From assembly GCA_024655885.1 (NCBI GenBank), contig JANLFN010000005.1, positions 180,007-233,380 of the forward strand: a DNA stretch of 53,374 nt. The letters run 5' to 3'. The notes under the pieces were generated by a model. The model did no database searches. It was not told where the DNA came from and saw only the letters and a list, made by a program, of their open reading frames with translations. Position numbers and translations under genes: made by a program. The stretch is from Eubacteriales bacterium. Its GTDB lineage: Bacteria; Bacillota; Clostridia; Acetivibrionales; JANLFN01. Shown here piece after piece: positions 1-53,374 of this stretch (positions within the stretch are counted from its first letter, which is position 1; each line of letters begins with the position of its first letter).

Positions 1-10
1 CTTCATTTTT

Positions 11-559
11 ATGGATATAAATTCTATGGATATAAAAGAGATTGAAGCTATTATAGAAGGTCTCCTGTTTGCCGCCGGGGATATCCTGCCTTTTGAAAAA
101 ATTGGGGAGCTGCTTGAGATTGATAAAAAAACACTTAAAAAAATAATGAACAATATGATCCTTGAATTCCAGAATTCCAAAAGGGGAATCATGATCAGGG
201 AAATTAATGGGGGTTACCAGCTGTGTACCAGGATGGAGCATTATGAGTATATCAAGAGGCTTTTTGAACCCAGGCAGAAACAAGGTCTCTCCCAGGCAGC
301 TCTGGAAACGCTGGCCGTGATAGCGTACAATCAGCCTGTAACAAAGGCCAAAATCGAGGAAATACGGGGGGTAAACTCGGACGGCGCCGTAGCAAAGCTG
401 CTTGAGAAAAATCTTATCAGGGAGGCAGGCCGCCTGGACTGTCCCGGAAAGCCCATGCTGTTTGAAATAACCGAACAGTTCCTGAGAAACTTCGGATTGA
501 AGTCGGTAAATGATGTAAAGGATATGTTGACGGATAAACTGCCCGTGGGACAGGAATAG
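11..559 (+). CDS. scpB: Segregation and condensation protein B
   Basis: ScpB is the paired winged-helix subunit that, with the kleisin ScpA, joins the SMC ATPase to form the bacterial condensin that compacts and segregates the chromosome. The 182-residue product has the family's usual length and its conserved middle part (SQAALETLAVIAYNQPVTKA at about residues 94-113), followed by a winged-helix stretch with IRGVNSDGAV. ScpA is expected just upstream but lies outside the window. Only ten bases precede the ATG at 11, so the ribosome site cannot be judged; an in-frame ATG at 26 (MDIKEIEA) is an equally good start by alignment memory. Identity is firm, the start is not. Confidence 0.93.
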   Translation: MDINSMDIKEIEAIIEGLLFAAGDILPFEKIGELLEIDKKTLKKIMNNMILEFQNSKRGIMIREINGGYQLCTRMEHYEYIKRLFEPRQKQGLSQAALETLAVIAYNQPVTKAKIEEIRGVNSDGAVAKLLEKNLIREAGRLDCPGKPMLFEITEQFLRNFGLKSVNDVKDMLTDKLPVGQE

Positions 560-638
560 CGGGTAAGCGGAAATGTAAATTATATAATGGGTTTATTCTT
601 TCTATATTAAGGAAAAAATAACTGAATGAGGTGCAATT

Positions 639-1256
639 ATGCTTTATTTGGTTATTTTTATTTTATTTCTGACGGCAATGGCAGTGCTGCTTTATATGAT
701 TGAACTGAATATAATTCTGGAGTATGCATTTGGTGGAGCCAATGACCATGCGACAGTGACGTTGTCGGCTTTCGGGGGAGCCTTAAGGTACAAGCGCGAG
801 CTGGGGCCGGAAGGGTTTAAAAAGAAAAGGAAGCGGACTGAAAAGGATGTGGAGAAGGAAAAAAGGGATAAAGAAGACGAAGAACTTCGGGAAGTGATTG
901 ATAAGTACCGTCATTTTAAAATCATATACAGGTCTTTCGAAGTGATCAGCGTGTATTTAAGGAAAAAGCTGCGGGTAAGTGAATTACGGCTCAATATTGT
1001 TGTCGGTTCGGAAGACGCCTTCTACACCGGCTTTCTCAGTGGAATCGCCTGGTCGCTGGCAGGTGCGGTGGTGTCTTTTATTTCTAATAATTTCAGGACT
1101 CAAAAAAGCAATTTAAATGTACGGTCCGAATATATGGGAAAAAAGTTAGAACTTGATATATATTGTATATTTATTATTAAAAGTGTTTATATTATAGTGG
1201 TAGGATTCAAATATCTTTTAAGCCGATGGAAGGAAAAAAAACTTAGTAAACGATAG
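639..1256 (+). CDS. ytfI: DUF2953 membrane protein, YtfI-like
   Basis: This 205-residue protein has a hydrophobic N-terminal membrane segment (about residues 1-23), a very basic and acidic charged stretch (about 65-100), and a second hydrophobic region near residues 140-150 and 180-195. This pattern fits the DUF2953 family represented by YtfI of Bacillus, of unknown biochemical role and encoded next to ytfJ. The GAGGTG ribosome site is a few bases before the ATG at 639. The TAG stop lies inside the ribosome-binding sequence of the following ytfJ gene, so the two are almost certainly co-translated in one transcript. Confidence 0.75.
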   Translation: MLYLVIFILFLTAMAVLLYMIELNIILEYAFGGANDHATVTLSAFGGALRYKRELGPEGFKKKRKRTEKDVEKEKRDKEDEELREVIDKYRHFKIIYRSFEVISVYLRKKLRVSELRLNIVVGSEDAFYTGFLSGIAWSLAGAVVSFISNNFRTQKSNLNVRSEYMGKKLELDIYCIFIIKSVYIIVVGFKYLLSRWKEKKLSKR

Positions 1257-1268
1257 GTGGTGTTTTGT

Positions 1269-1739
1269 TTGGCTGAGCATCCTATAGAAGGACTTATGAC
1301 AACCGCAATGCAAAGCATAAAGGACATGGTGGATGTCAACACCATTGTGGGGGATGCGGTGCAAGCTCCCGATGGGACGGTGATTATTCCTATTTCTAGA
1401 GTCGCTTTCGGTTTTGCGGCCGGAGGCGGTGAATATAGTGCTTACAATGGGAAAGAGGAGGAAGAAAGGGAAAATGACCAGGTGGGAGGTAAATTCCCAT
1501 TTGCGGGAGGCAGCGGTGCCGGCGTGAGTATTAATCCGGTGGCATTTATGGTGGTGGGGCAGGATCAGATTAAACTGCTGCCGGTCAATGTGAATTCTTC
1601 GGTAGATAAAATTCTGGATCTGTTACCGGATTTGGTGAATAAAGCTAATGAGGCCATTAAACGCAAAATTACCGTTTCCAAGGAGATTAAAATGGGAGAT
1701 GTGCCTAAAAAAGCGGCTAAGGAAACGGAAGATGAATAG
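1269..1739 (+). CDS. ytfJ: Sporulation protein YtfJ (GerW family)
   Basis: YtfJ is a small soluble protein made in sporulating cells; the family is linked to spore quality and germination but its molecular role is unsettled. The 156-residue reading has the family opening EHPIEGLMTTAMQSI, the VGDAV and GTVIIPISRVAFGF segments and a glycine-rich centre (FPFAGGSGAGVSI). I place the start at a TTG at 1269, because AGGTGGTG at 1255-1262 is a ribosome site six bases ahead of it; the longer reading from GTG 1257 would start inside that site and add four residues not typical of the family. It follows ytfI directly and is closed by a terminator. Confidence 0.88.
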   Translation: MAEHPIEGLMTTAMQSIKDMVDVNTIVGDAVQAPDGTVIIPISRVAFGFAAGGGEYSAYNGKEEEERENDQVGGKFPFAGGSGAGVSINPVAFMVVGQDQIKLLPVNVNSSVDKILDLLPDLVNKANEAIKRKITVSKEIKMGDVPKKAAKETEDE

Positions 1740-1755
1740 AGTACAATAACAATTC

Positions 1756-1780
1756 AAAGGGCGGATCAAACCGCCTTTTT
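1756..1780 (+). terminator. Intrinsic terminator after ytfJ
   Basis: A nine-pair stem (1756-1764 with 1771-1779, one G-U pair, core GGCGG/CCGCC) with a six-base loop runs straight into a T tract. It sits 16 bases after the ytfJ stop and should end the scpB-ytfI-ytfJ transcript. Confidence 0.85.
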
Positions 1781-1854
1781 ACTGCTCACCCAAAGGGAAG
1801 ATCTCTTTTATAAAAGCATTTCATTGTATATCCCATATTTATCTTTTTACTATC

Positions 1855-1883
1855 TTGACTTGGAACAGTGGAAGGGTTATAAT
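1855..1883 (+). promoter_or_regulatory. SigA-type promoter for the padR operon
   Basis: TTGACT at 1855-1860 and a perfect TATAAT at 1878-1883 are separated by 17 bases, close to the housekeeping consensus. It reads into the PadR regulator gene at 1941. Confidence 0.82.
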
Positions 1884-1891
1884 TTATATAT

Positions 1892-1914
1892 AATATATCG
1901 AAAAGCTATATATT
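1892..1914. promoter_or_regulatory. Inverted repeat, candidate PadR operator
   Basis: AATATAT at 1892-1898 and ATATATT at 1908-1914 form a seven-base inverted repeat nine bases apart, at about the transcription start of the padR promoter. PadR regulators commonly repress their own promoter through AT-rich dyads, so autoregulation is a reasonable inference. The repeat is AT-only, which weakens it. Confidence 0.45.
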
Positions 1915-1940
1915 GAATTGATATGTTAAAGGAGAAATTG

Positions 1941-2462
1941 ATGCTTGAATATGTAATTGAAGGTTTTTTAATGCAGTGCGACATGAGTGGCTATGATATA
2001 AAACAGAACATGAACAATGCCAAATTCTTTAACGCAAGCTTTGGCAGCATTTATCCCGCTCTAAAAAAAATGGAAGCCGAGGGCTTGATAAAATCCAAGG
2101 AAATCGTGGAGGGTGGAAAATATAAAAAAATATACAGCTTGAATGAAGCAGGCAGAGACAGGTTTTTAGAGTGGCTCCAAAAACCGCCCGACATTGTGAA
2201 ATCGGACGACGAGCATCTTGTGAAAATGTCTTTTTACCAGTATCTCCCCAAAGAAAAAGTAGGGGAATTGATCTCTCAATTTATTAAAAGCGTAAATGCA
2301 TTAATCCGCCGCATGGAGGTCTTAAAATCGGTGCTGGGAGAAAATATAAACGAGTACCAGAGGGCGACACTGGCTTTCGTCATCGACTACTATCGGTTTA
2401 TGAAGGAATGGTATCAAAGGTTCCTGGAGGAGATGAACGGCCCGGTCAATAACCAACGGTAA
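1941..2462 (+). CDS. PadR family transcriptional regulator
   Basis: PadR proteins are dimeric winged-helix repressors, often released by a small molecule. The N-terminal winged helix (about residues 1-85) has the family signatures SGYDIKQNM, GSIYPALKKMEAEGLI and GKYKKIYSLNEAGR; the rest is the helical Vir C-like dimerisation region. The start is set at ATG 1941 because AAAGGAG (1928-1934) is spaced six bases before it; the longer ORF from ATG 1923 would contain that ribosome site. It heads a cluster with a DUF2284 protein and a MetH-activation-like protein, which it probably controls. The inducer cannot be predicted from sequence. Confidence 0.88.
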   Translation: MLEYVIEGFLMQCDMSGYDIKQNMNNAKFFNASFGSIYPALKKMEAEGLIKSKEIVEGGKYKKIYSLNEAGRDRFLEWLQKPPDIVKSDDEHLVKMSFYQYLPKEKVGELISQFIKSVNALIRRMEVLKSVLGENINEYQRATLAFVIDYYRFMKEWYQRFLEEMNGPVNNQR

Positions 2463-2512
2463 GAGGGCAAGGCATCTATAATAAAAAATTTACTTTAAAG
2501 GGGGAAGAGGTC

Positions 2513-3079
2513 ATGCCAATTGATTTTAACGATTTAGTCAAGGATGCGTTGGAATTAAACGCAAAGCATGCAGCCATAGCCGATACAGCAAAAATAAAGT
2601 TTCACGAAGATTATAGGAAAGCATGTGAAAGAAATGTATGCCGCAAGTATGACACCAACTGGATGGGCCCCCCGGCCATCGGCCCCATTGATGAGTTGAT
2701 GAACAGAGCCAGACAATTCAAGCAGGGCCTCCTGATCCAGACGGTATATCAATTATCCAGTCCCTTTGATGTAAAAGGGATGGAGGAAGCGACCAAAGTA
2801 CATGAAGCAACGTTTAGGAGAATCCTTGCCCATATAAGAAACAAATATCAATTTAAAGAGATGCTCCCTTTAAATGCAGGATGCTGCAGCCTATGCCCAA
2901 GATGTGCCTACCTTGACAAAGAGCCGTGCCGGCACCCGGACGAGGCAGTTTCATCTGTTGAGGCCTATGGAATTGAAGTTATGACTTTGGAAAAAAGCTG
3001 TGGAATTCCCATTTATAATGGGAAAAACACGGTTTCCTGCGTAGCCCTTATTCTTTTCAATGAAAATGAAAATGAATAA
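2513..3079 (+). CDS. DUF2284 putative metal-binding protein
   Basis: The 188-residue product matches my memory of DUF2284, a family of predicted metal-binding proteins found in anaerobes. The diagnostic region is residues about 123-150: CCSLCPRC followed by CRHPDEA and then SSVEAYGIEV. The closely spaced cysteines with a further Cys-Arg-His suggest an iron-sulfur or other metal site, which is inference. An upstream cysteine pair (ERNVCRKY) may add ligands. The ribosome site GGGGGAAGAGG is well placed. It lies between padR and a stand-alone corrinoid-reactivation-like gene, so a role around cobalamin-dependent methyl transfer is possible. No enzymatic function is known to me. Confidence 0.75.
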   Translation: MPIDFNDLVKDALELNAKHAAIADTAKIKFHEDYRKACERNVCRKYDTNWMGPPAIGPIDELMNRARQFKQGLLIQTVYQLSSPFDVKGMEEATKVHEATFRRILAHIRNKYQFKEMLPLNAGCCSLCPRCAYLDKEPCRHPDEAVSSVEAYGIEVMTLEKSCGIPIYNGKNTVSCVALILFNENENE

Positions 3080-3127
3080 GCACAATATCCGTATATTTCC
3101 CAAATACTGTCGTCAGGAGGAATGAAA

Positions 3128-3808
3128 ATGGATGAGATCATACTCAGGGAAATTCCCGTCAAGCTCGAAATGGAGCAGGTAAAAACCCACCTGAAACTCA
3201 AGGAGGACCCCAAAAGACAGCAACGGTTGATGGAATTAATCCGTCAGGCCAACAGCATAGCCAAACCCAAGGCAATTTACAAAATGGCTTTTGTGGACAA
3301 AATTGAGGGGGATGATGTGTTTATCAATGGGACAAAGTTCCACAGCCGCGTAATGAAATCCAATCTGGAGGGGATTGGCCGGGTATTTGCATACTCTGCC
3401 ACATGCGGCACCGAAATTGAGGAATGGTCCAAAGGCTTTGACAATTTGATGGAAAAGTACTGGGCAAACGGAATTAAGGAAATTGTCCTGTTTCACGCAA
3501 TGGAAGCGATGATGAAGCACCTACAAGATGTTTTTGAAGTGGGGAAAATGGCGTCTATGAATCCGGGTTCGCTTCCGGATTGGCCTGTTACGGAGCAAAA
3601 ACCCCTCATCTCCATCCTGGGGGATCTAAAGGAGACTATCGGGGTGACGCTGACCAAGGGCCTTATGCTGGTACCGGTTAAATCGGTCACGGGTATTTTG
3701 TTTCCCAATGAAACCGGTTATGAAAATTGCAAACTATGTACCAAAAAGGATTGCCCGGGCAGGAGAGCTCCTTTTGATGCGCAGCTTTACAGGGAGAAAC
3801 TGGGATAG
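3128..3808 (+). CDS. Stand-alone MetH activation-domain-like protein
   Basis: This 226-residue protein resembles the C-terminal activation domain of cobalamin-dependent methionine synthase, which binds S-adenosylmethionine and helps re-methylate cobalamin after accidental oxidation. Supporting parts are the GRVFAYSATCGTEIEEW segment, the GSLPDWPVTEQKPL segment, and the C-terminal SVTGILFPN...YENCKLC motif with CTKKDCPGRRAPF. The paired cysteines at the C terminus are typical of clostridial stand-alone versions. The start is ATG 3128, seven bases after AGGAGG (3115-3120); the ATG at 3122 is too close to that site. No methionine synthase or corrinoid methyltransferase is in the window, so the partner is unknown. 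Confidence 0.72.
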   Translation: MDEIILREIPVKLEMEQVKTHLKLKEDPKRQQRLMELIRQANSIAKPKAIYKMAFVDKIEGDDVFINGTKFHSRVMKSNLEGIGRVFAYSATCGTEIEEWSKGFDNLMEKYWANGIKEIVLFHAMEAMMKHLQDVFEVGKMASMNPGSLPDWPVTEQKPLISILGDLKETIGVTLTKGLMLVPVKSVTGILFPNETGYENCKLCTKKDCPGRRAPFDAQLYREKLG

Positions 3809-3864
3809 GATGCATCATAAAGAGGGATAGTAATATAGGAGTATCCAATGCAGGAGTCGGACTT

Positions 3865-4584
3865 ATGCGGGACATGAGGCTTCAAAAGTATTTGGCCCTC
3901 TCTGGGATTGCTTCCAGGAGGAAGGCGGAAGAACTGATCACCGGCGGGAGAGTGGCCGTGAACGGGATCATTGTCCGAGAATTGGGAACCCGGGTGTCGG
4001 AAGGGGATGAGGTGCTGCTGGACGGAAAGCAGGTGAAGCCTGAGGAAAGGAAGCTGTACATTGCGCTTAACAAGCCTGCGGGTTATGTTACAACGGTAAA
4101 GGACCAGTTCGGCAGGCCGGCTGTATTGGACCTGGTACACGGCATAAAGGAGAGGATCTATCCTGTAGGAAGGCTTGATTACGATACTTCGGGCTTACTG
4201 ATCCTGACAAATGACGGTGAGTTTACGTATAAGCTCACCCATCCGAGGCACGAGGTCAAAAAGACCTATACAGCGGAAATTGCCGGAATACCCAATGATG
4301 AGGAAATCTGCCGGTTTGAGGAAGGATTAAGGATTGAGGAAAACTTTGTTACCTCACCCGCCGTATTTAAGGTAAAAGAAAAAAAAGAGAAATCCTGCGT
4401 GGTGGAAATTGTAATTCATGAGGGCAGAAACCGGCAGGTGAGAAAAATGTGTGAAGCCATAGGGCATCCAGTGATAAGCTTGAAGCGGGTGGCCATAGGA
4501 AAGCTCCGCCTGGGTGCATTGAAAGAAGGAGAGTGGAGGCACCTGAGCAAGGAAGAGATAGAATGGTTAATGGAAGAATCGTAA
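3865..4584 (+). CDS. rluB: Ribosomal large subunit pseudouridine synthase B
   Basis: RluB-type enzymes convert a uridine of 23S rRNA near the peptidyl-transferase centre to pseudouridine. The 239-residue protein has an N-terminal S4 RNA-binding domain (MRLQKYLALSGIASRRKAEE, about residues 4-60), then the RsuA/RluB catalytic core with YPVGRLDYDTSGLLILTNDG (catalytic Asp in RLDYDTSG) and the late IHEGRNRQVRKM motif. AGGAG at 3852-3856 is eight bases from ATG 3865. It may be read from the padR promoter or its own. RsuA and RluB are hard to tell apart by motif alone; RluB is the usual clostridial assignment. Confidence 0.85.
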   Translation: MRDMRLQKYLALSGIASRRKAEELITGGRVAVNGIIVRELGTRVSEGDEVLLDGKQVKPEERKLYIALNKPAGYVTTVKDQFGRPAVLDLVHGIKERIYPVGRLDYDTSGLLILTNDGEFTYKLTHPRHEVKKTYTAEIAGIPNDEEICRFEEGLRIEENFVTSPAVFKVKEKKEKSCVVEIVIHEGRNRQVRKMCEAIGHPVISLKRVAIGKLRLGALKEGEWRHLSKEEIEWLMEES

Positions 4585-4603
4585 AATTTATAGTGAAAAT
4601 GGA

Positions 4604-4636
4604 AAACCCGGTAAAGTGCTGCCGGGTTTCTGTTTT
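4604..4636 (+). terminator. Intrinsic terminator after rluB
   Basis: AAACCCGG (4604-4611) pairs perfectly with CCGGGTTT (4622-4629) around a ten-base loop, followed by a short T-rich run. It lies 20 bases past the rluB stop, between converging genes. Confidence 0.8.
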
Positions 4637-4643
4637 CGGAGTT

Positions 4644-5021
4644 CTAATAAATTTGTGGCCGGGGCAGAGTGAACACTCCTGCCATCATAAGAAGCAATAG
4701 TAAGATATATAGAGCCAAACCGACCAGGGCTACTATGCCGTTAATTTTGAAATATCTGTTGAGGTTGTCCATTGCTTCACCCAGTTTCCTGACATCATCC
4801 GTATCGCTGAAGGCTTTTGTATTATCTACGGCTTTAAGGAGCTTTAAACCTGCAATAATCATGGGAACCCCTATGGCTGCGGTAATGATGCCCAGACATG
4901 TAATTGCACCGCCGATGATGGTCAGCACTCCCATGAGGGATGCCCAGCCGGTCAGCTTTTTTCCTCTGAGGGCATTTAAATCATTATTGGGTTCCACCTT
5001 TTCACTGTAAACTTCATCCAT
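4644..5021 (-). CDS. DUF5362-like small membrane protein
   Basis: A 125-residue protein with a charged N terminus (about 28 residues) and two long hydrophobic regions (about 29-60 and 95-118) separated by a charged helical stretch. It looks like the DUF5362 family of two-to-three-span membrane proteins of unknown function. The start is supported by AGGAGGG seven to eight bases upstream on the reverse strand. It is transcribed alone, converging on rluB. No function can be assigned. Confidence 0.6.
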   Translation of the reverse strand: MDEVYSEKVEPNNDLNALRGKKLTGWASLMGVLTIIGGAITCLGIITAAIGVPMIIAGLKLLKAVDNTKAFSDTDDVRKLGEAMDNLNRYFKINGIVALVGLALYILLLLLMMAGVFTLPRPQIY

Positions 5022-5061
5022 CTTTTATCCCTCCTTTATGAGCTGCGTCTACATAAAAAGA

Positions 5062-5110
5062 AATATAATGACACAAAAGAAGGAATGCTAAGTCTTTTGT
5101 GCGTCATATT
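5062..5110. repeat. Imperfect hairpin upstream of the DUF5362 gene
   Basis: Bases 5062-5080 and 5093-5110 are imperfect reverse complements (core ACACAAAAGA against TCTTTTGTGC, with AATAT and GAC extended outward past small bulges) around a 12-base loop. It lies in the 241-base gap between divergent genes, so it may be a leader structure of the reverse-strand membrane protein gene or an operator. There is no T tract of terminator type. Confidence 0.5.
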
Positions 5111-5262
5111 TAGTATGCCGCGCGATAAAAATTATAATGAAAAAGAATATTGAGTTTTAAACTGCGCACATATAAAATCAAATTTTTAAATTGTTATTGC
5201 GTTAAAAATAATATATTATAATTTCAGTGAATTATTAGAATACTGAATATGAGGGTGCCGCT

Positions 5263-5493
5263 ATGCTGCTGTTAGCGCTGGTAATGGCAATAGGAACCTG
5301 CTTTGGGATTTTCAACTACTGGTTTCAAAGAGACAGGTATAAAAGGATGACAAAAGAACAAATAAGCAGGTTGAATAAATGGAATTCCCCGGCCGCATGG
5401 ATGGTTTATACAATTTTGTTTTTCACAGGCACACTGGTAATTGTGTCCTATTATATTTACAAGCTTTACACGGCAATTATGAATATGCGGTAG
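5263..5493 (+). CDS. Small two-span membrane protein, unknown
   Basis: A 76-residue protein with hydrophobic segments at about residues 1-19 and 46-68 and a basic loop between them (FQRDRYKRMTKEQ). GAGGGTG sits about seven bases ahead of the ATG. I do not recognise a family. It stands just upstream of the speE promoter, transcribed in the same direction, with no terminator between. Its reality rests on the ribosome site and the clean two-span layout. Confidence 0.55.
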   Translation: MLLLALVMAIGTCFGIFNYWFQRDRYKRMTKEQISRLNKWNSPAAWMVYTILFFTGTLVIVSYYIYKLYTAIMNMR

Positions 5494-5538
5494 GAGGGCT
5501 TCCCGGCCTGAGCAACACAAATAAAGCATAGAATTTAC

Positions 5539-5567
5539 TTTACAAAAAGGTGCGGGGAGCTTAAAAT
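5539..5567 (+). promoter_or_regulatory. SigA-type promoter for the polyamine operon
   Basis: TTTACA (5539-5544) and TAAAAT (5562-5567) are 17 bases apart, each matching the consensus at five of six positions. The expected start near 5574 leaves a leader of about 33 bases before speE. Confidence 0.65.
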
Positions 5568-5606
5568 ATTAGATATTTATTTATAATTCGCAAGGAGTGG
5601 ATGGTT

Positions 5607-6434
5607 ATGGAACTTTGGTATACGGAATTTCAAACATCGGGTGTGGGGATAACCTGCAAAACCAGCAAAACCTATCATACCGAAAAGACAGAATACCAGG
5701 AAATGGCATTGATTGAAACCGAGCAGTTTGGGAGGATGCTGGTCCTTGACGGCACAGTCCAGACCACCATTGAGGATGAATTCGTATATCATGAAATGAT
5801 AACCCACGTCCCGCTTTTTACACATCCCAATCCCAAAAAGGCTCTGGTTATAGGAGGAGGGGACGGTGGTGCCATAAGGGAGATCATAAAGCACCCTTCC
5901 ATTGAAAAGGCTGTACTGGTGGAAATTGACGGAAGAGTGGTTGAGGTGTGCAGACAGTATCTGCCTGAAATAAGCTGTGCCCTTGGAGACAAAAGGGTTG
6001 AGGTAAATATTGCTGATGGAATTAAATATGTGCAGGAGCATAAGAATGAGTTCGATGTGATCATCGTTGATTCTACAGACCCGGTAGGACCTGCGGTGGG
6101 ATTGTTCGCAATTGATTTTTACAGGTCCATCCATGAATCCCTGAAGGAGGACGGCATATTTGTGGCTCAGACCGAGTCGCCTTTTTTCCACAAGGAACTT
6201 ATAAGGAATGTCTACAGGGATGTCAAAGCCGTTTTCCCTATTGCCCGGCTTTATACCTGTGCCATACCCACATACCCAAGCGGGTACTGGAGTTTTACTC
6301 TGGGATCTAAAAAGTACGACCCTCTCAAGACGGATGTGACAAAAATTCCTGAACTGGACACCAGGTATTACAGCGCCCAAATTCACACATCCGCCTTTGC
6401 GCTGCCTAAATTTGTTGCGGAGTTGACAAAATAG
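5607..6434 (+). CDS. speE: Spermidine synthase
   Basis: SpeE transfers an aminopropyl group from decarboxylated S-adenosylmethionine to putrescine, giving spermidine in the cytosol. The 275-residue protein has the N-terminal beta segment ([20 protein letters not shown]), substrate and cofactor motifs [20 protein letters not shown] and [13 protein letters not shown], the catalytic region [12 protein letters not shown], and the C-terminal [13 protein letters not shown] segment. ATG 5607 is preferred because AAGGAG (5592-5597) is nine bases before it; ATG 5601 is only three bases from the site. It heads the speE-aguA-aguB set, so the putrescine it uses is probably made by the next two enzymes. 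Confidence 0.95.
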
Positions 6435-6503
6435 AGAGGGACTTGGTATTGATTTAAATTTGTTTTATAATTGTTTGTAGTTTTAACACTGGGAGTTGTT
6501 GTG

Positions 6504-7535
6504 GTGGTTCCAAGAGATTTTGGCTTTAAAATGCCTCCGGAATGGACAAGACATTCCCGGACCTTGATGGCATGGCCTTTGGAAGAAGCGGCCTGGCCCG
6601 GTCCCTTTGAAGAGGTTTTACTGTCTTTTGCCCATATTGCGAAAAAAATTGCGGAGTTTGAGCCCGTAACCGTGATAGCCAAGCCGGAATTTGCCGGAGA
6701 GGCAGCTGATTTTTGCGGGCCTACGGTTGAAGTGGTTGAAATGGGGCATAATGATTCATGGATGCGGGACATGGGTCCCACCTTTGTGATGAATAAAAAA
6801 GGGGAAATTGCAGGCATAAACTGGATATTCAACGCCTGGGGAGGCAAGTACCCCTGTGAAGAGGATAACCTGACAGCCGCTGGGATTTTGGACCGTTTTC
6901 ACGTTCCCCGCTTTGACGCCCCTATTGTCCTGGAAGGGGGCTCAATCCATGTGGATGGAGAAGGGACCCTCATCACAACCGAGGAGTGCCTTTTGAACAA
7001 GAACCGGAATCCTCATTTGTCCAGGAAAGAAATAGAAGGTGTTGTCAAGCAGTACCTGAATGTTGAAAAAATAATCTGGCTGAAAAGAGGCCTTTATGGA
7101 GACGATACCGACGGACATGTGGATAATGTAGCTTGCTTTGCCCGACCGGGCGCCGTCATGGTGCAAACCTGTTCCGACCCGAAGGACCCGAACTATGAAA
7201 TATCACGGGAAAACATTGAAATACTGAAAAGTGCGGTGGATGCTAAAGGCAGGGCCTTAGACATCATACAAATAGAACAGCCCTCTCCGGTTTACTACGA
7301 AAAAATGCGTTTGACCCTGAGCTATATCAACTTTTATTTTGTCAACGGAGGAATCATACTGCCGGTCTTCGGCGGGGACAACCTGGAAGCGGACAGACAG
7401 GCGGAGATGGTGATGAAAAAAACTTTTCCCCACAGGAGAATTGCCAAAGTCAGCGGGCTGACCATTGCCAGGGGCGGCGGGAATGTGCACTGCCTCACCC
7501 AGCAAATGCCCCAGGGCTTGCCGGCAAGGTTGTAA
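6504..7535 (+). CDS. aguA: Agmatine deiminase
   Basis: Agmatine deiminase hydrolyses agmatine to N-carbamoylputrescine and ammonia. The protein of about 343 residues carries the family opening (GFKMPPEWTRHSRTLMAWP), the NDSWMRDMGPTF motif, the DGHVDNVACF motif with its catalytic His/Asp, and the C-terminal GGGNVHCLTQQMP segment containing the nucleophilic cysteine (near residue 330). No ATG fits: GGGAG at 6491-6495 is followed by GTG codons at 6501 and 6504, and 6504 has the better eight-base spacing. The computed longer reading from TTG 6471 would put the ribosome site inside the gene. Translation of aguB begins 12 bases downstream. Confidence 0.93.
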   Translation: MVPRDFGFKMPPEWTRHSRTLMAWPLEEAAWPGPFEEVLLSFAHIAKKIAEFEPVTVIAKPEFAGEAADFCGPTVEVVEMGHNDSWMRDMGPTFVMNKKGEIAGINWIFNAWGGKYPCEEDNLTAAGILDRFHVPRFDAPIVLEGGSIHVDGEGTLITTEECLLNKNRNPHLSRKEIEGVVKQYLNVEKIIWLKRGLYGDDTDGHVDNVACFARPGAVMVQTCSDPKDPNYEISRENIEILKSAVDAKGRALDIIQIEQPSPVYYEKMRLTLSYINFYFVNGGIILPVFGGDNLEADRQAEMVMKKTFPHRRIAKVSGLTIARGGGNVHCLTQQMPQGLPARL

Positions 7536-7547
7536 GGAGGGAAACGG

Positions 7548-8429
7548 ATGAGAAAAGTTATTGTGGCTGCAACCCAGATGGGCTGCTCCAGGGATGTAAC
7601 GGAAAATATTGCAAAAGCGGAAGAATTGGTGCGCAGTGCCTCTCAAAAAGGTGCCGGCATCATATTGCTGCAGGAGCTTTTTGAAATGCCTTATTTCTGC
7701 CAGAAGGAAGAATTGGAATTTTACCGTTATGCGTCGGAGCTGGAGAGAAATAGGGCCGTAAACCATTTTAAGCCCATAGCCAGGAAATTAAAAGTGGTGC
7801 TGCCCATAAGCTTTTATGAAAAAAAGAATAATGCCAGATATAATTCGGTGGCGGTAATCGATGCGGACGGCGAAATCCTTGGCGTATATAGAAAGACTCA
7901 TATACCCGACGGTCCCGGTTATGAAGAAAAGTATTATTTCAATCCGGGGGATACGGGGTTTAAAGTGTGGAACACCCGGTACGGAAAAATAGGCGTGGGC
8001 GTTTGCTGGGACCAATGGTTTCCCGAATCCGCCAGGTGCATGGCGCTTATGGGTGCTGAGGTTTTACTGTATCCGACGGCCATCGGGTCTGAACCCGGGG
8101 AACCGGGGGTGGACTCGAAAAATCACTGGCAAATTTGCATGCAGGGGCATGCAGCGGCCAATATTATCCCTGTGGTGGCATCAAACAGGATCGGAACCGA
8201 GCACTTCAAAGACTCTGCCATCACCTTTTACGGCTCATCCTTTATTACCGACCATAAAGGAGAAATTGTCGCCCAGGCAGACCGAACCACCGAGACCGTA
8301 TTGCTGTCCGAATTCGATCTTGACGAAATAGAAATGTACAGGGCATCATGGGGAGTTTTCAGGGATAGGAGGCCTGAAATGTATAAACTCATTATGACAT
8401 GTGACGGAGATACAAATGGAGATTATTAA
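7548..8429 (+). CDS. aguB: N-carbamoylputrescine amidase
   Basis: AguB is a nitrilase-fold amidohydrolase that releases ammonia and carbon dioxide from N-carbamoylputrescine, yielding putrescine. The 293-residue protein shows the catalytic triad at Glu43 (LLQELFEMPYF), Lys116 (RKTHIPDGPGYEEKYYF) and Cys153 (GVCWDQWFPE). The GPGYEEKYYFNPG and CWDQWFPE variants separate AguB from general nitrilases. GGAGGG ends five to six bases before the ATG. The gene overlaps the following mnmM start by 14 bases, implying coupled translation. With aguA and speE this gives a complete route from agmatine to spermidine; arginine decarboxylase is not in the window. Confidence 0.95.
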   Translation: MRKVIVAATQMGCSRDVTENIAKAEELVRSASQKGAGIILLQELFEMPYFCQKEELEFYRYASELERNRAVNHFKPIARKLKVVLPISFYEKKNNARYNSVAVIDADGEILGVYRKTHIPDGPGYEEKYYFNPGDTGFKVWNTRYGKIGVGVCWDQWFPESARCMALMGAEVLLYPTAIGSEPGEPGVDSKNHWQICMQGHAAANIIPVVASNRIGTEHFKDSAITFYGSSFITDHKGEIVAQADRTTETVLLSEFDLDEIEMYRASWGVFRDRRPEMYKLIMTCDGDTNGDY

Positions 8430-8982
8430 AAATGCTCTCGGACAATCCCATCATTTAATCCGGTCGGTTGTGAAGCCGGGGGATATCGTAATAGACGCTA
8501 CGGCCGGAAATGGCCATGACACAGCATTCCTCGCAGAATTGGTGGGGAGCGGCGGAAAGGTCTACGCTTTCGATATTCAGGAACAGGCACTGCAGCAAAC
8601 AAGAGAGAGGTTAGCCGGACTTAAGCTTTTGGACAGGGTGGAGCTCATAAAAGACGGGCATCAGAATATGGACCGGTATGTTGCCGGAAAGGTAAAGGCT
8701 GTTATGTTCAACCTGGGATATTTGCCCGGGGGCGACCACCGCATCGGGACCAGGGGCGATACCACGGTGGCTGCCATATTAAAATCCATGGACCTGGTAG
8801 AAGTCAACGGAATTATCTCTATAGTTGTATATTACGGTGGAGACAGCGGATTTGAAGAAAAAGACCGGGTCATGGATTTAATCCGAAAAATCGATCATAG
8901 GCAGTTTACCGTGATGAAAACGGAATTTGTAAACCAGGTAAATTGCCCTCCTATTTTTGTCTGCATAGAAAAACTCTATTAA
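8416..8982 (+). CDS. mnmM: tRNA 5-aminomethyl-2-thiouridine methyltransferase (YtqB/MnmM)
   Basis: This 188-residue class I SAM-dependent methyltransferase belongs to the YtqB family. The Bacillus member, renamed MnmM, methylates the wobble uridine modification nm5s2U to mnm5s2U in tRNA. Motifs are VIDATAGNGHDTAFLAELVG (SAM-binding loop, about residues 26-45), VYAFDIQEQAL (ribose-binding acidic strand), VMFNLGYLPGGDH and IVVYYGGDSG. The start is ATG 8416: CGGAG lies seven bases upstream within the end of aguB. The longer reading from GTG 8401 has no site. Family recognition is strong; the substrate is transferred from Bacillus by family membership. Confidence 0.82.
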   Translation: MEIIKNALGQSHHLIRSVVKPGDIVIDATAGNGHDTAFLAELVGSGGKVYAFDIQEQALQQTRERLAGLKLLDRVELIKDGHQNMDRYVAGKVKAVMFNLGYLPGGDHRIGTRGDTTVAAILKSMDLVEVNGIISIVVYYGGDSGFEEKDRVMDLIRKIDHRQFTVMKTEFVNQVNCPPIFVCIEKLY

Positions 8983-9193
8983 ATCTGTTTTAAATAAAGT
9001 TAACACCAATGAATAATTACAAAAAATCACAATTTTATTATAGACAAATACTCTTGCTTAAAACACAAAATGCAGGATGACTATATATAAAATTCATAAA
9101 TATTTTTTAATTGCACAGGCATATTTTCTAAAATTCCAAAATATAAGTGAATACAAAAGACAAAGATGACAGCAATATAGGATCAAAATTATT

Positions 9194-9223
9194 TATTGCA
9201 AGTTGAATTAAAAAATATTGCAA
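9194..9223. repeat. Two TATTGCAA direct repeats, 22-base period
   Basis: TATTGCAA occurs at 9194-9201 and again at 9216-9223, exactly 22 bases apart, or about two helical turns. Both are just upstream of the accC -35 box at 9241, so they face the same side of the DNA as expected for a regulator dimer or two tandem sites. A related ATTGCA lies near 9112. Confidence 0.5.
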
Positions 9224-9240
9224 ATTTGTTGTATAAGGTA

Positions 9241-9269
9241 TTGATTTCGCCACTGTATTATGGTATATT
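9241..9269 (+). promoter_or_regulatory. SigA-type promoter with extended -10 for accC
   Basis: TTGATT (9241-9246) and TATATT (9264-9269) are 17 bases apart, with TGG directly before the -10, giving an extended -10 element. Transcription should begin near 9276, leaving a leader of about 260 bases before accC. Confidence 0.65.
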
Positions 9270-9302
9270 TTTATATAAGCTTATTGTGCTATCAGGAAGG
9301 TG

Positions 9303-9386
9303 ATGGACAGACTGAAAAAGGGAAAGGTGGACATGAAAAATGCACAGGAAAAAGGTAAATATGCAAGTTTATCTATAAGAGCCTGA
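9303..9386 (+). CDS. Possible 27-residue leader peptide upstream of accC
   Basis: An ATG at 9303 opens a 27-codon frame ending at TGA 9384-9386 (MDRLKKGKVDMKNAQEKGKY then ASLSIRA). It is rich in lysine. AGGAAGG (9294-9300) lies only two to three bases before the ATG, which is close; a second in-frame ATG at 9333 follows AGGTGG at a similarly short distance. It ends just before the paired stem-loops at 9401-9458, as a leader peptide in an attenuator would. It may equally be a chance frame in an untranslated leader. Confidence 0.3.
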   Translation: MDRLKKGKVDMKNAQEKGKYASLSIRA

Positions 9387-9400
9387 TGCAAGGTAATTAT

Positions 9401-9458
9401 GGCTTACGTGGAATAAGCCAGCATTTACGTGTTTTAGAAGGAGTAAATGTTGGTTTTT
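9401..9458 (+). promoter_or_regulatory. Stem-loop pair with terminator in the accC leader
   Basis: A first hairpin pairs GGCTTA (9401-9406) with TAAGCC (9414-9419). A second pairs CCAGCATTTAC (9418-9428) with GTAAATGTTGG (9443-9453), 11 pairs with one G-U, and is followed directly by TTTTT (9454-9458). The second is therefore a good intrinsic terminator inside the leader, 78 bases before accC. The two stems share bases 9418-9419, so they compete slightly. GGCTTA can also pair with AGCC upstream at 9380-9383. This is the layout of a transcription attenuator or unrecognised riboswitch. Confidence 0.6.
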
Positions 9459-9536
9459 ATATTATCCGGATACTCAAGAGCTGTTATATTCCGTGCTGGG
9501 TACTGGCATGTATTTTTAAGGCAGGTGTTGTTTTAA

Positions 9537-10979
9537 ATGTTTAAAAAGGTATTGGTGGCGAATAGAGGAGAAATAGCGGTTAGAATAATCAGGGCATTAA
9601 AGGAAATGAACATACACTCGGTGGCAATTTATTCCGATTGCGACAGGGACAGCCTGCACCGCATGTATGCCGATTCTTCATACCCGCTCCACGGGAATAA
9701 GGCTGCGGATACATATATGAATATGGAAAAAATATTGCGCATAGCTAAAGAGTCCAATGTGGATGCAATACACCCCGGTTACGGTTTCCTGGCCGAGAAC
9801 GAAGACTTTGCGGAACTTGTTGAAAAAAACGGGATTACCTTTATCGGACCTAAAAGCAAAACCATTGAGTTGATGGGCAATAAGATTGCAGCCAGAAAAA
9901 TGATGGCGGAAGCCGGCATACCCACTGTTCCGGGATCGGTTGGGGGAGTAGCCAGCTATGATGAGGCAAAGCGCATTGCGGATGCCATCGGATATCCTCT
10001 TTTAATAAAAGCGGCCGCCGGCGGAGGCGGTGTGGGAATGAGGGTGGTTCAAAAGCCGGAAGATTTGCAGGAAATGTTTGAAAGAGCACGGCACCAAGCT
10101 GAATCGGTATTTGGCGACGGGACCGTATTTATTGAAAAGTATATCGACGATGCAAGACATATCGAATTCCAGATCTTTGCCGACAAGTACGGAAATGTTG
10201 TGCATCTTGGGGATAGGGACTGTTCCATTCAGAGAAGGCATCAAAAAATCATTGAGGAGTCTCCGTCCTCCGCACTAGATGAAGCCACCAGAGAAAAGAT
10301 GGGGGAAGTTGCCGTCTCCATTGCAAGGGTTGCGGATTACCAAACGGCTGGAACCGTTGAATTTATATTCAGCAAAGGCGAGTTTTACTTTTTGGAAATG
10401 AATACCCGGCTACAGGTAGAGCACCCTGTTACCGAAATGCTGACGGGGATTGATATTGTCAAAACGCAAATCAGCCTGGCGGCAGGTAACCCGCTGCCCT
10501 TTACACAGGAAGAGATTCATTTCCGCGGGCATGCCATTGAGTGCAGAATATGTGCGGAAGACCCATTGAACGGCTTTATGCCTTCTCCTTCCAGGATTAC
10601 GGATTACCGTACCCCTGGAGGTATTGGTGTGCGTGTGGATTCAGGGGTTTATAAGAATTTCGAGATAACCTCCCATTATGATTCCATGATTTCCAAGCTG
10701 ATTGTGTGGGGAAGCACCAGGAAGGAAGCTGTGGCCAGAATGCAAAGGGCACTGCGGGAATATGTGATTACCGGCCCTAAAACGAATATTCCCTATTTGT
10801 GTGCAGTAATGGATTGCGGCGAATTTCAGTCAGGAACAATCAACACCAAATTTGTGGAAGAGCATCCTCAGCTTTTTGACACGGCGAAAGCCATATGCGA
10901 GCAGCTGTATGTGCCCTTTGGCGAAAAAAAAAGTGACTATATAGCCAGCATCGAATGGAGGCTGGGGTTTGCCCTGTAA
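9537..10979 (+). CDS. accC: Biotin carboxylase subunit
   Basis: Biotin carboxylase uses ATP and bicarbonate to carboxylate the biotin on a carrier protein. The 480-residue protein has the N-terminal MFKKVLVANRGEIAVRIIRA segment, the ATP-grasp glycine loop KAAAGGGGVGMRVV (about residues 158-171), RDCSIQRRHQKIIEESPS, the EMNTRLQVEHPVTE active-site motif, and the C-terminal biotin carboxylase domain (HAIECRICAEDP). It is about 30 residues longer than typical AccC at the C terminus. It has its own long leader and is separated by 446 bases from the carboxyltransferase gene, so it may be made in a different amount. It could serve acyl-CoA, pyruvate or acetyl-CoA carboxylation. Confidence 0.93.
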   Translation: MFKKVLVANRGEIAVRIIRALKEMNIHSVAIYSDCDRDSLHRMYADSSYPLHGNKAADTYMNMEKILRIAKESNVDAIHPGYGFLAENEDFAELVEKNGITFIGPKSKTIELMGNKIAARKMMAEAGIPTVPGSVGGVASYDEAKRIADAIGYPLLIKAAAGGGGVGMRVVQKPEDLQEMFERARHQAESVFGDGTVFIEKYIDDARHIEFQIFADKYGNVVHLGDRDCSIQRRHQKIIEESPSSALDEATREKMGEVAVSIARVADYQTAGTVEFIFSKGEFYFLEMNTRLQVEHPVTEMLTGIDIVKTQISLAAGNPLPFTQEEIHFRGHAIECRICAEDPLNGFMPSPSRITDYRTPGGIGVRVDSGVYKNFEITSHYDSMISKLIVWGSTRKEAVARMQRALREYVITGPKTNIPYLCAVMDCGEFQSGTINTKFVEEHPQLFDTAKAICEQLYVPFGEKKSDYIASIEWRLGFAL

Positions 10980-11188
10980 ACGGCGGAAGCGGCTGAAGAA
11001 CCCGGGGACCTGAGCCGGAAATCCGGGGGATACGATTGAATAATATTGAAGCAAGTGCAATTTCGGGATATAATGGTTTTACCCATCTTGGAATGGATGG
11101 GGTAAAGGATTTATGTTGGGAAAGGCGTATCCAGCCGCAACCAGGAAATATGATTTGAAAATATCTGATGAATGATTCAGGAAAAGGA

Positions 11189-11217
11189 TTGAAAAACCTA
11201 TAGATATAAAATAAAAT
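11189..11217 (+). promoter_or_regulatory. Candidate promoter ahead of the carboxyltransferase gene
   Basis: TTGAAA (11189-11194) and TAAAAT (11212-11217) are 17 bases apart. The predicted start near 11224 is only about ten bases before a strong terminator hairpin, so unregulated transcripts from here would stop almost at once. Confidence 0.5.
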
Positions 11218-11234
11218 TGTGATGCAGTAAAATT

Positions 11235-11267
11235 AAAATGCTTTGCCATGGATGTAAAGCATTTTTA
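11235..11267 (+). terminator. Intrinsic terminator between accC and carboxyltransferase gene
   Basis: AAAATGCTTT (11235-11244) pairs perfectly with AAAGCATTTT (11256-11265) around an 11-base loop, ending in a run of Ts. It may simply end accC transcripts, or act as a leader terminator for the promoter just upstream. Confidence 0.78.
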
Positions 11268-11425
11268 CTACCTGCAGTGCCATAAAATGCTTATAACTGG
11301 AAAATGTTTATAATAATTTTGGGAAATATGTAAATATTAAGGATGTCGCACTATGAGAACGGCAGGATTCAAGCAGCCGGATATGCGGAAGGAAAACAAT
11401 TCAGCAAAATGATGAGGTGAACTGG

Positions 11426-12976
11426 ATGCCGATACAGGATAAGATCAGCAGGTTGCGCGAGAAGAGAGAAGCTGTGGAGATGGGCGGCGGGGCCGATAAG
11501 ATTTCAAAGCAGCATGAAGTAGGAAAAATGACGGCCAGGGAGAGAATCCATATGCTGTTTGATGAAAACAGCTTTGTTGAACTGGATGCTTTTGTGGAAA
11601 CCAGGGGCATTGAATTCGATATGCAGAAAAAGAAGGTGCCCGGGGACGGCGTTGTCACAGGATATGGTTCGGTAAACGGGCGTCTGGTTTTTGTGTCTTC
11701 CCAGGATTTTACCGTTATGGGGGGGTCTCTGGGGGAGATGCATGCAAAAAAAATTACGAAAGTAATGGATATGGCCATGAAGACAGGAGCTCCCTTTATA
11801 AGCATCAACGACTCAGGGGGAGCAAGAATAGAGGAAGGTATCGCCGCGCTGGGCGGTTTTGGAGACATTTTTTACAGGAACACCATCGCTTCCGGCGTAA
11901 TCCCTCAGATATCGGTAATTATGGGCCCATGTGCCGGTGGGGCCGTTTATTCGCCTGCCATTACCGACTTTGTTTTTATGGTGGAAAAAACAAGCCAGAT
12001 GTTTATAACGGGGCCCCAAGTAATTAAAACCGTTACCGGGGAGGATGTAAGTTTTGAAGAGCTGGGTGGGGCGGACACCCACAACTCCGTAAGCGGTGTA
12101 GCGCATTTCAAGCACGCAAGCGAGCAGGAGTGCATAGCAGAAATCAAAAGGCTGCTGAGCTTCCTCCCTGACAATAACCTGACAGATCCGCCCAGGTATC
12201 CATGCAGCGACGATTTGAACAGGCTGGAGGAAAAACTGGATGAAATTGTACCGGAGGATGCCAACAAGCCTTATGACATGCTGGAAATAATTCAAAGAGT
12301 GGCGGATCATGGAGACTTTTTCGAGATTCAAAAGCATTTTGCTAAAAACATACTTATAGGCTTTATCCGCATAAATGGAAGTACAGTGGGCGTAATTGCA
12401 AACCAGCCTAAGTTCATGGCCGGTGTGCTGGATGTGAATTCCTCGGACAAAGCGGCGCGGTTTGTGCGCTTCTGTGACGCTTTTAATATTCCCCTTCTGA
12501 CATTTACCGACGTTCCCGGATACCTGCCCGGGGTAGAGCAGGAACACAGCGGGGTCATCCGGCATGGCGCAAAGATTTTGTATGCTTTCTCAGAGGCAAC
12601 TGTGCCCAGAATCAATGTGATTGTCAGAAAGGCCTATGGCGGAGCGTATATAGCCATGAACAGCAAGCACCTGGGGGCCGATATGGTCTTTGCATGGCCT
12701 TCGGCGGAAATCGCGGTAATGGGGCCCGACGGGGCGGCAAACATTATATTCAAAAAGGAAATCGCAGCGGCTCCTGACCCGGGGGAAGCAAAAAGCAAGA
12801 GGATCCAGGAGTACAGGGAGAGGTTTTCAAACCCGTATGTCGCTGCTTCGCTGGGGTACGTGGATGATGTAATCGAGCCTTCCACCACAAGAATAAGAAT
12901 TATTAATGCCTTGCAAATGCTGGCTGGGAAGCGTGAAAAAAGGCCTGCCAAAAAACATGGAAATATACCGCTGTAA
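11426..12976 (+). CDS. Acyl-CoA carboxylase carboxyltransferase subunit (12S/PccB/MmdA type)
   Basis: This crotonase-fold subunit moves the carboxyl group between biotin and an acyl-CoA, normally propionyl-CoA/methylmalonyl-CoA. The 516-residue length and order fit: N-terminal EMGGGADKISKQHEVGKMTA, the first oxyanion region SINDSGGARIEEGIAAL, GPCAGGAVYSPAITDF, and the C-terminal half with FTDVPGYLPGVEQEHSGVIR and RKAYGGAYIAMNSKHLGAD. ATG 11426 is six bases after GAGGTG; the computed GTG at 11417 overlaps that site. It is followed by a biotin carrier and a 5S-type subunit, so it is part of a composite carboxylase/transcarboxylase. Propionyl-CoA preference is from family, not proven. Confidence 0.88.
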   Translation: MPIQDKISRLREKREAVEMGGGADKISKQHEVGKMTARERIHMLFDENSFVELDAFVETRGIEFDMQKKKVPGDGVVTGYGSVNGRLVFVSSQDFTVMGGSLGEMHAKKITKVMDMAMKTGAPFISINDSGGARIEEGIAALGGFGDIFYRNTIASGVIPQISVIMGPCAGGAVYSPAITDFVFMVEKTSQMFITGPQVIKTVTGEDVSFEELGGADTHNSVSGVAHFKHASEQECIAEIKRLLSFLPDNNLTDPPRYPCSDDLNRLEEKLDEIVPEDANKPYDMLEIIQRVADHGDFFEIQKHFAKNILIGFIRINGSTVGVIANQPKFMAGVLDVNSSDKAARFVRFCDAFNIPLLTFTDVPGYLPGVEQEHSGVIRHGAKILYAFSEATVPRINVIVRKAYGGAYIAMNSKHLGADMVFAWPSAEIAVMGPDGAANIIFKKEIAAAPDPGEAKSKRIQEYRERFSNPYVAASLGYVDDVIEPSTTRIRIINALQMLAGKREKRPAKKHGNIPL

Positions 12977-13024
12977 GCGGTAGCAATGTACGACGAAACT
13001 ATTATAGTGCTTAGGAGGAAGAGA

Positions 13025-13402
13025 ATGAAAAAGTTTTTAATAAAAGTAAACGGTACACCCTATGAAGTAGAAGTTGAGGAAGTAAAGGAAAATGTGCCCG
13101 TCCAACCGGCCGCAGAAACCGTAAATACCGTTGCGCCCACGCCGGCCCCTGCGCCTGCAGTTGAAAAAAAGGCCTTTACACCTGCGGGGGCCGTAGAGGT
13201 TACCGCACCCATGCCGGGTACGGTTTTAAAGGTCAATGTGAGTGAAGGGGATATGGTAAAGAAGGGGCAGGCATTACTGATACTGGAAGCCATGAAGATG
13301 GAAAACGAAATCAGCGCCCCGGCGGACGGAAAAGTTGTGGCCGTCCATGTAGCTAAGGGGAAGTCGGTTAATGTGGGGGATGTAATGGTTGTGCTGGGAT
13401 AA
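13025..13402 (+). CDS. Biotin carboxyl carrier protein
   Basis: A 125-residue carrier that shuttles carboxyl groups on a covalently bound biotin. It begins with MKKFLIKVNGTPYEVEVEEV, has a flexible Pro/Ala-rich linker (about residues 25-50), then the biotinyl domain (55-125) with the attachment motif EAMKMENE; the biotinylated lysine is Lys91. Layout matches the gamma/1.3S subunits of methylmalonyl-CoA decarboxylases and transcarboxylases. ATG 13025 is six bases after AGGAGG (13013-13018); the longer computed reading from 12986 contains that site. It lies 48 bases after the carboxyltransferase gene. Confidence 0.92.
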   Translation: MKKFLIKVNGTPYEVEVEEVKENVPVQPAAETVNTVAPTPAPAPAVEKKAFTPAGAVEVTAPMPGTVLKVNVSEGDMVKKGQALLILEAMKMENEISAPADGKVVAVHVAKGKSVNVGDVMVVLG

Positions 13403-13447
13403 AACTGCATTGCTGCTGTCAGCAGGTTTAGCGGGAGGTTAAAAATC

Positions 13448-14974
13448 ATGGCTAGAATTGGAATTACCGAAACCGTTTTGAGAGATGCCCATCAGTCTTT
13501 AATAGCGACCCGAATGACAACCGAGGAAATGCTGCCCGTCCTTGAAAAATTGGACGAGGTAGGATACCATTCGCTGGAGGTGTGGGGAGGAGCCACCTTT
13601 GACTCCTGCCTCAGGTTTTTGGACGAAGACCCCTGGGAAAGACTGAGGATCATAAGAAGCAGGGTAAAGAAAACAAAGCTGCAGATGCTGCTGAGGGGCC
13701 AGAATATTTTGGCGTATAAACACTATGCAGACGATGTGGTGGAGTATTTTGTACAAAAAAGTGTGGCAAACGGAATTGACGTTGTCAGGATATTTGATGC
13801 ACTCAATGATGTGCGCAATATAGAGACCGCCATCAAGGCTTGCAAGAAGGAGGGCGGACATGCACAGGCCGCTTTTTCCTATACCATCAGTCCCGTCCAC
13901 AGCATCGAGCATTTTGTGAAAGTTGCAAAAATCATGGAAGAAATGGGTGCAGACTCTATCTGCATCAAGGATATGGCGGGGCTGCTGCTGCCCTATGCGG
14001 CGGATGAGCTGGTCAAAGCCCTCAAGGAAAACATAAAGGTGCCCATCCAGCTTCACACCCATTATTTTGCCGGGGTTGCATCCATGACGTACATCAAGGC
14101 CATTGAAGCCGGAGTGGATGTGGTGGATTGTGCAATATCCCCTTTATCCCTTGGAACGTCACAGCCTCCGACCGAGCCGCTGGTTGCTACATTGAAAAAC
14201 ACTCCCTACGATACAGGGCTGGATTTGGATTTGCTGAGTGAAATAGCCGATTATTTCAGGAGTTTAAAAGACAAGTACCTTGAAAGCGGACTGCTGGACA
14301 CCAAGGTGATGGGCGTGGACGTCAACGCGCTTAAGTACCAGATTCCCGGAGGCATGCTCTCCAATATGGTGTCCCAGCTAAAACAGTCCAATGCGATGGA
14401 TAAGTACAATGAAGTGCTGAAGGAGGTGCCGAGGGTCAGGGAGGATTTCGGATTTCCGCCTCTGGTAACTCCTACCAGTCAGATTGTGGGAACCCAGGCC
14501 GTGCTGAACGTAGTGATGGGCGAGCGGTATAAAATGGTACCCAAGGAATCTAAAGCCCTTGTCAAAGGGGAATACGGAAAAACACCCGCCCCCATACCGG
14601 AGGAAATTACAAAGAAAATACTGGGAGACGAGCAGCCCATTACCTGCAGGCCTGCCGACCTGATCGCCCCTGAGCTGGAGAATATAAAGGAACAGGTAAA
14701 GGAGTGGATGGAACAGGAGGAGGACGTGTTATCTTATGCCCTTTTCCCCCAGGTGGCAGAGACGTTTTTCAAACGCCGCGCCGAAAAAAGGAAAGGGCCG
14801 GAAGATAACCCCCCGGAGGAGAAAAAGGAGACCCTGAAAGAGGAAGAGGTTTTGGCAGCCATTTCCGCGACCGTTGTTTCAATGGAAACCAGGCCGGGCT
14901 ACAGGCTGGTGGTGAGGGATTACAAAAGGCTTCCCCAGACGGCTCCTGTATGGAACACTGCGGGCAGGCTATAA
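13448..14974 (+). CDS. Pyruvate/oxaloacetate carboxyltransferase subunit (5S/OadA/PycB type)
   Basis: This TIM-barrel enzyme transfers a carboxyl group between biotin and pyruvate, giving or using oxaloacetate. Signatures are ITETVLRDAHQSLIATRM, EVWGGATFDSCLRFLDEDPW, the metal-binding CIKDMAGLL and IQLHTHYFAG motifs, and the C-terminal PYC/OADA conserved region (PGGMLSNMVSQLKQ to TPTSQIVGTQAVLNV). It lacks a fused biotin domain, so it uses the separate carrier. No membrane OadB/MmdB subunit follows, which argues against a sodium pump and for a soluble transcarboxylase or pyruvate carboxylase. The last 60 residues (charged, then VSMETRPGYRLVVRDYKRLP) are an unusual tail. Confidence 0.9.
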   Translation: MARIGITETVLRDAHQSLIATRMTTEEMLPVLEKLDEVGYHSLEVWGGATFDSCLRFLDEDPWERLRIIRSRVKKTKLQMLLRGQNILAYKHYADDVVEYFVQKSVANGIDVVRIFDALNDVRNIETAIKACKKEGGHAQAAFSYTISPVHSIEHFVKVAKIMEEMGADSICIKDMAGLLLPYAADELVKALKENIKVPIQLHTHYFAGVASMTYIKAIEAGVDVVDCAISPLSLGTSQPPTEPLVATLKNTPYDTGLDLDLLSEIADYFRSLKDKYLESGLLDTKVMGVDVNALKYQIPGGMLSNMVSQLKQSNAMDKYNEVLKEVPRVREDFGFPPLVTPTSQIVGTQAVLNVVMGERYKMVPKESKALVKGEYGKTPAPIPEEITKKILGDEQPITCRPADLIAPELENIKEQVKEWMEQEEDVLSYALFPQVAETFFKRRAEKRKGPEDNPPEEKKETLKEEEVLAAISATVVSMETRPGYRLVVRDYKRLPQTAPVWNTAGRL

Positions 14975-14984
14975 AAAAGAAAAG

Positions 14985-15049
14985 ATAGACAAGGGGGACG
15001 GTTCTTCTGTCTGGCTTCGCCAGACAGAAGAACCGTCCCCCTTGTCTAT
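14985..15049. repeat. 31-bp perfect palindrome, REP-like element
   Basis: Bases 14985-15015 and 15019-15049 are perfect reverse complements around a three-base loop (TTC). The arm contains AAGGGGGACGGTTCTTCTG. Short GC-rich palindromes of this GGGGACGGTTCT type recur in clostridial and related genomes and resemble REP elements mobilised by Y1 (RAYT) transposases; this comes from memory. It sits between converging genes, includes the stop codon of the reverse-strand gene (15046-15048), and could double as a terminator, though no T tract follows. Confidence 0.75.
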
Positions 15050-15699
15050 TGCCTATGTGGTTCGCACTGATTGTGCAGGTAGACAAAGTTTCCTCTATTG
15101 CTGAAATAGCGGAGCACTTTGGCACTGCTGCCCATGGGAATGTGCTCACCGCACCTCAGACAATAGATATTGGGGCTCTTTACCTTATCCCAGTATACCT
15201 GGGGCTTTATATGCTCCATCTTCTCCCAGCTTTTCCAGCCCGTTTTGCAAAGGCTTATCCGGGATTCGAAGTCTGCAAATACCCAGCGCAAAAGTTTATG
15301 AAAATGAAAGGGATACTTGGTATATTTGATGTATTGCTCCGGCAGGCCAAGCCTGACGGCGTAAAGCTCGAAGTTTTTTTCCACCACTTCCTGTACCCTG
15401 CCGGTGATGTGGGTGCAGTACCAATGAAAGTGGTTTTCATCAAGCCAGGCTTTAAGCTTCTCAAACATGTATCCCCTGCAAATTTCAATTGTTTCATTTT
15501 TATTGACTTTTAACGATTCAAAAGCATCCTTTACAATATCTACTACCCTGTCAAGATACAACTTTTTTTTGAAGTTTTCCTTCAAATATAATTCAACAGG
15601 AATAATATCAAAGTAGTACTCGTTGGTTTCAGGCCTATAAATGCCGATGCATGTGCCTCCGATAAAACTTCCGCTTCCTGCGTCGTCTATTTGTATCAT
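15046..15699 (-). CDS. Unknown protein, RNase H-like N terminus and possible zinc site
   Basis: A 217-residue protein I do not recognise. Its opening (IQIDDAGSGSFIGGTCIGIY) is a beta-hairpin with paired acidic and glycine residues resembling the first strands of RNase H-like folds. The middle has helices and an ITGRVQEVVEKNF segment. Near the C terminus there is YCLRCGEHIPMG followed later by LHNQC, a possible CxxC...HxxC zinc site. AGGAGA is five bases before ATG 15699, so the gene looks well translated. It is transcribed alone, converging on the 5S-type gene, with its stop codon inside the palindrome. A nuclease or nucleic-acid role is speculation. Confidence 0.6.
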   Translation of the reverse strand: MIQIDDAGSGSFIGGTCIGIYRPETNEYYFDIIPVELYLKENFKKKLYLDRVVDIVKDAFESLKVNKNETIEICRGYMFEKLKAWLDENHFHWYCTHITGRVQEVVEKNFELYAVRLGLPEQYIKYTKYPFHFHKLLRWVFADFESRISLCKTGWKSWEKMEHIKPQVYWDKVKSPNIYCLRCGEHIPMGSSAKVLRYFSNRGNFVYLHNQCEPHRQ

Positions 15700-15893
15700 A
15701 AGCTCTCCTAAAGTGTGTCTTTAAGTAATATTCCTTGGCTGCCGGCGAATATGCATTGCCCGTGCAAATTTTTCAGTGCGTTTTGTGGGGTGCGGCAAAT
15801 AATATAATTTGCCCTGGGGAGAGAAAATGCAAGGTATTGATTTTTACCCTGCAAAAATGTAATATTAATGTATTAAGTGTCGGGAGGGTTAGG

Positions 15894-16061
15894 ATGGAAT
15901 ACGACGGAAAACTGGAGCTAAAAGCGACCATTGAGGTTGAGGCAAATCCGGAGCTGTATAAGGTAATAGATTTTTTTAATAAGAACCTTAAAGAAAAAAA
16001 GCTAATATTCGGCCTTTCGAAGAAAGACGGTACAATGAAGATTTCTATCTATGAAACTTGA
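15894..16061 (+). CDS. ypmA: YpmA-like small protein (DUF4264)
   Basis: A 55-residue protein whose body (ANPELYKVIDFFNKNLKEKK then LIFGLSKKDG and ISIYET) matches my memory of Bacillus YpmA, a small conserved protein of unknown function. The computed ORF began at 15735, but GGGAGG at 15882-15887 sets the start at ATG 15894, which gives the usual family length. The following RpiR gene begins 16 bases after its stop, so the two are likely one transcript. Confidence 0.75.
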   Translation: MEYDGKLELKATIEVEANPELYKVIDFFNKNLKEKKLIFGLSKKDGTMKISIYET

Positions 16062-16077
16062 TTGGAGTATGAATATT

Positions 16078-16977
16078 ATGGAAACCAAGGTGAACGATCT
16101 AATAAGAAGAATACAGGATAACCTCCATGAATTCAGCAAGGGCCAGAAACTGATTGCCAACTATATTGTCAACCATTACGACAAGGCGGCGTTTATGACG
16201 GCCGCAAAGCTGGGAGAAGTGGTAGGCGTAAGTGAATCTACCGTTGTGCGGTTTGCCATTGAGCTGGGATATGACGGGTACCCTAAGCTGCAAAAGGTTT
16301 TGCGGGAGCTGATTAAAAGCAAGTTAACCGCGGTACAAAGAATAGAGGTGTCTTCTAACAGGATCAATGAGGCCAATATTTTAAAAAGCGTTTTGCAGTC
16401 GGACATGGAAAAGTTGAAAGTTACTCTTGAGGAGATGGACCAGGACAGTTTCAACAATGTTGTGGAAAGTATTTTAAACGCAAAAAAAATCTACATTCTC
16501 GGAGTTAGAAGCTCTGCCGCTCTTGCAGGTTTTCTGGGCTTTTACTTTAATTTGATTTTCGACAATGTGAAGCTAGTCCATACTACCAGCGTGAGCGAGA
16601 TGTTCGAACAGATCGTTAGGGCTGGAAAGGGGGATGTGGTTATCGGGATCAGTTTCCCAAGATATTCGAAACGGACCGTCAAAGCCATGCAGTATGTAAA
16701 GAGCCAGGGTGCAACGGCTATTGCCATAACCGACAGCAAGGAATCTCCTGTCGCCTTAAATGCGGACATGTCCATCATAGCGCGGAGCGACATGGCTTCC
16801 TTTGTGGATTCCCTGGTTGCACCTTTAAGCGTCATCAATGCCATCATTGTTGCCGTAGGAATGCGGAGAAAGCAACAGCTGTTTGAAACCTTCGACAGGC
16901 TGGAAAGACTGTGGGACGAATACCAGGTCTATGAAAAGTATGATAATGTGGATCCCGCAAGCAAAGTGGACTATTAA
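16078..16977 (+). CDS. MurR/RpiR family transcriptional regulator
   Basis: RpiR-type regulators join an N-terminal helix-turn-helix to a C-terminal SIS domain that senses a phosphosugar. In this 299-residue protein the HTH lies at about residues 1-80 (TAAKLGEVVGVSESTVVRFA) and the SIS domain at about 115-260 (IYILGVRSSAALAGFLGFY, GISFPRYSKRTV, AIAITDSKESPVA). ATG 16078 is preferred: the TGGAG site lies ten bases upstream, whereas other ATGs at 16051 and 16069 have none or are too close. No sugar-metabolism gene adjoins it, so the effector and targets are unknown. Confidence 0.88.
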   Translation: METKVNDLIRRIQDNLHEFSKGQKLIANYIVNHYDKAAFMTAAKLGEVVGVSESTVVRFAIELGYDGYPKLQKVLRELIKSKLTAVQRIEVSSNRINEANILKSVLQSDMEKLKVTLEEMDQDSFNNVVESILNAKKIYILGVRSSAALAGFLGFYFNLIFDNVKLVHTTSVSEMFEQIVRAGKGDVVIGISFPRYSKRTVKAMQYVKSQGATAIAITDSKESPVALNADMSIIARSDMASFVDSLVAPLSVINAIIVAVGMRRKQQLFETFDRLERLWDEYQVYEKYDNVDPASKVDY

Positions 16978-17113
16978 GCCCGCCTTTGCCGGGAATAAAG
17001 GTAAAAAATTTTTGGGCATTCAATTATAGACAAAACTCAAGGATGAATTAAACAGAGAAAAATGGAAACTATAAGCAGGATAATGATTATAAAACAGTAT
17101 GGAGCCGTAATTA

Positions 17114-18343
17114 ATGAATAAAAAAGTGGTTGTAATCGGAGGAGGGCCTGCAGGGCTGATGGCTGCGGGCAAAGCCGGAGAACGCGGATGCGAAGTATGG
17201 CTGATGGAGAAAAACGACAGGATAGGGAAAAAACTTCTTATTTCCGGTAAGGGCCGGTGCAATATAACGAACAATACCGATATCGAAGGATTGATTGAGA
17301 ATATTCCCGGGAACGGGAATTTTTTGTACTCGGCTTTTTACAACTTTTCAAATGCGGACCTGATAGAATTTTTTAATGAAAAGGGCCTTCAGACAAAGGT
17401 TGAAAGAGGGGGCCGGGTATTTCCGGTTTCAGACAAAGCAAAGGATGTAGCGGATATTCTGTACAAATATGTTGTAAAGAATAAAGTGACAATTTTTCTA
17501 AAATCCCCTGTAAAAGAAATTGAGGCCCAAAACGGCAGGGTAAGGGGAGTCCTTCTTAAGGATGGAAGAAAAATCGGTTGTGACGCCGTAATTCTGGCGA
17601 CGGGGGGTGCTTCCTACCCCGGAACGGGTTCTACGGGAGACGGCTATCAAATGGCAAAAGCCCTGGGACATTCCATAGTGGACATCAAGCCTTCCCTGGT
17701 ACCTCTGGAGGTGGAGGAACCATGGGTCAAGGAGCTGCAGGGGCTGTCCCTGAAAAATATAGAAATAACCATGATAAATAAAAACGGAAAAAAGGTGGTC
17801 AGTGATTTCGGGGAAATGCTGTTTACCCATTTTGGTGTATCCGGCCCCGTTATACTGAGCGGGAGCAGGCATATCCTGAACTATGATTTCAAGGACATAA
17901 AGCTGGTCATTGACTTGAAACCGGCCTTGACCCCGGAAAAGCTGGATGAAAGGATACAAAGGGATTTCGAAAAATACTCCAAAAAGCAGTATAAAAATTC
18001 CTTAAATGATTTGCTGCCGCAGAAAATGATACCGGTGATTCTTGCACTGTCGGGCATTGACCCCGGAAAATTTGTGCATCAAATTACGCGGGAAGAGAGA
18101 AGAGCGCTGGTAAAGCTGTTAAAGGGACTTGAACTGAATATTACCGGTTCCAGGCCCATTGAGGAAGCCATTGTGACTTCGGGCGGTATTTCGACAAAGG
18201 AGATTGACCCTTCTACCATGGAATCAAAGCTTGTGAAAGGTTTGTTCTTTGCCGGTGAAATCATAGACGTGGACGGGTATACCGGCGGCTTTAACCTGAC
18301 CATTGCGTTTTCCACGGGCTGTCTTGCCGGTATGAGTGTATAG
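17114..18343 (+). CDS. NAD(P)/FAD-dependent oxidoreductase, HI0933/BaiN-like
   Basis: A 409-residue flavoprotein of the HI0933/YtfP family. It begins with the FAD-binding GGGPAGLMAAGKAGERG, followed by LMEKNDRIGKKLLISGKGRC, then DAVILATGGASYPGTGSTGD, and a C-terminal FAD segment (GLFFAGEIIDVDGYTGGFN) . The family includes BaiN, a bile-acid 3-dehydro reductase of gut clostridia, and many members of unknown substrate, so I do not assign a reaction. It is preceded by GGAG ten bases before the ATG, and by a 136-base gap after the RpiR gene. Confidence 0.85.
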   Translation: MNKKVVVIGGGPAGLMAAGKAGERGCEVWLMEKNDRIGKKLLISGKGRCNITNNTDIEGLIENIPGNGNFLYSAFYNFSNADLIEFFNEKGLQTKVERGGRVFPVSDKAKDVADILYKYVVKNKVTIFLKSPVKEIEAQNGRVRGVLLKDGRKIGCDAVILATGGASYPGTGSTGDGYQMAKALGHSIVDIKPSLVPLEVEEPWVKELQGLSLKNIEITMINKNGKKVVSDFGEMLFTHFGVSGPVILSGSRHILNYDFKDIKLVIDLKPALTPEKLDERIQRDFEKYSKKQYKNSLNDLLPQKMIPVILALSGIDPGKFVHQITREERRALVKLLKGLELNITGSRPIEEAIVTSGGISTKEIDPSTMESKLVKGLFFAGEIIDVDGYTGGFNLTIAFSTGCLAGMSV

Positions 18344-18375
18344 GCATAGGCTTTTGCAAGGCTGGAAACCCGGGA

Positions 18376-18409
18376 TCCGCCTTTTCTTGGCGGACGGTAG
18401 TATTTTTTA
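18376..18409 (+). terminator. Possible terminator after the flavoprotein gene
   Basis: TCCGCC (18376-18381) pairs with GGCGGA (18389-18394) around seven bases; a run of six Ts (18404-18409) follows nine bases later. The gap between stem and T tract makes it a weak candidate. Confidence 0.4.
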
Positions 18410-18520
18410 GGCAAATTGAGCATATTATAAAAGGAGAGCCCGGAACTTTGGGATTTAAAAGTTAGTATATAATTTTTTATCCGCTTTCTGGGCTTAATTT
18501 TTTATGCGGAGCAGAGAGGT

Positions 18521-19012
18521 ATGAAGCTTTTGGTGTTCAGGTCGAAAATAAAAAATGGCGAAAAAAGCGGAAGAGGTAAAATAAATTTTGAAAGGATGCT
18601 GTATTTGTCCTTTGTTGTCACTTTTGCCGTTTTGATTGTGGTGCAGTCGGCTTTGACCAGTCCGGCGGTGAGGACCTTCCTGGCGGTAGATGGGGATAGC
18701 GAGAGGGTACCCCTGGGGTATGAGGAGTACCTTTACAAGGAAGGCGAAATTGTACTCCAATTGCTGGAGCAGGAAGGAGATGAAAATATCAAGGTGCTGG
18801 TAAACGGAGATGAAGCTGCGGCGTTTTCAAACAGTTATGCTTCCATTGCGGTGAAGGACGGAGATGTTGTTGAAATTGACGGAAGCGGCATTAAAAGAGA
18901 AATTGAAGTCCAGGTCATTTCTAAAAGCCCCAATATCCGTACGGATTGTGTTGGGAAAAAAGTCAAGGTGAACTCCAATGTAAAAAAACTTGCAACGATT
19001 AGAATAGAATAG
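18521..19012 (+). CDS. Single-span membrane-anchored protein, unknown
   Basis: A 163-residue protein with a basic N-terminal tail, one membrane span (about residues 27-47) and an extracytoplasmic domain of about 115 residues. The outer domain reads as short beta strands, VLVNGDEAAAFSNSYASIAV and VEIDGSGIKREIEVQV, like a small beta-sandwich. No family is recognised. GAGAGG precedes the ATG. It lies between a flavoprotein gene and hutP. Its exposed domain could be a cell-envelope or spore-related component, but nothing in the sequence proves this. Confidence 0.6.
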   Translation: MKLLVFRSKIKNGEKSGRGKINFERMLYLSFVVTFAVLIVVQSALTSPAVRTFLAVDGDSERVPLGYEEYLYKEGEIVLQLLEQEGDENIKVLVNGDEAAAFSNSYASIAVKDGDVVEIDGSGIKREIEVQVISKSPNIRTDCVGKKVKVNSNVKKLATIRIE

Positions 19013-19100
19013 TTGCTAAGTGTATTGTTTTAAAACTGTTCTTACTATATAATAAGAAGTGGCAATTGGAAGTATAAATTTACACTGGAGGGAAATGGGG

Positions 19101-19535
19101 ATGACCAGGTCCGGAGAAGGCTCACATGATTACGGCAGCAGGGAAATTGCAACCGCTGCCATAAAGCTTGCTTTAACGGTGGACAGGCATGAGGAAAAAC
19201 AGATGCAGTCCGAGTTCGCAAAATCCGGCATCCATACTGCCGCAGTAGATTACGGGGGGGAATTTATAACCTCTGTTATGAAAATTGTTGAAAGGGCTGT
19301 GGTTTCATCAAAGAGAGAAGGCGTCATTGCAGACAGCCATGTGGAGGAAGGTGCGGTTGCCGGAGCCACAAGGGAAGCCCTGTCTCAGATTATGCCCAAG
19401 GCCCTTGGATTGAATGTGGGCGGAAAAATCGGAATTGCAAGGTATAGAGACCATGTAAGCGTAGCTATTTTTTTCGGCATCGGTCTCCTTCACTTGAATG
19501 AAGTGTCCATCGGCATCGGCCACAGGGCTGTGTGA
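19101..19535 (+). CDS. hutP: HutP family RNA-binding antiterminator-like protein
   Basis: HutP is a hexameric RNA-binding protein that, with histidine and magnesium, prevents termination in the Bacillus hut (histidine use) operon. The 144-residue product matches HutP length and layout: REIATAAIKLALT near the start, then the ARTKFAVTAVD-type middle (FAKSGIHTAAVDYGGEFITS) and the glycine-rich GGKIGIARYRDHVSVAIFFG end. ATG 19101 is eight bases after GGAGGG; the computed GTG start at 19059 is not supported. There are no histidine-use genes nearby, so this is an orphan HutP whose RNA target is unknown. Confidence 0.85.
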   Translation: MTRSGEGSHDYGSREIATAAIKLALTVDRHEEKQMQSEFAKSGIHTAAVDYGGEFITSVMKIVERAVVSSKREGVIADSHVEEGAVAGATREALSQIMPKALGLNVGGKIGIARYRDHVSVAIFFGIGLLHLNEVSIGIGHRAV

Positions 19536-19681
19536 GAAAGATTGGGGTTAAGGTTAGGGTTTAGAAAGTAAGCGGATAAAACAAGGGGCTGAGCTTTAAC
19601 CTTAATATCAAACTCTTTAAGCACGGGAAATTAAATAGGAGTGGCTTGAATTTGTATTAATTGCAGGTCTGGAGGTCAGGA

Positions 19682-20056
19682 ATGGGAGTAAGAGCTATCA
19701 GGGGAGCTGTGACCGTAGAAAATAACAGCGCCAGCGATATTATAGGCGAAACGAAGGCGCTTTTAACTAAAATGGCTGAAAAAAACAGGCTGGTAGAAGA
19801 GGACATCATAAGTATAATTTTTACAATGACCGAAGATTTAAACGCGGCGTTTCCTGCAATTGCAGCAAGACAGCTGGGATGGAACAGCGCCGCATTAATG
19901 TGTATGAGGGAAATCGACGTACCCGGCAGCCTTAATAAGTGTATAAGGGTAATGATGCATATAAATACCGATAAAACCAGTAAGGAAATAAACCATGTTT
20001 ATTTAAAGGACGCCAGGGTATTAAGACCCGATCTGGCAGATAAGCAGGAAACCTGA
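19682..20056 (+). CDS. aroH: Chorismate mutase, AroH type
   Basis: AroH-type chorismate mutases are trimeric enzymes converting chorismate to prephenate on the way to phenylalanine and tyrosine. The 124-residue protein follows the Bacillus AroH pattern closely: VRAIRGAVTVENNS (catalytic Arg), SIIFTMTEDLNAAFPA, CMREIDVPGSLNKCIRVMM (catalytic Glu and Arg) and HVYLKDARVLRPDL. ATG 19682 is five bases after GGAGGT; the computed start at 19661 is too early. No other aromatic amino acid genes adjoin it; cmk follows 26 bases later, an arrangement of convenience rather than pathway. Confidence 0.93.
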   Translation: MGVRAIRGAVTVENNSASDIIGETKALLTKMAEKNRLVEEDIISIIFTMTEDLNAAFPAIAARQLGWNSAALMCMREIDVPGSLNKCIRVMMHINTDKTSKEINHVYLKDARVLRPDLADKQET

Positions 20057-20082
20057 GGGATAACTGGAGGGAAATAAAGGAT

Positions 20083-20751
20083 TTGAGAAGGATAACTATA
20101 GCCATTGACGGTCCGGCAGGAGCCGGGAAAAGCACCATTGCAAAGTATATTTCACAAACCTTGGGAATAACTTACCTGGATACCGGAGCCATGTACAGGG
20201 CTGTTGCCCTGAAAGCGATCAGAGAAGGGGTAGACACCCGGGACAGGGAGAAAATGGCTTTATTGGTTAAGAATATCTGCATAAGGATAGATTTTTCGGA
20301 GGGGGAACAGCGTGTGTTCCTGGACAATGAAGATGTAAGTGAAAAAATCCGTTCAGCCCAGGTTTCCCAGGGGGCATCGGATGTTGCGACCATTCCGGAA
20401 GTAAGACTTAAAATGGTGGAACTCCAAAGAGCCATTGCCAAAGGGAAAAGCGTGGTCATGGATGGAAGGGATATAGGTACCTATGTGCTCCCGGATTCTG
20501 AAATCAAGATTTTTCTTACAGCTTCCCTGGAGGAAAGGACGAGAAGAAGGTATATGGAACAGGTGAGCAAAGGTATGGATGTTAGCCTGGATGAGGTCAG
20601 GAAGGGAATCGAATACAGGGATAAAAACGACAGCAGCAGGGATTTTGCTCCTCTTGCAAAGGCCAGGGATGCAATTGAAATTGACACCACCCATATGACG
20701 GTGGAGGAAGTAGCCCGTAAAATCATGGGGTTTATTGAGAGGTTTCAATGA
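20083..20751 (+). CDS. cmk: Cytidylate kinase
   Basis: CMP kinase phosphorylates CMP and dCMP with ATP. The 222-residue protein has the P-loop IAIDGPAGAGKSTIAK, the LDTGAMYRAVALKA substrate motif, VMDGRDIGTYVLPDSEIKI, and the LID region SLEERTRRRYME. Translation appears to start at a TTG (20083), in frame with the family N terminus, behind GGAGGG and AAAGG. The stop overlaps the plsC start in an ATGA arrangement, so cmk and plsC are translationally coupled. Confidence 0.95.
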   Translation: MRRITIAIDGPAGAGKSTIAKYISQTLGITYLDTGAMYRAVALKAIREGVDTRDREKMALLVKNICIRIDFSEGEQRVFLDNEDVSEKIRSAQVSQGASDVATIPEVRLKMVELQRAIAKGKSVVMDGRDIGTYVLPDSEIKIFLTASLEERTRRRYMEQVSKGMDVSLDEVRKGIEYRDKNDSSRDFAPLAKARDAIEIDTTHMTVEEVARKIMGFIERFQ

Positions 20752-21350
20752 GACTTTTGGTGAGGATAATCACTACAGCCTTTTTTAAATTGTTTTATAA
20801 GGTAGAAGTAGTGAATCGGGAAAATGTGCCCCAAAAAGGGGGGGCTGTTTTGTGCTCCAACCATGTGGGCGTGCTGGATATGTTTTTTATCGGTTATAAA
20901 TTAAACCGGTGGATCTATTATATGGCGAAAGAGGAGCTGTTTAAAATACCGGTATTGAGGCTTCTAATCCGGCAGTTGGGTGCCTTTCCCGTAAAAAGGG
21001 AAAAGGGAGATGTAGAATCCATAAAGACGGCATTAAAGCTTATCGGTGACGGTCACATTGTAGGAATTTTCCCTGAGGGGACAAGAACCTCGAAAAGAAA
21101 GGAAGGAAAAATGGTAAAACCTAAGCCGGGGGCAGCATTATTAGCTGTAAAAACCGGGGTTCCCGTTATTCCTGTGGCAATCCAGGGAAGATATAAGCTG
21201 TTCAGCAATGTAAAGGTAATTTTCGGTGAACCTATAAAACTGGATGCGAGTGAGAGTATTAAGTATACGACTGCTGAACTTACGGATTACAGCAGGAGCA
21301 TTATGGAAAAGATTTACGCACTGATGGGGGAAGGCCAGTGGAAATCATAG
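20748..21350 (+). CDS. plsC: 1-acyl-sn-glycerol-3-phosphate acyltransferase
   Basis: PlsC acylates lysophosphatidic acid to phosphatidic acid at the inner membrane face. In this 200-residue protein the HX4D catalytic motif is SNHVGVLDMF (about residues 38-47), followed by the substrate-binding FPEGTRTSKR and the VPVIPVAIQG segment. A hydrophobic N terminus suggests membrane association. ATG 20748 overlaps the cmk stop, and its own stop overlaps the next gene's GTG start, so cmk-plsC-ispH/rpsA form a tightly packed operon, common in clostridia. Confidence 0.93.
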   Translation: MRLLVRIITTAFFKLFYKVEVVNRENVPQKGGAVLCSNHVGVLDMFFIGYKLNRWIYYMAKEELFKIPVLRLLIRQLGAFPVKREKGDVESIKTALKLIGDGHIVGIFPEGTRTSKRKEGKMVKPKPGAALLAVKTGVPVIPVAIQGRYKLFSNVKVIFGEPIKLDASESIKYTTAELTDYSRSIMEKIYALMGEGQWKS

Positions 21351-23383
21351 CTGCAAAAACTGCCGGGTTTTGTTTTGGAGTGAGCAAAGCCGTCAATACA
21401 ATATTTGATATTTTGGGAAATACCAATGACCGTATATATACCTTGGGTCCCATCATTCACAACGAGGATGTGGTTGAGGACTTAAAGAAAAAAGGCGTGA
21501 AGGTAATCGACGATGCGGAACGGCTGGAAGGTCCGGGAAATGTGGTAATCAGGGCACACGGAGTAGCTCCCGACGTGTATGACAAATTAAATCAAAAGAA
21601 AATGAAGATCACGGATGCAACCTGCCCATATGTAAAAAAAATTCACCACCTGGTTGCTGAAAAGCAAAAACAGGGGTGGGACATAATTATCGTCGGTGAC
21701 AGGGAACACCCTGAAGTCAAGGGAATAAACGGGTGGTGCGGCAATGTGGCTTACATTGTGGACAAGGTGGAAGATATTGATGCAATACCTGATAATGGCA
21801 GGGATTTTTGCGTAGTGTCCCAGACCACATTAAACAGGGAAAAATGGGAGACCATTAATGAATTTCTTTGTAAAAAATTTAAAAATGTAATTAAATTTGA
21901 TACAATATGTAATGCTACCAGTACCCGGCAGAAGGAAGCGGAAGAAATTGCGAAAACCGTAGATTTGATGCTGGTTATAGGCGGAAATAAAAGCTCAAAC
22001 ACCCAGAAGCTGTATGAGATATGTAAAAAACACTGTGAAAGGACTTATAAGATAGAAAATGCAAGCGGCATTCCTCCGCTTGAAATAAAAAAAATAAAAA
22101 AAATTGGTGTTACTGCCGGAGCATCGACACCGGACTGGATAATCAAGGAGGTTATTGAAAAAATGGAAGAATTAAATAAACAGGAAAACGAAATGAGCTT
22201 CAGGGAGGCTTATGAGAGTTCGCTTGTAACCTTGCAAACCGGAGAGATTGTAAAGGGAAAAATCATTGGGTTCAACAATGCCGAAGTTTATGTTGATATG
22301 GGCTACAAATCGGATGGAATCATACCTATGGACCAGTTTTCCGACGATCCCAACTTTAAACCCGAAGAGTCTATAAAAATAGGGGATGAGGTTGAGGTGT
22401 TCGTTGTCAGGGTAAATGACGGTGACGGCAATGTGCTCCTGTCCAAGAAAAAAGTGGATGCTATGAAGGGATGGGATAAAATTGAAGAAGCTTATGAAAA
22501 AAAGCTTCCAATCAAGGCTGTTGTGACGGATGTTGTAAACGGCGGGGTTATGGCAAAATCTGAAAGTGTGAGAATATTTGTCCCTGCATCCCAGATCAGT
22601 GACAGGTATGTAAAAGATTTGAGCGAGTTTCTGAAGCAGACGGTAAATGTAAGGATCGTAGAGCTAAACAGGCAGAAAAAAAGAGTTGTGGGGTCCCAGA
22701 GACAGCTGCTGGAAGAGGAGAAGGCACGTCTGGAAAAAGAATTCTGGGAGAATATAGAAGTAGGGAAAAAATACAGCGGTGTTGTAAAAAGCCTTACCGA
22801 CTTCGGGGCCTTTGTGGATATAGGCGGAGTTGACGGATTAATCCACATTTCCGAACTGTCCTGGCTGAAGATAAAACACCCGTCAGAGGTTTTGAAGGTG
22901 GGGGATAAGGTGGAGGTCAATGTACTTGAGTTTGACAGGGAAAAGAAAAAGGTTTCATTGGGATACAAGAAAATGGAGGATAATCCTTGGTATCATGCAG
23001 AACAGAAGTATAAAGTAGGGGATATTGTAAAGGTAAAGGTGGTGCGTTTGGTCCCCTTTGGAGCATTTGTGGAATTGGAGGAAGGCATAGACGGACTGGT
23101 GCATATATCCCAGATTTCCAATGTAAGGATAGGGAAACCGGGGGATGTTTTAGAAATCGGACAGGTTGTGGAGGCTAAAATTTTGGAGGCCAACTTTGAA
23201 ACCAAGAAAATAGGACTCAGCATAAAGGAGGTTATGCCCATAGATCCTCCTTCCGCTCAGAAGAAGAATTCCCAGACCCAGGAGCAAGGGGGAGAAGAGC
23301 TTCCTTCCGAACACAAGGAAGACATTGATGTAAAAATCGGAGACCTGCTGGGGGATTTAAAAGTGGAGAAAACCGAGGACTAG
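21338..23383 (+). CDS. ispH: Fused HMBPP reductase (IspH) and S1-domain protein (RpsA-like)
   Basis: The N-terminal part (residues 1-283) is IspH, the 4Fe-4S enzyme making IPP and DMAPP in the last step of the MEP isoprenoid pathway. Its three cluster cysteines are Cys12 (AGFCFGV), Cys96 (DATCPYVKK) and Cys191 (DTICNATSTRQ). The remainder holds four S1 RNA-binding repeats beginning at about residues 296, 389, 472 and 557 (for example VVKSLTDFGAFVDIGGVDGL). The single 681-residue frame is intact and the fusion is known from clostridia and relatives. Start is GTG 21338, overlapping plsC. The acidic C-terminal tail is not part of an S1 domain. Confidence 0.95.
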   Translation: MEIIAAKTAGFCFGVSKAVNTIFDILGNTNDRIYTLGPIIHNEDVVEDLKKKGVKVIDDAERLEGPGNVVIRAHGVAPDVYDKLNQKKMKITDATCPYVKKIHHLVAEKQKQGWDIIIVGDREHPEVKGINGWCGNVAYIVDKVEDIDAIPDNGRDFCVVSQTTLNREKWETINEFLCKKFKNVIKFDTICNATSTRQKEAEEIAKTVDLMLVIGGNKSSNTQKLYEICKKHCERTYKIENASGIPPLEIKKIKKIGVTAGASTPDWIIKEVIEKMEELNKQENEMSFREAYESSLVTLQTGEIVKGKIIGFNNAEVYVDMGYKSDGIIPMDQFSDDPNFKPEESIKIGDEVEVFVVRVNDGDGNVLLSKKKVDAMKGWDKIEEAYEKKLPIKAVVTDVVNGGVMAKSESVRIFVPASQISDRYVKDLSEFLKQTVNVRIVELNRQKKRVVGSQRQLLEEEKARLEKEFWENIEVGKKYSGVVKSLTDFGAFVDIGGVDGLIHISELSWLKIKHPSEVLKVGDKVEVNVLEFDREKKKVSLGYKKMEDNPWYHAEQKYKVGDIVKVKVVRLVPFGAFVELEEGIDGLVHISQISNVRIGKPGDVLEIGQVVEAKILEANFETKKIGLSIKEVMPIDPPSAQKKNSQTQEQGGEELPSEHKEDIDVKIGDLLGDLKVEKTED

Positions 23384-23404
23384 AAAAGTGAAAGCATAAC
23401 ACAG

Positions 23405-23442
23405 GTGGCAAGGGATCATCCCCTGCCACTTTCAATTTTTTT
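23405..23442 (+). terminator. Terminator after ispH-rpsA
   Basis: GTGGCA and GGG from 23405 pair with the CCC and TGCCAC ending at 23429, with one bulged A and a short loop; TTTTTTT (23436-23442) follows after TTTCAA. It separates converging genes and fits the forward strand. Confidence 0.7.
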
Positions 23443-23444
23443 AC

Positions 23445-23765
23445 TTATTGAGATATATCGAAAGAGTAGTTTCTTCCCGAGTTATTATCCCAGTTATTTG
23501 CACAGTCTTTAAAGCACACATTCATTGAACCTGTACCGGATACCGGAATTACAGCTTCAAAACCTGTGCTTGTCCTTGTCATGCTGTAGTCATAAAGATG
23601 GTCCCAGTTACTGCCGAATCCTACACGTGCGAATATATGTGTAGCGCCACTTTTGGCAAGAAGTCCGTCGTAGGATAATTTCACCTTATCCCCTGTAGCA
23701 GGTATTGCAGGGCTTATAGTGATTCCATTGGTCAGATAGTCTTGATTTTTACTTACCATAGACAC
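23445..23765 (-). CDS. Stand-alone CBM25-type carbohydrate-binding protein
   Basis: A 106-residue protein that is nearly all one family 25 (possibly 53) starch-binding module. The C-terminal NNWDNNSGRNYSF segment, with its exposed tryptophan and Asn/Gly pattern, is the hallmark, and GITISPAIPATGDKVKLSYD is the module's first strand. There is no signal peptide or other domain, so it is predicted to be cytoplasmic and may bind glycogen or another alpha-glucan. The reverse-strand start is GTG 23765, nine bases after AAGGAGG; an in-frame ATG lies two codons later. It is monocistronic. Confidence 0.75.
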   Translation of the reverse strand: MSMVSKNQDYLTNGITISPAIPATGDKVKLSYDGLLAKSGATHIFARVGFGSNWDHLYDYSMTRTSTGFEAVIPVSGTGSMNVCFKDCANNWDNNSGRNYSFDISQ

Positions 23766-24272
23766 GGAGCGTTTCCTCCTTTATTCATCTAATAATCAAT
23801 TTTCGTCAGCCACTTGCGCTTTGCGGCAATTAAATCAAAAGCTTTTGATCAAATATATTATTCTCGGGACAGCCATAAATCATACATCTGTTAAAAAAAA
23901 CACATGTTTTTTGTGGGAATAGAATACTATCTTTTTGTGTATAATAAATAAGCCGTTGAGGTGTTTAATCCGCCTTGCCGTAAATTTTTCCACGGCATGC
24001 TTAATGAAAATGGGATTTGTGAAATTCTACCCTTGATAGTACATTCGCAAACTGTTGTTTAGCCGGTATATGTGGATAAGAAATGCCGGCCGGTAGTGCT
24101 TTGCTAATTTGGCAAAGTGCATTTTTCGCCGTAATTAGCTTTATGGACAACGCGCTTTATACTCAATTTTCCAGCCTGCAAAACGTATAGAAACATTGCG
24201 ATTTTGCACACTGGTTATTGTGAAGTTTAAAGTGTGCCATCTTTAATTACAAACTACGAAAGGATGAATTTG
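23766..24272. other. Intergenic region upstream of the nucleotidyltransferase fusion
   Basis: This 507-base gap separates divergent genes. I see short dyads only: TGCCGT with ACGGCA around 23973-23996, CTTTGC with GCAAAG around 24099-24117, and an AAAAACA/TGTTTTT dyad near 23900. A single TGTGGATAA (24071-24079) matches a DnaA box. No confident promoter, gene or known RNA was found. Confidence 0.5.
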
Positions 24273-26735
24273 ATGAAGGCTGTTATCATGGCGGGTGGAG
24301 AAGGCACGAGACTAAGACCGCTTACATGTGAACGACCGAAACCAATGGTTCCGGTGGTAAATAAACCGGTTATGGAGCATATTATTGAGCTCCTTAAAAA
24401 ATACAGTCTGACCGATATTGCTGTTACTCTGCAGTATATGCCTGAACTGATCAAGGAGTATTTTAATGACGGAAGTGATTTTGGAGTGCATTTAAAATAC
24501 TTCACGGAAAAAAAACCCCTTGGAACCGCAGGAAGTGTCAAAAATGCAGAAGAGTTTCTGGATGATACATTTTTGGTAATCAGCGGGGATGCATTGACAG
24601 ATATAGATTTGTCCAAAGCCATTGAGTTTCACTTTTCAAAAGGGTCTATGGCAACCCTTGTGTTAAAGAAAGTGGATGTTCCCCTGGAATACGGGGTAGT
24701 AGTTACGGATAATGAAGGTTCAATAAACCGCTTTCTTGAGAAACCCAGTTGGGGCGAAGTATTCAGCGACACAGTCAACACCGGCATCTATATACTTTCC
24801 CCGGAAGTTCTCAATTATTACAAAAAGAATGAAATGTTTGACTTTGCAAAGGACCTCTTTCCCATATTACTTAAAGAAAAGAGACCCATGTATGGTTTCG
24901 TCACCGAGGATTACTGGTGTGATATCGGTGATCTGACCGCCTATAACCAGGCACATTTTGATATTCTGGACGGTCGGGTGAGGGTGAATATTCCGGGAAA
25001 GGAAATCAGAAAAGGCGTCTGGGTGGACCAGGACGCCGAACTGGACGAGGGAGCGCTTATTGAGGCCCCCTGCATTATCGGCAGGGGTACCAGGATAAAG
25101 GCAAATGCCGTCATAGGAAGTTATTCCACCATAGGTGAGAATAATATCATTGATGAAAGAAGCAGGATTAAGAGGTCTATCCTGTGGAAGAACTGCATCA
25201 TTGATAAAAACGTACAACTAAGGGGGGCTGTCCTATGCAACAAAATCCATTTAAAGGATAATGTTTCCGCGTTTGAGCAGTCTGTAATAGGCGACGATAC
25301 GGTTATAAAGGAAAACGCGATCATCAAGCCCGGCATTAAGATCTGGCCTGATAAAATAATTGATTCGGGAGTTGAGGTAAACTCAAACCTGGTATGGGGT
25401 TCCAAATTTACACGCACCATTTTCGGGAACAGGGGAGTAGCCGGAGAGATCAACGTGGATATAACGCCGGAATATGCGTCAAAGCTTGGAGCAGCCTATG
25501 GTGCTACTTTCAACGGGAAAGCGAAAATAGGCATAAGCTGTGACGACACAATGGCGGCAAAGATGCTGAAAATATCATTTACTGCGGGGTTGCTTTCTTC
25601 AGGCATAGAGATATACGATTTCGGTACCATGCTGTTGCCGGTGACCCGTTCGGCCATCCGGTTCTACAAAGCGGACGGGGGGATCCATATCAGCACCTCA
25701 ACCCTGGACACGGACAGGCTTTTTGTGGACTTTCTCGACAGGAATGGAAGCAATATCAACAGGGGATTGGAACGCAAAATAGAAAACGCTTTTATACGGG
25801 AGGATTTCAGCCGGTGTGAGGGAAACTGCATAAAGGAAATCAAAACCATACCGGATTACAGCAAGTTCTATTTAAGAAATATTATTAACAATATAAAATC
25901 AAAAAAAATTCAGTATAAAATAGCGCTTAACTCACCTTCCGGCTTTATAAGCAAAACAGTGGCGGGGTTGCTCAGCGAGCTGGGGTGTGAAGTGGAGATA
26001 ACCAACTTGAAGCTTGTCAACACAAAAACCATGAGACAAAGTATGACTTTCAACGATGTCAAATACTTTACAAGCCATATAAAAATGGAAAACTTTGATG
26101 TGGGGGTATCCATAGAGGATACCTCCGAAAAAATGATGCTGGTTGACAATAAGGGCAGGATCATTACCGAGGACATGTTCATTGCCCTTATCTCCCTGAT
26201 ACTGTTTAAAACTATTGAGGGCGGTACGGTTGTGGTGCCTATTTCGGCAAGCCATGTGGTGGAAAAGCTGGCGGATGAAAATAACGGCAAGGTTATAAGG
26301 ACGAAAACCTCCGTCCAGGACATTATGGGAATGCTTTTAGGCAGCGAGATAAAGGAGGAAATGCTGGAACAGTTTACCATGCATTTTGACGCCATGGCAG
26401 GGCTGGTTAAGATTCTGGACTTTATGAGTGTGAACGGCTACAAACTCTCGGATCTGGTAGACATGATACCCGACTTTTATATCAACAAAAAGGAAGTGGA
26501 ATGCCCGTGGGATGCGAAAGGAAAGGTTATCCGGCAGATTATACAGGAAGCGGATGGGGAGAGCATTGAAACCCTTGAGGGTGTCAAGGTCTACCAGAAT
26601 AACGGCTGGGTACTGATACTGCCTGATGCGGAACAGCCTGTGTGCAAGGTCATCAGTGAGAGCTATTCGGCGGAATTCGCAGAGGAACTCAGCAACATCT
26701 ATGTAAATAAAATACGAGAGATAAGCAGGAGTTGA
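24273..26735 (+). CDS. Sugar nucleotidyltransferase fused to degenerate phosphomannomutase-like domain
   Basis: The 820-residue protein has three parts. Residues 1-240 are a nucleotidyltransferase with the intact signature [20 protein letters not shown] and GDALTDIDL. Residues about 245-370 are left-handed beta-helix hexapeptide repeats ([11 protein letters not shown] type). Residues about 375-820 resemble phosphoglucomutase/phosphomannomutase, but the metal-binding DGDGDR loop is replaced by EDTSEK (near residue 612) and the active-serine loop reads ISTSTLD instead of TASHNP (near 470). The mutase half is therefore probably non-catalytic. Start ATG 24273 follows AAAGGA by nine bases; earlier in-frame codons lack a site. 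GDP-mannose is the usual guess for the product, unproven. Confidence 0.85.
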
Positions 26736-26787
26736 ATAAAAACCGTGATAAAGGCGTAAAAGATAGCGCCGATGGATGTTTTTTTGA

Positions 26788-26824
26788 TGTCGGGTGATGA
26801 GCGGGAGGCGTTCATCACCCGGCA
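26788..26824. repeat. 13-pair hairpin between converging genes
   Basis: Bases 26788-26800 pair with 26812-26824 (one G-U pair) around an 11-base loop. T7 lies on the upstream side and no T run follows in either direction, so it is not a classic terminator on the forward strand. Confidence 0.6.
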
Positions 26825-26886
26825 TTCGGTTAAAAGGGGACATTCCTTGCAAAGGGCTCTTCATTCAAAGCGGGAAGTCGAGTAAA

Positions 26887-27528
26887 TCATTCATAGGCTT
26901 CATTGCCCGGGTGGCCGTAGTACGGCCTTTCGGCGGCCCGCCTCATGGGATCAGGGGTATACAGCTTAAAGCCTTCCTCATATTCCATCACCGCGTTGAT
27001 ATAGTCCTTGTCATTGGACCTTGAAAAGGTGCTGAAGACAATGTCATCCATATAATCGTCAAAGTAGGTGGTAATTAAATAATTTCTCACCTTTAAGTCG
27101 GTCAGGCCGCGGAAGAAATTTCGGGCCGGGGATAACCCCACATCAATGATGGCCGTATGGTCTTCGGTGGCGATATCATAGTTGCTGCTGGAGCGCAGGA
27201 TATTCATATCGCCTATGTCAACACAGCTTATAGTGTTGATGTGCATCTTTTTTAATTCATCCTGTATCACCGTGCGGCATAAAAAATGCCTGTCGCTTTC
27301 ATAACTCATTTTTCTGTATCTTTCCAGGTAATACTCCTCGGAAATTGCGGTGCTTGTCCTTTTTAAGACGGCTTCCCCTTGAATAAGCAATTTGCTGTCT
27401 ATCAGGTATTTTAGAAAGTTTGTGTCCCTTTCGCCGCCGCTGTTTGCTTTTGAATTGTCAAGCACCTTTTCCAGAGTCACGCTGACATCTCTCTGGCGCA
27501 GTTTATCCACAAGTCTGCTGTTTAGCAA
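26887..27528 (-). CDS. Conserved-looking unknown soluble protein
   Basis: A 213-residue soluble protein with no family I recognise. It opens with a helical region (LVDKLRQRDVSVTLEKVLDN), has a serine/tyrosine-rich middle and an acidic segment FDDYMDDIVFSTF, and ends with a basic, proline-containing tail. I see no metal, nucleotide or membrane motif. The reading from GTG 27537 would start inside the ribosome site: GAGGTG is followed after six bases by TTG 27528, which I take as the start. It is transcribed on the reverse strand just downstream of ribH and may share the riboflavin transcript. Confidence 0.6.
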   Translation of the reverse strand: MLNSRLVDKLRQRDVSVTLEKVLDNSKANSGGERDTNFLKYLIDSKLLIQGEAVLKRTSTAISEEYYLERYRKMSYESDRHFLCRTVIQDELKKMHINTISCVDIGDMNILRSSSNYDIATEDHTAIIDVGLSPARNFFRGLTDLKVRNYLITTYFDDYMDDIVFSTFSRSNDKDYINAVMEYEEGFKLYTPDPMRRAAERPYYGHPGNEAYE

Positions 27529-27570
27529 TGAAATCACCTCGGAATTATTATATCCAAAGTGAGTAATTTA

Positions 27571-28038
27571 TTACAAAGACTTCAGCAGGTTTGCCATTTC
27601 GATTGCAGTTACGGCGGCATCGTACCCTTTGTTTCCGGCTTTGGTGCCCGCCCTTTCTATTGCCTGCTCAATGGTGTCTGTGGTGAGGACTCCAAAAATA
27701 ACAGGCAGTCCTGCGTCCAATGAAACCTTGGCTATCCCCTTGGACATTTCACTGGATACATAGTCAAAATGGGGTGTTGATCCTCGTATTACGGCACCTA
27801 TACAAATAATGGCGTCAAATTTTTTGGAATTAGCCATCCTTTGCGCGGCAAGGGGAATTTCAAACGCACCGGGGACCCAGGCTACTTCAATGTCCGGCTC
27901 CATCGCCCCATGCCGTACAAGTCCGTCAATGGCTCCTCCCAACAGCTTGCTGCTGATAAATTCGTTAAAACGCCCCACAACGATGCCGAATTTTAAATCT
28001 CTGGCCATTAGATTTCCTTCATTCACTTTAATTGACAT
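27571..28038 (-). CDS. ribH: 6,7-dimethyl-8-ribityllumazine synthase
   Basis: RibH joins 5-amino-6-ribitylaminouracil with 3,4-dihydroxybutanone 4-phosphate to make lumazine, the riboflavin precursor, in a large capsid-like assembly. The 155-residue protein has [52 protein letters not shown] and [27 protein letters not shown] lies eight bases before ATG 28038, which overlaps the end of ribBA. It is the last biosynthetic gene of the operon. Confidence 0.96.
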
Positions 28039-29287
28039 TGTTTTCTACCTCCTGGTGTTCTATTGTATTTAATTTACCGGCTTTATCCGGACCGTCCAAA
28101 AGATGACCCATTTTTTCCTTTTTGGTTTTTAAATAGAATGCGTTTATCTCATTTTCCTTCATCTGAATAGGCTCTCTTCCTACCACTTCAAGGCCATAGC
28201 CATTCAGGCCAACCAGCTTCTTGGGGTTGTTTGTCAAAAGCCTGATTTTCTTCAACCCCAAATCACAGAGAATCTGTGCACCGATACCGTAATCTCTAAG
28301 GTCGGGTGGAAAACCCAGCTTCACATTGGCTTCCACAGTATCCATACCTGCGTCTTGAAGCTCATAGGCGCGAATTTTATTGATCAAACCGATGCCCCGC
28401 CCCTCCTGCCGCATATACAGTAAAACGCCCCTGCCTTCCTTGTCTATTCGCCTTAACGCAGCTTCCATCTGTTCCCCGCAGTCACATCTCAGGGAATGGA
28501 AGGCATCTCCTGTGAGGCATTCCGAGTGTACCCGCACAAGGATAGGCTCATCCGAATTTGAGATATCCCCTTTCACTAAAGCCACATGATGCTCTCCGTT
28601 TATAGTATTCTCATACCCTATGATCCTGAACTCCCCGTAATTCGTAGGCATCCTGGCTTCCGCCGCCTTTTTTACCAGCTTTTCATTCCTTCGGCGGTAT
28701 TCGATAAGGTCGGCAATAGTAATAATTTTTATACCATATTTTGAAACGAATTCCATCAACTCCGGGACCCTCGCCATGGTTCCATCCTCGTTCATGATTT
28801 CGCATATCACTCCGGCAGGGTAAAGTCTGGCCATCCGTGCCAGATCGACGGCGGCTTCGGTATGGCCTGCACGTTTTAAAACTCCGCCGTTCCTGGCGAT
28901 CAGGGGAAAGATATGCCCCGGCTTTATGAAGTCGGATGGCTTTGCGAGGGGATGGGCCAACTGGCTGGTTGTATATGCCCTTTCATGGGCAGAAATTCCT
29001 GTTGTGGAATTTCTGTGGTCTACGGATACGGTGAAGGCTGTTCCGAGATGTTCTTCGTTGTGTTCAACCATGGGTGACAGTTCCAGCTCCCTGGCCCGTT
29101 CTTCTGTCAATGGAACACAAATCAACCCCCTGCCGTAGGTTGCCATAAAATTTATACTTTCCGGCGTAACCTTTTCGGCCGCCATCAGTAAATCGCCCTC
29201 ATTTTCTCTGCCCTCATCGTCTACCACAACAATCATTTTCCCCAGTTTAATATCCGTTACCGCTTCTTCAATGGCGTTGAATCTCAT
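28028..29287 (-). CDS. ribBA: Bifunctional DHBP synthase / GTP cyclohydrolase II
   Basis: The N-terminal half (about residues 1-205) is RibB, making 3,4-dihydroxybutanone 4-phosphate from ribulose 5-phosphate ([19 protein letters not shown]). The C-terminal half (about 206-400) is RibA, opening GTP; it has the zinc cysteines in [19 protein letters not shown] and [15 protein letters not shown]. The product is 419 residues. ATG 29287 is eight bases after AGGAGG; the TTG at 29293 is only two bases away. It supplies both precursors for RibD and RibH in the same operon. Confidence 0.96.
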
Positions 29288-29311
29288 CCTCAATTCCTCC
29301 TAAAGTGGTAT

Positions 29312-29968
29312 TTATACATACCCATGTTCCTTTAAAAAGTCCATGGATATATCTTTTCCTCCTCCTGTCATTTCGTTGAAGTGGACCATGATCAACTTTT
29401 CTATATACTTTCCTATAACGTCACATTCTATATTAATCGTATCGCCTACATTTTTTGCACCGAGGGTTGTGACACCCCGCGTCAGCGGTATCAGTGAAAC
29501 TTTAAAGCTGTTTTCATCCACGTAGGCTATGGTAAGGCTTGTCCCATCCAAGGCGATAGAGCCTTTTTGAACAACGTACTTTAAAATGGCCTGAGGTGCT
29601 TCAATAGTAATCCATACAGCATTGTCTTCATTCCTTTTGTCTATGATCCTTCCGGTCCCGTCTATATGACCGCTTACGATATGGCCGCCCAATCTGTCCG
29701 AAAGCTTTAAAGCTCTTTCGAGATTTACTTTTTCCCATAACTTTAGTTTGCTCAAATTGGTTTTCCGCATGGTTTCAGGCATCACATCCGCGGTAAACCA
29801 ATCCTTTCCAAGGTCGGATACTGTCAGGCAAATGCCGTTAACAGCGATGCTATCGCCAAGTTTTAAGTCCGGAAGTATACCAGCACATTCTATGGAAAGC
29901 TTGATAGAACCGGTTCCGTGTATAATGCCTTTCACCCTGCCTGTACCCTCAACAATTCCGGTGAACAT
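29312..29968 (-). CDS. ribE: Riboflavin synthase alpha chain
   Basis: Riboflavin synthase dismutates two lumazine molecules to riboflavin. The 218-residue protein has two homologous barrel repeats: MFTGIVEGTGRV with GDSIAVNGICLTV, and GGHIVSGHIDGTGRI with GSIALDGTSLTIAYV. GGAGGA lies six bases before the ATG on the reverse strand. It lies second in the ribD-ribE-ribBA-ribH order typical of Bacillota. Confidence 0.96.
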   Translation of the reverse strand: MFTGIVEGTGRVKGIIHGTGSIKLSIECAGILPDLKLGDSIAVNGICLTVSDLGKDWFTADVMPETMRKTNLSKLKLWEKVNLERALKLSDRLGGHIVSGHIDGTGRIIDKRNEDNAVWITIEAPQAILKYVVQKGSIALDGTSLTIAYVDENSFKVSLIPLTRGVTTLGAKNVGDTINIECDVIGKYIEKLIMVHFNEMTGGGKDISMDFLKEHGYV

Positions 29969-29999
29969 AGAATCTCCTCCAAATATGTTTATATATTAA

Positions 30000-31109
30000 T
30001 TACATATATTCGTTATTAATGTATCCCTCCATAAGTACATCCTCGTCAAACCTTGTGACAGCGATATCCCGCAATCTAACGGCATCTTCCATGGTTTGCC
30101 TTCCCGCACCTTCTACAGGAGTCGGAGCGGTTTCACCCCCTATGATTTTGGGTGCAATGAAGAACAGGACCTTATCTACAATACCTGCGTTCAAGGCAGA
30201 GGCATTCAGTGCGCCTCCGCCTTCCAGGAGAACACTGTCTATTTCCAGCTTGTACAGTTCATCCATAAGCAAGGTGAGGTCCACAGTGCCGTTACTGCCT
30301 CCTGCCTTAATAATCCGGACTCCCTTCTCTGCAAGCCGCTTTTCTTTATCCCTGCAGATGGCCGGTGTGGTGGCCAAAATAACTCCTGCATTTGAATGAA
30401 GGTTAATTACAGCGCTGTCCAAGGGTATTCTTCCTTTGCTGTCCACAATGATTCTTACAGGGTCTTTGCACTCCTTTGACGGAAGCCGGGTTGTAAGAGA
30501 GGGGTTATCCTTCAGGACGGTGTTTATTCCCACCATAATAGCGGCTGCCCTGTCTCTCAGAACATGAACATAGTGCCGTGAACTCTCCCCGGTAATCCAT
30601 TTGGAGTCACCGCCCGTCGTAGCGATTTTTCCGTCCAGGGTCATTGCCGCTTTCATGATCACAAAGGGTTTGTTTTTGGTTATGAATTTAATAAATATTT
30701 CATTCAGCTTTTTTGCTTCTTTTTCCAAAATCCCAATTGTGACGTTAATTCCCGCGTCCCTAAGCATTTGTATGCCTCTGCCCGACACTTTAGGGTTAGG
30801 GTCAGGCATGGCTACAACAACTTCTTTGATGCCGGCTTCAATAATCGCTTTTGCACAAGGGGGCGTCCTTCCGTAATGGGAGCAGGGCTCAAGGTTGACA
30901 TACAACGTACTTCCTTCCACTTTTTGCTCTGCGCTATTCAACGCACAAACCTCCGCATGCGCGCACCCCAGTGCCTTATGAAAGCCTTCGGCGATAATTC
31001 TGCCGTTTTTGACGATAACGGCACCGACAAGCGGGTTGGGGTTGGTTTTTCCCCAGCCGCCTTTCGCAAGTTCCAGTGCTCTATTCATATAGTTCTCGTG
31101 AGTATTCAT
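30000..31109 (-). CDS. ribD: Bifunctional pyrimidine deaminase/reductase
   Basis: RibD deaminates and then reduces the pyrimidine made from GTP. Residues 1-145 are the zinc deaminase (HAEVCALNSAE and EPCSHYGRTPPCAKAI); about 146-369 are the reductase (KAAMTLDGKIATTGGDSKWI, LLEGGGALNASAL). The 369-residue length is normal. AGGAG precedes the ATG by about ten bases. It is the first gene of the operon, downstream of the FMN riboswitch. Confidence 0.96.
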   Translation of the reverse strand: MNTHENYMNRALELAKGGWGKTNPNPLVGAVIVKNGRIIAEGFHKALGCAHAEVCALNSAEQKVEGSTLYVNLEPCSHYGRTPPCAKAIIEAGIKEVVVAMPDPNPKVSGRGIQMLRDAGINVTIGILEKEAKKLNEIFIKFITKNKPFVIMKAAMTLDGKIATTGGDSKWITGESSRHYVHVLRDRAAAIMVGINTVLKDNPSLTTRLPSKECKDPVRIIVDSKGRIPLDSAVINLHSNAGVILATTPAICRDKEKRLAEKGVRIIKAGGSNGTVDLTLLMDELYKLEIDSVLLEGGGALNASALNAGIVDKVLFFIAPKIIGGETAPTPVEGAGRQTMEDAVRLRDIAVTRFDEDVLMEGYINNEYM

Positions 31110-31141
31110 ATATCAAAACTCCTGTCAGCAAGGGTATTGTG

Positions 31142-31179
31142 AAAACACAAAATCCCTGAAAGTAAATTACTTCCAGGGA
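31142..31179 (-). terminator. FMN-switch terminator before ribD
   Basis: On the reverse strand a 12-pair stem (31168-31179 with 31153-31164, one G-U) with a three-base loop is followed by a U-rich run (31142-31152). Its first arm, around 31170-31180, is also nearly complementary to the aptamer's own 5' strand near 31306-31315, so aptamer folding and terminator formation can be linked. Confidence 0.85.
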
Positions 31180-31200
31180 CAAAAAAGCAAAATAAAATAC

Positions 31201-31318
31201 ATCTTCTTTCATCCAGACTTTAACTGTCGGCCCCGGAATTTGACCGGATCTGCTTTCGCTCGCGGGCTTATAGCCTGTGCTATCTACCGCCGGTAAGGAA
31301 TTTCACCTGTCCCTGAAG
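31201..31318 (-). promoter_or_regulatory. FMN riboswitch (RFN element)
   Basis: Read on the reverse strand the element shows the RFN conserved blocks in order: GGTGAAATTCC, ACCGGCGGT, CCCGCGAGC, GCAGATCCGGT, ATTCCGGGGCCGACAG and GTCTGGATG, closed by a CTTC/GAAG stem. It senses FMN and lowers expression of the ribD-ribE-ribBA-ribH operon when FMN is plentiful. Confidence 0.97.
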
Positions 31319-31424
31319 TGTTGTTGTTAAATTGTGCACATATTATAATTGAATATACTATAGCACTTAAACTATATTAAGTCAAGGGAATAAATTATTA
31401 TAAAAGGCATCTTTTCCGCCCATA

Positions 31425-31955
31425 TTATTTGCTCAGTTCGGACAGATAGACCAGTTGAATATTCTTGCTGTCAATTTCCGGAAGCATTTCATAGAGGGCG
31501 GAGACGGTATTTTGCCCATGATCGTCGTCAACATTTATGAGCACAACAGCCGTACCTGTCCTGAAAGCTATGTCCATCGCCTTGTCTAACTGGGATTTAA
31601 TGTACGCTGCGGATTTACCGCCGGTATTAATAAGGATATCCTCCTTTGGCATAGAATCAATTACCTCAAAATTTTTATTGGAAGGCCCCTGGTCAAAAGC
31701 CGAAAGCGCTGGTGCGGAGGAAAGTGATAAATGCCTGCCCGAAGGCAGCATGTAGCCCATTACACTATCTCGGCCGGGTCCGTCCAGAATTATGGCCAGC
31801 TTGGCGGGAGAGCCCCGATTTGAGGATGTATTTATGGATGTGTTGAGGTCACTGAAGTATAGGACATTTACTGAAATGATAAGTGCCAGTATTAAGAGTG
31901 ATGCAAAGGTATAGGTGAGGCTTTTAGGTCTTTTATTAAAAATGATAATTTTCAT
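31425..31955 (-). CDS. Membrane-anchored YibQ-like (divergent polysaccharide deacetylase) protein
   Basis: A 176-residue protein with a signal anchor (about residues 13-33). The outer region has PAKLAIILDGPG and, later, a C-terminal portion (LDKAMDIAFRTGTAVVLINV through LPEIDSKNIQLVYLSEL) that resembles the divergent polysaccharide deacetylase family (DUF610/YibQ). It is about 70 residues shorter than the catalytic domain I recall for that family, and I cannot point to a metal-binding triad, so it may be a shortened, non-catalytic version. It diverges from the DUF881 gene pair. The assignment is tentative. Confidence 0.5.
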   Translation of the reverse strand: MKIIIFNKRPKSLTYTFASLLILALIISVNVLYFSDLNTSINTSSNRGSPAKLAIILDGPGRDSVMGYMLPSGRHLSLSSAPALSAFDQGPSNKNFEVIDSMPKEDILINTGGKSAAYIKSQLDKAMDIAFRTGTAVVLINVDDDHGQNTVSALYEMLPEIDSKNIQLVYLSELSK

Positions 31956-32068
31956 AGAGCAAAAACCCCATCAAATTTATTCTATGATAATATACTATGT
32001 ATTTATAAAAATATAACCTGATTTTTATGACTTTAGACGGACTGTTTTTTTTGGTATTCCCAGACATG

Positions 32069-32115
32069 GCAATTTTTTAAAATTGCTTGCATCGATAAAA
32101 TAATAAAAGTAGAAT
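32069..32115 (+). promoter_or_regulatory. Palindrome and candidate promoter for the DUF881 pair
   Basis: GCAATTTT (32069-32076) and AAAATTGC (32079-32086) form a perfect dyad two bases apart. It abuts a TTGCAT (32087-32092) and TAGAAT (32110-32115) pair spaced by 17 bases. The -35 is weak, the -10 fair. A regulator bound at the dyad would touch this promoter and possibly the divergent reverse-strand gene. Confidence 0.45.
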
Positions 32116-32178
32116 TATTATATAAAATACCTTAAAAAGGACGATAATTTATGTATCATTTTGTTATAGGGGTTTGCC

Positions 32179-32913
32179 ATGAGGCTAAGTGATAGAAAAT
32201 TTATATTTCTTGTGATATTTTTTCTGCTCGGCATTGCCTTCACTCTTCAGGTGAGGAGCACTATAGACGCCAACAGGCAAAAAACGGCCACATCGCTTAA
32301 CATTGAGAAGCTTAAGGCCCAGCTGAGCGAAGAGGAAAAATCGAGAGCTTACCTGGAAAAACTGATCGATGAGAATGAAAAGAAAAAAGAAGCTTATTTA
32401 AAGGCCAACGTGGAGAACAAAAATGATGAGCAGTTAAAAGAGCTGAAGAGAGAACTGGATTCGATAAAACTGATGGGGGGATTGACCGACGTGAAGGGAC
32501 CCGGAGTCATCATCAGTCTTGATGATGCTGCCATTAAAAGCACAGACACTCAAATCGATTATAATGACTATCTCATCCATGACATCGATGTTGTGAGAAT
32601 ACTCAACAATTTGAAGGGTGCGGGGGCCCAAGCCATAGCCGTCAACGGCGAAAGGATTATTGCCACAAGCGAACAGGTTTGCGCCGGACCGACCATAAGA
32701 ATCAATAAGAGCAGGTATGCTGTCCCCTATGAAATTAAAGCCATAGGAGACCCGGACCTGCTGTATGAAAGCTTAAATAAGAGTGAGGCAGTTGCACTTA
32801 TGCTTGAATTCAAAATTAAGGTGGAAATAACCAAATCAAAGGAGATTTTCATTCCAAAGTACAACAAGAATCTGGACAGCCTGATTTCAGCCCTGGAGGT
32901 GGATAAACAGTGA
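32179..32913 (+). CDS. DUF881 membrane-anchored coiled-coil protein 1
   Basis: A 244-residue protein with one N-terminal membrane span (about residues 8-26), a coiled coil (about 35-100, rich in Lys/Glu) and a C-terminal DUF881 domain (GLTDVKGPGVIISLDDAA, then LNNLKGAGAQAIAVNGERI and GPTIRINKSRYAVPYEIKAI). DUF881 proteins are common in Bacillota and Actinobacteria, often near cell division or envelope genes, with no defined function. Its stop overlaps the next gene's GTG, so the pair is coupled. Confidence 0.85.
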   Translation: MRLSDRKFIFLVIFFLLGIAFTLQVRSTIDANRQKTATSLNIEKLKAQLSEEEKSRAYLEKLIDENEKKKEAYLKANVENKNDEQLKELKRELDSIKLMGGLTDVKGPGVIISLDDAAIKSTDTQIDYNDYLIHDIDVVRILNNLKGAGAQAIAVNGERIIATSEQVCAGPTIRINKSRYAVPYEIKAIGDPDLLYESLNKSEAVALMLEFKIKVEITKSKEIFIPKYNKNLDSLISALEVDKQ

Positions 32914-33602
32914 AGAATAGAAACATAGCCATTACATTAGCGTGCATTATTCTAGGACTCATGCTTGCCTGGCAGTTCAAAAGCATCACATACAATTCAA
33001 AAATGGCCAGTTTGGAGAATAAAAGGGAAGACGAATTGAAAGATCTTCTTATCGCTGAGAAGAAAAAAACCGAAGAACTGAGCAAGAGGAATGCGGAACT
33101 GGAAAAGGAAAACAGGGACTATGAAAATGCCAGGGGAGACGACACCAAAACGGTGGAGAACTTGAAAAAAGAGCTTGAAAGGGCAAGAATCATAGCGGGA
33201 CTGGTGGATGTGAAAGGGAAGGGGTTAACTATCACCATAGATAATAGTGATACCGTCAATGTGGATGATACGGATATTTTAAGTGTGCTGAACGAACTCA
33301 GGGCATCAGACGCCCAGGCCATTTCGGTTAATGACGAAAGGATCGTGGCTACCAGTGAGGTAAGGGTAGCGGGAAGGTATATCATGGTGAATAACAAGCA
33401 GATGCTGGCACCTTTTGTAATCAAGGCCATTGCCGAGCCGGACAAAGTGGAGCGTGCCCTGAAGATGGTGGGTGGAGTTCTGGAACGGCTTGAGGCATAT
33501 CAGTTGAAGGTGAATATTAAACAGGAGGAGAGTATTCTAATCCCAAGACTCGACAGTTCGGTGATTAAGACGAATTTGCTGACCCCGGTAGCACCTAAAT
33601 AA
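32910..33602 (+). CDS. DUF881 membrane-anchored coiled-coil protein 2
   Basis: A 230-residue paralogue of the preceding protein: one N-terminal span (about residues 5-25), a coiled coil (about 30-95) and a DUF881 domain (GLVDVKGKGLTITIDNSDTV, LNELRASDAQAISVNDERIV). Translation starts at GTG 32910 inside the previous stop, behind GGAGGT. Two tandem copies suggest a heteromer. Neither has a lipobox or catalytic motif I can name. Confidence 0.85.
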   Translation: MKNRNIAITLACIILGLMLAWQFKSITYNSKMASLENKREDELKDLLIAEKKKTEELSKRNAELEKENRDYENARGDDTKTVENLKKELERARIIAGLVDVKGKGLTITIDNSDTVNVDDTDILSVLNELRASDAQAISVNDERIVATSEVRVAGRYIMVNNKQMLAPFVIKAIAEPDKVERALKMVGGVLERLEAYQLKVNIKQEESILIPRLDSSVIKTNLLTPVAPK

Positions 33603-33650
33603 AGTGTGATGACATATTTTAGCGGAAAAATAATATAAATATTATGGTAG

Positions 33651-33698
33651 GTCCTGAAATGAATGTACGAATGATTTTACATTATTTCAGGACTTTTT
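33651..33698 (+). terminator. Terminator after the DUF881 pair
   Basis: GTCCTGAAAT (33651-33660) pairs perfectly with ATTTCAGGAC (33684-33693), with extra inner pairs past a bulge, and is followed directly by TTTTT (33694-33698). It separates the DUF881 genes from the deacetylase gene. Confidence 0.85.
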
Positions 33699-33721
33699 AA
33701 TTTTATATGGGGGAATGATAC

Positions 33722-34654
33722 ATGAAAAAAATAGCAGTATTCTTTTGTTTGTTGGCAGCAGCGCTGCTGCTTTTGCTGGCAGGCTGTAAAGACAATAAGA
33801 TAAACCACCGGCTAAGCGACCTGGGGGGAGTGTACGCGGCAGATGAAAAAGATATCGACTTCAGCGTTGAGGTCAGCGGGAAGCTGTCCGAGGGAGAAAA
33901 TGCCCAGAGCAGTATAAAAAACACCGACAATCCGATAACCGAAACTTCTTCGGACAACCGGTATTCGAATAAACTATTAATGTGGGGTATTTCGAGAAAG
34001 CCTGACCATCAGACTCCGGATGCGGACCCCGGGGCACCTGAGCTCTTAAAAAAATATGGAGGCATTTACCTGGGGGACCCCTCTGAAAAAAAAATATACC
34101 TGACCTTTGATGAAGGCTATGAAAACGGCTATACCGGGAAAATACTGGACACACTTCGCGATAACAGCGTAAAAGCGGTATTTTTCATTACGGGTCCCTA
34201 TTTAAAGGAGCACCAGGATCTTGTGCAAAGGATGGTTGAAGAGGGACATGAGGTTGGGAACCATACCATTCATCATCCCAGCCTGCCATCCCTGGGAGAT
34301 GATGAATTGGAGGAAGAAGTCCTGGGGCTGGACCGGGCGTTTTATGAAAAATTTGGAAGACATATGAAATATTTAAGGCCTCCGAAAGGGGAGTATAGTG
34401 AGCGGACATTGGCCATTACCCGAAATCTGGGATATACCAATGTATTCTGGAGCTTTGCCTACGATGACTGGTACAGGGATAGGCACAGGGGAGCGGATTA
34501 TGCCTACAATGTGGTGGAACGCAATCTTCACAACGGTGCTGTTCTCCTTCTTCACGCCGTGTCAAAAGATAATGCGGAAGCTCTTGACAGGATAATCAAA
34601 GGAGCAAGGGAAAAGGGCTATGAAATAGGAAATATAAATGATATCGGACAATAA
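33722..34654 (+). CDS. pdaA: PdaA-like polysaccharide deacetylase lipoprotein
   Basis: PdaA deacetylates muramic acid in spore-cortex peptidoglycan so that muramic delta-lactam can form, marking the cortex for germination enzymes. The 310-residue protein has a lipoprotein signal peptide ending in LAGC (Cys22), a linker of about 95 residues, then a NodB domain with the PdaA-specific IYLTFDEGYENGYTGKIL, NHTIHHPSLPSL (metal histidines), YLRPPKGEYSERTL and LLLHAVSKDN. The lipobox is a difference from Bacillus PdaA. It is followed 12 bases later by the sporulation gene yqfC. Confidence 0.85.
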   Translation: MKKIAVFFCLLAAALLLLLAGCKDNKINHRLSDLGGVYAADEKDIDFSVEVSGKLSEGENAQSSIKNTDNPITETSSDNRYSNKLLMWGISRKPDHQTPDADPGAPELLKKYGGIYLGDPSEKKIYLTFDEGYENGYTGKILDTLRDNSVKAVFFITGPYLKEHQDLVQRMVEEGHEVGNHTIHHPSLPSLGDDELEEEVLGLDRAFYEKFGRHMKYLRPPKGEYSERTLAITRNLGYTNVFWSFAYDDWYRDRHRGADYAYNVVERNLHNGAVLLLHAVSKDNAEALDRIIKGAREKGYEIGNINDIGQ

Positions 34655-34666
34655 GGAGAGTATTCT

Positions 34667-34987
34667 ATGCCTGCAAAGGGAAGCCGGGTTCCTCGCCGCA
34701 AAAAAGCGGAAAAAGGGAAAAAAGTGAATATAAAGGAAAAGGTATCCGAAGTTCTGGACTTACCTAAAGAAATAGTTCTGAACATACCTAAGTTAACTAT
34801 GGTTGGAAACAGCAGCCTTATCATTGAAAATTACAAGGGCGTGATGGAGTATGAAAGCACCAGGATCAGGGTAAATACGGGCTCCGGGATCATCAGAATA
34901 GAGGGCGGCAGGCTTACCATTAAGGGAATTACATCTGAAAATATTTTCATTGACGGGGATATAAGTTCAATAGAATTTATCAAATAG
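34667..34987 (+). CDS. yqfC: Sporulation protein YqfC
   Basis: A 106-residue protein of the YqfC family, made in the mother cell during sporulation in Bacillus, with unknown mechanism. After a lysine/arginine-rich N terminus the core DLPKEIVLNIPKLTMVGNSS and YKGVMEYESTRIRVNTGSG matches the family. AAGGAG lies before the ATG. It opens the conserved clostridial run yqfC-yqfD-phoH-pgpH-ybeY-dgkA-cdd-era-yqzL-recO. Confidence 0.87.
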   Translation: MPAKGSRVPRRKKAEKGKKVNIKEKVSEVLDLPKEIVLNIPKLTMVGNSSLIIENYKGVMEYESTRIRVNTGSGIIRIEGGRLTIKGITSENIFIDGDISSIEFIK

Positions 34988-35067
34988 TCCGGGAGATGAA
35001 CAAGGACGGCGGAATGGGAGAAAGATCCGCCTCATTGATTGGAGCATGAACATACGGGGGAGTTCAA

Positions 35068-36264
35068 ATGTTGCTTTTGAGATTGTGGAATTATATCCGG
35101 GGATATGTTATTATAGTAGTCGAAGGCTATTTCTTAGAGAAGTTTATAAACATATGTATGCACAGGCAGGTGTTCCTATGGGATGTCAGGAAAAGAAATG
35201 ATTGTTCTATGGCTCTTAAGGTCAGTATCAAAGGTTTCAAACTGTTAAGACCCATAGTGAGGAAAACAAACTGCAGGGTCAACATCATTAAAAAAGTAGG
35301 ATTTCCCTTTATCCTGAACAGGTACAGGAGAAGGAAAACCTTTATAGCCGGTGCGTTTATATTTGTAATCCTGTTTTATCTTTTGACCTCCTTCGTCTGG
35401 GTTGTGGATGTGACGGGCAATAAGAACCTGGAGACCCGCTTTATTCTTGACACGTTGGCACAAATCGGAGTCAGGCCGGGAGTCCTTAAGTATGCGGTGG
35501 ATGCCGACAGGACTGCAAACGAACTGATGTTGAAAATAAAGGAAATAGGATGGGTAGGCGTTGTAGTTAAGGGTACCAAGGTAAAGGTAGAGGTGGTGGA
35601 AAGGGTCCAGCCGCCCGAGCTGGTTCACAAAGATGTACCCTGCGATATTGTTGCCGGTAAGGACGGAGTGGTAAAATCCATTGTGGCGAAAACAGGGCAG
35701 GAGATGGTTCATGAGGGAGAAACCGTAACAAAGGGACAGGTCTTGATTTCAGGCACTGTAAAGAGCAAAAATGAGCAGTTGCCTCCCCGGCTTGTACATG
35801 CCGACGGAGTGGTAAAAGCCAGAACGTGGTATGAAAAGGAATGCCCTGTCAATGAAACGATTTATGAAAAGGAGCGGACGGGCAGGGAAAAGGAGCAGTA
35901 CAGCCTGGTGCTGTTTATGAAGGAGATAGGGCTGTTTCACGGCAGCATACCCTTTAAGGACTACGAAAAGGTGGAAATCAGAAAGAGGGTTTCCCTGGAG
36001 GAAGACCTGACACTGCCCTTTGAGCTTGTGATATACAAGTACTATGAGAATATTGTGAGAGAGAGAAAAATAGATGTGGAAGAGGCGAAGAAGACTGCGC
36101 TGGATGAGGCATACAAGGAAGTCATGAAGGAAATACCTGCAGAAGCGGAAATTGTAAAGAAAGACTCGAATTTCAAGCAGAAGGAAAATGGAGAAACAGT
36201 TGCAAGTGTTACCCTGGAGTGTATAGAAAATATAGGAATTGCAAATGAGATTGGAGGACAATAA
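35068..36264 (+). CDS. yqfD: Sporulation protein YqfD
   Basis: A 398-residue family member with the expected order: N-terminal cytosolic segment (LRLWNYIRGYVIIVVEGYF), a membrane span at about residues 90-110, and a long outer region with GWVGVVVKGTKVKVEVVER and PCDIVAGKDGVVKSIV. YqfD is needed for normal sporulation in Bacillus but has no assigned reaction. It overlaps none of its neighbours; phoH starts directly after its stop. Confidence 0.9.
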   Translation: MLLLRLWNYIRGYVIIVVEGYFLEKFINICMHRQVFLWDVRKRNDCSMALKVSIKGFKLLRPIVRKTNCRVNIIKKVGFPFILNRYRRRKTFIAGAFIFVILFYLLTSFVWVVDVTGNKNLETRFILDTLAQIGVRPGVLKYAVDADRTANELMLKIKEIGWVGVVVKGTKVKVEVVERVQPPELVHKDVPCDIVAGKDGVVKSIVAKTGQEMVHEGETVTKGQVLISGTVKSKNEQLPPRLVHADGVVKARTWYEKECPVNETIYEKERTGREKEQYSLVLFMKEIGLFHGSIPFKDYEKVEIRKRVSLEEDLTLPFELVIYKYYENIVRERKIDVEEAKKTALDEAYKEVMKEIPAEAEIVKKDSNFKQKENGETVASVTLECIENIGIANEIGGQ

Positions 36265-37239
36265 TTGGAAAATACGGTAGAAAGAATTGTGGGGGTTGAC
36301 AAAATAGATCAAGCCATCAATCTGTTCGGAAACTATGACGAAAATATCAATATAATAGAGGACGCCTTTAATGTAAAGGTTGTCTCAAGGGATAACCAAA
36401 TCAGAATTGTTGGGGAGCCGGAAGGAGTTGAGAAGGCGGAAGCCGTTATACAGCGTTTGATCGGGCTGTTGTCCAAAGGGGATGTGATTACCAGACAAAA
36501 TGTATCCTATCTTGCACAACTGGCAAATGAGGGCCAGATGGACAAAGTAAGGGATTACATGGCGGATTATATATGCCTTACGGCAAGGGGAAAGCAAATC
36601 AAAGCGAAAACTCACGGGCAGAACCGTTATGTAAAATCTATTAAAAGCAATGATATTGTATTTGGAATAGGACCTGCCGGAACAGGAAAAACATTTCTGG
36701 CAGTGGCTATGGCCGTAACGGCTTTTAAAGAAAAGGAGGTAAGCAGGATTGTTCTTACAAGACCTGCCGTGGAAGCGGGTGAAAAGCTGGGCTTTTTGCC
36801 AGGAGATTTACAGAATAAGGTGGACCCGTACCTGAGGCCTTTGTATGATGCGTTATATGAAATCATGGGTGCTGAGTCCTACCAAAAATATCTGGAAAAA
36901 AATATGATAGAAGTGGCTCCTCTGGCTTATATGAGGGGGAGAACCCTTGACGATTCCTTTATCATCCTGGACGAGGCTCAAAACACCACACCGGAGCAGA
37001 TGAAAATGTTTTTAACGCGCATAGGCTTTGGGTCAAAGGCTGTTGTAACAGGCGACATTACACAGGTTGACCTCCCCGGGGACAAAAAGTCGGGGCTCAA
37101 AGAAGTTACCAAGATATTGAGGGACATTAAGGGAATAGACTTTGTTTTTCTTTCCGACAAGGATGTTGTGCGCCACGAGCTTGTCCAGAAAATAATAAAG
37201 GCTTACGAAAAATATGATAATGCCAGGGAGCACCGGTGA
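36265..37239 (+). CDS. phoH: PhoH-like ATPase
   Basis: A 324-residue P-loop ATPase. The N-terminal half (about 1-110) resembles a KH-like RNA-binding region; the Walker A motif is GPAGTGKTF (residues 136-144), with FIILDEAQNTTPEQMKMFLT as Walker B. PhoH proteins are linked to RNA metabolism and are often adjacent to ybeY, as here. Translation starts at TTG 36265, seven bases behind TTGGAGG; no ATG fits. Confidence 0.93.
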   Translation: MENTVERIVGVDKIDQAINLFGNYDENINIIEDAFNVKVVSRDNQIRIVGEPEGVEKAEAVIQRLIGLLSKGDVITRQNVSYLAQLANEGQMDKVRDYMADYICLTARGKQIKAKTHGQNRYVKSIKSNDIVFGIGPAGTGKTFLAVAMAVTAFKEKEVSRIVLTRPAVEAGEKLGFLPGDLQNKVDPYLRPLYDALYEIMGAESYQKYLEKNMIEVAPLAYMRGRTLDDSFIILDEAQNTTPEQMKMFLTRIGFGSKAVVTGDITQVDLPGDKKSGLKEVTKILRDIKGIDFVFLSDKDVVRHELVQKIIKAYEKYDNAREHR

Positions 37240-37267
37240 GGGTAAGGAAATATGTGGGGGGATATAA

Positions 37268-39481
37268 ATGTTTTTCCCGAAAATACGGAACTTCTTTGTA
37301 AAAAAAACCATCGGGAACTATTTTAGAAGCATTGAATTCCAGAGGGTATTGATAGCCACAGTGACTGTTTTGCTGGCCTTTGTAATCGTTTTAAACGGAG
37401 CCCTGCCTAAAAAGTACAAGCTCAGCCTGGGGGACAAGTCACCTTATGATATTACGGCTCCAAGGGATATAGAGAATAAGGTAAAAACCGAAAACAACAG
37501 GCAGGCTGCTGCAAACGCAGTACAGGCGGAAATGAAAGAGATCAGCGCCGTACCCATTGAGGTGCTGAATAATGTGAATTCGTTAATGACAGCCGTCGAG
37601 ACGGCAAGGGCGAGTGTTGAAAAAAGCCTGCGCAGCCAGGGTATAAGTCCGAGAAGCAGCAACTATAAAAAGCAGCTTGAAACTGAGGAGGCCATTGCGG
37701 CAAATACGCTGGATTCCGAGGTCAAAAAGCTTTTGATACCTCTGTCGTCAGAACAGGTCAAATATCTGGTATCAAAGGCAAGCGACGAGGATATCGCCGG
37801 CTTTAAAAAAACGGTTATGGAATTGGTCAGCCAAGCCATGAAAGAGGATATCACGGCGGAAAATATTTCCTCAAAAACGGATAAGCTGGCGGATCAGTTC
37901 CAGGCCAGTGACCTGAACCAGGAACTGAAAAATATTGGAGTGCTGCTTGCCAAGGCGGTGCTAAAGCCGAACAGGACCATCGACGAAGAGGCTACCAGGT
38001 TAAAACGGCAAAAGGCATACAATGATGAGGCCAATATAGAAATCATCGCCAAAGATTCAAGAATTATAAGTTTTGGAGATACAGTGACCGAGGATAAGTT
38101 AAAAGTATTGGAAGAATTGAACCTGCTGGAGAAAAAAGGACGGTTCGACTTTGCCTTTGCTGCCGGTATATTGCTTGTTATTGTTCTCCTGGCCCTTCTT
38201 CTCATACTGTATATGCATAACTTTTGCAAACGGCTTTTATACAGCAGGGGTGATTTAATTCTTCTGTCGGTCATTATATTATTGACATTGCTGATCGCCA
38301 GGGGAGTAAGTGCCTACTCTCCCCTTGCAATCCCTGTTTTTATGGCGGCAATGCTCATTTCCATATTGCTGGATTTGAAGCTGGCCCTTGCGGTCAACAT
38401 TCTTTTGACCATAGCCATTACCTTCATAACCAGGGGCGATATGAGGTTTATGTACATGGCTTTGATAAGCGGCGCGTTCTCGGCCTTCCTGGTGGCAAAG
38501 GCAAACCAGAGAGGCCGGCTTTCCATGGCGGGGATAATTGTCGGACTTATTAACATACTAGTAATTGCATGCATAGGAATCATCAATAGAAACGCCATAA
38601 GGGAAATCGCGGCAGACGGACTGGTTGTGTTCGTGAACGGACTTGTTTCGATTGTGCTGACCATAGGCATGCTTCCGTTTTTTGAGACCACTTTTAATGT
38701 CATAACCCAGTTGAAGCTGCTGGAACTGGCGAATCCAAACCAGCCTTTGCTTAAAAGGCTGTTGATGGAAGCGCCCGGTACCTACCACCACAGCCTCATG
38801 GTAGGCAACCTGGCGGAGGTTGCGACGGAAGCTATAGGAGGGAATGCGCTGCTGGCAAGGGTAGGAGCATACTTCCATGATATCGGCAAGATAAAAAGGC
38901 CCAGCTTTTTCAAGGAAAACCAGCTTTCGGACAACCCGCATGACAGAATGACCGCAAACTTGAGCACCCTGGTTATAACTTCCCATACCAGGGATGGGGT
39001 GGAGCTGGCGGAAAAATACAAGATTCCCCTTGCAGTCAGGAATATTATAAGCCAGCATCACGGCACCACACTGGTGGCATATTTCTATCACAAGGCAAAA
39101 AAGGGTGAAAAGGGTGAAGAGGTAAAGCAGGAGAACTTCCGATACGAAGGACCCAAGCCTTCCACCAAGGAGGCCGCGGTTGTCATGCTTGCGGATTCGG
39201 TTGAGGCGGCGGTGAGGTCAATGGTAGATAAAACGGAGGGAAAAATTGAGGGTCTTGTCAGAAAGCTGATCAAGGATAAATTGGACGACGGACAGCTGGA
39301 CATGTGTGATTTGACGCTTAAAGACCTGGATGAAATTGCCAAAGGGTTTATGAGGGTTTTCAGCGGCTTTTTCCATGAGCGGGAGGAATACCCGGAAATA
39401 AAGGAAAAGATGAAAGAATATGAGGAAGCAAAGGAGGAAGTCCCTGCTGAAGAGGTCTCACAGCAGAAAGTCGAGGAATAA
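37268..39481 (+). CDS. pgpH: 7TM-HD domain c-di-AMP phosphodiesterase PgpH
   Basis: PgpH hydrolyses the second messenger c-di-AMP, helping control potassium and osmotic balance. In this 737-residue protein a first span (about 20-40) precedes an extracellular 7TMR-HDED domain (about 45-290), then several membrane spans (about 295-470), then the cytosolic HD domain with TYHHSLMVGNLAEVATEA and YFHDIGKIKRP (about 505-542) and QHHGTTLVAYF. This layout is diagnostic of the PgpH/YqfF family. It lies between phoH and ybeY, the usual clostridial order. Confidence 0.93.
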   Translation: MFFPKIRNFFVKKTIGNYFRSIEFQRVLIATVTVLLAFVIVLNGALPKKYKLSLGDKSPYDITAPRDIENKVKTENNRQAAANAVQAEMKEISAVPIEVLNNVNSLMTAVETARASVEKSLRSQGISPRSSNYKKQLETEEAIAANTLDSEVKKLLIPLSSEQVKYLVSKASDEDIAGFKKTVMELVSQAMKEDITAENISSKTDKLADQFQASDLNQELKNIGVLLAKAVLKPNRTIDEEATRLKRQKAYNDEANIEIIAKDSRIISFGDTVTEDKLKVLEELNLLEKKGRFDFAFAAGILLVIVLLALLLILYMHNFCKRLLYSRGDLILLSVIILLTLLIARGVSAYSPLAIPVFMAAMLISILLDLKLALAVNILLTIAITFITRGDMRFMYMALISGAFSAFLVAKANQRGRLSMAGIIVGLINILVIACIGIINRNAIREIAADGLVVFVNGLVSIVLTIGMLPFFETTFNVITQLKLLELANPNQPLLKRLLMEAPGTYHHSLMVGNLAEVATEAIGGNALLARVGAYFHDIGKIKRPSFFKENQLSDNPHDRMTANLSTLVITSHTRDGVELAEKYKIPLAVRNIISQHHGTTLVAYFYHKAKKGEKGEEVKQENFRYEGPKPSTKEAAVVMLADSVEAAVRSMVDKTEGKIEGLVRKLIKDKLDDGQLDMCDLTLKDLDEIAKGFMRVFSGFFHEREEYPEIKEKMKEYEEAKEEVPAEEVSQQKVEE

Positions 39482-39486
39482 CCGGG

Positions 39487-39972
39487 ATGAAAATTGTTAT
39501 CGAAAACATGCAGGACAAAATAGAATTTGAAGAGGACATGAAAGAATTGCTTTTAAGAGCCGTTCATGCAAGCTTTAAGGAGGAAGGGTTCAACGTGCCT
39601 TCCGAGGTAAGCATAATGCTGGTGGATAATGAGAGGATACGGGAGATTAACAGGGAACAGAGAGGAATAGACAGCCCCACCGATGTGCTGTCCTTTCCCA
39701 TGGTATTTTTTGCTGAAGGGGAAATAGATGCACAGGAAGGAGACTTTGACCTGGATGAAAACCTGCTTTTACTGGGTGACATTGTAATATCCCTGGAAAT
39801 GGCAAAAAAGCAGGCGGAAGAATACGGACATTCCTTTGAAAGAGAGCTGGCTTTTTTGACAACCCATGGGATTTTTCACTTGCTGGGATATGACCATGAG
39901 AACGAGGAAGACGAGGAAACAATGATGGGGAAACAGGAAGCGGTACTGGATAAAATGGGACTTGGAAGGTAG
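39487..39972 (+). CDS. ybeY: Endoribonuclease YbeY
   Basis: YbeY is a zinc-dependent metalloprotein needed for rRNA processing and ribosome quality control. The 161-residue protein ends in the metal motif HGIFHLLGYDHENEEDEE with three histidines, preceded by GIDSPTDVLSFPM. The ATG is six bases after the pgpH stop. PhoH, YbeY and Era are functionally linked in ribosome assembly and lie close together here. Confidence 0.95.
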   Translation: MKIVIENMQDKIEFEEDMKELLLRAVHASFKEEGFNVPSEVSIMLVDNERIREINREQRGIDSPTDVLSFPMVFFAEGEIDAQEGDFDLDENLLLLGDIVISLEMAKKQAEEYGHSFERELAFLTTHGIFHLLGYDHENEEDEETMMGKQEAVLDKMGLGR

Positions 39973-39973
39973 C

Positions 39974-40675
39974 ATGAAGAGCAGGAATTTGATGGACAGC
40001 TTCAATAATGCGGTCAAAGGCATCATGCATGTCATAAAGACCGAGCGCAATATGAAAATACATATGTTTTCTGCCGCTGCAGTTTTGGTACTCAGTCTCT
40101 TTTTTAAGATTACAAGAGTTGAGTTTATCCTTGTATGCGTCAGTATTTCCCTTGTAATCCTGTGTGAACTTTTTAATACTGCGGTTGAAATGCTGGTGGA
40201 CATAATAGTGGACGTGTACCATCCGAAAGCCGGAATTATCAAGGATGTGGCGGCAGGAGCGGTATTGGTGTCGGCGCTTCTCTCTTTAGTTGTGGCATAC
40301 TTTGTTTTTTTCGACAAGGTCAGTATGGAAATGGAAACGGGGTTAAAAAGAATAAAACAGTCCCCGATGCACATAACTATTATTGCACTGGTGATGACTC
40401 TTCTATTGGTTTTGGCTGTGAAAGCATTTTTAGGAAAAGGAACTCCGTTCCACGGAGGGATGCCCAGCGGACATTCGGCCGTTGCCTTTTCCATCACGAC
40501 GGCCATATACCTGTGGAGCGGCAATATCAACATAACCATACTTTCCATGGCCATCACACTGCTTTTGCTGCACAGCCGCCTTGAAGCCAAAATACATACT
40601 CTCTGGGAGCTGTTTGCGGGAGCGGTGCTTGGATTTTTGGTAACTCTGGCGCTATATAAAATATTCTGCGGGTAA
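39974..40675 (+). CDS. dgkA: Fused DgkA-type lipid kinase and PAP2-type phosphatase
   Basis: The N-terminal part (about residues 5-118) is a small membrane kinase of the DgkA/UdpK family, with ELFNTAVEMLVDIIVD and three spans. The C-terminal part (about 130-233) is PAP2-like, with GGMPSGHSAVAF and LHSRLEAKIHTLWELFAG. The first PAP2 motif (KxxxxxxRP) is not recognisable and the last ends in Glu instead of Asp. In Gram-positive bacteria DgkA-family kinases act on undecaprenol, so a kinase/phosphatase pair working on undecaprenyl lipids is plausible. ATG 39974 starts just after the ybeY stop. Confidence 0.88.
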   Translation: MKSRNLMDSFNNAVKGIMHVIKTERNMKIHMFSAAAVLVLSLFFKITRVEFILVCVSISLVILCELFNTAVEMLVDIIVDVYHPKAGIIKDVAAGAVLVSALLSLVVAYFVFFDKVSMEMETGLKRIKQSPMHITIIALVMTLLLVLAVKAFLGKGTPFHGGMPSGHSAVAFSITTAIYLWSGNINITILSMAITLLLLHSRLEAKIHTLWELFAGAVLGFLVTLALYKIFCG

Positions 40676-40689
40676 GAGGGGGAAGGCTT

Positions 40690-41082
40690 ATGAACTCAAG
40701 GGAATTGGTGAAGACCGCACGCGAAATAATGAAAAATTCCTATTCGCCCTATTCCAAATTCAGGGTGGGAGCCGCGGTTCAGACAGAAAGCGGAAAATTG
40801 TTTACGGGTGTGAATATTGAAAATGCATCTTACGGTGCAACCTGCTGTGCTGAAAGGACGGCTGTTTTTAAGGCTGTTTCCGAAGGAGAGAAAAAGGTTA
40901 AAGCCGTGGCCATCGCAAGCGACAGTGATGACTTTATCTACCCTTGCGGAATATGCAGACAGGTAATCGGTGAATTCGGAGATAGGGAAACCAGGATCAT
41001 CTGCAGTAAAAACAATGGGGAATACAGGGAATACAAACTGGAAGACCTTTTCCCTAATGCTTTCAATTCAGATAGTTTATGA
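40690..41082 (+). CDS. cdd: Cytidine deaminase
   Basis: Cdd deaminates cytidine and deoxycytidine for pyrimidine salvage. The 130-residue tetrameric-type enzyme has NIENASYGATCCAERTAVF (catalytic Glu, one zinc Cys) and YPCGICRQV (two zinc cysteines), with the N-terminal YSPYSKFRVGAAV. It ends as era's transcript continues, with the era ribosome site following its stop by 19 bases. Confidence 0.96.
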   Translation: MNSRELVKTAREIMKNSYSPYSKFRVGAAVQTESGKLFTGVNIENASYGATCCAERTAVFKAVSEGEKKVKAVAIASDSDDFIYPCGICRQVIGEFGDRETRIICSKNNGEYREYKLEDLFPNAFNSDSL

Positions 41083-41114
41083 ATATGGCTACTATGTGCT
41101 CGGAGGGAAAAACA

Positions 41115-42008
41115 ATGTCTTTTAAGTCTGGTTTTGTAACCATCGTCGGAAGGCCTAATGTAGGGAAGTCTACTCTTCTTAACAGACTTGCCGGAGAAAA
41201 GATCGCTATTGTTTCCAATAAGCCCCAAACCACCCGTAATACCATAAAGACCGTTATTACAAAGGAAGATTTCCAGATGGTCTTTATGGATACTCCCGGT
41301 ATACACAAACCTAAAAACAAGCTGGGAGAGTTTATGGTCAATGTGGCGGAAAGTACCCTTAAGGAAGTGGATGCGGTGCTGTTTGTCATTGAATCCACGG
41401 ATGTGGAGGTGGGAGGGGGCGACAAGTATATATTGGAACAATTGAAAAAGACAAATACGCCGGTATTCCTGATCATCAATAAAATTGACCTGGTCAAAAA
41501 GGAGCAGATTCTGTCAATCATCAGCAGGTTCAAAGATGAAATGGACTTTAAAGGGATTATTCCCATCTCGGCATTAAACAATGAGGGAATAGACATAATC
41601 CTTGATGAAATTAAAAAGGTGCTTCCTGAAGGACCCAAGTATTTTCCCGACGATATGCTTACCGACCAGCCGGAAAAAGACATCATAGCCGAGCTGATAA
41701 GGGAAAAAATACTCCTTCTGGTAAGCGATGAAATACCTCATGGAATCGGAGTCGAGGTAACTTCCTTTAAAGAGAGACGCCATAGTGACATAATAGATAT
41801 TCAAGCCAACATATACTGTGAAAAGGAATCGCACAAAGGAATACTGATAGGAAAACAGGGGGGCATGTTAAAAAAAATAGGAACTTTAGCCCGTGAAGAG
41901 GCGGAACATCTTTTAGACGCTAAAATATTTATGGAGCTTTGGGTAAAGGTAAAACCCGACTGGAGAAACAACAAATCCATGCTTAGAACTTTAGGGTATA
42001 ATAAATAA
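41115..42008 (+). CDS. era: GTPase Era
   Basis: Era binds the 3' end of 16S rRNA and helps small-subunit maturation. The 297-residue protein has the G1 loop GRPNVGKSTLLN, G3 DTPGIHKP, G4 NKID, and a C-terminal KH domain (GVEVTSFKE to LLDAKIFMELWVKVKPDWR). ATG 41115 is six to seven bases after GGAGGG (41102-41107); the longer computed start at 41079 is inside cdd and unsupported. Confidence 0.96.
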   Translation: MSFKSGFVTIVGRPNVGKSTLLNRLAGEKIAIVSNKPQTTRNTIKTVITKEDFQMVFMDTPGIHKPKNKLGEFMVNVAESTLKEVDAVLFVIESTDVEVGGGDKYILEQLKKTNTPVFLIINKIDLVKKEQILSIISRFKDEMDFKGIIPISALNNEGIDIILDEIKKVLPEGPKYFPDDMLTDQPEKDIIAELIREKILLLVSDEIPHGIGVEVTSFKERRHSDIIDIQANIYCEKESHKGILIGKQGGMLKKIGTLAREEAEHLLDAKIFMELWVKVKPDWRNNKSMLRTLGYNK

Positions 42009-42184
42009 AAACCCTGTGGTGTAAGCGGTATAAATGTAATTTCCTTATCTTTTATGCTAATTTTACAAGTATACTATAACTTTTTTAGTGTAACATAATG
42101 GTGTAGCCCGTTTCAGATTATTAGGGATAAACCGTCAAGTAATGAATGTATATACTGAAGGAGAAGTAAGGGGGATTTACATTT

Positions 42185-42328
42185 ATGTTGAAGGATTTTG
42201 TCTGGAAAGTGTTTGAGAATACCGGGAATATAGATGATTATATATTTTTTAAAGAACTTGAAGGTGTAAACGAGACCGTTGACGATAAAAAAGGAAAAGC
42301 TGCGGGTGAACCTGATATGGTCAATTAA
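42185..42328 (+). CDS. yqzL: YqzL-like small protein
   Basis: A 47-residue protein (MLKDFVWKVFENTGNIDDYI followed by FFKELEG and a charged tail) of the YqzL family, found between era and recO in many Bacillota and of unknown function. GGGGGA lies about ten bases before the ATG. It was too short for most gene callers, but both position and the FVWKVFENTGNIDDYIFFKE motif are typical. Confidence 0.85.
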   Translation: MLKDFVWKVFENTGNIDDYIFFKELEGVNETVDDKKGKAAGEPDMVN

Positions 42329-42350
42329 CCCGTCGCAGTAGGAAAATCAA

Positions 42351-43091
42351 ATGGGATATATCAGGACAAAGGGGATTGTCATCAAAGAAGTCAATACCGG
42401 AGAAGCCGACAAAGTGGTTACCATTTTCTCCGCACATTCGGGGAAAATTACAGGGTATGCCAAAGGCGCAAGACGGCCCAAGAGCAGATTGGCTGCAGGG
42501 ACGCAGTTCCTGTGTTACAGCGATCTGGTATTGTTTAAGGGGAAAGAGCTTTGCAATATTTACAGCAGCGATGTCATAGACTCCTTTTATGAACTGAGGG
42601 AAGATATTGTAAAACTTACTTATTCCGCCCATATGGTGGATTTAATCAGTGACGTTGTTATGGAAAATCAGCCGGCTTCCAAGGTGCTGCAGCTTTTCCT
42701 CAATACGCTGCATGTGCTGGCAAAGACCGACCGGTCTCCCGAGCTTGTGACAAGAGTGTTTGAGTTAAGGCTTCTTTCCCTTTTAGGCTATGCGCCATAT
42801 GTAAGAGGCTGCATCCAGTGTGGAAAAAGCGAACTGGAAGATACCTATTTCAGCTTTAAAAAGTGTGGTTTTTTATGTGAGGAATGTTTAATCAACGATA
42901 CATATGCTTCAAAAATATCCAAAGGGACGGCCAAAGCCATGAATTTTATAATTCATGCGCCTTTACGATTGCTGTTCAATTTTGCACTGTCAAAGGAAGC
43001 CCTTGAGGAATTGGGTAAAATAGTAAAAAAATACTTGCGGGAAAGACTTGACAAGGATTACACCAAGCTTGATTTTCTAAAATGCCTTTAA
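42351..43091 (+). CDS. recO: DNA repair protein RecO
   Basis: RecO loads RecA and anneals single strands in the RecFOR pathway. The 246-residue protein has the N-terminal OB fold (TKGIVIKEVNTGEADKVVTI, GKITGYAKGARRPKSRLA), a helical centre, and a four-cysteine zinc site (GCIQCGKSE and GFLCEECL). AGGA lies before the ATG, 22 bases after yqzL. It ends the conserved yqfC-recO run. Confidence 0.94.
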   Translation: MGYIRTKGIVIKEVNTGEADKVVTIFSAHSGKITGYAKGARRPKSRLAAGTQFLCYSDLVLFKGKELCNIYSSDVIDSFYELREDIVKLTYSAHMVDLISDVVMENQPASKVLQLFLNTLHVLAKTDRSPELVTRVFELRLLSLLGYAPYVRGCIQCGKSELEDTYFSFKKCGFLCEECLINDTYASKISKGTAKAMNFIIHAPLRLLFNFALSKEALEELGKIVKKYLRERLDKDYTKLDFLKCL

Positions 43092-43205
43092 AACGATTGA
43101 AAATTTTACAAAAAAAAACTGAAATTATATGAAATTATTTATAGATGAATCGCGGAAAAGAAATTACAATGGGAAAAATAGGTTTCCGCCATATACATGA
43201 AGGCA

Positions 43206-43252
43206 ATTGAAGCGTGAAAATGGATAAATGCGAAATCATTTTCACCTTCAAT
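43206..43252. repeat. Hairpin overlapping the end of the 52-residue gene
   Basis: 43206-43222 pairs with 43237-43252 (16 pairs with one bulged base) around a 14-base loop. It includes the stop codon of the reverse-strand gene at 43248-43406. No T run follows on the reverse strand, so terminator function is uncertain. Confidence 0.6.
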
Positions 43253-43406
43253 ATAAATCATTGTACGGATACTTTATATAATGGTAATTGTCTGTTCCAC
43301 TCTCTGATAAAAATAATTTTTCCAATTCGCACAGAAAACACTCATAGCCTTTGGGATCGGTGGGATTAAGGGATGAATTAAAATAGTCGCAGTACTTGCA
43401 GTTCAT
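43248..43406 (-). CDS. Small CxxC-CxxC protein, 52 residues
   Basis: A 52-residue reverse-strand frame that begins MNCKYCDYFNSSLNPTDPKG and contains YECFLCELEKLF, giving a CxxC-x16-CxxC pattern typical of small zinc fingers or rubredoxin-like knuckles. AAGGAGGTG, a near-perfect ribosome site, lies about eight bases before the ATG. I do not recognise a named family. It stands alone in a region otherwise empty of genes, downstream of recO and convergent with it. Confidence 0.72.
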   Translation of the reverse strand: MNCKYCDYFNSSLNPTDPKGYECFLCELEKLFLSESGTDNYHYIKYPYNDLY

Positions 43407-43922
43407 TTTATTAGCACCTCCTTGCTATAACATGTATTAATTTTCATACATTATTATATGCTGCAATTGTTCTAAGATGAACAGAATAACCAAAATTGAA
43501 TAGCCAAAAAGCCGCATATAATCTAATTTATGAAGTATTATGATTATAGCATGTTATTGCAGATAATACAATAATGTATTTAAATGTATACAATATTTTT
43601 ATAAACTATATAAAAGATGACCCTTACTGCAAATGGAAAATAGAAAACACGAATACATGATATAAGAATTTTATGGTATAATGCAAACAAAGATTCAACA
43701 GCTGCATGGAATGGAAAAGATAAAAAATAAGTATAAAGAGCCCAATAACGGTTAAATACTAAGTTTTGGGATTGATATGAAAGTGATGGAGCTCTTTTCG
43801 GTCAAATTTGAAAACAATGGGGAAAAGGAAGTTAAAGAGAGCAGGGCCCTTGGCAGTATCCGGAGGAGTAAAGTGTTTGTAAAAAACGCCATATTGAAAA
43901 GGACAAGGAAGGATGAACAGTC
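43407..43922. other. Intergenic region before the GNAT gene
   Basis: The 516 bases are AT-rich. An extended -10 (TGG followed by TATAAT, 43674-43682) with no clear -35 may start the GNAT/nitroreductase transcript. A frame beginning at 43777 overlaps the GNAT gene out of frame and I do not accept it. The reverse-strand promoter of the 52-residue gene should lie near 43440-43520 but is not clear. Confidence 0.5.
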
Positions 43923-44537
43923 ATGCCCGAGTATTTTATTCGCCGTATGGAAGTGTCTGAACTCAAAAATTTCTATAAGCGTATTGAGCGGGATTTTTTA
44001 CCTGAGGAGCATGCACCTTATCAAGTATTATACCGGCAGCTTCAAATGGGTATCCAGGAGGCCATGGTTTTCTGTGAAGGAGCGCAGGACCTTGCCTATT
44101 GTGTCTGTGCAGCCGGCCATGCCGGCGGTTATGTCCTCATCAGCCTGCTGGCGGTATTCGAGGAGTACCGAGGACAGGGTATCGGGTCCGCATTTTTAGA
44201 GGCGCTGCGCGTGAGGTATGAGCAAAATCAGGCTCTTCTTGTGGAGGTGGAACGGCCGGAGCTTTCGAAGACATCTGAAGAACGCTGTTTCCGGCAGCGG
44301 CGAATTGAGTTCTATAAAAGAGCGGGATTTTATCTGATCCCGGGAATCGACTATACCATATGGGATGTTCCAATGCACCTGATGGCGCTGCCCATCATGG
44401 CATCCAGGGAAACAATAAACCAAAGGGCCGGACAGATTATGTATCAAATCTATCTTAAGCTTATGGGAGAACGATTTATTCATAAGATGAGGTGTGAAAC
44501 ATTAAACAGTGCGGAGGAGGTTTTGAATGATACGTGA
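43923..44537 (+). CDS. GNAT family N-acetyltransferase
   Basis: A 204-residue protein of the acetyl-CoA-dependent GNAT superfamily. The acceptor-side strand is AGGYVLISLLAVFEEYRGQG and the pyrophosphate-binding loop is RGQGIGSAFLEAL (about residues 82-94). The region ends with RRIEFYKRAGFYLIPG, the usual final strand-helix. Substrate cannot be predicted. GAAGGATG precedes the ATG. Its stop overlaps the nitroreductase start by 11 bases, so the two are co-translated. Confidence 0.82.
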   Translation: MPEYFIRRMEVSELKNFYKRIERDFLPEEHAPYQVLYRQLQMGIQEAMVFCEGAQDLAYCVCAAGHAGGYVLISLLAVFEEYRGQGIGSAFLEALRVRYEQNQALLVEVERPELSKTSEERCFRQRRIEFYKRAGFYLIPGIDYTIWDVPMHLMALPIMASRETINQRAGQIMYQIYLKLMGERFIHKMRCETLNSAEEVLNDT

Positions 44538-45099
44538 ACTTATATTGAAGAATCGGACCTATAGAAGATTCTATCAAGAAGTGCGGATTGAGAGAAATAC
44601 TTTGGAGGAATTAATTGACCTGGCACGGTTATCTTCCTCTGGCGGCAATTTGCAATCTCTAAAGTATATTCTATCCTGTGAGCAGGAGAAAAACAACCTG
44701 ATTTTTCCTTATCTGAGGTGGGCGGCGTATTTACAGGACTGGAAGGGTCCCGAGGAAGGCGAGAGGCCTTCGGCGTACATTATAATGCTGGGAGATAAGG
44801 AGATAAGCGCCAACTATTTCTGGGATCATGGCATCGCCTGTCAGAGTATTCTTTTGGGTGCCTGCGAAAAGGGTTTGGGAGGCTGCATGTTTGGTTCCAT
44901 CGATAAACAAGGGCTGAGAAAGGCCCTCAATATTCCGGACAGGTATGAGCTGATACTGGCTATCGCCCTGGGAAAACCCAAGGAGAAGGTTGTACTGGAG
45001 GAAGTAAAAGACCCCGGGGATATTAAATACTGGCGGGATGAAGAAGGAATTCACCATGTGCCCAAGAGAAAGCTGCAGGATATTATATTGGACCTATAA
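44527..45099 (+). CDS. Nitroreductase family protein
   Basis: A 190-residue FMN-dependent nitroreductase-fold protein. The N-terminal NRTYRRFYQEVRIERNTLEE, the SSGGNLQSLKYIL (FMN phosphate contact), GIACQSILLGACEKGLGGCM and the late ELILAIALGKPKEKV are the family pattern. Physiological substrates of this family are broad (quinones, nitro compounds, others). GGAGGAGG lies eight bases before the ATG. It is overlapped by the GNAT gene, suggesting a shared detoxification or modification role, which is inference. Confidence 0.85.
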   Translation: MIRELILKNRTYRRFYQEVRIERNTLEELIDLARLSSSGGNLQSLKYILSCEQEKNNLIFPYLRWAAYLQDWKGPEEGERPSAYIIMLGDKEISANYFWDHGIACQSILLGACEKGLGGCMFGSIDKQGLRKALNIPDRYELILAIALGKPKEKVVLEEVKDPGDIKYWRDEEGIHHVPKRKLQDIILDL

Positions 45100-45182
45100 T
45101 CGTGAGAAATAGTATAATATTTTCCATTTAAAAAATAGTGCATAATTATGAACTTTATGACGCTTCCCTTTGGTCCTGTTCC

Positions 45183-45554
45183 TTAAAGCCTTCTTCCACA
45201 GTACGGGCAAAAGCTGTATTCTGGCTCTACTCTGACTCCACAATGACTGCAGGTTTTGTAGGGAAGGTACTGGTTTGCAGGACGAAGATGTTCATCCCTG
45301 ATTTCAGGATTTTCACCTCTTTCAACCTGCTGGCCCGTCGCGGGGTCAAGCTCGTAAATTCTACCGCAGCACACGGGTCTTATATAATATCTTATGTTCC
45401 ATCGGAAGGTAGGTATAAAGAAGATATGGAAATAAGAATATGACTTGAAAATTTCAAAGCGCGTCATAGCGCCACAGCCAGGACATATGGCGTTATTATA
45501 TGTTGCCAGTTGTTTTTGGGTTTCCTCAATTCCAAATACACCGATAAAGAACAT
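45183..45554 (-). CDS. Zinc-ribbon protein
   Basis: A 123-residue protein with two zinc sites: AICPGCGAMTRF plus CCGRIY (about residues 22-65) and a C-terminal CSHCGVRVEPEYSFCPYCGR. The N-terminal FFIGVFGIEETQKQL and the centre (YSYFHIFFIPTFRWNIRYYI) fit the zinc-ribbon 15 domain family of small membrane-near proteins. Function unknown. It lies downstream of the tRNA and its terminator on the same strand, so it likely has its own promoter. Its ribosome site (AGGAG) is 13 bases away, longer than normal. Confidence 0.68.
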   Translation of the reverse strand: MFFIGVFGIEETQKQLATYNNAICPGCGAMTRFEIFKSYSYFHIFFIPTFRWNIRYYIRPVCCGRIYELDPATGQQVERGENPEIRDEHLRPANQYLPYKTCSHCGVRVEPEYSFCPYCGRRL

Positions 45555-45588
45555 GGTGGGGAAGTCACTCCTGAAATATCAATATAGC

Positions 45589-45618
45589 AAAAAACCACTG
45601 CTTCACAGTGGTTTTTTT
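45589..45618 (-). terminator. Terminator after tRNA-Leu
   Basis: AAACCACTG and CAGTGGTTT form a nine-pair stem around five bases with a T run on either strand (TTTTTT on the reverse strand), so it works in both directions. It follows the tRNA by a few bases. Confidence 0.88.
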
Positions 45619-45620
45619 GG

Positions 45621-45703
45621 TGGTGTCGAGAGTGGGACTTGAACCCACACGGTCTCCCATACGCCCCTCAAACGTACGCGTCTGCCAGTTCCGCCATCCC
45701 GAC
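45621..45703 (-). tRNA. tRNA-Leu, anticodon GAG
   Basis: On the reverse strand 83 bases fold as a class II tRNA: acceptor GTCGGGA with TCTCGAC (one G-U), discriminator A and encoded CCA, D arm GCGGAACTGGCAGACGC, anticodon stem-loop TACGT-TTGAGGG-GCGTA with anticodon GAG, a short variable arm, and T arm GTGGG-TTCAAGT-CCCAC. It reads CUC leucine codons. It is a single tRNA gene with its own promoter and terminator. Confidence 0.97.
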
Positions 45704-45829
45704 ACATACAAATTTTGTCCCTTGCTTTTTTCCCGCTTGTCTCTTTTTAAACAATTCCCACATCTATGCCACATCCAAGGAATACATTTACTAATTCCAC
45801 CATTTGGGCGCTTGTAATCAGCATAATAA

Positions 45830-45858
45830 ATTATACTAACATACAGGGTGTGTGTCAA
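45830..45858 (-). promoter_or_regulatory. Consensus promoter for tRNA-Leu
   Basis: On the reverse strand a perfect TTGACA (45853-45858) and a perfect TATAAT (45830-45835) are exactly 17 bases apart, as expected for a stable-RNA promoter. The start lies about 120 bases before the mature 5' end, so the transcript has a leader to be trimmed. Confidence 0.9.
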
Positions 45859-45923
45859 TAGATTTTCAATTAAAATTATTGGAAATCGGTTTGTTCTTAT
45901 TTTGTTAGAAACAACGGTTTAAT

Positions 45924-45973
45924 CCATCAAAAAAGGCCTCAAGATTATTTCATTCCGGAGGCCGTTTTGATGG
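45924..45973 (-). terminator. Terminator of the dapA-dapB-ACT operon
   Basis: On the reverse strand GGCCTC (45958-45963) pairs with GAGGCC (45935-45940), followed by six Us (45929-45934); the flanks CCATCAAAA/TTTTGATGG extend the dyad. It lies just past the stop of the ACT-domain gene. Confidence 0.85.
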
Positions 45974-45975
45974 CT

Positions 45976-46449
45976 TTATTCTAAATTGTATTCTTTCTTG
46001 ATGGCTTCTATAGCCCGGTCCACATCCTTTTCAAAGATCAGGTAGGAAATATCTACCTCAGAAGTCGTGACAAGCTTTATTTCTATGCCGTTATTTGCCA
46101 GCAGGGTAAAAAGCTTTGCCGCAACTCCGGGGATATTTTTCATTCCTTCCCCGTAAACCGATAACTTTGTGTTATCTGCATCTACCTCCACATGCAGATT
46201 GGGGACATCCTTCTTATACCTGTTCAGGGCGCTTATCGCTTTTACCAGGTCGTCGGAGGACAGGGTAAAGGAGAGGTTGACGACTCCCCTGTAGGGAGGA
46301 GCCTGGCTTATCATATCAATGTTTATTTTCTCCCGGGCAATGGTGCTGAATATGTCCGAAATCAGTTTCATGTTGTTCGGAAGGTTGTCGACAGTGACCA
46401 ATGCTACATTATATGTAACGGTTATTTCAGATACGGGGGTATTCTCCAT
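45976..46449 (-). CDS. ACT domain protein, aspartokinase-regulatory-like
   Basis: A 157-residue protein consisting of two ACT domains resembling the lysine/threonine-sensing tail of aspartokinase: NVALVTVDNLPNNMKLISDI with NIDMISQAP in the first, and KLSVYGEGMKNIPGVAAKLF with GIEIKLVTTSEVDISYLI in the second. It lacks a kinase domain, so it probably senses lysine or a related amino acid. ATG 46449 follows GGAGGG by seven bases; the upstream ATG at 46464 precedes that site. Being the last gene of the dapA-dapB operon points to feedback control of the pathway. Confidence 0.82.
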   Translation of the reverse strand: MENTPVSEITVTYNVALVTVDNLPNNMKLISDIFSTIAREKINIDMISQAPPYRGVVNLSFTLSSDDLVKAISALNRYKKDVPNLHVEVDADNTKLSVYGEGMKNIPGVAAKLFTLLANNGIEIKLVTTSEVDISYLIFEKDVDRAIEAIKKEYNLE

Positions 46450-46476
46450 ATAATTTCCCTCCATTCCAATCAGTTT

Positions 46477-47232
46477 TTACTGGCCTATTAAATCCTTCAT
46501 GCCATATAGGCGCGGCTTTTTGCCATACAGGAATTCGGCGGCTTTAAGGGCTCCTATGCCGAAAATATCCTTAGACATGGCCGTATGGTTGATTTCGATA
46601 ATTTCATCATTCCCTGCAAATATTACCGAGTGCTCCCCTACGATGGTTCCACCCCGGACCGCATGGATCCCTATTTCATTCGCTCTTCTCTTTTTTCTCC
46701 TGGAATGCCTGTCGTAAACGTATTCGTGCTTCTGGGTCAAAACGGAGTTGATTGCATCTGCAATTGCCAGAGCGGTGCCGCTTGGGGCGTCTATTTTCTG
46801 ATTATGGTGTTTTTCCACAATTTCAATGTCAAAATTGTCCCCAAGTATCTTGGAAGCCTTTTTCACCAGATCAATCAACAGGTTTACTCCCAGGGACATG
46901 TTGGCCGAGAAAAAAACGGGTATCCTGTCTGACGCCGCTTCAAGAGCATTCACTTGCGATTGGGATAATCCTGTGGTAGCCATAACCAGAGGAATTCTCC
47001 GGGAAAGGGAGAATTCCAGGAGGCTGTTGAAGGCGGCAGGATCTGAAAAATCAATGATTACATCCGGCTTTATATCACAGTCCCTCAGATCGGTGAACAC
47101 TGGGTATGTGTTTTTAATGGAGTCGCTGACATCATGCCCGGCAACTATTTTCAGGTTGTCTTTCTGGGATGCCAGCCGTGTAATCACCTGCCCCATTTTT
47201 CCGTTGCACCCGCTTAATAGAATATTTATCAT
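46477..47232 (-). CDS. dapB: 4-hydroxy-tetrahydrodipicolinate reductase
   Basis: DapB reduces hydroxytetrahydrodipicolinate with NAD(P)H in the lysine and diaminopimelate pathway. The 251-residue protein has the nucleotide-binding LLSGCNGKMGQVI, DVIIDFSDPAAFNSLLEF, the catalytic EKHHNQKIDAPSGTAL motif and GTIVGEHSVIFAG. ATG 47232 is ten bases after AGGA; the computed GTG at 47241 is too close to it. Immediately after dapA in the operon. Confidence 0.95.
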   Translation of the reverse strand: MINILLSGCNGKMGQVITRLASQKDNLKIVAGHDVSDSIKNTYPVFTDLRDCDIKPDVIIDFSDPAAFNSLLEFSLSRRIPLVMATTGLSQSQVNALEAASDRIPVFFSANMSLGVNLLIDLVKKASKILGDNFDIEIVEKHHNQKIDAPSGTALAIADAINSVLTQKHEYVYDRHSRRKKRRANEIGIHAVRGGTIVGEHSVIFAGNDEIIEINHTAMSKDIFGIGALKAAEFLYGKKPRLYGMKDLIGQ

Positions 47233-47271
47233 TTGGAACACATCCTTGATTCAAATTCTTCTGTAACAATA

Positions 47272-48156
47272 TTAAATAAGTTTGTACTGCTTCATTTCAT
47301 TTTTTAGTATATCCAGGTTTTTCTCACTCATATCCACCAACGGCATTCGGCATTTTCCCACATTCATTCCCATCAAATTCATGGCGGCTTTTACAGGGAT
47401 GGGATTCACATCCAAAAACAGCGCTTTTATGAGGCCGTATGCTTCAAAAAACAGCTTCCGGCTTTCATCAATACCTCCTTCTAAAAATTTCGCAACAATG
47501 TCATGGGTCACCCTGGGGGCAATATTTGCAAAAACGGATATTACTCCTTTGCCGCCCAGCGACAATGCCGGAAGGATTTCGTCGTCATTGCCCGTATATA
47601 TTGTGAAGTCTTCGGGACACATAACTTTTGTGGGGGCAATCTGTCCTATGACGCACTCCTTCACCCCTACGATATTTTCTATCTCGGACAGTGACTTTAA
47701 AGTTTCAGGGTTTATATTGAGCCCTGTCCTGGAGGGAACGTTATAGAGTATGACCGGTATTTTGATGCTGTTGGCAATGGCTTTAAAGTGCTCGTAAATA
47801 CCCTTTTGGGAAGTTTTGTTGTAGTATGGGGTAACGCTTAAAATACAGTCTGATCCTGCTTCTTCGGCATGTTTGCTGAGTTCGATGGCATGGCGGGTAT
47901 CATTGCTGCCTGTGCCTGCAATTACAGGTATACGCTTGCCTACTTTCTCCACAGTAAACCTGATGGTTTCGATATGCTCTCTATCAGGCATGGTTGAAGC
48001 TTCTCCGGTTGTCCCGCAAACGATAATCGCATCGGTACCTTCGCTGATCTGAAATTCTATTATTTCTTCAAGTTTTTTAAAATCCACTCCGTCTTCTGTA
48101 AAAGGCGTGACGATTGCCACACCGGACCCGGTGAAGATAGGCTTTCTCATATTCAT
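47272..48156 (-). CDS. dapA: 4-hydroxy-tetrahydrodipicolinate synthase
   Basis: DapA condenses pyruvate with aspartate semialdehyde. The 294-residue TIM barrel shows CGTTGEASTM, the YNVPSRTGLNI motif with the catalytic tyrosine, the Schiff-base lysine in IVGVKEC, and GNDDEILPALSLGGKGVIS. AGGAGG is four bases before ATG 48156 and ten before ATG 48150, so the exact start is uncertain by two codons; the computed long reading from 48192 includes the ribosome site and is wrong. It is the first gene behind the lysine riboswitch. Confidence 0.95.
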   Translation of the reverse strand: MNMRKPIFTGSGVAIVTPFTEDGVDFKKLEEIIEFQISEGTDAIIVCGTTGEASTMPDREHIETIRFTVEKVGKRIPVIAGTGSNDTRHAIELSKHAEEAGSDCILSVTPYYNKTSQKGIYEHFKAIANSIKIPVILYNVPSRTGLNINPETLKSLSEIENIVGVKECVIGQIAPTKVMCPEDFTIYTGNDDEILPALSLGGKGVISVFANIAPRVTHDIVAKFLEGGIDESRKLFFEAYGLIKALFLDVNPIPVKAAMNLMGMNVGKCRMPLVDMSEKNLDILKNEMKQYKLI

Positions 48157-48314
48157 ACATCCTCCTGAAATAATTATTTGTTTTGCTGCCATTTATATTT
48201 TTACGAAAACCCTTTCCATGGGCGTTCAGGTTTTGTAAAATAATATTTCTTAATTGCGGTTGAATAAACGTTACTCAATGGAAATTCTTTGACGTATTCC
48301 ATCCAAACCCAATT

Positions 48315-48342
48315 AAAAAAGCTGGCAACAAAGAGTACCAGC
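48315..48342 (-). terminator. Lysine-switch terminator before dapA
   Basis: On the reverse strand GCTGG (48338-48342) pairs with CCAGC (48321-48325) and is followed by six Us (48315-48320). It lies between the lysine aptamer and dapA and is the likely expression platform. Confidence 0.72.
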
Positions 48343-48390
48343 AGTCGTTCCATTAATCAATACTTTATTTTACAGTATTATTGTTTGACT

Positions 48391-48554
48391 GATAGCGCTC
48401 CATCAAACTATTGATGACAGTTATACAGCTGTTTGCTGCATACCCAGGACCTGCTTTAGAGGGAAAGCACATCCTTCGGCATTTTTCCCTTTCTGCACGC
48501 ATCATCAAATCCCACTCTTTTCAACGTGCATAATCATGAAAAACGCACCTCTAT
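48391..48554 (-). promoter_or_regulatory. Lysine riboswitch (L box)
   Basis: On the reverse strand the conserved lysine aptamer pieces appear in order: GATAGAGGTGCG near the 5' end, AAGAGT, GAAAGGGAAAAATGCCGAAGG with CTTTCCC, CTGGGTATGCAG, ACAGCTGTATAACTGTCATCA and GGAGCGCTATC, with a GATAG/CTATC closing stem. It senses lysine and stops transcription into dapA-dapB-ACT when lysine is plentiful. Confidence 0.95.
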
Positions 48555-48578
48555 CATTTGCCAATATAATATTTCTAT

Positions 48579-48607
48579 CATAATACCATTCATAAAAACC
48601 TATGTCA
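48579..48607 (-). promoter_or_regulatory. Promoter of the dap operon
   Basis: On the reverse strand TTGACA (48602-48607) and TATTAT (48579-48584) are exactly 17 bases apart. Transcription would begin about 15 bases before the lysine riboswitch. Confidence 0.82.
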
Positions 48608-48841
48608 AACATTTTATAGTAAAAAACATATTATTCCATTATATGAAATATTACAATATTATTAAATTTAATACGGCAGGAGGGAATAGGGAATTTTTGT
48701 CGAATAAATTATAAAATATGGAAATTATGCAGAAAAGCTTGTGAAAAGAAGTGGTCAGGCTATCTTACTCACAACGGCAAAACGGTCTTTTCCACAGTTC
48801 AAGGCCGGAATATATACAAATGACAAACGGAGGTCAGTCAT

Positions 48842-50497
48842 ATGAAGTTGATAAAAAGGGCGGCAGCAGCATCCCTGTTGGTATGTATTTTCGCTATGGT
48901 CACCATGGTTCCAAACGCACAAATTCAAATTCCGGAGAAAATAAGGGTGGGGCTGTATTTCGACAGTTCGTCGGTAAGCAGCTTCAGTGTAAAGGCGGAA
49001 AAGGGAGTGCAAATAGGGTGCTTCAAAAACGACAGCTTTAAATCCCTGGTTGAGGAACCGTCCAATAATTTGCTTTCCATCCGCAAAGACACATATTATG
49101 TCAATAATAACAATGTTCTCAAGGAATACAAGCCGGAGGATAAAAACATCCCTGCGGGAGAAAAGTTGGGGCCTTACCACGTCCAGCTTCCGGGGACTTA
49201 TAACGACTTGAGTTCGGTCAATAAACAGGCCCAGGCCTATAAACAGAAAGGCGTAGCCGCATATCCGGCTTATAACGACAGCTGGCAGTTATGGACAGGT
49301 TTCTACGCGGACCTGAAGGCGGCACAAGCGGACATCACAAACAACCTGCGAAAAAAGATAGGGGCAGGGGAATACAAAATTATTTCCCCGTCTCCCACGA
49401 GAACCGTCATTTCTTCATCCACAGGAGCCACCATGCTGGTATTTGACAGTGTCTCCGGGGTACTGCAAGTCCGCCCCAAAGCGCAAAATAATCCCTACCT
49501 GTTTACGGTTAACGGACAGAGCTACCGCGGAGACCTGGAGGTCAGACGGATAACAGGGAGTGATATGACCCTGATAAACGTGGTACCGCTGGAACAATAC
49601 CTGTACGGTGTGGTCCCGGCCGAAATAGAGTCGTATTCCCACCCTGAAGCACTGAAAGCACAGGCTGTGGCATCAAGAACTTATGCCTTGAAAAACCTGG
49701 GGAAATTTAAAAAATGGGGTTTCGACCTGTGCAATTCTGTCTGGGACCAGCTTTATAAAGGCTACGGCGTGGAAACAAAAGCCACAAATAAAGCCGTTGA
49801 CGACACCAAGGGGAAAAGTGTGGTTTACAACGGAAATGTGGCGGAGGTGTTTTTCTTTGCTTCCAGCGGAGGAATGACCGAGGATGCCAAAAATGTGTTC
49901 GGCGTGGATATTCCATACTTGAAAAGTGTGGATGACAAATATGAATCCGCAAAATCCAACCACTATTCCTGGGAAAAGACTTTGACGGCGGAGGACATCA
50001 AGGGATTGATGAAGAAGAAGGGCTACGACCTGGGGGACATACTCAGTGTCACGGTAACAAAGACATCGAATGCGGGAAGACCTGTGGAACTTGTCATCAA
50101 AGGCACCAAGGGGGAGAAAAAGTTTGAAAACGACGACTGTCGGTACGTTTTTAACCTGAACAGCCAGTGGTATTCCATAACCACGGATGTGGACGTATCG
50201 GTAAAGGGGCAGGGGACCGATCCCGTTAAAACCCAGCTGCAGGCGAAAAAAGCCATGACCTCTACCGGGCTGAAATCAATTGAAACCACCGCTTCAGGGA
50301 AGGGCGGCCTCAGCGTGGTGGACGGCTCAAAGAATAAAAAGACCATCAGCATGGTGCCCACTACCTATAAAATAACCGGAAAAGGTTGGGGACATGGCGT
50401 GGGAATGAGCCAGGAGGGAGCAAAAGGTATGGCTTCCGCCGGGTTCAAGTTTGATCAGATTCTTAAACACTATTTTCCGGGAACCACAATAGAATAA
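48842..50497 (+). CDS. spoIID: SpoIID/LytB family protein with SPOR-like insert
   Basis: SpoIID is a lytic transglycosylase that degrades peptidoglycan during engulfment of the forespore. The 551-residue protein has an N-terminal signal peptide (about residues 1-28), a SPOR-like region (about 98-185), then the SpoIID domain with LYGVVPAEIESYSHPEALKA and QAVASRTYAL, and ends with GWGHGVGMSQEGAKGMASAG. The SPOR-like insert, which in other proteins binds denuded glycan, is longer than in Bacillus SpoIID. GGAGGT lies about eight bases before the ATG. It could also be a vegetative LytB-like amidase enhancer. Confidence 0.88.
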   Translation: MKLIKRAAAASLLVCIFAMVTMVPNAQIQIPEKIRVGLYFDSSSVSSFSVKAEKGVQIGCFKNDSFKSLVEEPSNNLLSIRKDTYYVNNNNVLKEYKPEDKNIPAGEKLGPYHVQLPGTYNDLSSVNKQAQAYKQKGVAAYPAYNDSWQLWTGFYADLKAAQADITNNLRKKIGAGEYKIISPSPTRTVISSSTGATMLVFDSVSGVLQVRPKAQNNPYLFTVNGQSYRGDLEVRRITGSDMTLINVVPLEQYLYGVVPAEIESYSHPEALKAQAVASRTYALKNLGKFKKWGFDLCNSVWDQLYKGYGVETKATNKAVDDTKGKSVVYNGNVAEVFFFASSGGMTEDAKNVFGVDIPYLKSVDDKYESAKSNHYSWEKTLTAEDIKGLMKKKGYDLGDILSVTVTKTSNAGRPVELVIKGTKGEKKFENDDCRYVFNLNSQWYSITTDVDVSVKGQGTDPVKTQLQAKKAMTSTGLKSIETTASGKGGLSVVDGSKNKKTISMVPTTYKITGKGWGHGVGMSQEGAKGMASAGFKFDQILKHYFPGTTIE

Positions 50498-50513
50498 ATG
50501 ATTTTGCCTATAG

Positions 50514-50576
50514 ACCTTGTAAAACGCTATAAATTAATGTATTATTTTATTTTGCGTGGACAAAATTTTACAAGGT
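50514..50576 (+). promoter_or_regulatory. Inverted repeat covering the queA ribosome site
   Basis: ACCTTGTAAAA (50514-50524) is the exact reverse complement of TTTTACAAGGT (50566-50576), 11 pairs around a 41-base loop. The right arm contains the AAGG that should serve as the queA ribosome-binding site, so folding would hide it. A TTGTAA/TATTAT promoter-like pair (50518-50523, 50540-50545) lies within the left arm; if used, the left arm would not be transcribed. Confidence 0.5.
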
Positions 50577-50585
50577 GTGTAAATT

Positions 50586-51611
50586 ATGAAGGTTAGTGAT
50601 TTTTATTACAATTTGCCTCAGGAGCTTATTGCCCAGGAGCCCCTCAAAGAAAGGCACATGTCGAGGCTGCTGGTGCTGGACAGGAAATCCGGAAGCATTG
50701 AGCATAAAATATTCAAGGATATTGTTCATTATATAGATAAGGGCGACTGTTTGGTATTGAATAATACTCGGGTCATACCGGCAAGGCTGCTGGGTAAAAG
50801 GGAAGACACCGGGGGAAAAATAGAATTTGTGCTGCTCAAAAGAATTGAAGGCGACTTGTGGGAAGTGATTTTAAAACCGGGGAAACGGGCCAAACCGGGA
50901 GTGCGATTTGATTTCGGGGATGGAATGTTAAAGGCGCAGGTCATTGAAGTGGTGGAAGAGGGAAACCGTCTGGTGAAGTTTGAATACGATGGTGTGTTTG
51001 AACAAGTGCTGGATAAGGTAGGAATTATACCCTTGCCCCCCTATATAACCAAAAAACTGGATGATCCCGAAAGGTACCAGACCGTGTACTCAAAGTACAA
51101 TGGATCCGCTGCGGCACCTACGGCAGGATTGCACTTTTCAGAGCAGCTCTTGAAAGCACTGGAGGAAAAAGGCGTCAACATCGCCTACGTCACCCTGCAT
51201 GTGGGATTGGGTACCTTTAGGCCTGTAAAGGTGGAGGATGTCCTACAGCATAAAATGCATTCGGAATTTTACAACATTCCGCCGGAAGCCTGCGATACGG
51301 TAAACCGTGCAAAAAAAATGGGCAACAGGGTTATAGCGGTGGGAACCACCAGCTGCAGGGTGCTGGAAACAGTGAAAAGCGAGAACGGGTTGATTTTTCC
51401 TGAGAAAGGGTGGACGGATCTTTTTATTTATCCCGGCTACCGTTTCAAGGTGGTGGATGCACTGATCACAAATTTCCATTTGCCGGAATCCACGCTGATT
51501 ATGCTTGTAAGTGCACTGGCAGGAAGGGACAAGGTAATGAAGGCATATGAGGAAGCTGTTAAGGAGAAGTATAGGTTTTTCAGCTTTGGTGATGCTATGT
51601 TTATAAAATAA
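50586..51611 (+). CDS. queA: S-adenosylmethionine:tRNA ribosyltransferase-isomerase
   Basis: QueA adds the epoxycyclopentane precursor from SAM to preQ1-modified tRNA during queuosine synthesis. The 341-residue protein has [44 protein letters not shown] and [24 protein letters not shown] lies before the ATG in the arm of an inverted repeat. It is followed by tgt, the preceding enzyme in the same pathway. Confidence 0.96.
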
Positions 51612-51659
51612 GGATGGACCGGGACGTACACGATAGAAAGAATAATTTACATCAGGTGA

Positions 51660-52799
<1,140 letters not shown>

Positions 52800-52918
52800 G
52801 CCTGTAGGGCGGACGGTGCCGGATGGATGTAAAAAATTAGATTATAGTTGGAAAATAATACTTTTCTAAGCATAAAAAACGTGATATGATGATTAAAAGT
52901 TAAAAAAGGAGGATACTT

Positions 52919-53206
52919 ATGCCGGCAGGAATGAACAGCACTACATTTTTTATAATTTACATTGTTTTCTTTATTGCCATCATGTATTTGCTGATTTTTC
53001 TTCCTCAGAAAAGAAGGGATAAAAAGGTAAAGGAAATGTTGAACTCGCTGGAGGAAGGTAACACCATTATTACCATAGGCGGCTTATCAGGCAAAATAGT
53101 AAACATTAAAGATGACGACCTGACCGTTGAGTCCGGGGTGGACAAGACTAAAGTTCTGATTAAAAAATGGGCTGTTAAAGAAGTCGAAAAATCTCCCCAG
53201 GCATAA
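52919..53206 (+). CDS. yajC: Preprotein translocase subunit YajC
   Basis: YajC associates with SecDF next to the SecYEG translocon. The 95-residue protein has one N-terminal membrane span (about residues 8-28) followed by the conserved FLPQKRRDKKVKEMLNSLEE and IITIGGLSGKIVNIKDD. GGAGG is six to seven bases before the ATG. It lies directly after tgt, the common bacterial order queA-tgt-yajC. Confidence 0.95.
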   Translation: MPAGMNSTTFFIIYIVFFIAIMYLLIFLPQKRRDKKVKEMLNSLEEGNTIITIGGLSGKIVNIKDDDLTVESGVDKTKVLIKKWAVKEVEKSPQA

Positions 53207-53225
53207 ATAAATGCTTTAACTGATG

Positions 53226-53253
53226 GGGGCGAAATGGGGACGCCCCTGTTTTT
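53226..53253 (+). terminator. Intrinsic terminator after yajC
   Basis: GGGGCG (53226-53231) pairs with CGCCCC (53241-53246) and is followed by TGTTTTT. Confidence 0.75.
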
Positions 53254-53374
53254 GTCATATATTTATATCAGCTAACCTATTGATCATCCGTCAATCTTGC
53301 AGTTATATTGAGGTTTTTCAATCCTTATGTCAAATTAAAACCCCTATTGGCCTATGTCTCGTCTATTTGAACAA
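53254..53374. other. Window end, no feature seen
   Basis: The last 121 bases are AT-rich, with no start codon preceded by a ribosome site and no known RNA motif that I can see. Confidence 0.5.

Follow-up and report, generated by a model that had tools for sequence, protein, structure and literature searches.

What can a phosphomannomutase-like domain still contribute to a protein when it is fused to a nucleotidyltransferase and its own catalytic motifs are gone? This question is raised by a gene in a 53,374-nucleotide stretch of DNA from a Eubacteriales bacterium, here called the window. As first described, the reading frame is long and intact: it runs from the ATG at 24273 to the stop codon at 26735 and encodes 820 amino acids. 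A longer GTG start at 24234 is unneeded, because the matches of full-length relatives start at the same residue and an AAAGGA lies upstream of the ATG. Promoter and terminator scans returned nothing above shuffles. The gene divides into the following features:

24273..26735, plus strand: whole gene, 820 aa, a fusion of sugar-1-phosphate nucleotidyltransferase, beta-helix and pseudo-phosphohexomutase (translation, Pfam, structure model)
24273..24968, plus strand: nucleotidyltransferase (NT) domain, aa 1-232, signature kept (PF00483, E 4e-58)
25008..25382, plus strand: left-handed beta-helix spanning roughly aa 246-370 (PF25084 scores 67.8 bits, best over aa 246-350; the model shows a pattern of short strands here)
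25419..26717, plus strand: phosphohexomutase-fold domain without catalytic motifs, aa 383-815 (PF02878, 74.9 bits; Z 38.7 to 9du5)
25689..25709, plus strand: degenerate phosphoserine loop ISTSTLD, aa 473-479 (alignments)
26115..26132, plus strand: altered metal loop EDTSEK, aa 615-620 (alignments)
26340..26372, plus strand: segment where the sugar-specificity loop has been lost, around aa 690-700 (GExSG in 0/91 fusions)
26502..26534, plus strand: fusion-specific motif C-P-W-x-x-K-G-x-V-[MI]-R, aa 744-754 (alignment of fusions)
26619..26639, plus strand: phosphate-binding loop degenerated to LPDAEQP, aa 783-789 (the compared mutases read RPSGTEP or RASNTGP)

The AlphaFold2 model of the protein, built on an alignment of 56 rows, has a mean pLDDT of 85.9 and a pTM of 0.67, with pLDDT below 50 at residues 157-169, 375-380 and 583-592. 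For the mutase-like half, the Pfam cut-off of the matching PGM_PMM_I family (PF02878) is 22.5 bits; domains II and III of the mutase score under their cut-offs.

A scan of genome contigs with this protein found 102 relatives and kept 80 of these loci. We aligned 91 fusions, comprising this gene, a paralogue from the same genome, 56 of the 80 loci, 29 further Bacillota proteins found as profile matches and four plasmid records (from Streptomyces, Nonomuraea and Sulfuricurvum); partial or NT-only loci are left out, and one sequence (L044) was trimmed to 830 residues. Those of the examined plasmid records that list the gene name it simply “sugar phosphate nucleotidyltransferase”. The paralogue (L002, G000:C23:52266-54704) is 49-50% identical to the gene in the window and also lacks the mutase motifs. 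The original prediction correctly recognized a preserved nucleotidyltransferase signature in the first domain. The pattern GxGxRLxPLT...PKP is present, with G8, G9, G11, R13, P16 and K23 found in 91/91 fusions, as are D106, E156, K157 and P158.

The top NCBIfam match of the fusion is the mannose-1-phosphate guanylyltransferase model man1P_GTase_Rv at 257.3 bits, under its cut-off of 440. The GlgC model TIGR02091 gives 115.3 bits (under its cut-off of 424.9) and the GalU model 61.2 bits, far under its cut-off of 326.8. The top PDB sequence match (222 bits) is 8x7s/tlr0611, annotated as a UTP-glucose-1-phosphate uridylyltransferase. An NT domain followed by a beta-helix is common to tlr0611 and the fusion (Z 37.0 for model residues 1-375, with 342 residues aligned at 38% identity), but tlr0611 has no mutase-like half. 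The same model residues align with eIF2B epsilon (5b04, Z 38.4) and with chains of the GMPPA/GMPPB complex (7d72, Z 38.1), which have the NT and beta-helix fold as well. Catalytically inactive regulatory subunits are known from the GMPPA/GMPPB and eIF2B epsilon systems; there it is an NT domain that has no activity, whereas in the fusion it would be the appended mutase fold. GlgC, the ADP-glucose pyrophosphorylase, also combines an NT domain with a beta-helix and lacks a mutase-like half; it makes a glucan donor and is allosterically regulated. We take tlr0611 to be of the CugP type. The CugP of Synechocystis, sll1558, is annotated as a GMPP, yet PMC7401256 credits it with UDP-glucose pyrophosphorylase activity.

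The mutase-like half keeps its fold, and both the Pfam score and the structural alignment put the resemblance beyond chance. Residues 380-820 of the model superimpose, along the full length of this half, on the Thermococcus kodakarensis PGM 9du5 (29% identity over 423 residues, rmsd 2.6, Z 38.7), and on 1wqa (Z 37.9) and 1k35 (Z 34.5); the two highest scores are given by Thermococcus and Pyrococcus PGM/PMM. Active alpha-D-phosphohexomutases have four characteristic loops, for the phosphoserine, the metal, the sugar and the phosphate, and all four are changed in the fusion. Structure prediction and comparison with PMM/PGM, which had been proposed as a check, thus show a matching fold with altered catalytic loops.

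The first of these alterations concerns the phosphoserine loop, where ISTSTLD had been read in place of TASHNP. This reading holds with one refinement. ISTSTLD pairs with I-[ST]-A-S-H-N-P in the GlmM and PMM/PGM encoded by this genome (the multiple alignment has two gap columns inside the loop), so that the (T/S)ASHNP site corresponds to STLD and S476 sits opposite the phosphoserine. The Ser-His pair and Pro479 are each found in 0/91 fusions, and the residue at position 476 varies, being Ser in 45 of the 91, Asp in 14, Cys in 8, Ala in 7 and others in the remainder.

At the metal loop, EDTSEK pairs without gaps with DGDADR or DGDGDR of the same GlmM and PMM/PGM, in agreement with the substitution for DGDGDR noted at the outset, and DGDxD occurs in 0/91 fusions. 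The possibility that the metal residues are preserved at another position had been named as grounds for refutation. No relocated motif was found, since SHN, SHD and DGDxD are all absent from the C-terminal half of the 91 fusions, but the triad itself is not simply lost. Position 1 is acidic in 81/91 fusions, position 2 is D, N, S or T in 81/91 and position 3 is acidic in 90/91 (E or D at residue 619), and an altered triad [DE]-x-[DNST]-x-[DE], with possible ligands at all three positions, is found in 72/91; D-x-D-x-D occurs in 0/91 and D-x-D-x-E in 9/91. Judging from these residues, the metal loop has changed without disappearing. Given the altered triad, metal binding by the fusion is therefore possible, and some residual chemistry may be possible too.

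The other two loops are changed as well. The sugar loop GExSG is missing from every fusion; in a pairwise alignment, the region of aa 690-700 faces GEMSGH in the PMM of this genome, whose Glu pairs with E692, and residue 692 is E or D in 48/91. Of the phosphate loop R-x-S-[GN]-T, Arg at 783 and Ser at 785 are found in 0/91 fusions and Thr at 787 in 1/91. Because the sugar and phosphate loops are lost, ligand binding cannot be carried over from homology.

The genome in question has other mutases. It holds three further PGM_PMM_I genes; two carry both motifs, and in the third ITASHNP alone was read. In a survey of 31 genomes, all 12 with a fusion-sized PF02878 frame (819-869 aa) also have normal-sized PF02878 mutase genes; motifs were read for the best match per genome in these 12 and in full in the present genome. 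An intact mutase gene follows the fusion in 3/85 loci, all from Actinomycetota. From these gene inventories, it appears the cell need not rely on the fusion as a mutase.

We found no fusion with intact mutase sites (0/91). The fusions were gathered by similarity to this protein, with some weaker matches falling outside the set (e.g., G007, a 757-aa frame), and a separate active fusion could therefore be missed. The records are labeled Bacillota, Actinomycetota, Armatimonadota, Eremiobacterota and Rhodospirillales, and the Sulfuricurvum plasmid is from Campylobacterota. The Sulfuricurvum kujiense plasmid protein (L120) is the most divergent fusion, with 32% identity and a long branch, and its gene lies between two phospholipase genes. 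A quick tree was built from the 52 fusions left once the set had been thinned at 70% identity, together with 35 mutases, of which 32 have both motifs, one has only SHNP and two have only the metal loop. In this tree, all fusions fall on one side of one branch with an SH-aLRT of 99. A sequencing or frame error behind the motif losses can be ruled out because the frame is intact and the losses are common to the 52 thinned fusions. The loss of the catalytic motifs looks old and is most simply explained by a single early event, which would make this gene an unexceptional member of the family. The original prediction overlooked this breadth, as it did the paralogue and the glucan-assembly context described below.

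Median dN/dS values (NG86) are 0.10 for the mutase-like half (30 pairs), 0.077 for the NT domain (34 pairs) and 0.20 for the beta-helix (31 pairs), drawn from 43 non-independent pairs at 78-98.5% identity, of which those with dS below 2 were used. The mutase-like half is under purifying selection and shows no decay. With a homologous fold, catalytic residues gone and maintenance by selection, it can be classed as a pseudoenzyme domain whose inactivity is predicted. The proposal that selection keeps it for a non-catalytic job is likely correct, because the frame has stayed open and this half is under purifying selection even though its catalytic residues have gone. The more specific suggestion of sugar-phosphate sensing fares less well, as GExSG, R783 and S785 are each absent from all 91 fusions.

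The fusions also have conserved residues of their own. In the motif at aa 744-754, G750 is found in 91/91, R754 in 89/91, and C744 and W746 in 84/91 each; K749 is also present in mutases. Among the 52 thinned rows, and judged against just five mutase rows, the positions conserved in fusions and not in mutases include R459 and G750 (52 rows each), R754 (50), N394, P399 and R514 (49 each), H472 and E619 (47 each), and C744 and D785 (46 each). In the secondary structure of the model, R459 lies in the helix preceding the old phosphoserine strand, H472 on that strand, E619 within the metal loop and D785 after the strand leading to the old phosphate loop. This placement, as modeled, hints at a rebuilt cleft.

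We then considered the genes that accompany the fusion. Across 299 Bacillota genomes, counted with kinship ignored, a GH57 branching enzyme (BE_C) is present in 119 of the 139 genomes with a full-length fusion (E at most 1e-190), in 17 of the 32 with a weaker match, which were set aside, and in 5 of the 128 without; 20/139 full-fusion genomes have no BE_C match at E 1e-8. GlgC shows the corresponding counts of 25/139, 11/32 and 50/128, and is thus absent from 114/139 full-fusion genomes. Among the 119 genomes having both a full fusion and GH57 BE_C, 103 have no GlgC above cut-off. GalU is found in 78/139, 10/32 and 71/128; seven matches under the family cut-off were picked out by E-value. The idea that the fusion replaces GalU is unsupported, because GalU is equally common with and without it. 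The association extends to gene position: the fusion lies within 5 kb of a GH57 BE_C gene in at least 67 of the 107 genomes having both, among the matches listed (all 150 fusion rows), where uniform placement would give about 0.005 such pairs per genome.

Immediate neighbors were counted at 85 loci with recognized fusion frames and unequal flanks (29 have about 1.5 kb), after dropping one locus whose fusion frame was unrecognized (L058) and three partial ones (L037, L042 and L060); neighbors were grouped into families by single-linkage BLAST clustering, and each family takes its name from scans of one to three of its members. A GT4 glycosyltransferase adjoins the fusion in 33/85 loci, a CBM53 starch-binding protein in 15/85, the GH57 branching enzyme in 11/85, MalQ in 6/85 and a cyclic-glucan-synthase-like protein with GH94 and glucoamylase domains in 3/85. 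The top NCBIfam match of the GT4 neighbor is TIGR02149 (Corynebacterium-type glycogen synthase), under cut-off, and its nearest solved structure is alpha-maltose-1-phosphate synthase. At one locus (L064), GT4, fusion and CBM53 genes follow in succession on one strand. In L038, L040 and L041 (Fervidicella, an uncultured Clostridia bacterium and Caloramator), the fusion is followed by a large cyclic-glucan-synthase-like frame, of 1986 aa in L041. The window is among the loci with a CBM53 neighbor:

23445..23765, minus strand: neighboring 106-aa CBM53 (starch-binding) protein (PF16760, 38.1 bits, cut-off 27.6)

Two other frames flank the gene. A 216-aa frame at 26887-27537 on the minus strand has no Pfam match at 0.001 and has relatives in seven neighborhood loci, including this window. 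A 681-aa frame at 21338-23383 on the plus strand resembles, by eye, IspH fused to S1 repeats, and IspH-S1 repeat fusions are known in Clostridia.

Based on these observations, we favor, with moderate confidence, the hypothesis that the fusion is an NDP-glucose pyrophosphorylase for glucan assembly that carries a pseudo-mutase regulatory or assembly domain. The NT domain, on this view a working sugar-1-phosphate nucleotidyltransferase, would make an NDP-glucose that serves as the donor for a glycogen-like or other glucan. The GT4 glycosyltransferase would polymerize this glucan and the GH57 branching enzyme would branch it. The C-terminal half would descend from a phosphoglucomutase/phosphomannomutase, no longer perform mutase chemistry and be retained to serve the regulation or assembly of the pyrophosphorylase; its metal site may be an altered one. 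The sequences themselves show that the catalytic residues are gone from all 91 fusions, that the fusions share one branch of a quick tree, that selection is purifying and that the genes are linked; the NDP-glucose product, its use for a glucan and the regulatory or assembly function are inferred. Further, and only tentatively, one may picture a GlgC-independent glucan pathway, widespread in Bacillota and made up of the fusion, GT4, GH57 and sometimes CBM53, in which the donor enzyme is gated by a former phosphoglucomutase acting as an allosteric hexose-phosphate sensor with a rebuilt ligand and metal site.

Some observations count against the NDP-glucose reading. In this genome, the GT4 (C15:153043-154227) and BE_C (C15:156524-156826) genes are close to each other but on another contig than the fusion, and both GlgC and GalU are present; it is therefore no clean example of the GlgC-free pattern. 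The top NCBIfam match, though under its cut-off, also points to mannose. A comparable gene pair, likened here by description and not by sequence, is Rv3032/Rv3031 of Mycobacterium. Rv3032 is described as a glucosyltransferase whose presumed donors are UDP- and ADP-glucose (PMC4981310), and Rv3031 as a putative GH57 branching enzyme (PMC6629080). Deleting Rv3032 reportedly caused no significant change in alpha-glucan, and its role was tied to methylglucose lipopolysaccharides. Caution is therefore needed in equating GT4/GH57 pairs with glycogen storage. The first 300,000 characters of an alpha-glucan review (PMC11046441) mention neither phosphomannomutase, mannose-1-phosphate, CugP nor nucleotidyltransferase, and in the titles and abstract openings of the open-access papers listed, which take in few subscription journals, we recognized no description of the motif loss or the glucan linkage.

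Within the NDP-glucose reading, the C-terminal half could be a mere scaffold, used for oligomerization or for docking GT4 and GH57, and bind no ligand. The disappearance of the sugar and phosphate loops along with the catalytic ones would suit such a role, as would the tight linkage of the GT4 and GH57 genes to the fusion. However, the fusion-specific polar residues H472, E619, D785, R459 and R754 lie on or near the old loop segments, and a scaffold would not need them; we regard this version as possible but doubtful. It seems rather improbable that the NT domain makes GDP-mannose or another non-glucose NDP-sugar, with an inactive C-terminal half and glucan neighbors that are incidental. The mannose-1-phosphate guanylyltransferase match and the GMPPA/GMPPB chains, which align as well as tlr0611 (Z 38.1 versus 37.0), would fit this alternative, but the GH57 linkage and the co-occurrence in 119/139 versus 5/128 genomes are hardly incidental. 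Continued catalysis through the altered metal loop, such as phosphate hydrolysis or transfer on another substrate, is very unlikely: the three possible ligand positions and the acidic residue at 619 would allow it, but there is no conserved nucleophile at position 476 and the phosphate-binding loop is missing.

A mannose role has been discussed for SCO1388 of Streptomyces coelicolor, which has the same published order of NT and PMM-like domains and is likened to the fusion by domain order alone. The plasmid-borne Streptomyces relatives L119 and L122 belong to the fusion family and are without mutase motifs. The cyanobacterial protein sll1496 is presumably a fusion as well. In print, sll1496 is tabulated as a mannose-1-phosphate guanyltransferase (PMC10068330) and SCO1388 is called an apparently bifunctional guanylyltransferase/phosphomannomutase (PMC5982138). 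According to the latter paper, insertion in sco1388 gave no phage resistance and double mutants with sco4238 or sco3039 resembled the single manC mutants, leading the authors to state that SCO1388 probably adds little GMP activity. A transposon screen (PMC6585502) makes two opposed statements: in one place SCO1388 appears as a downmodulator of actinorhodin, and in another it is grouped with the mannosylation genes manA, manB and pmt, in which insertions likewise lower actinorhodin; the second placing would count for a mannose role and against the NDP-glucose reading. Least likely of all is that the fusion provides GDP-mannose as a bifunctional mannose-1-phosphate guanylyltransferase/phosphomannomutase. 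The domain order, the man1P_GTase_Rv match (257 bits, under cut-off) and these descriptions of SCO1388 speak for this alternative; against it stand the catalytic residues missing in 91/91 fusions, the sco1388 double-insertion phenotype and the glucan genes beside the fusions.

The fusion is common, being present at full length in 139 of the 299 sampled Bacillota genomes. Its domain order resembles that of a bifunctional guanylyltransferase/phosphomannomutase, but its residues argue against a normal mutase and its neighbors point to glucose polymers over GDP-mannose. If the donor and the polymer are confirmed, the fusion would be the missing pyrophosphorylase of the GH57-type glucan systems of Bacillota, which mostly lack GlgC in this sample, and it would clearly exemplify how a domain of a metabolic enzyme can be put to non-catalytic use.
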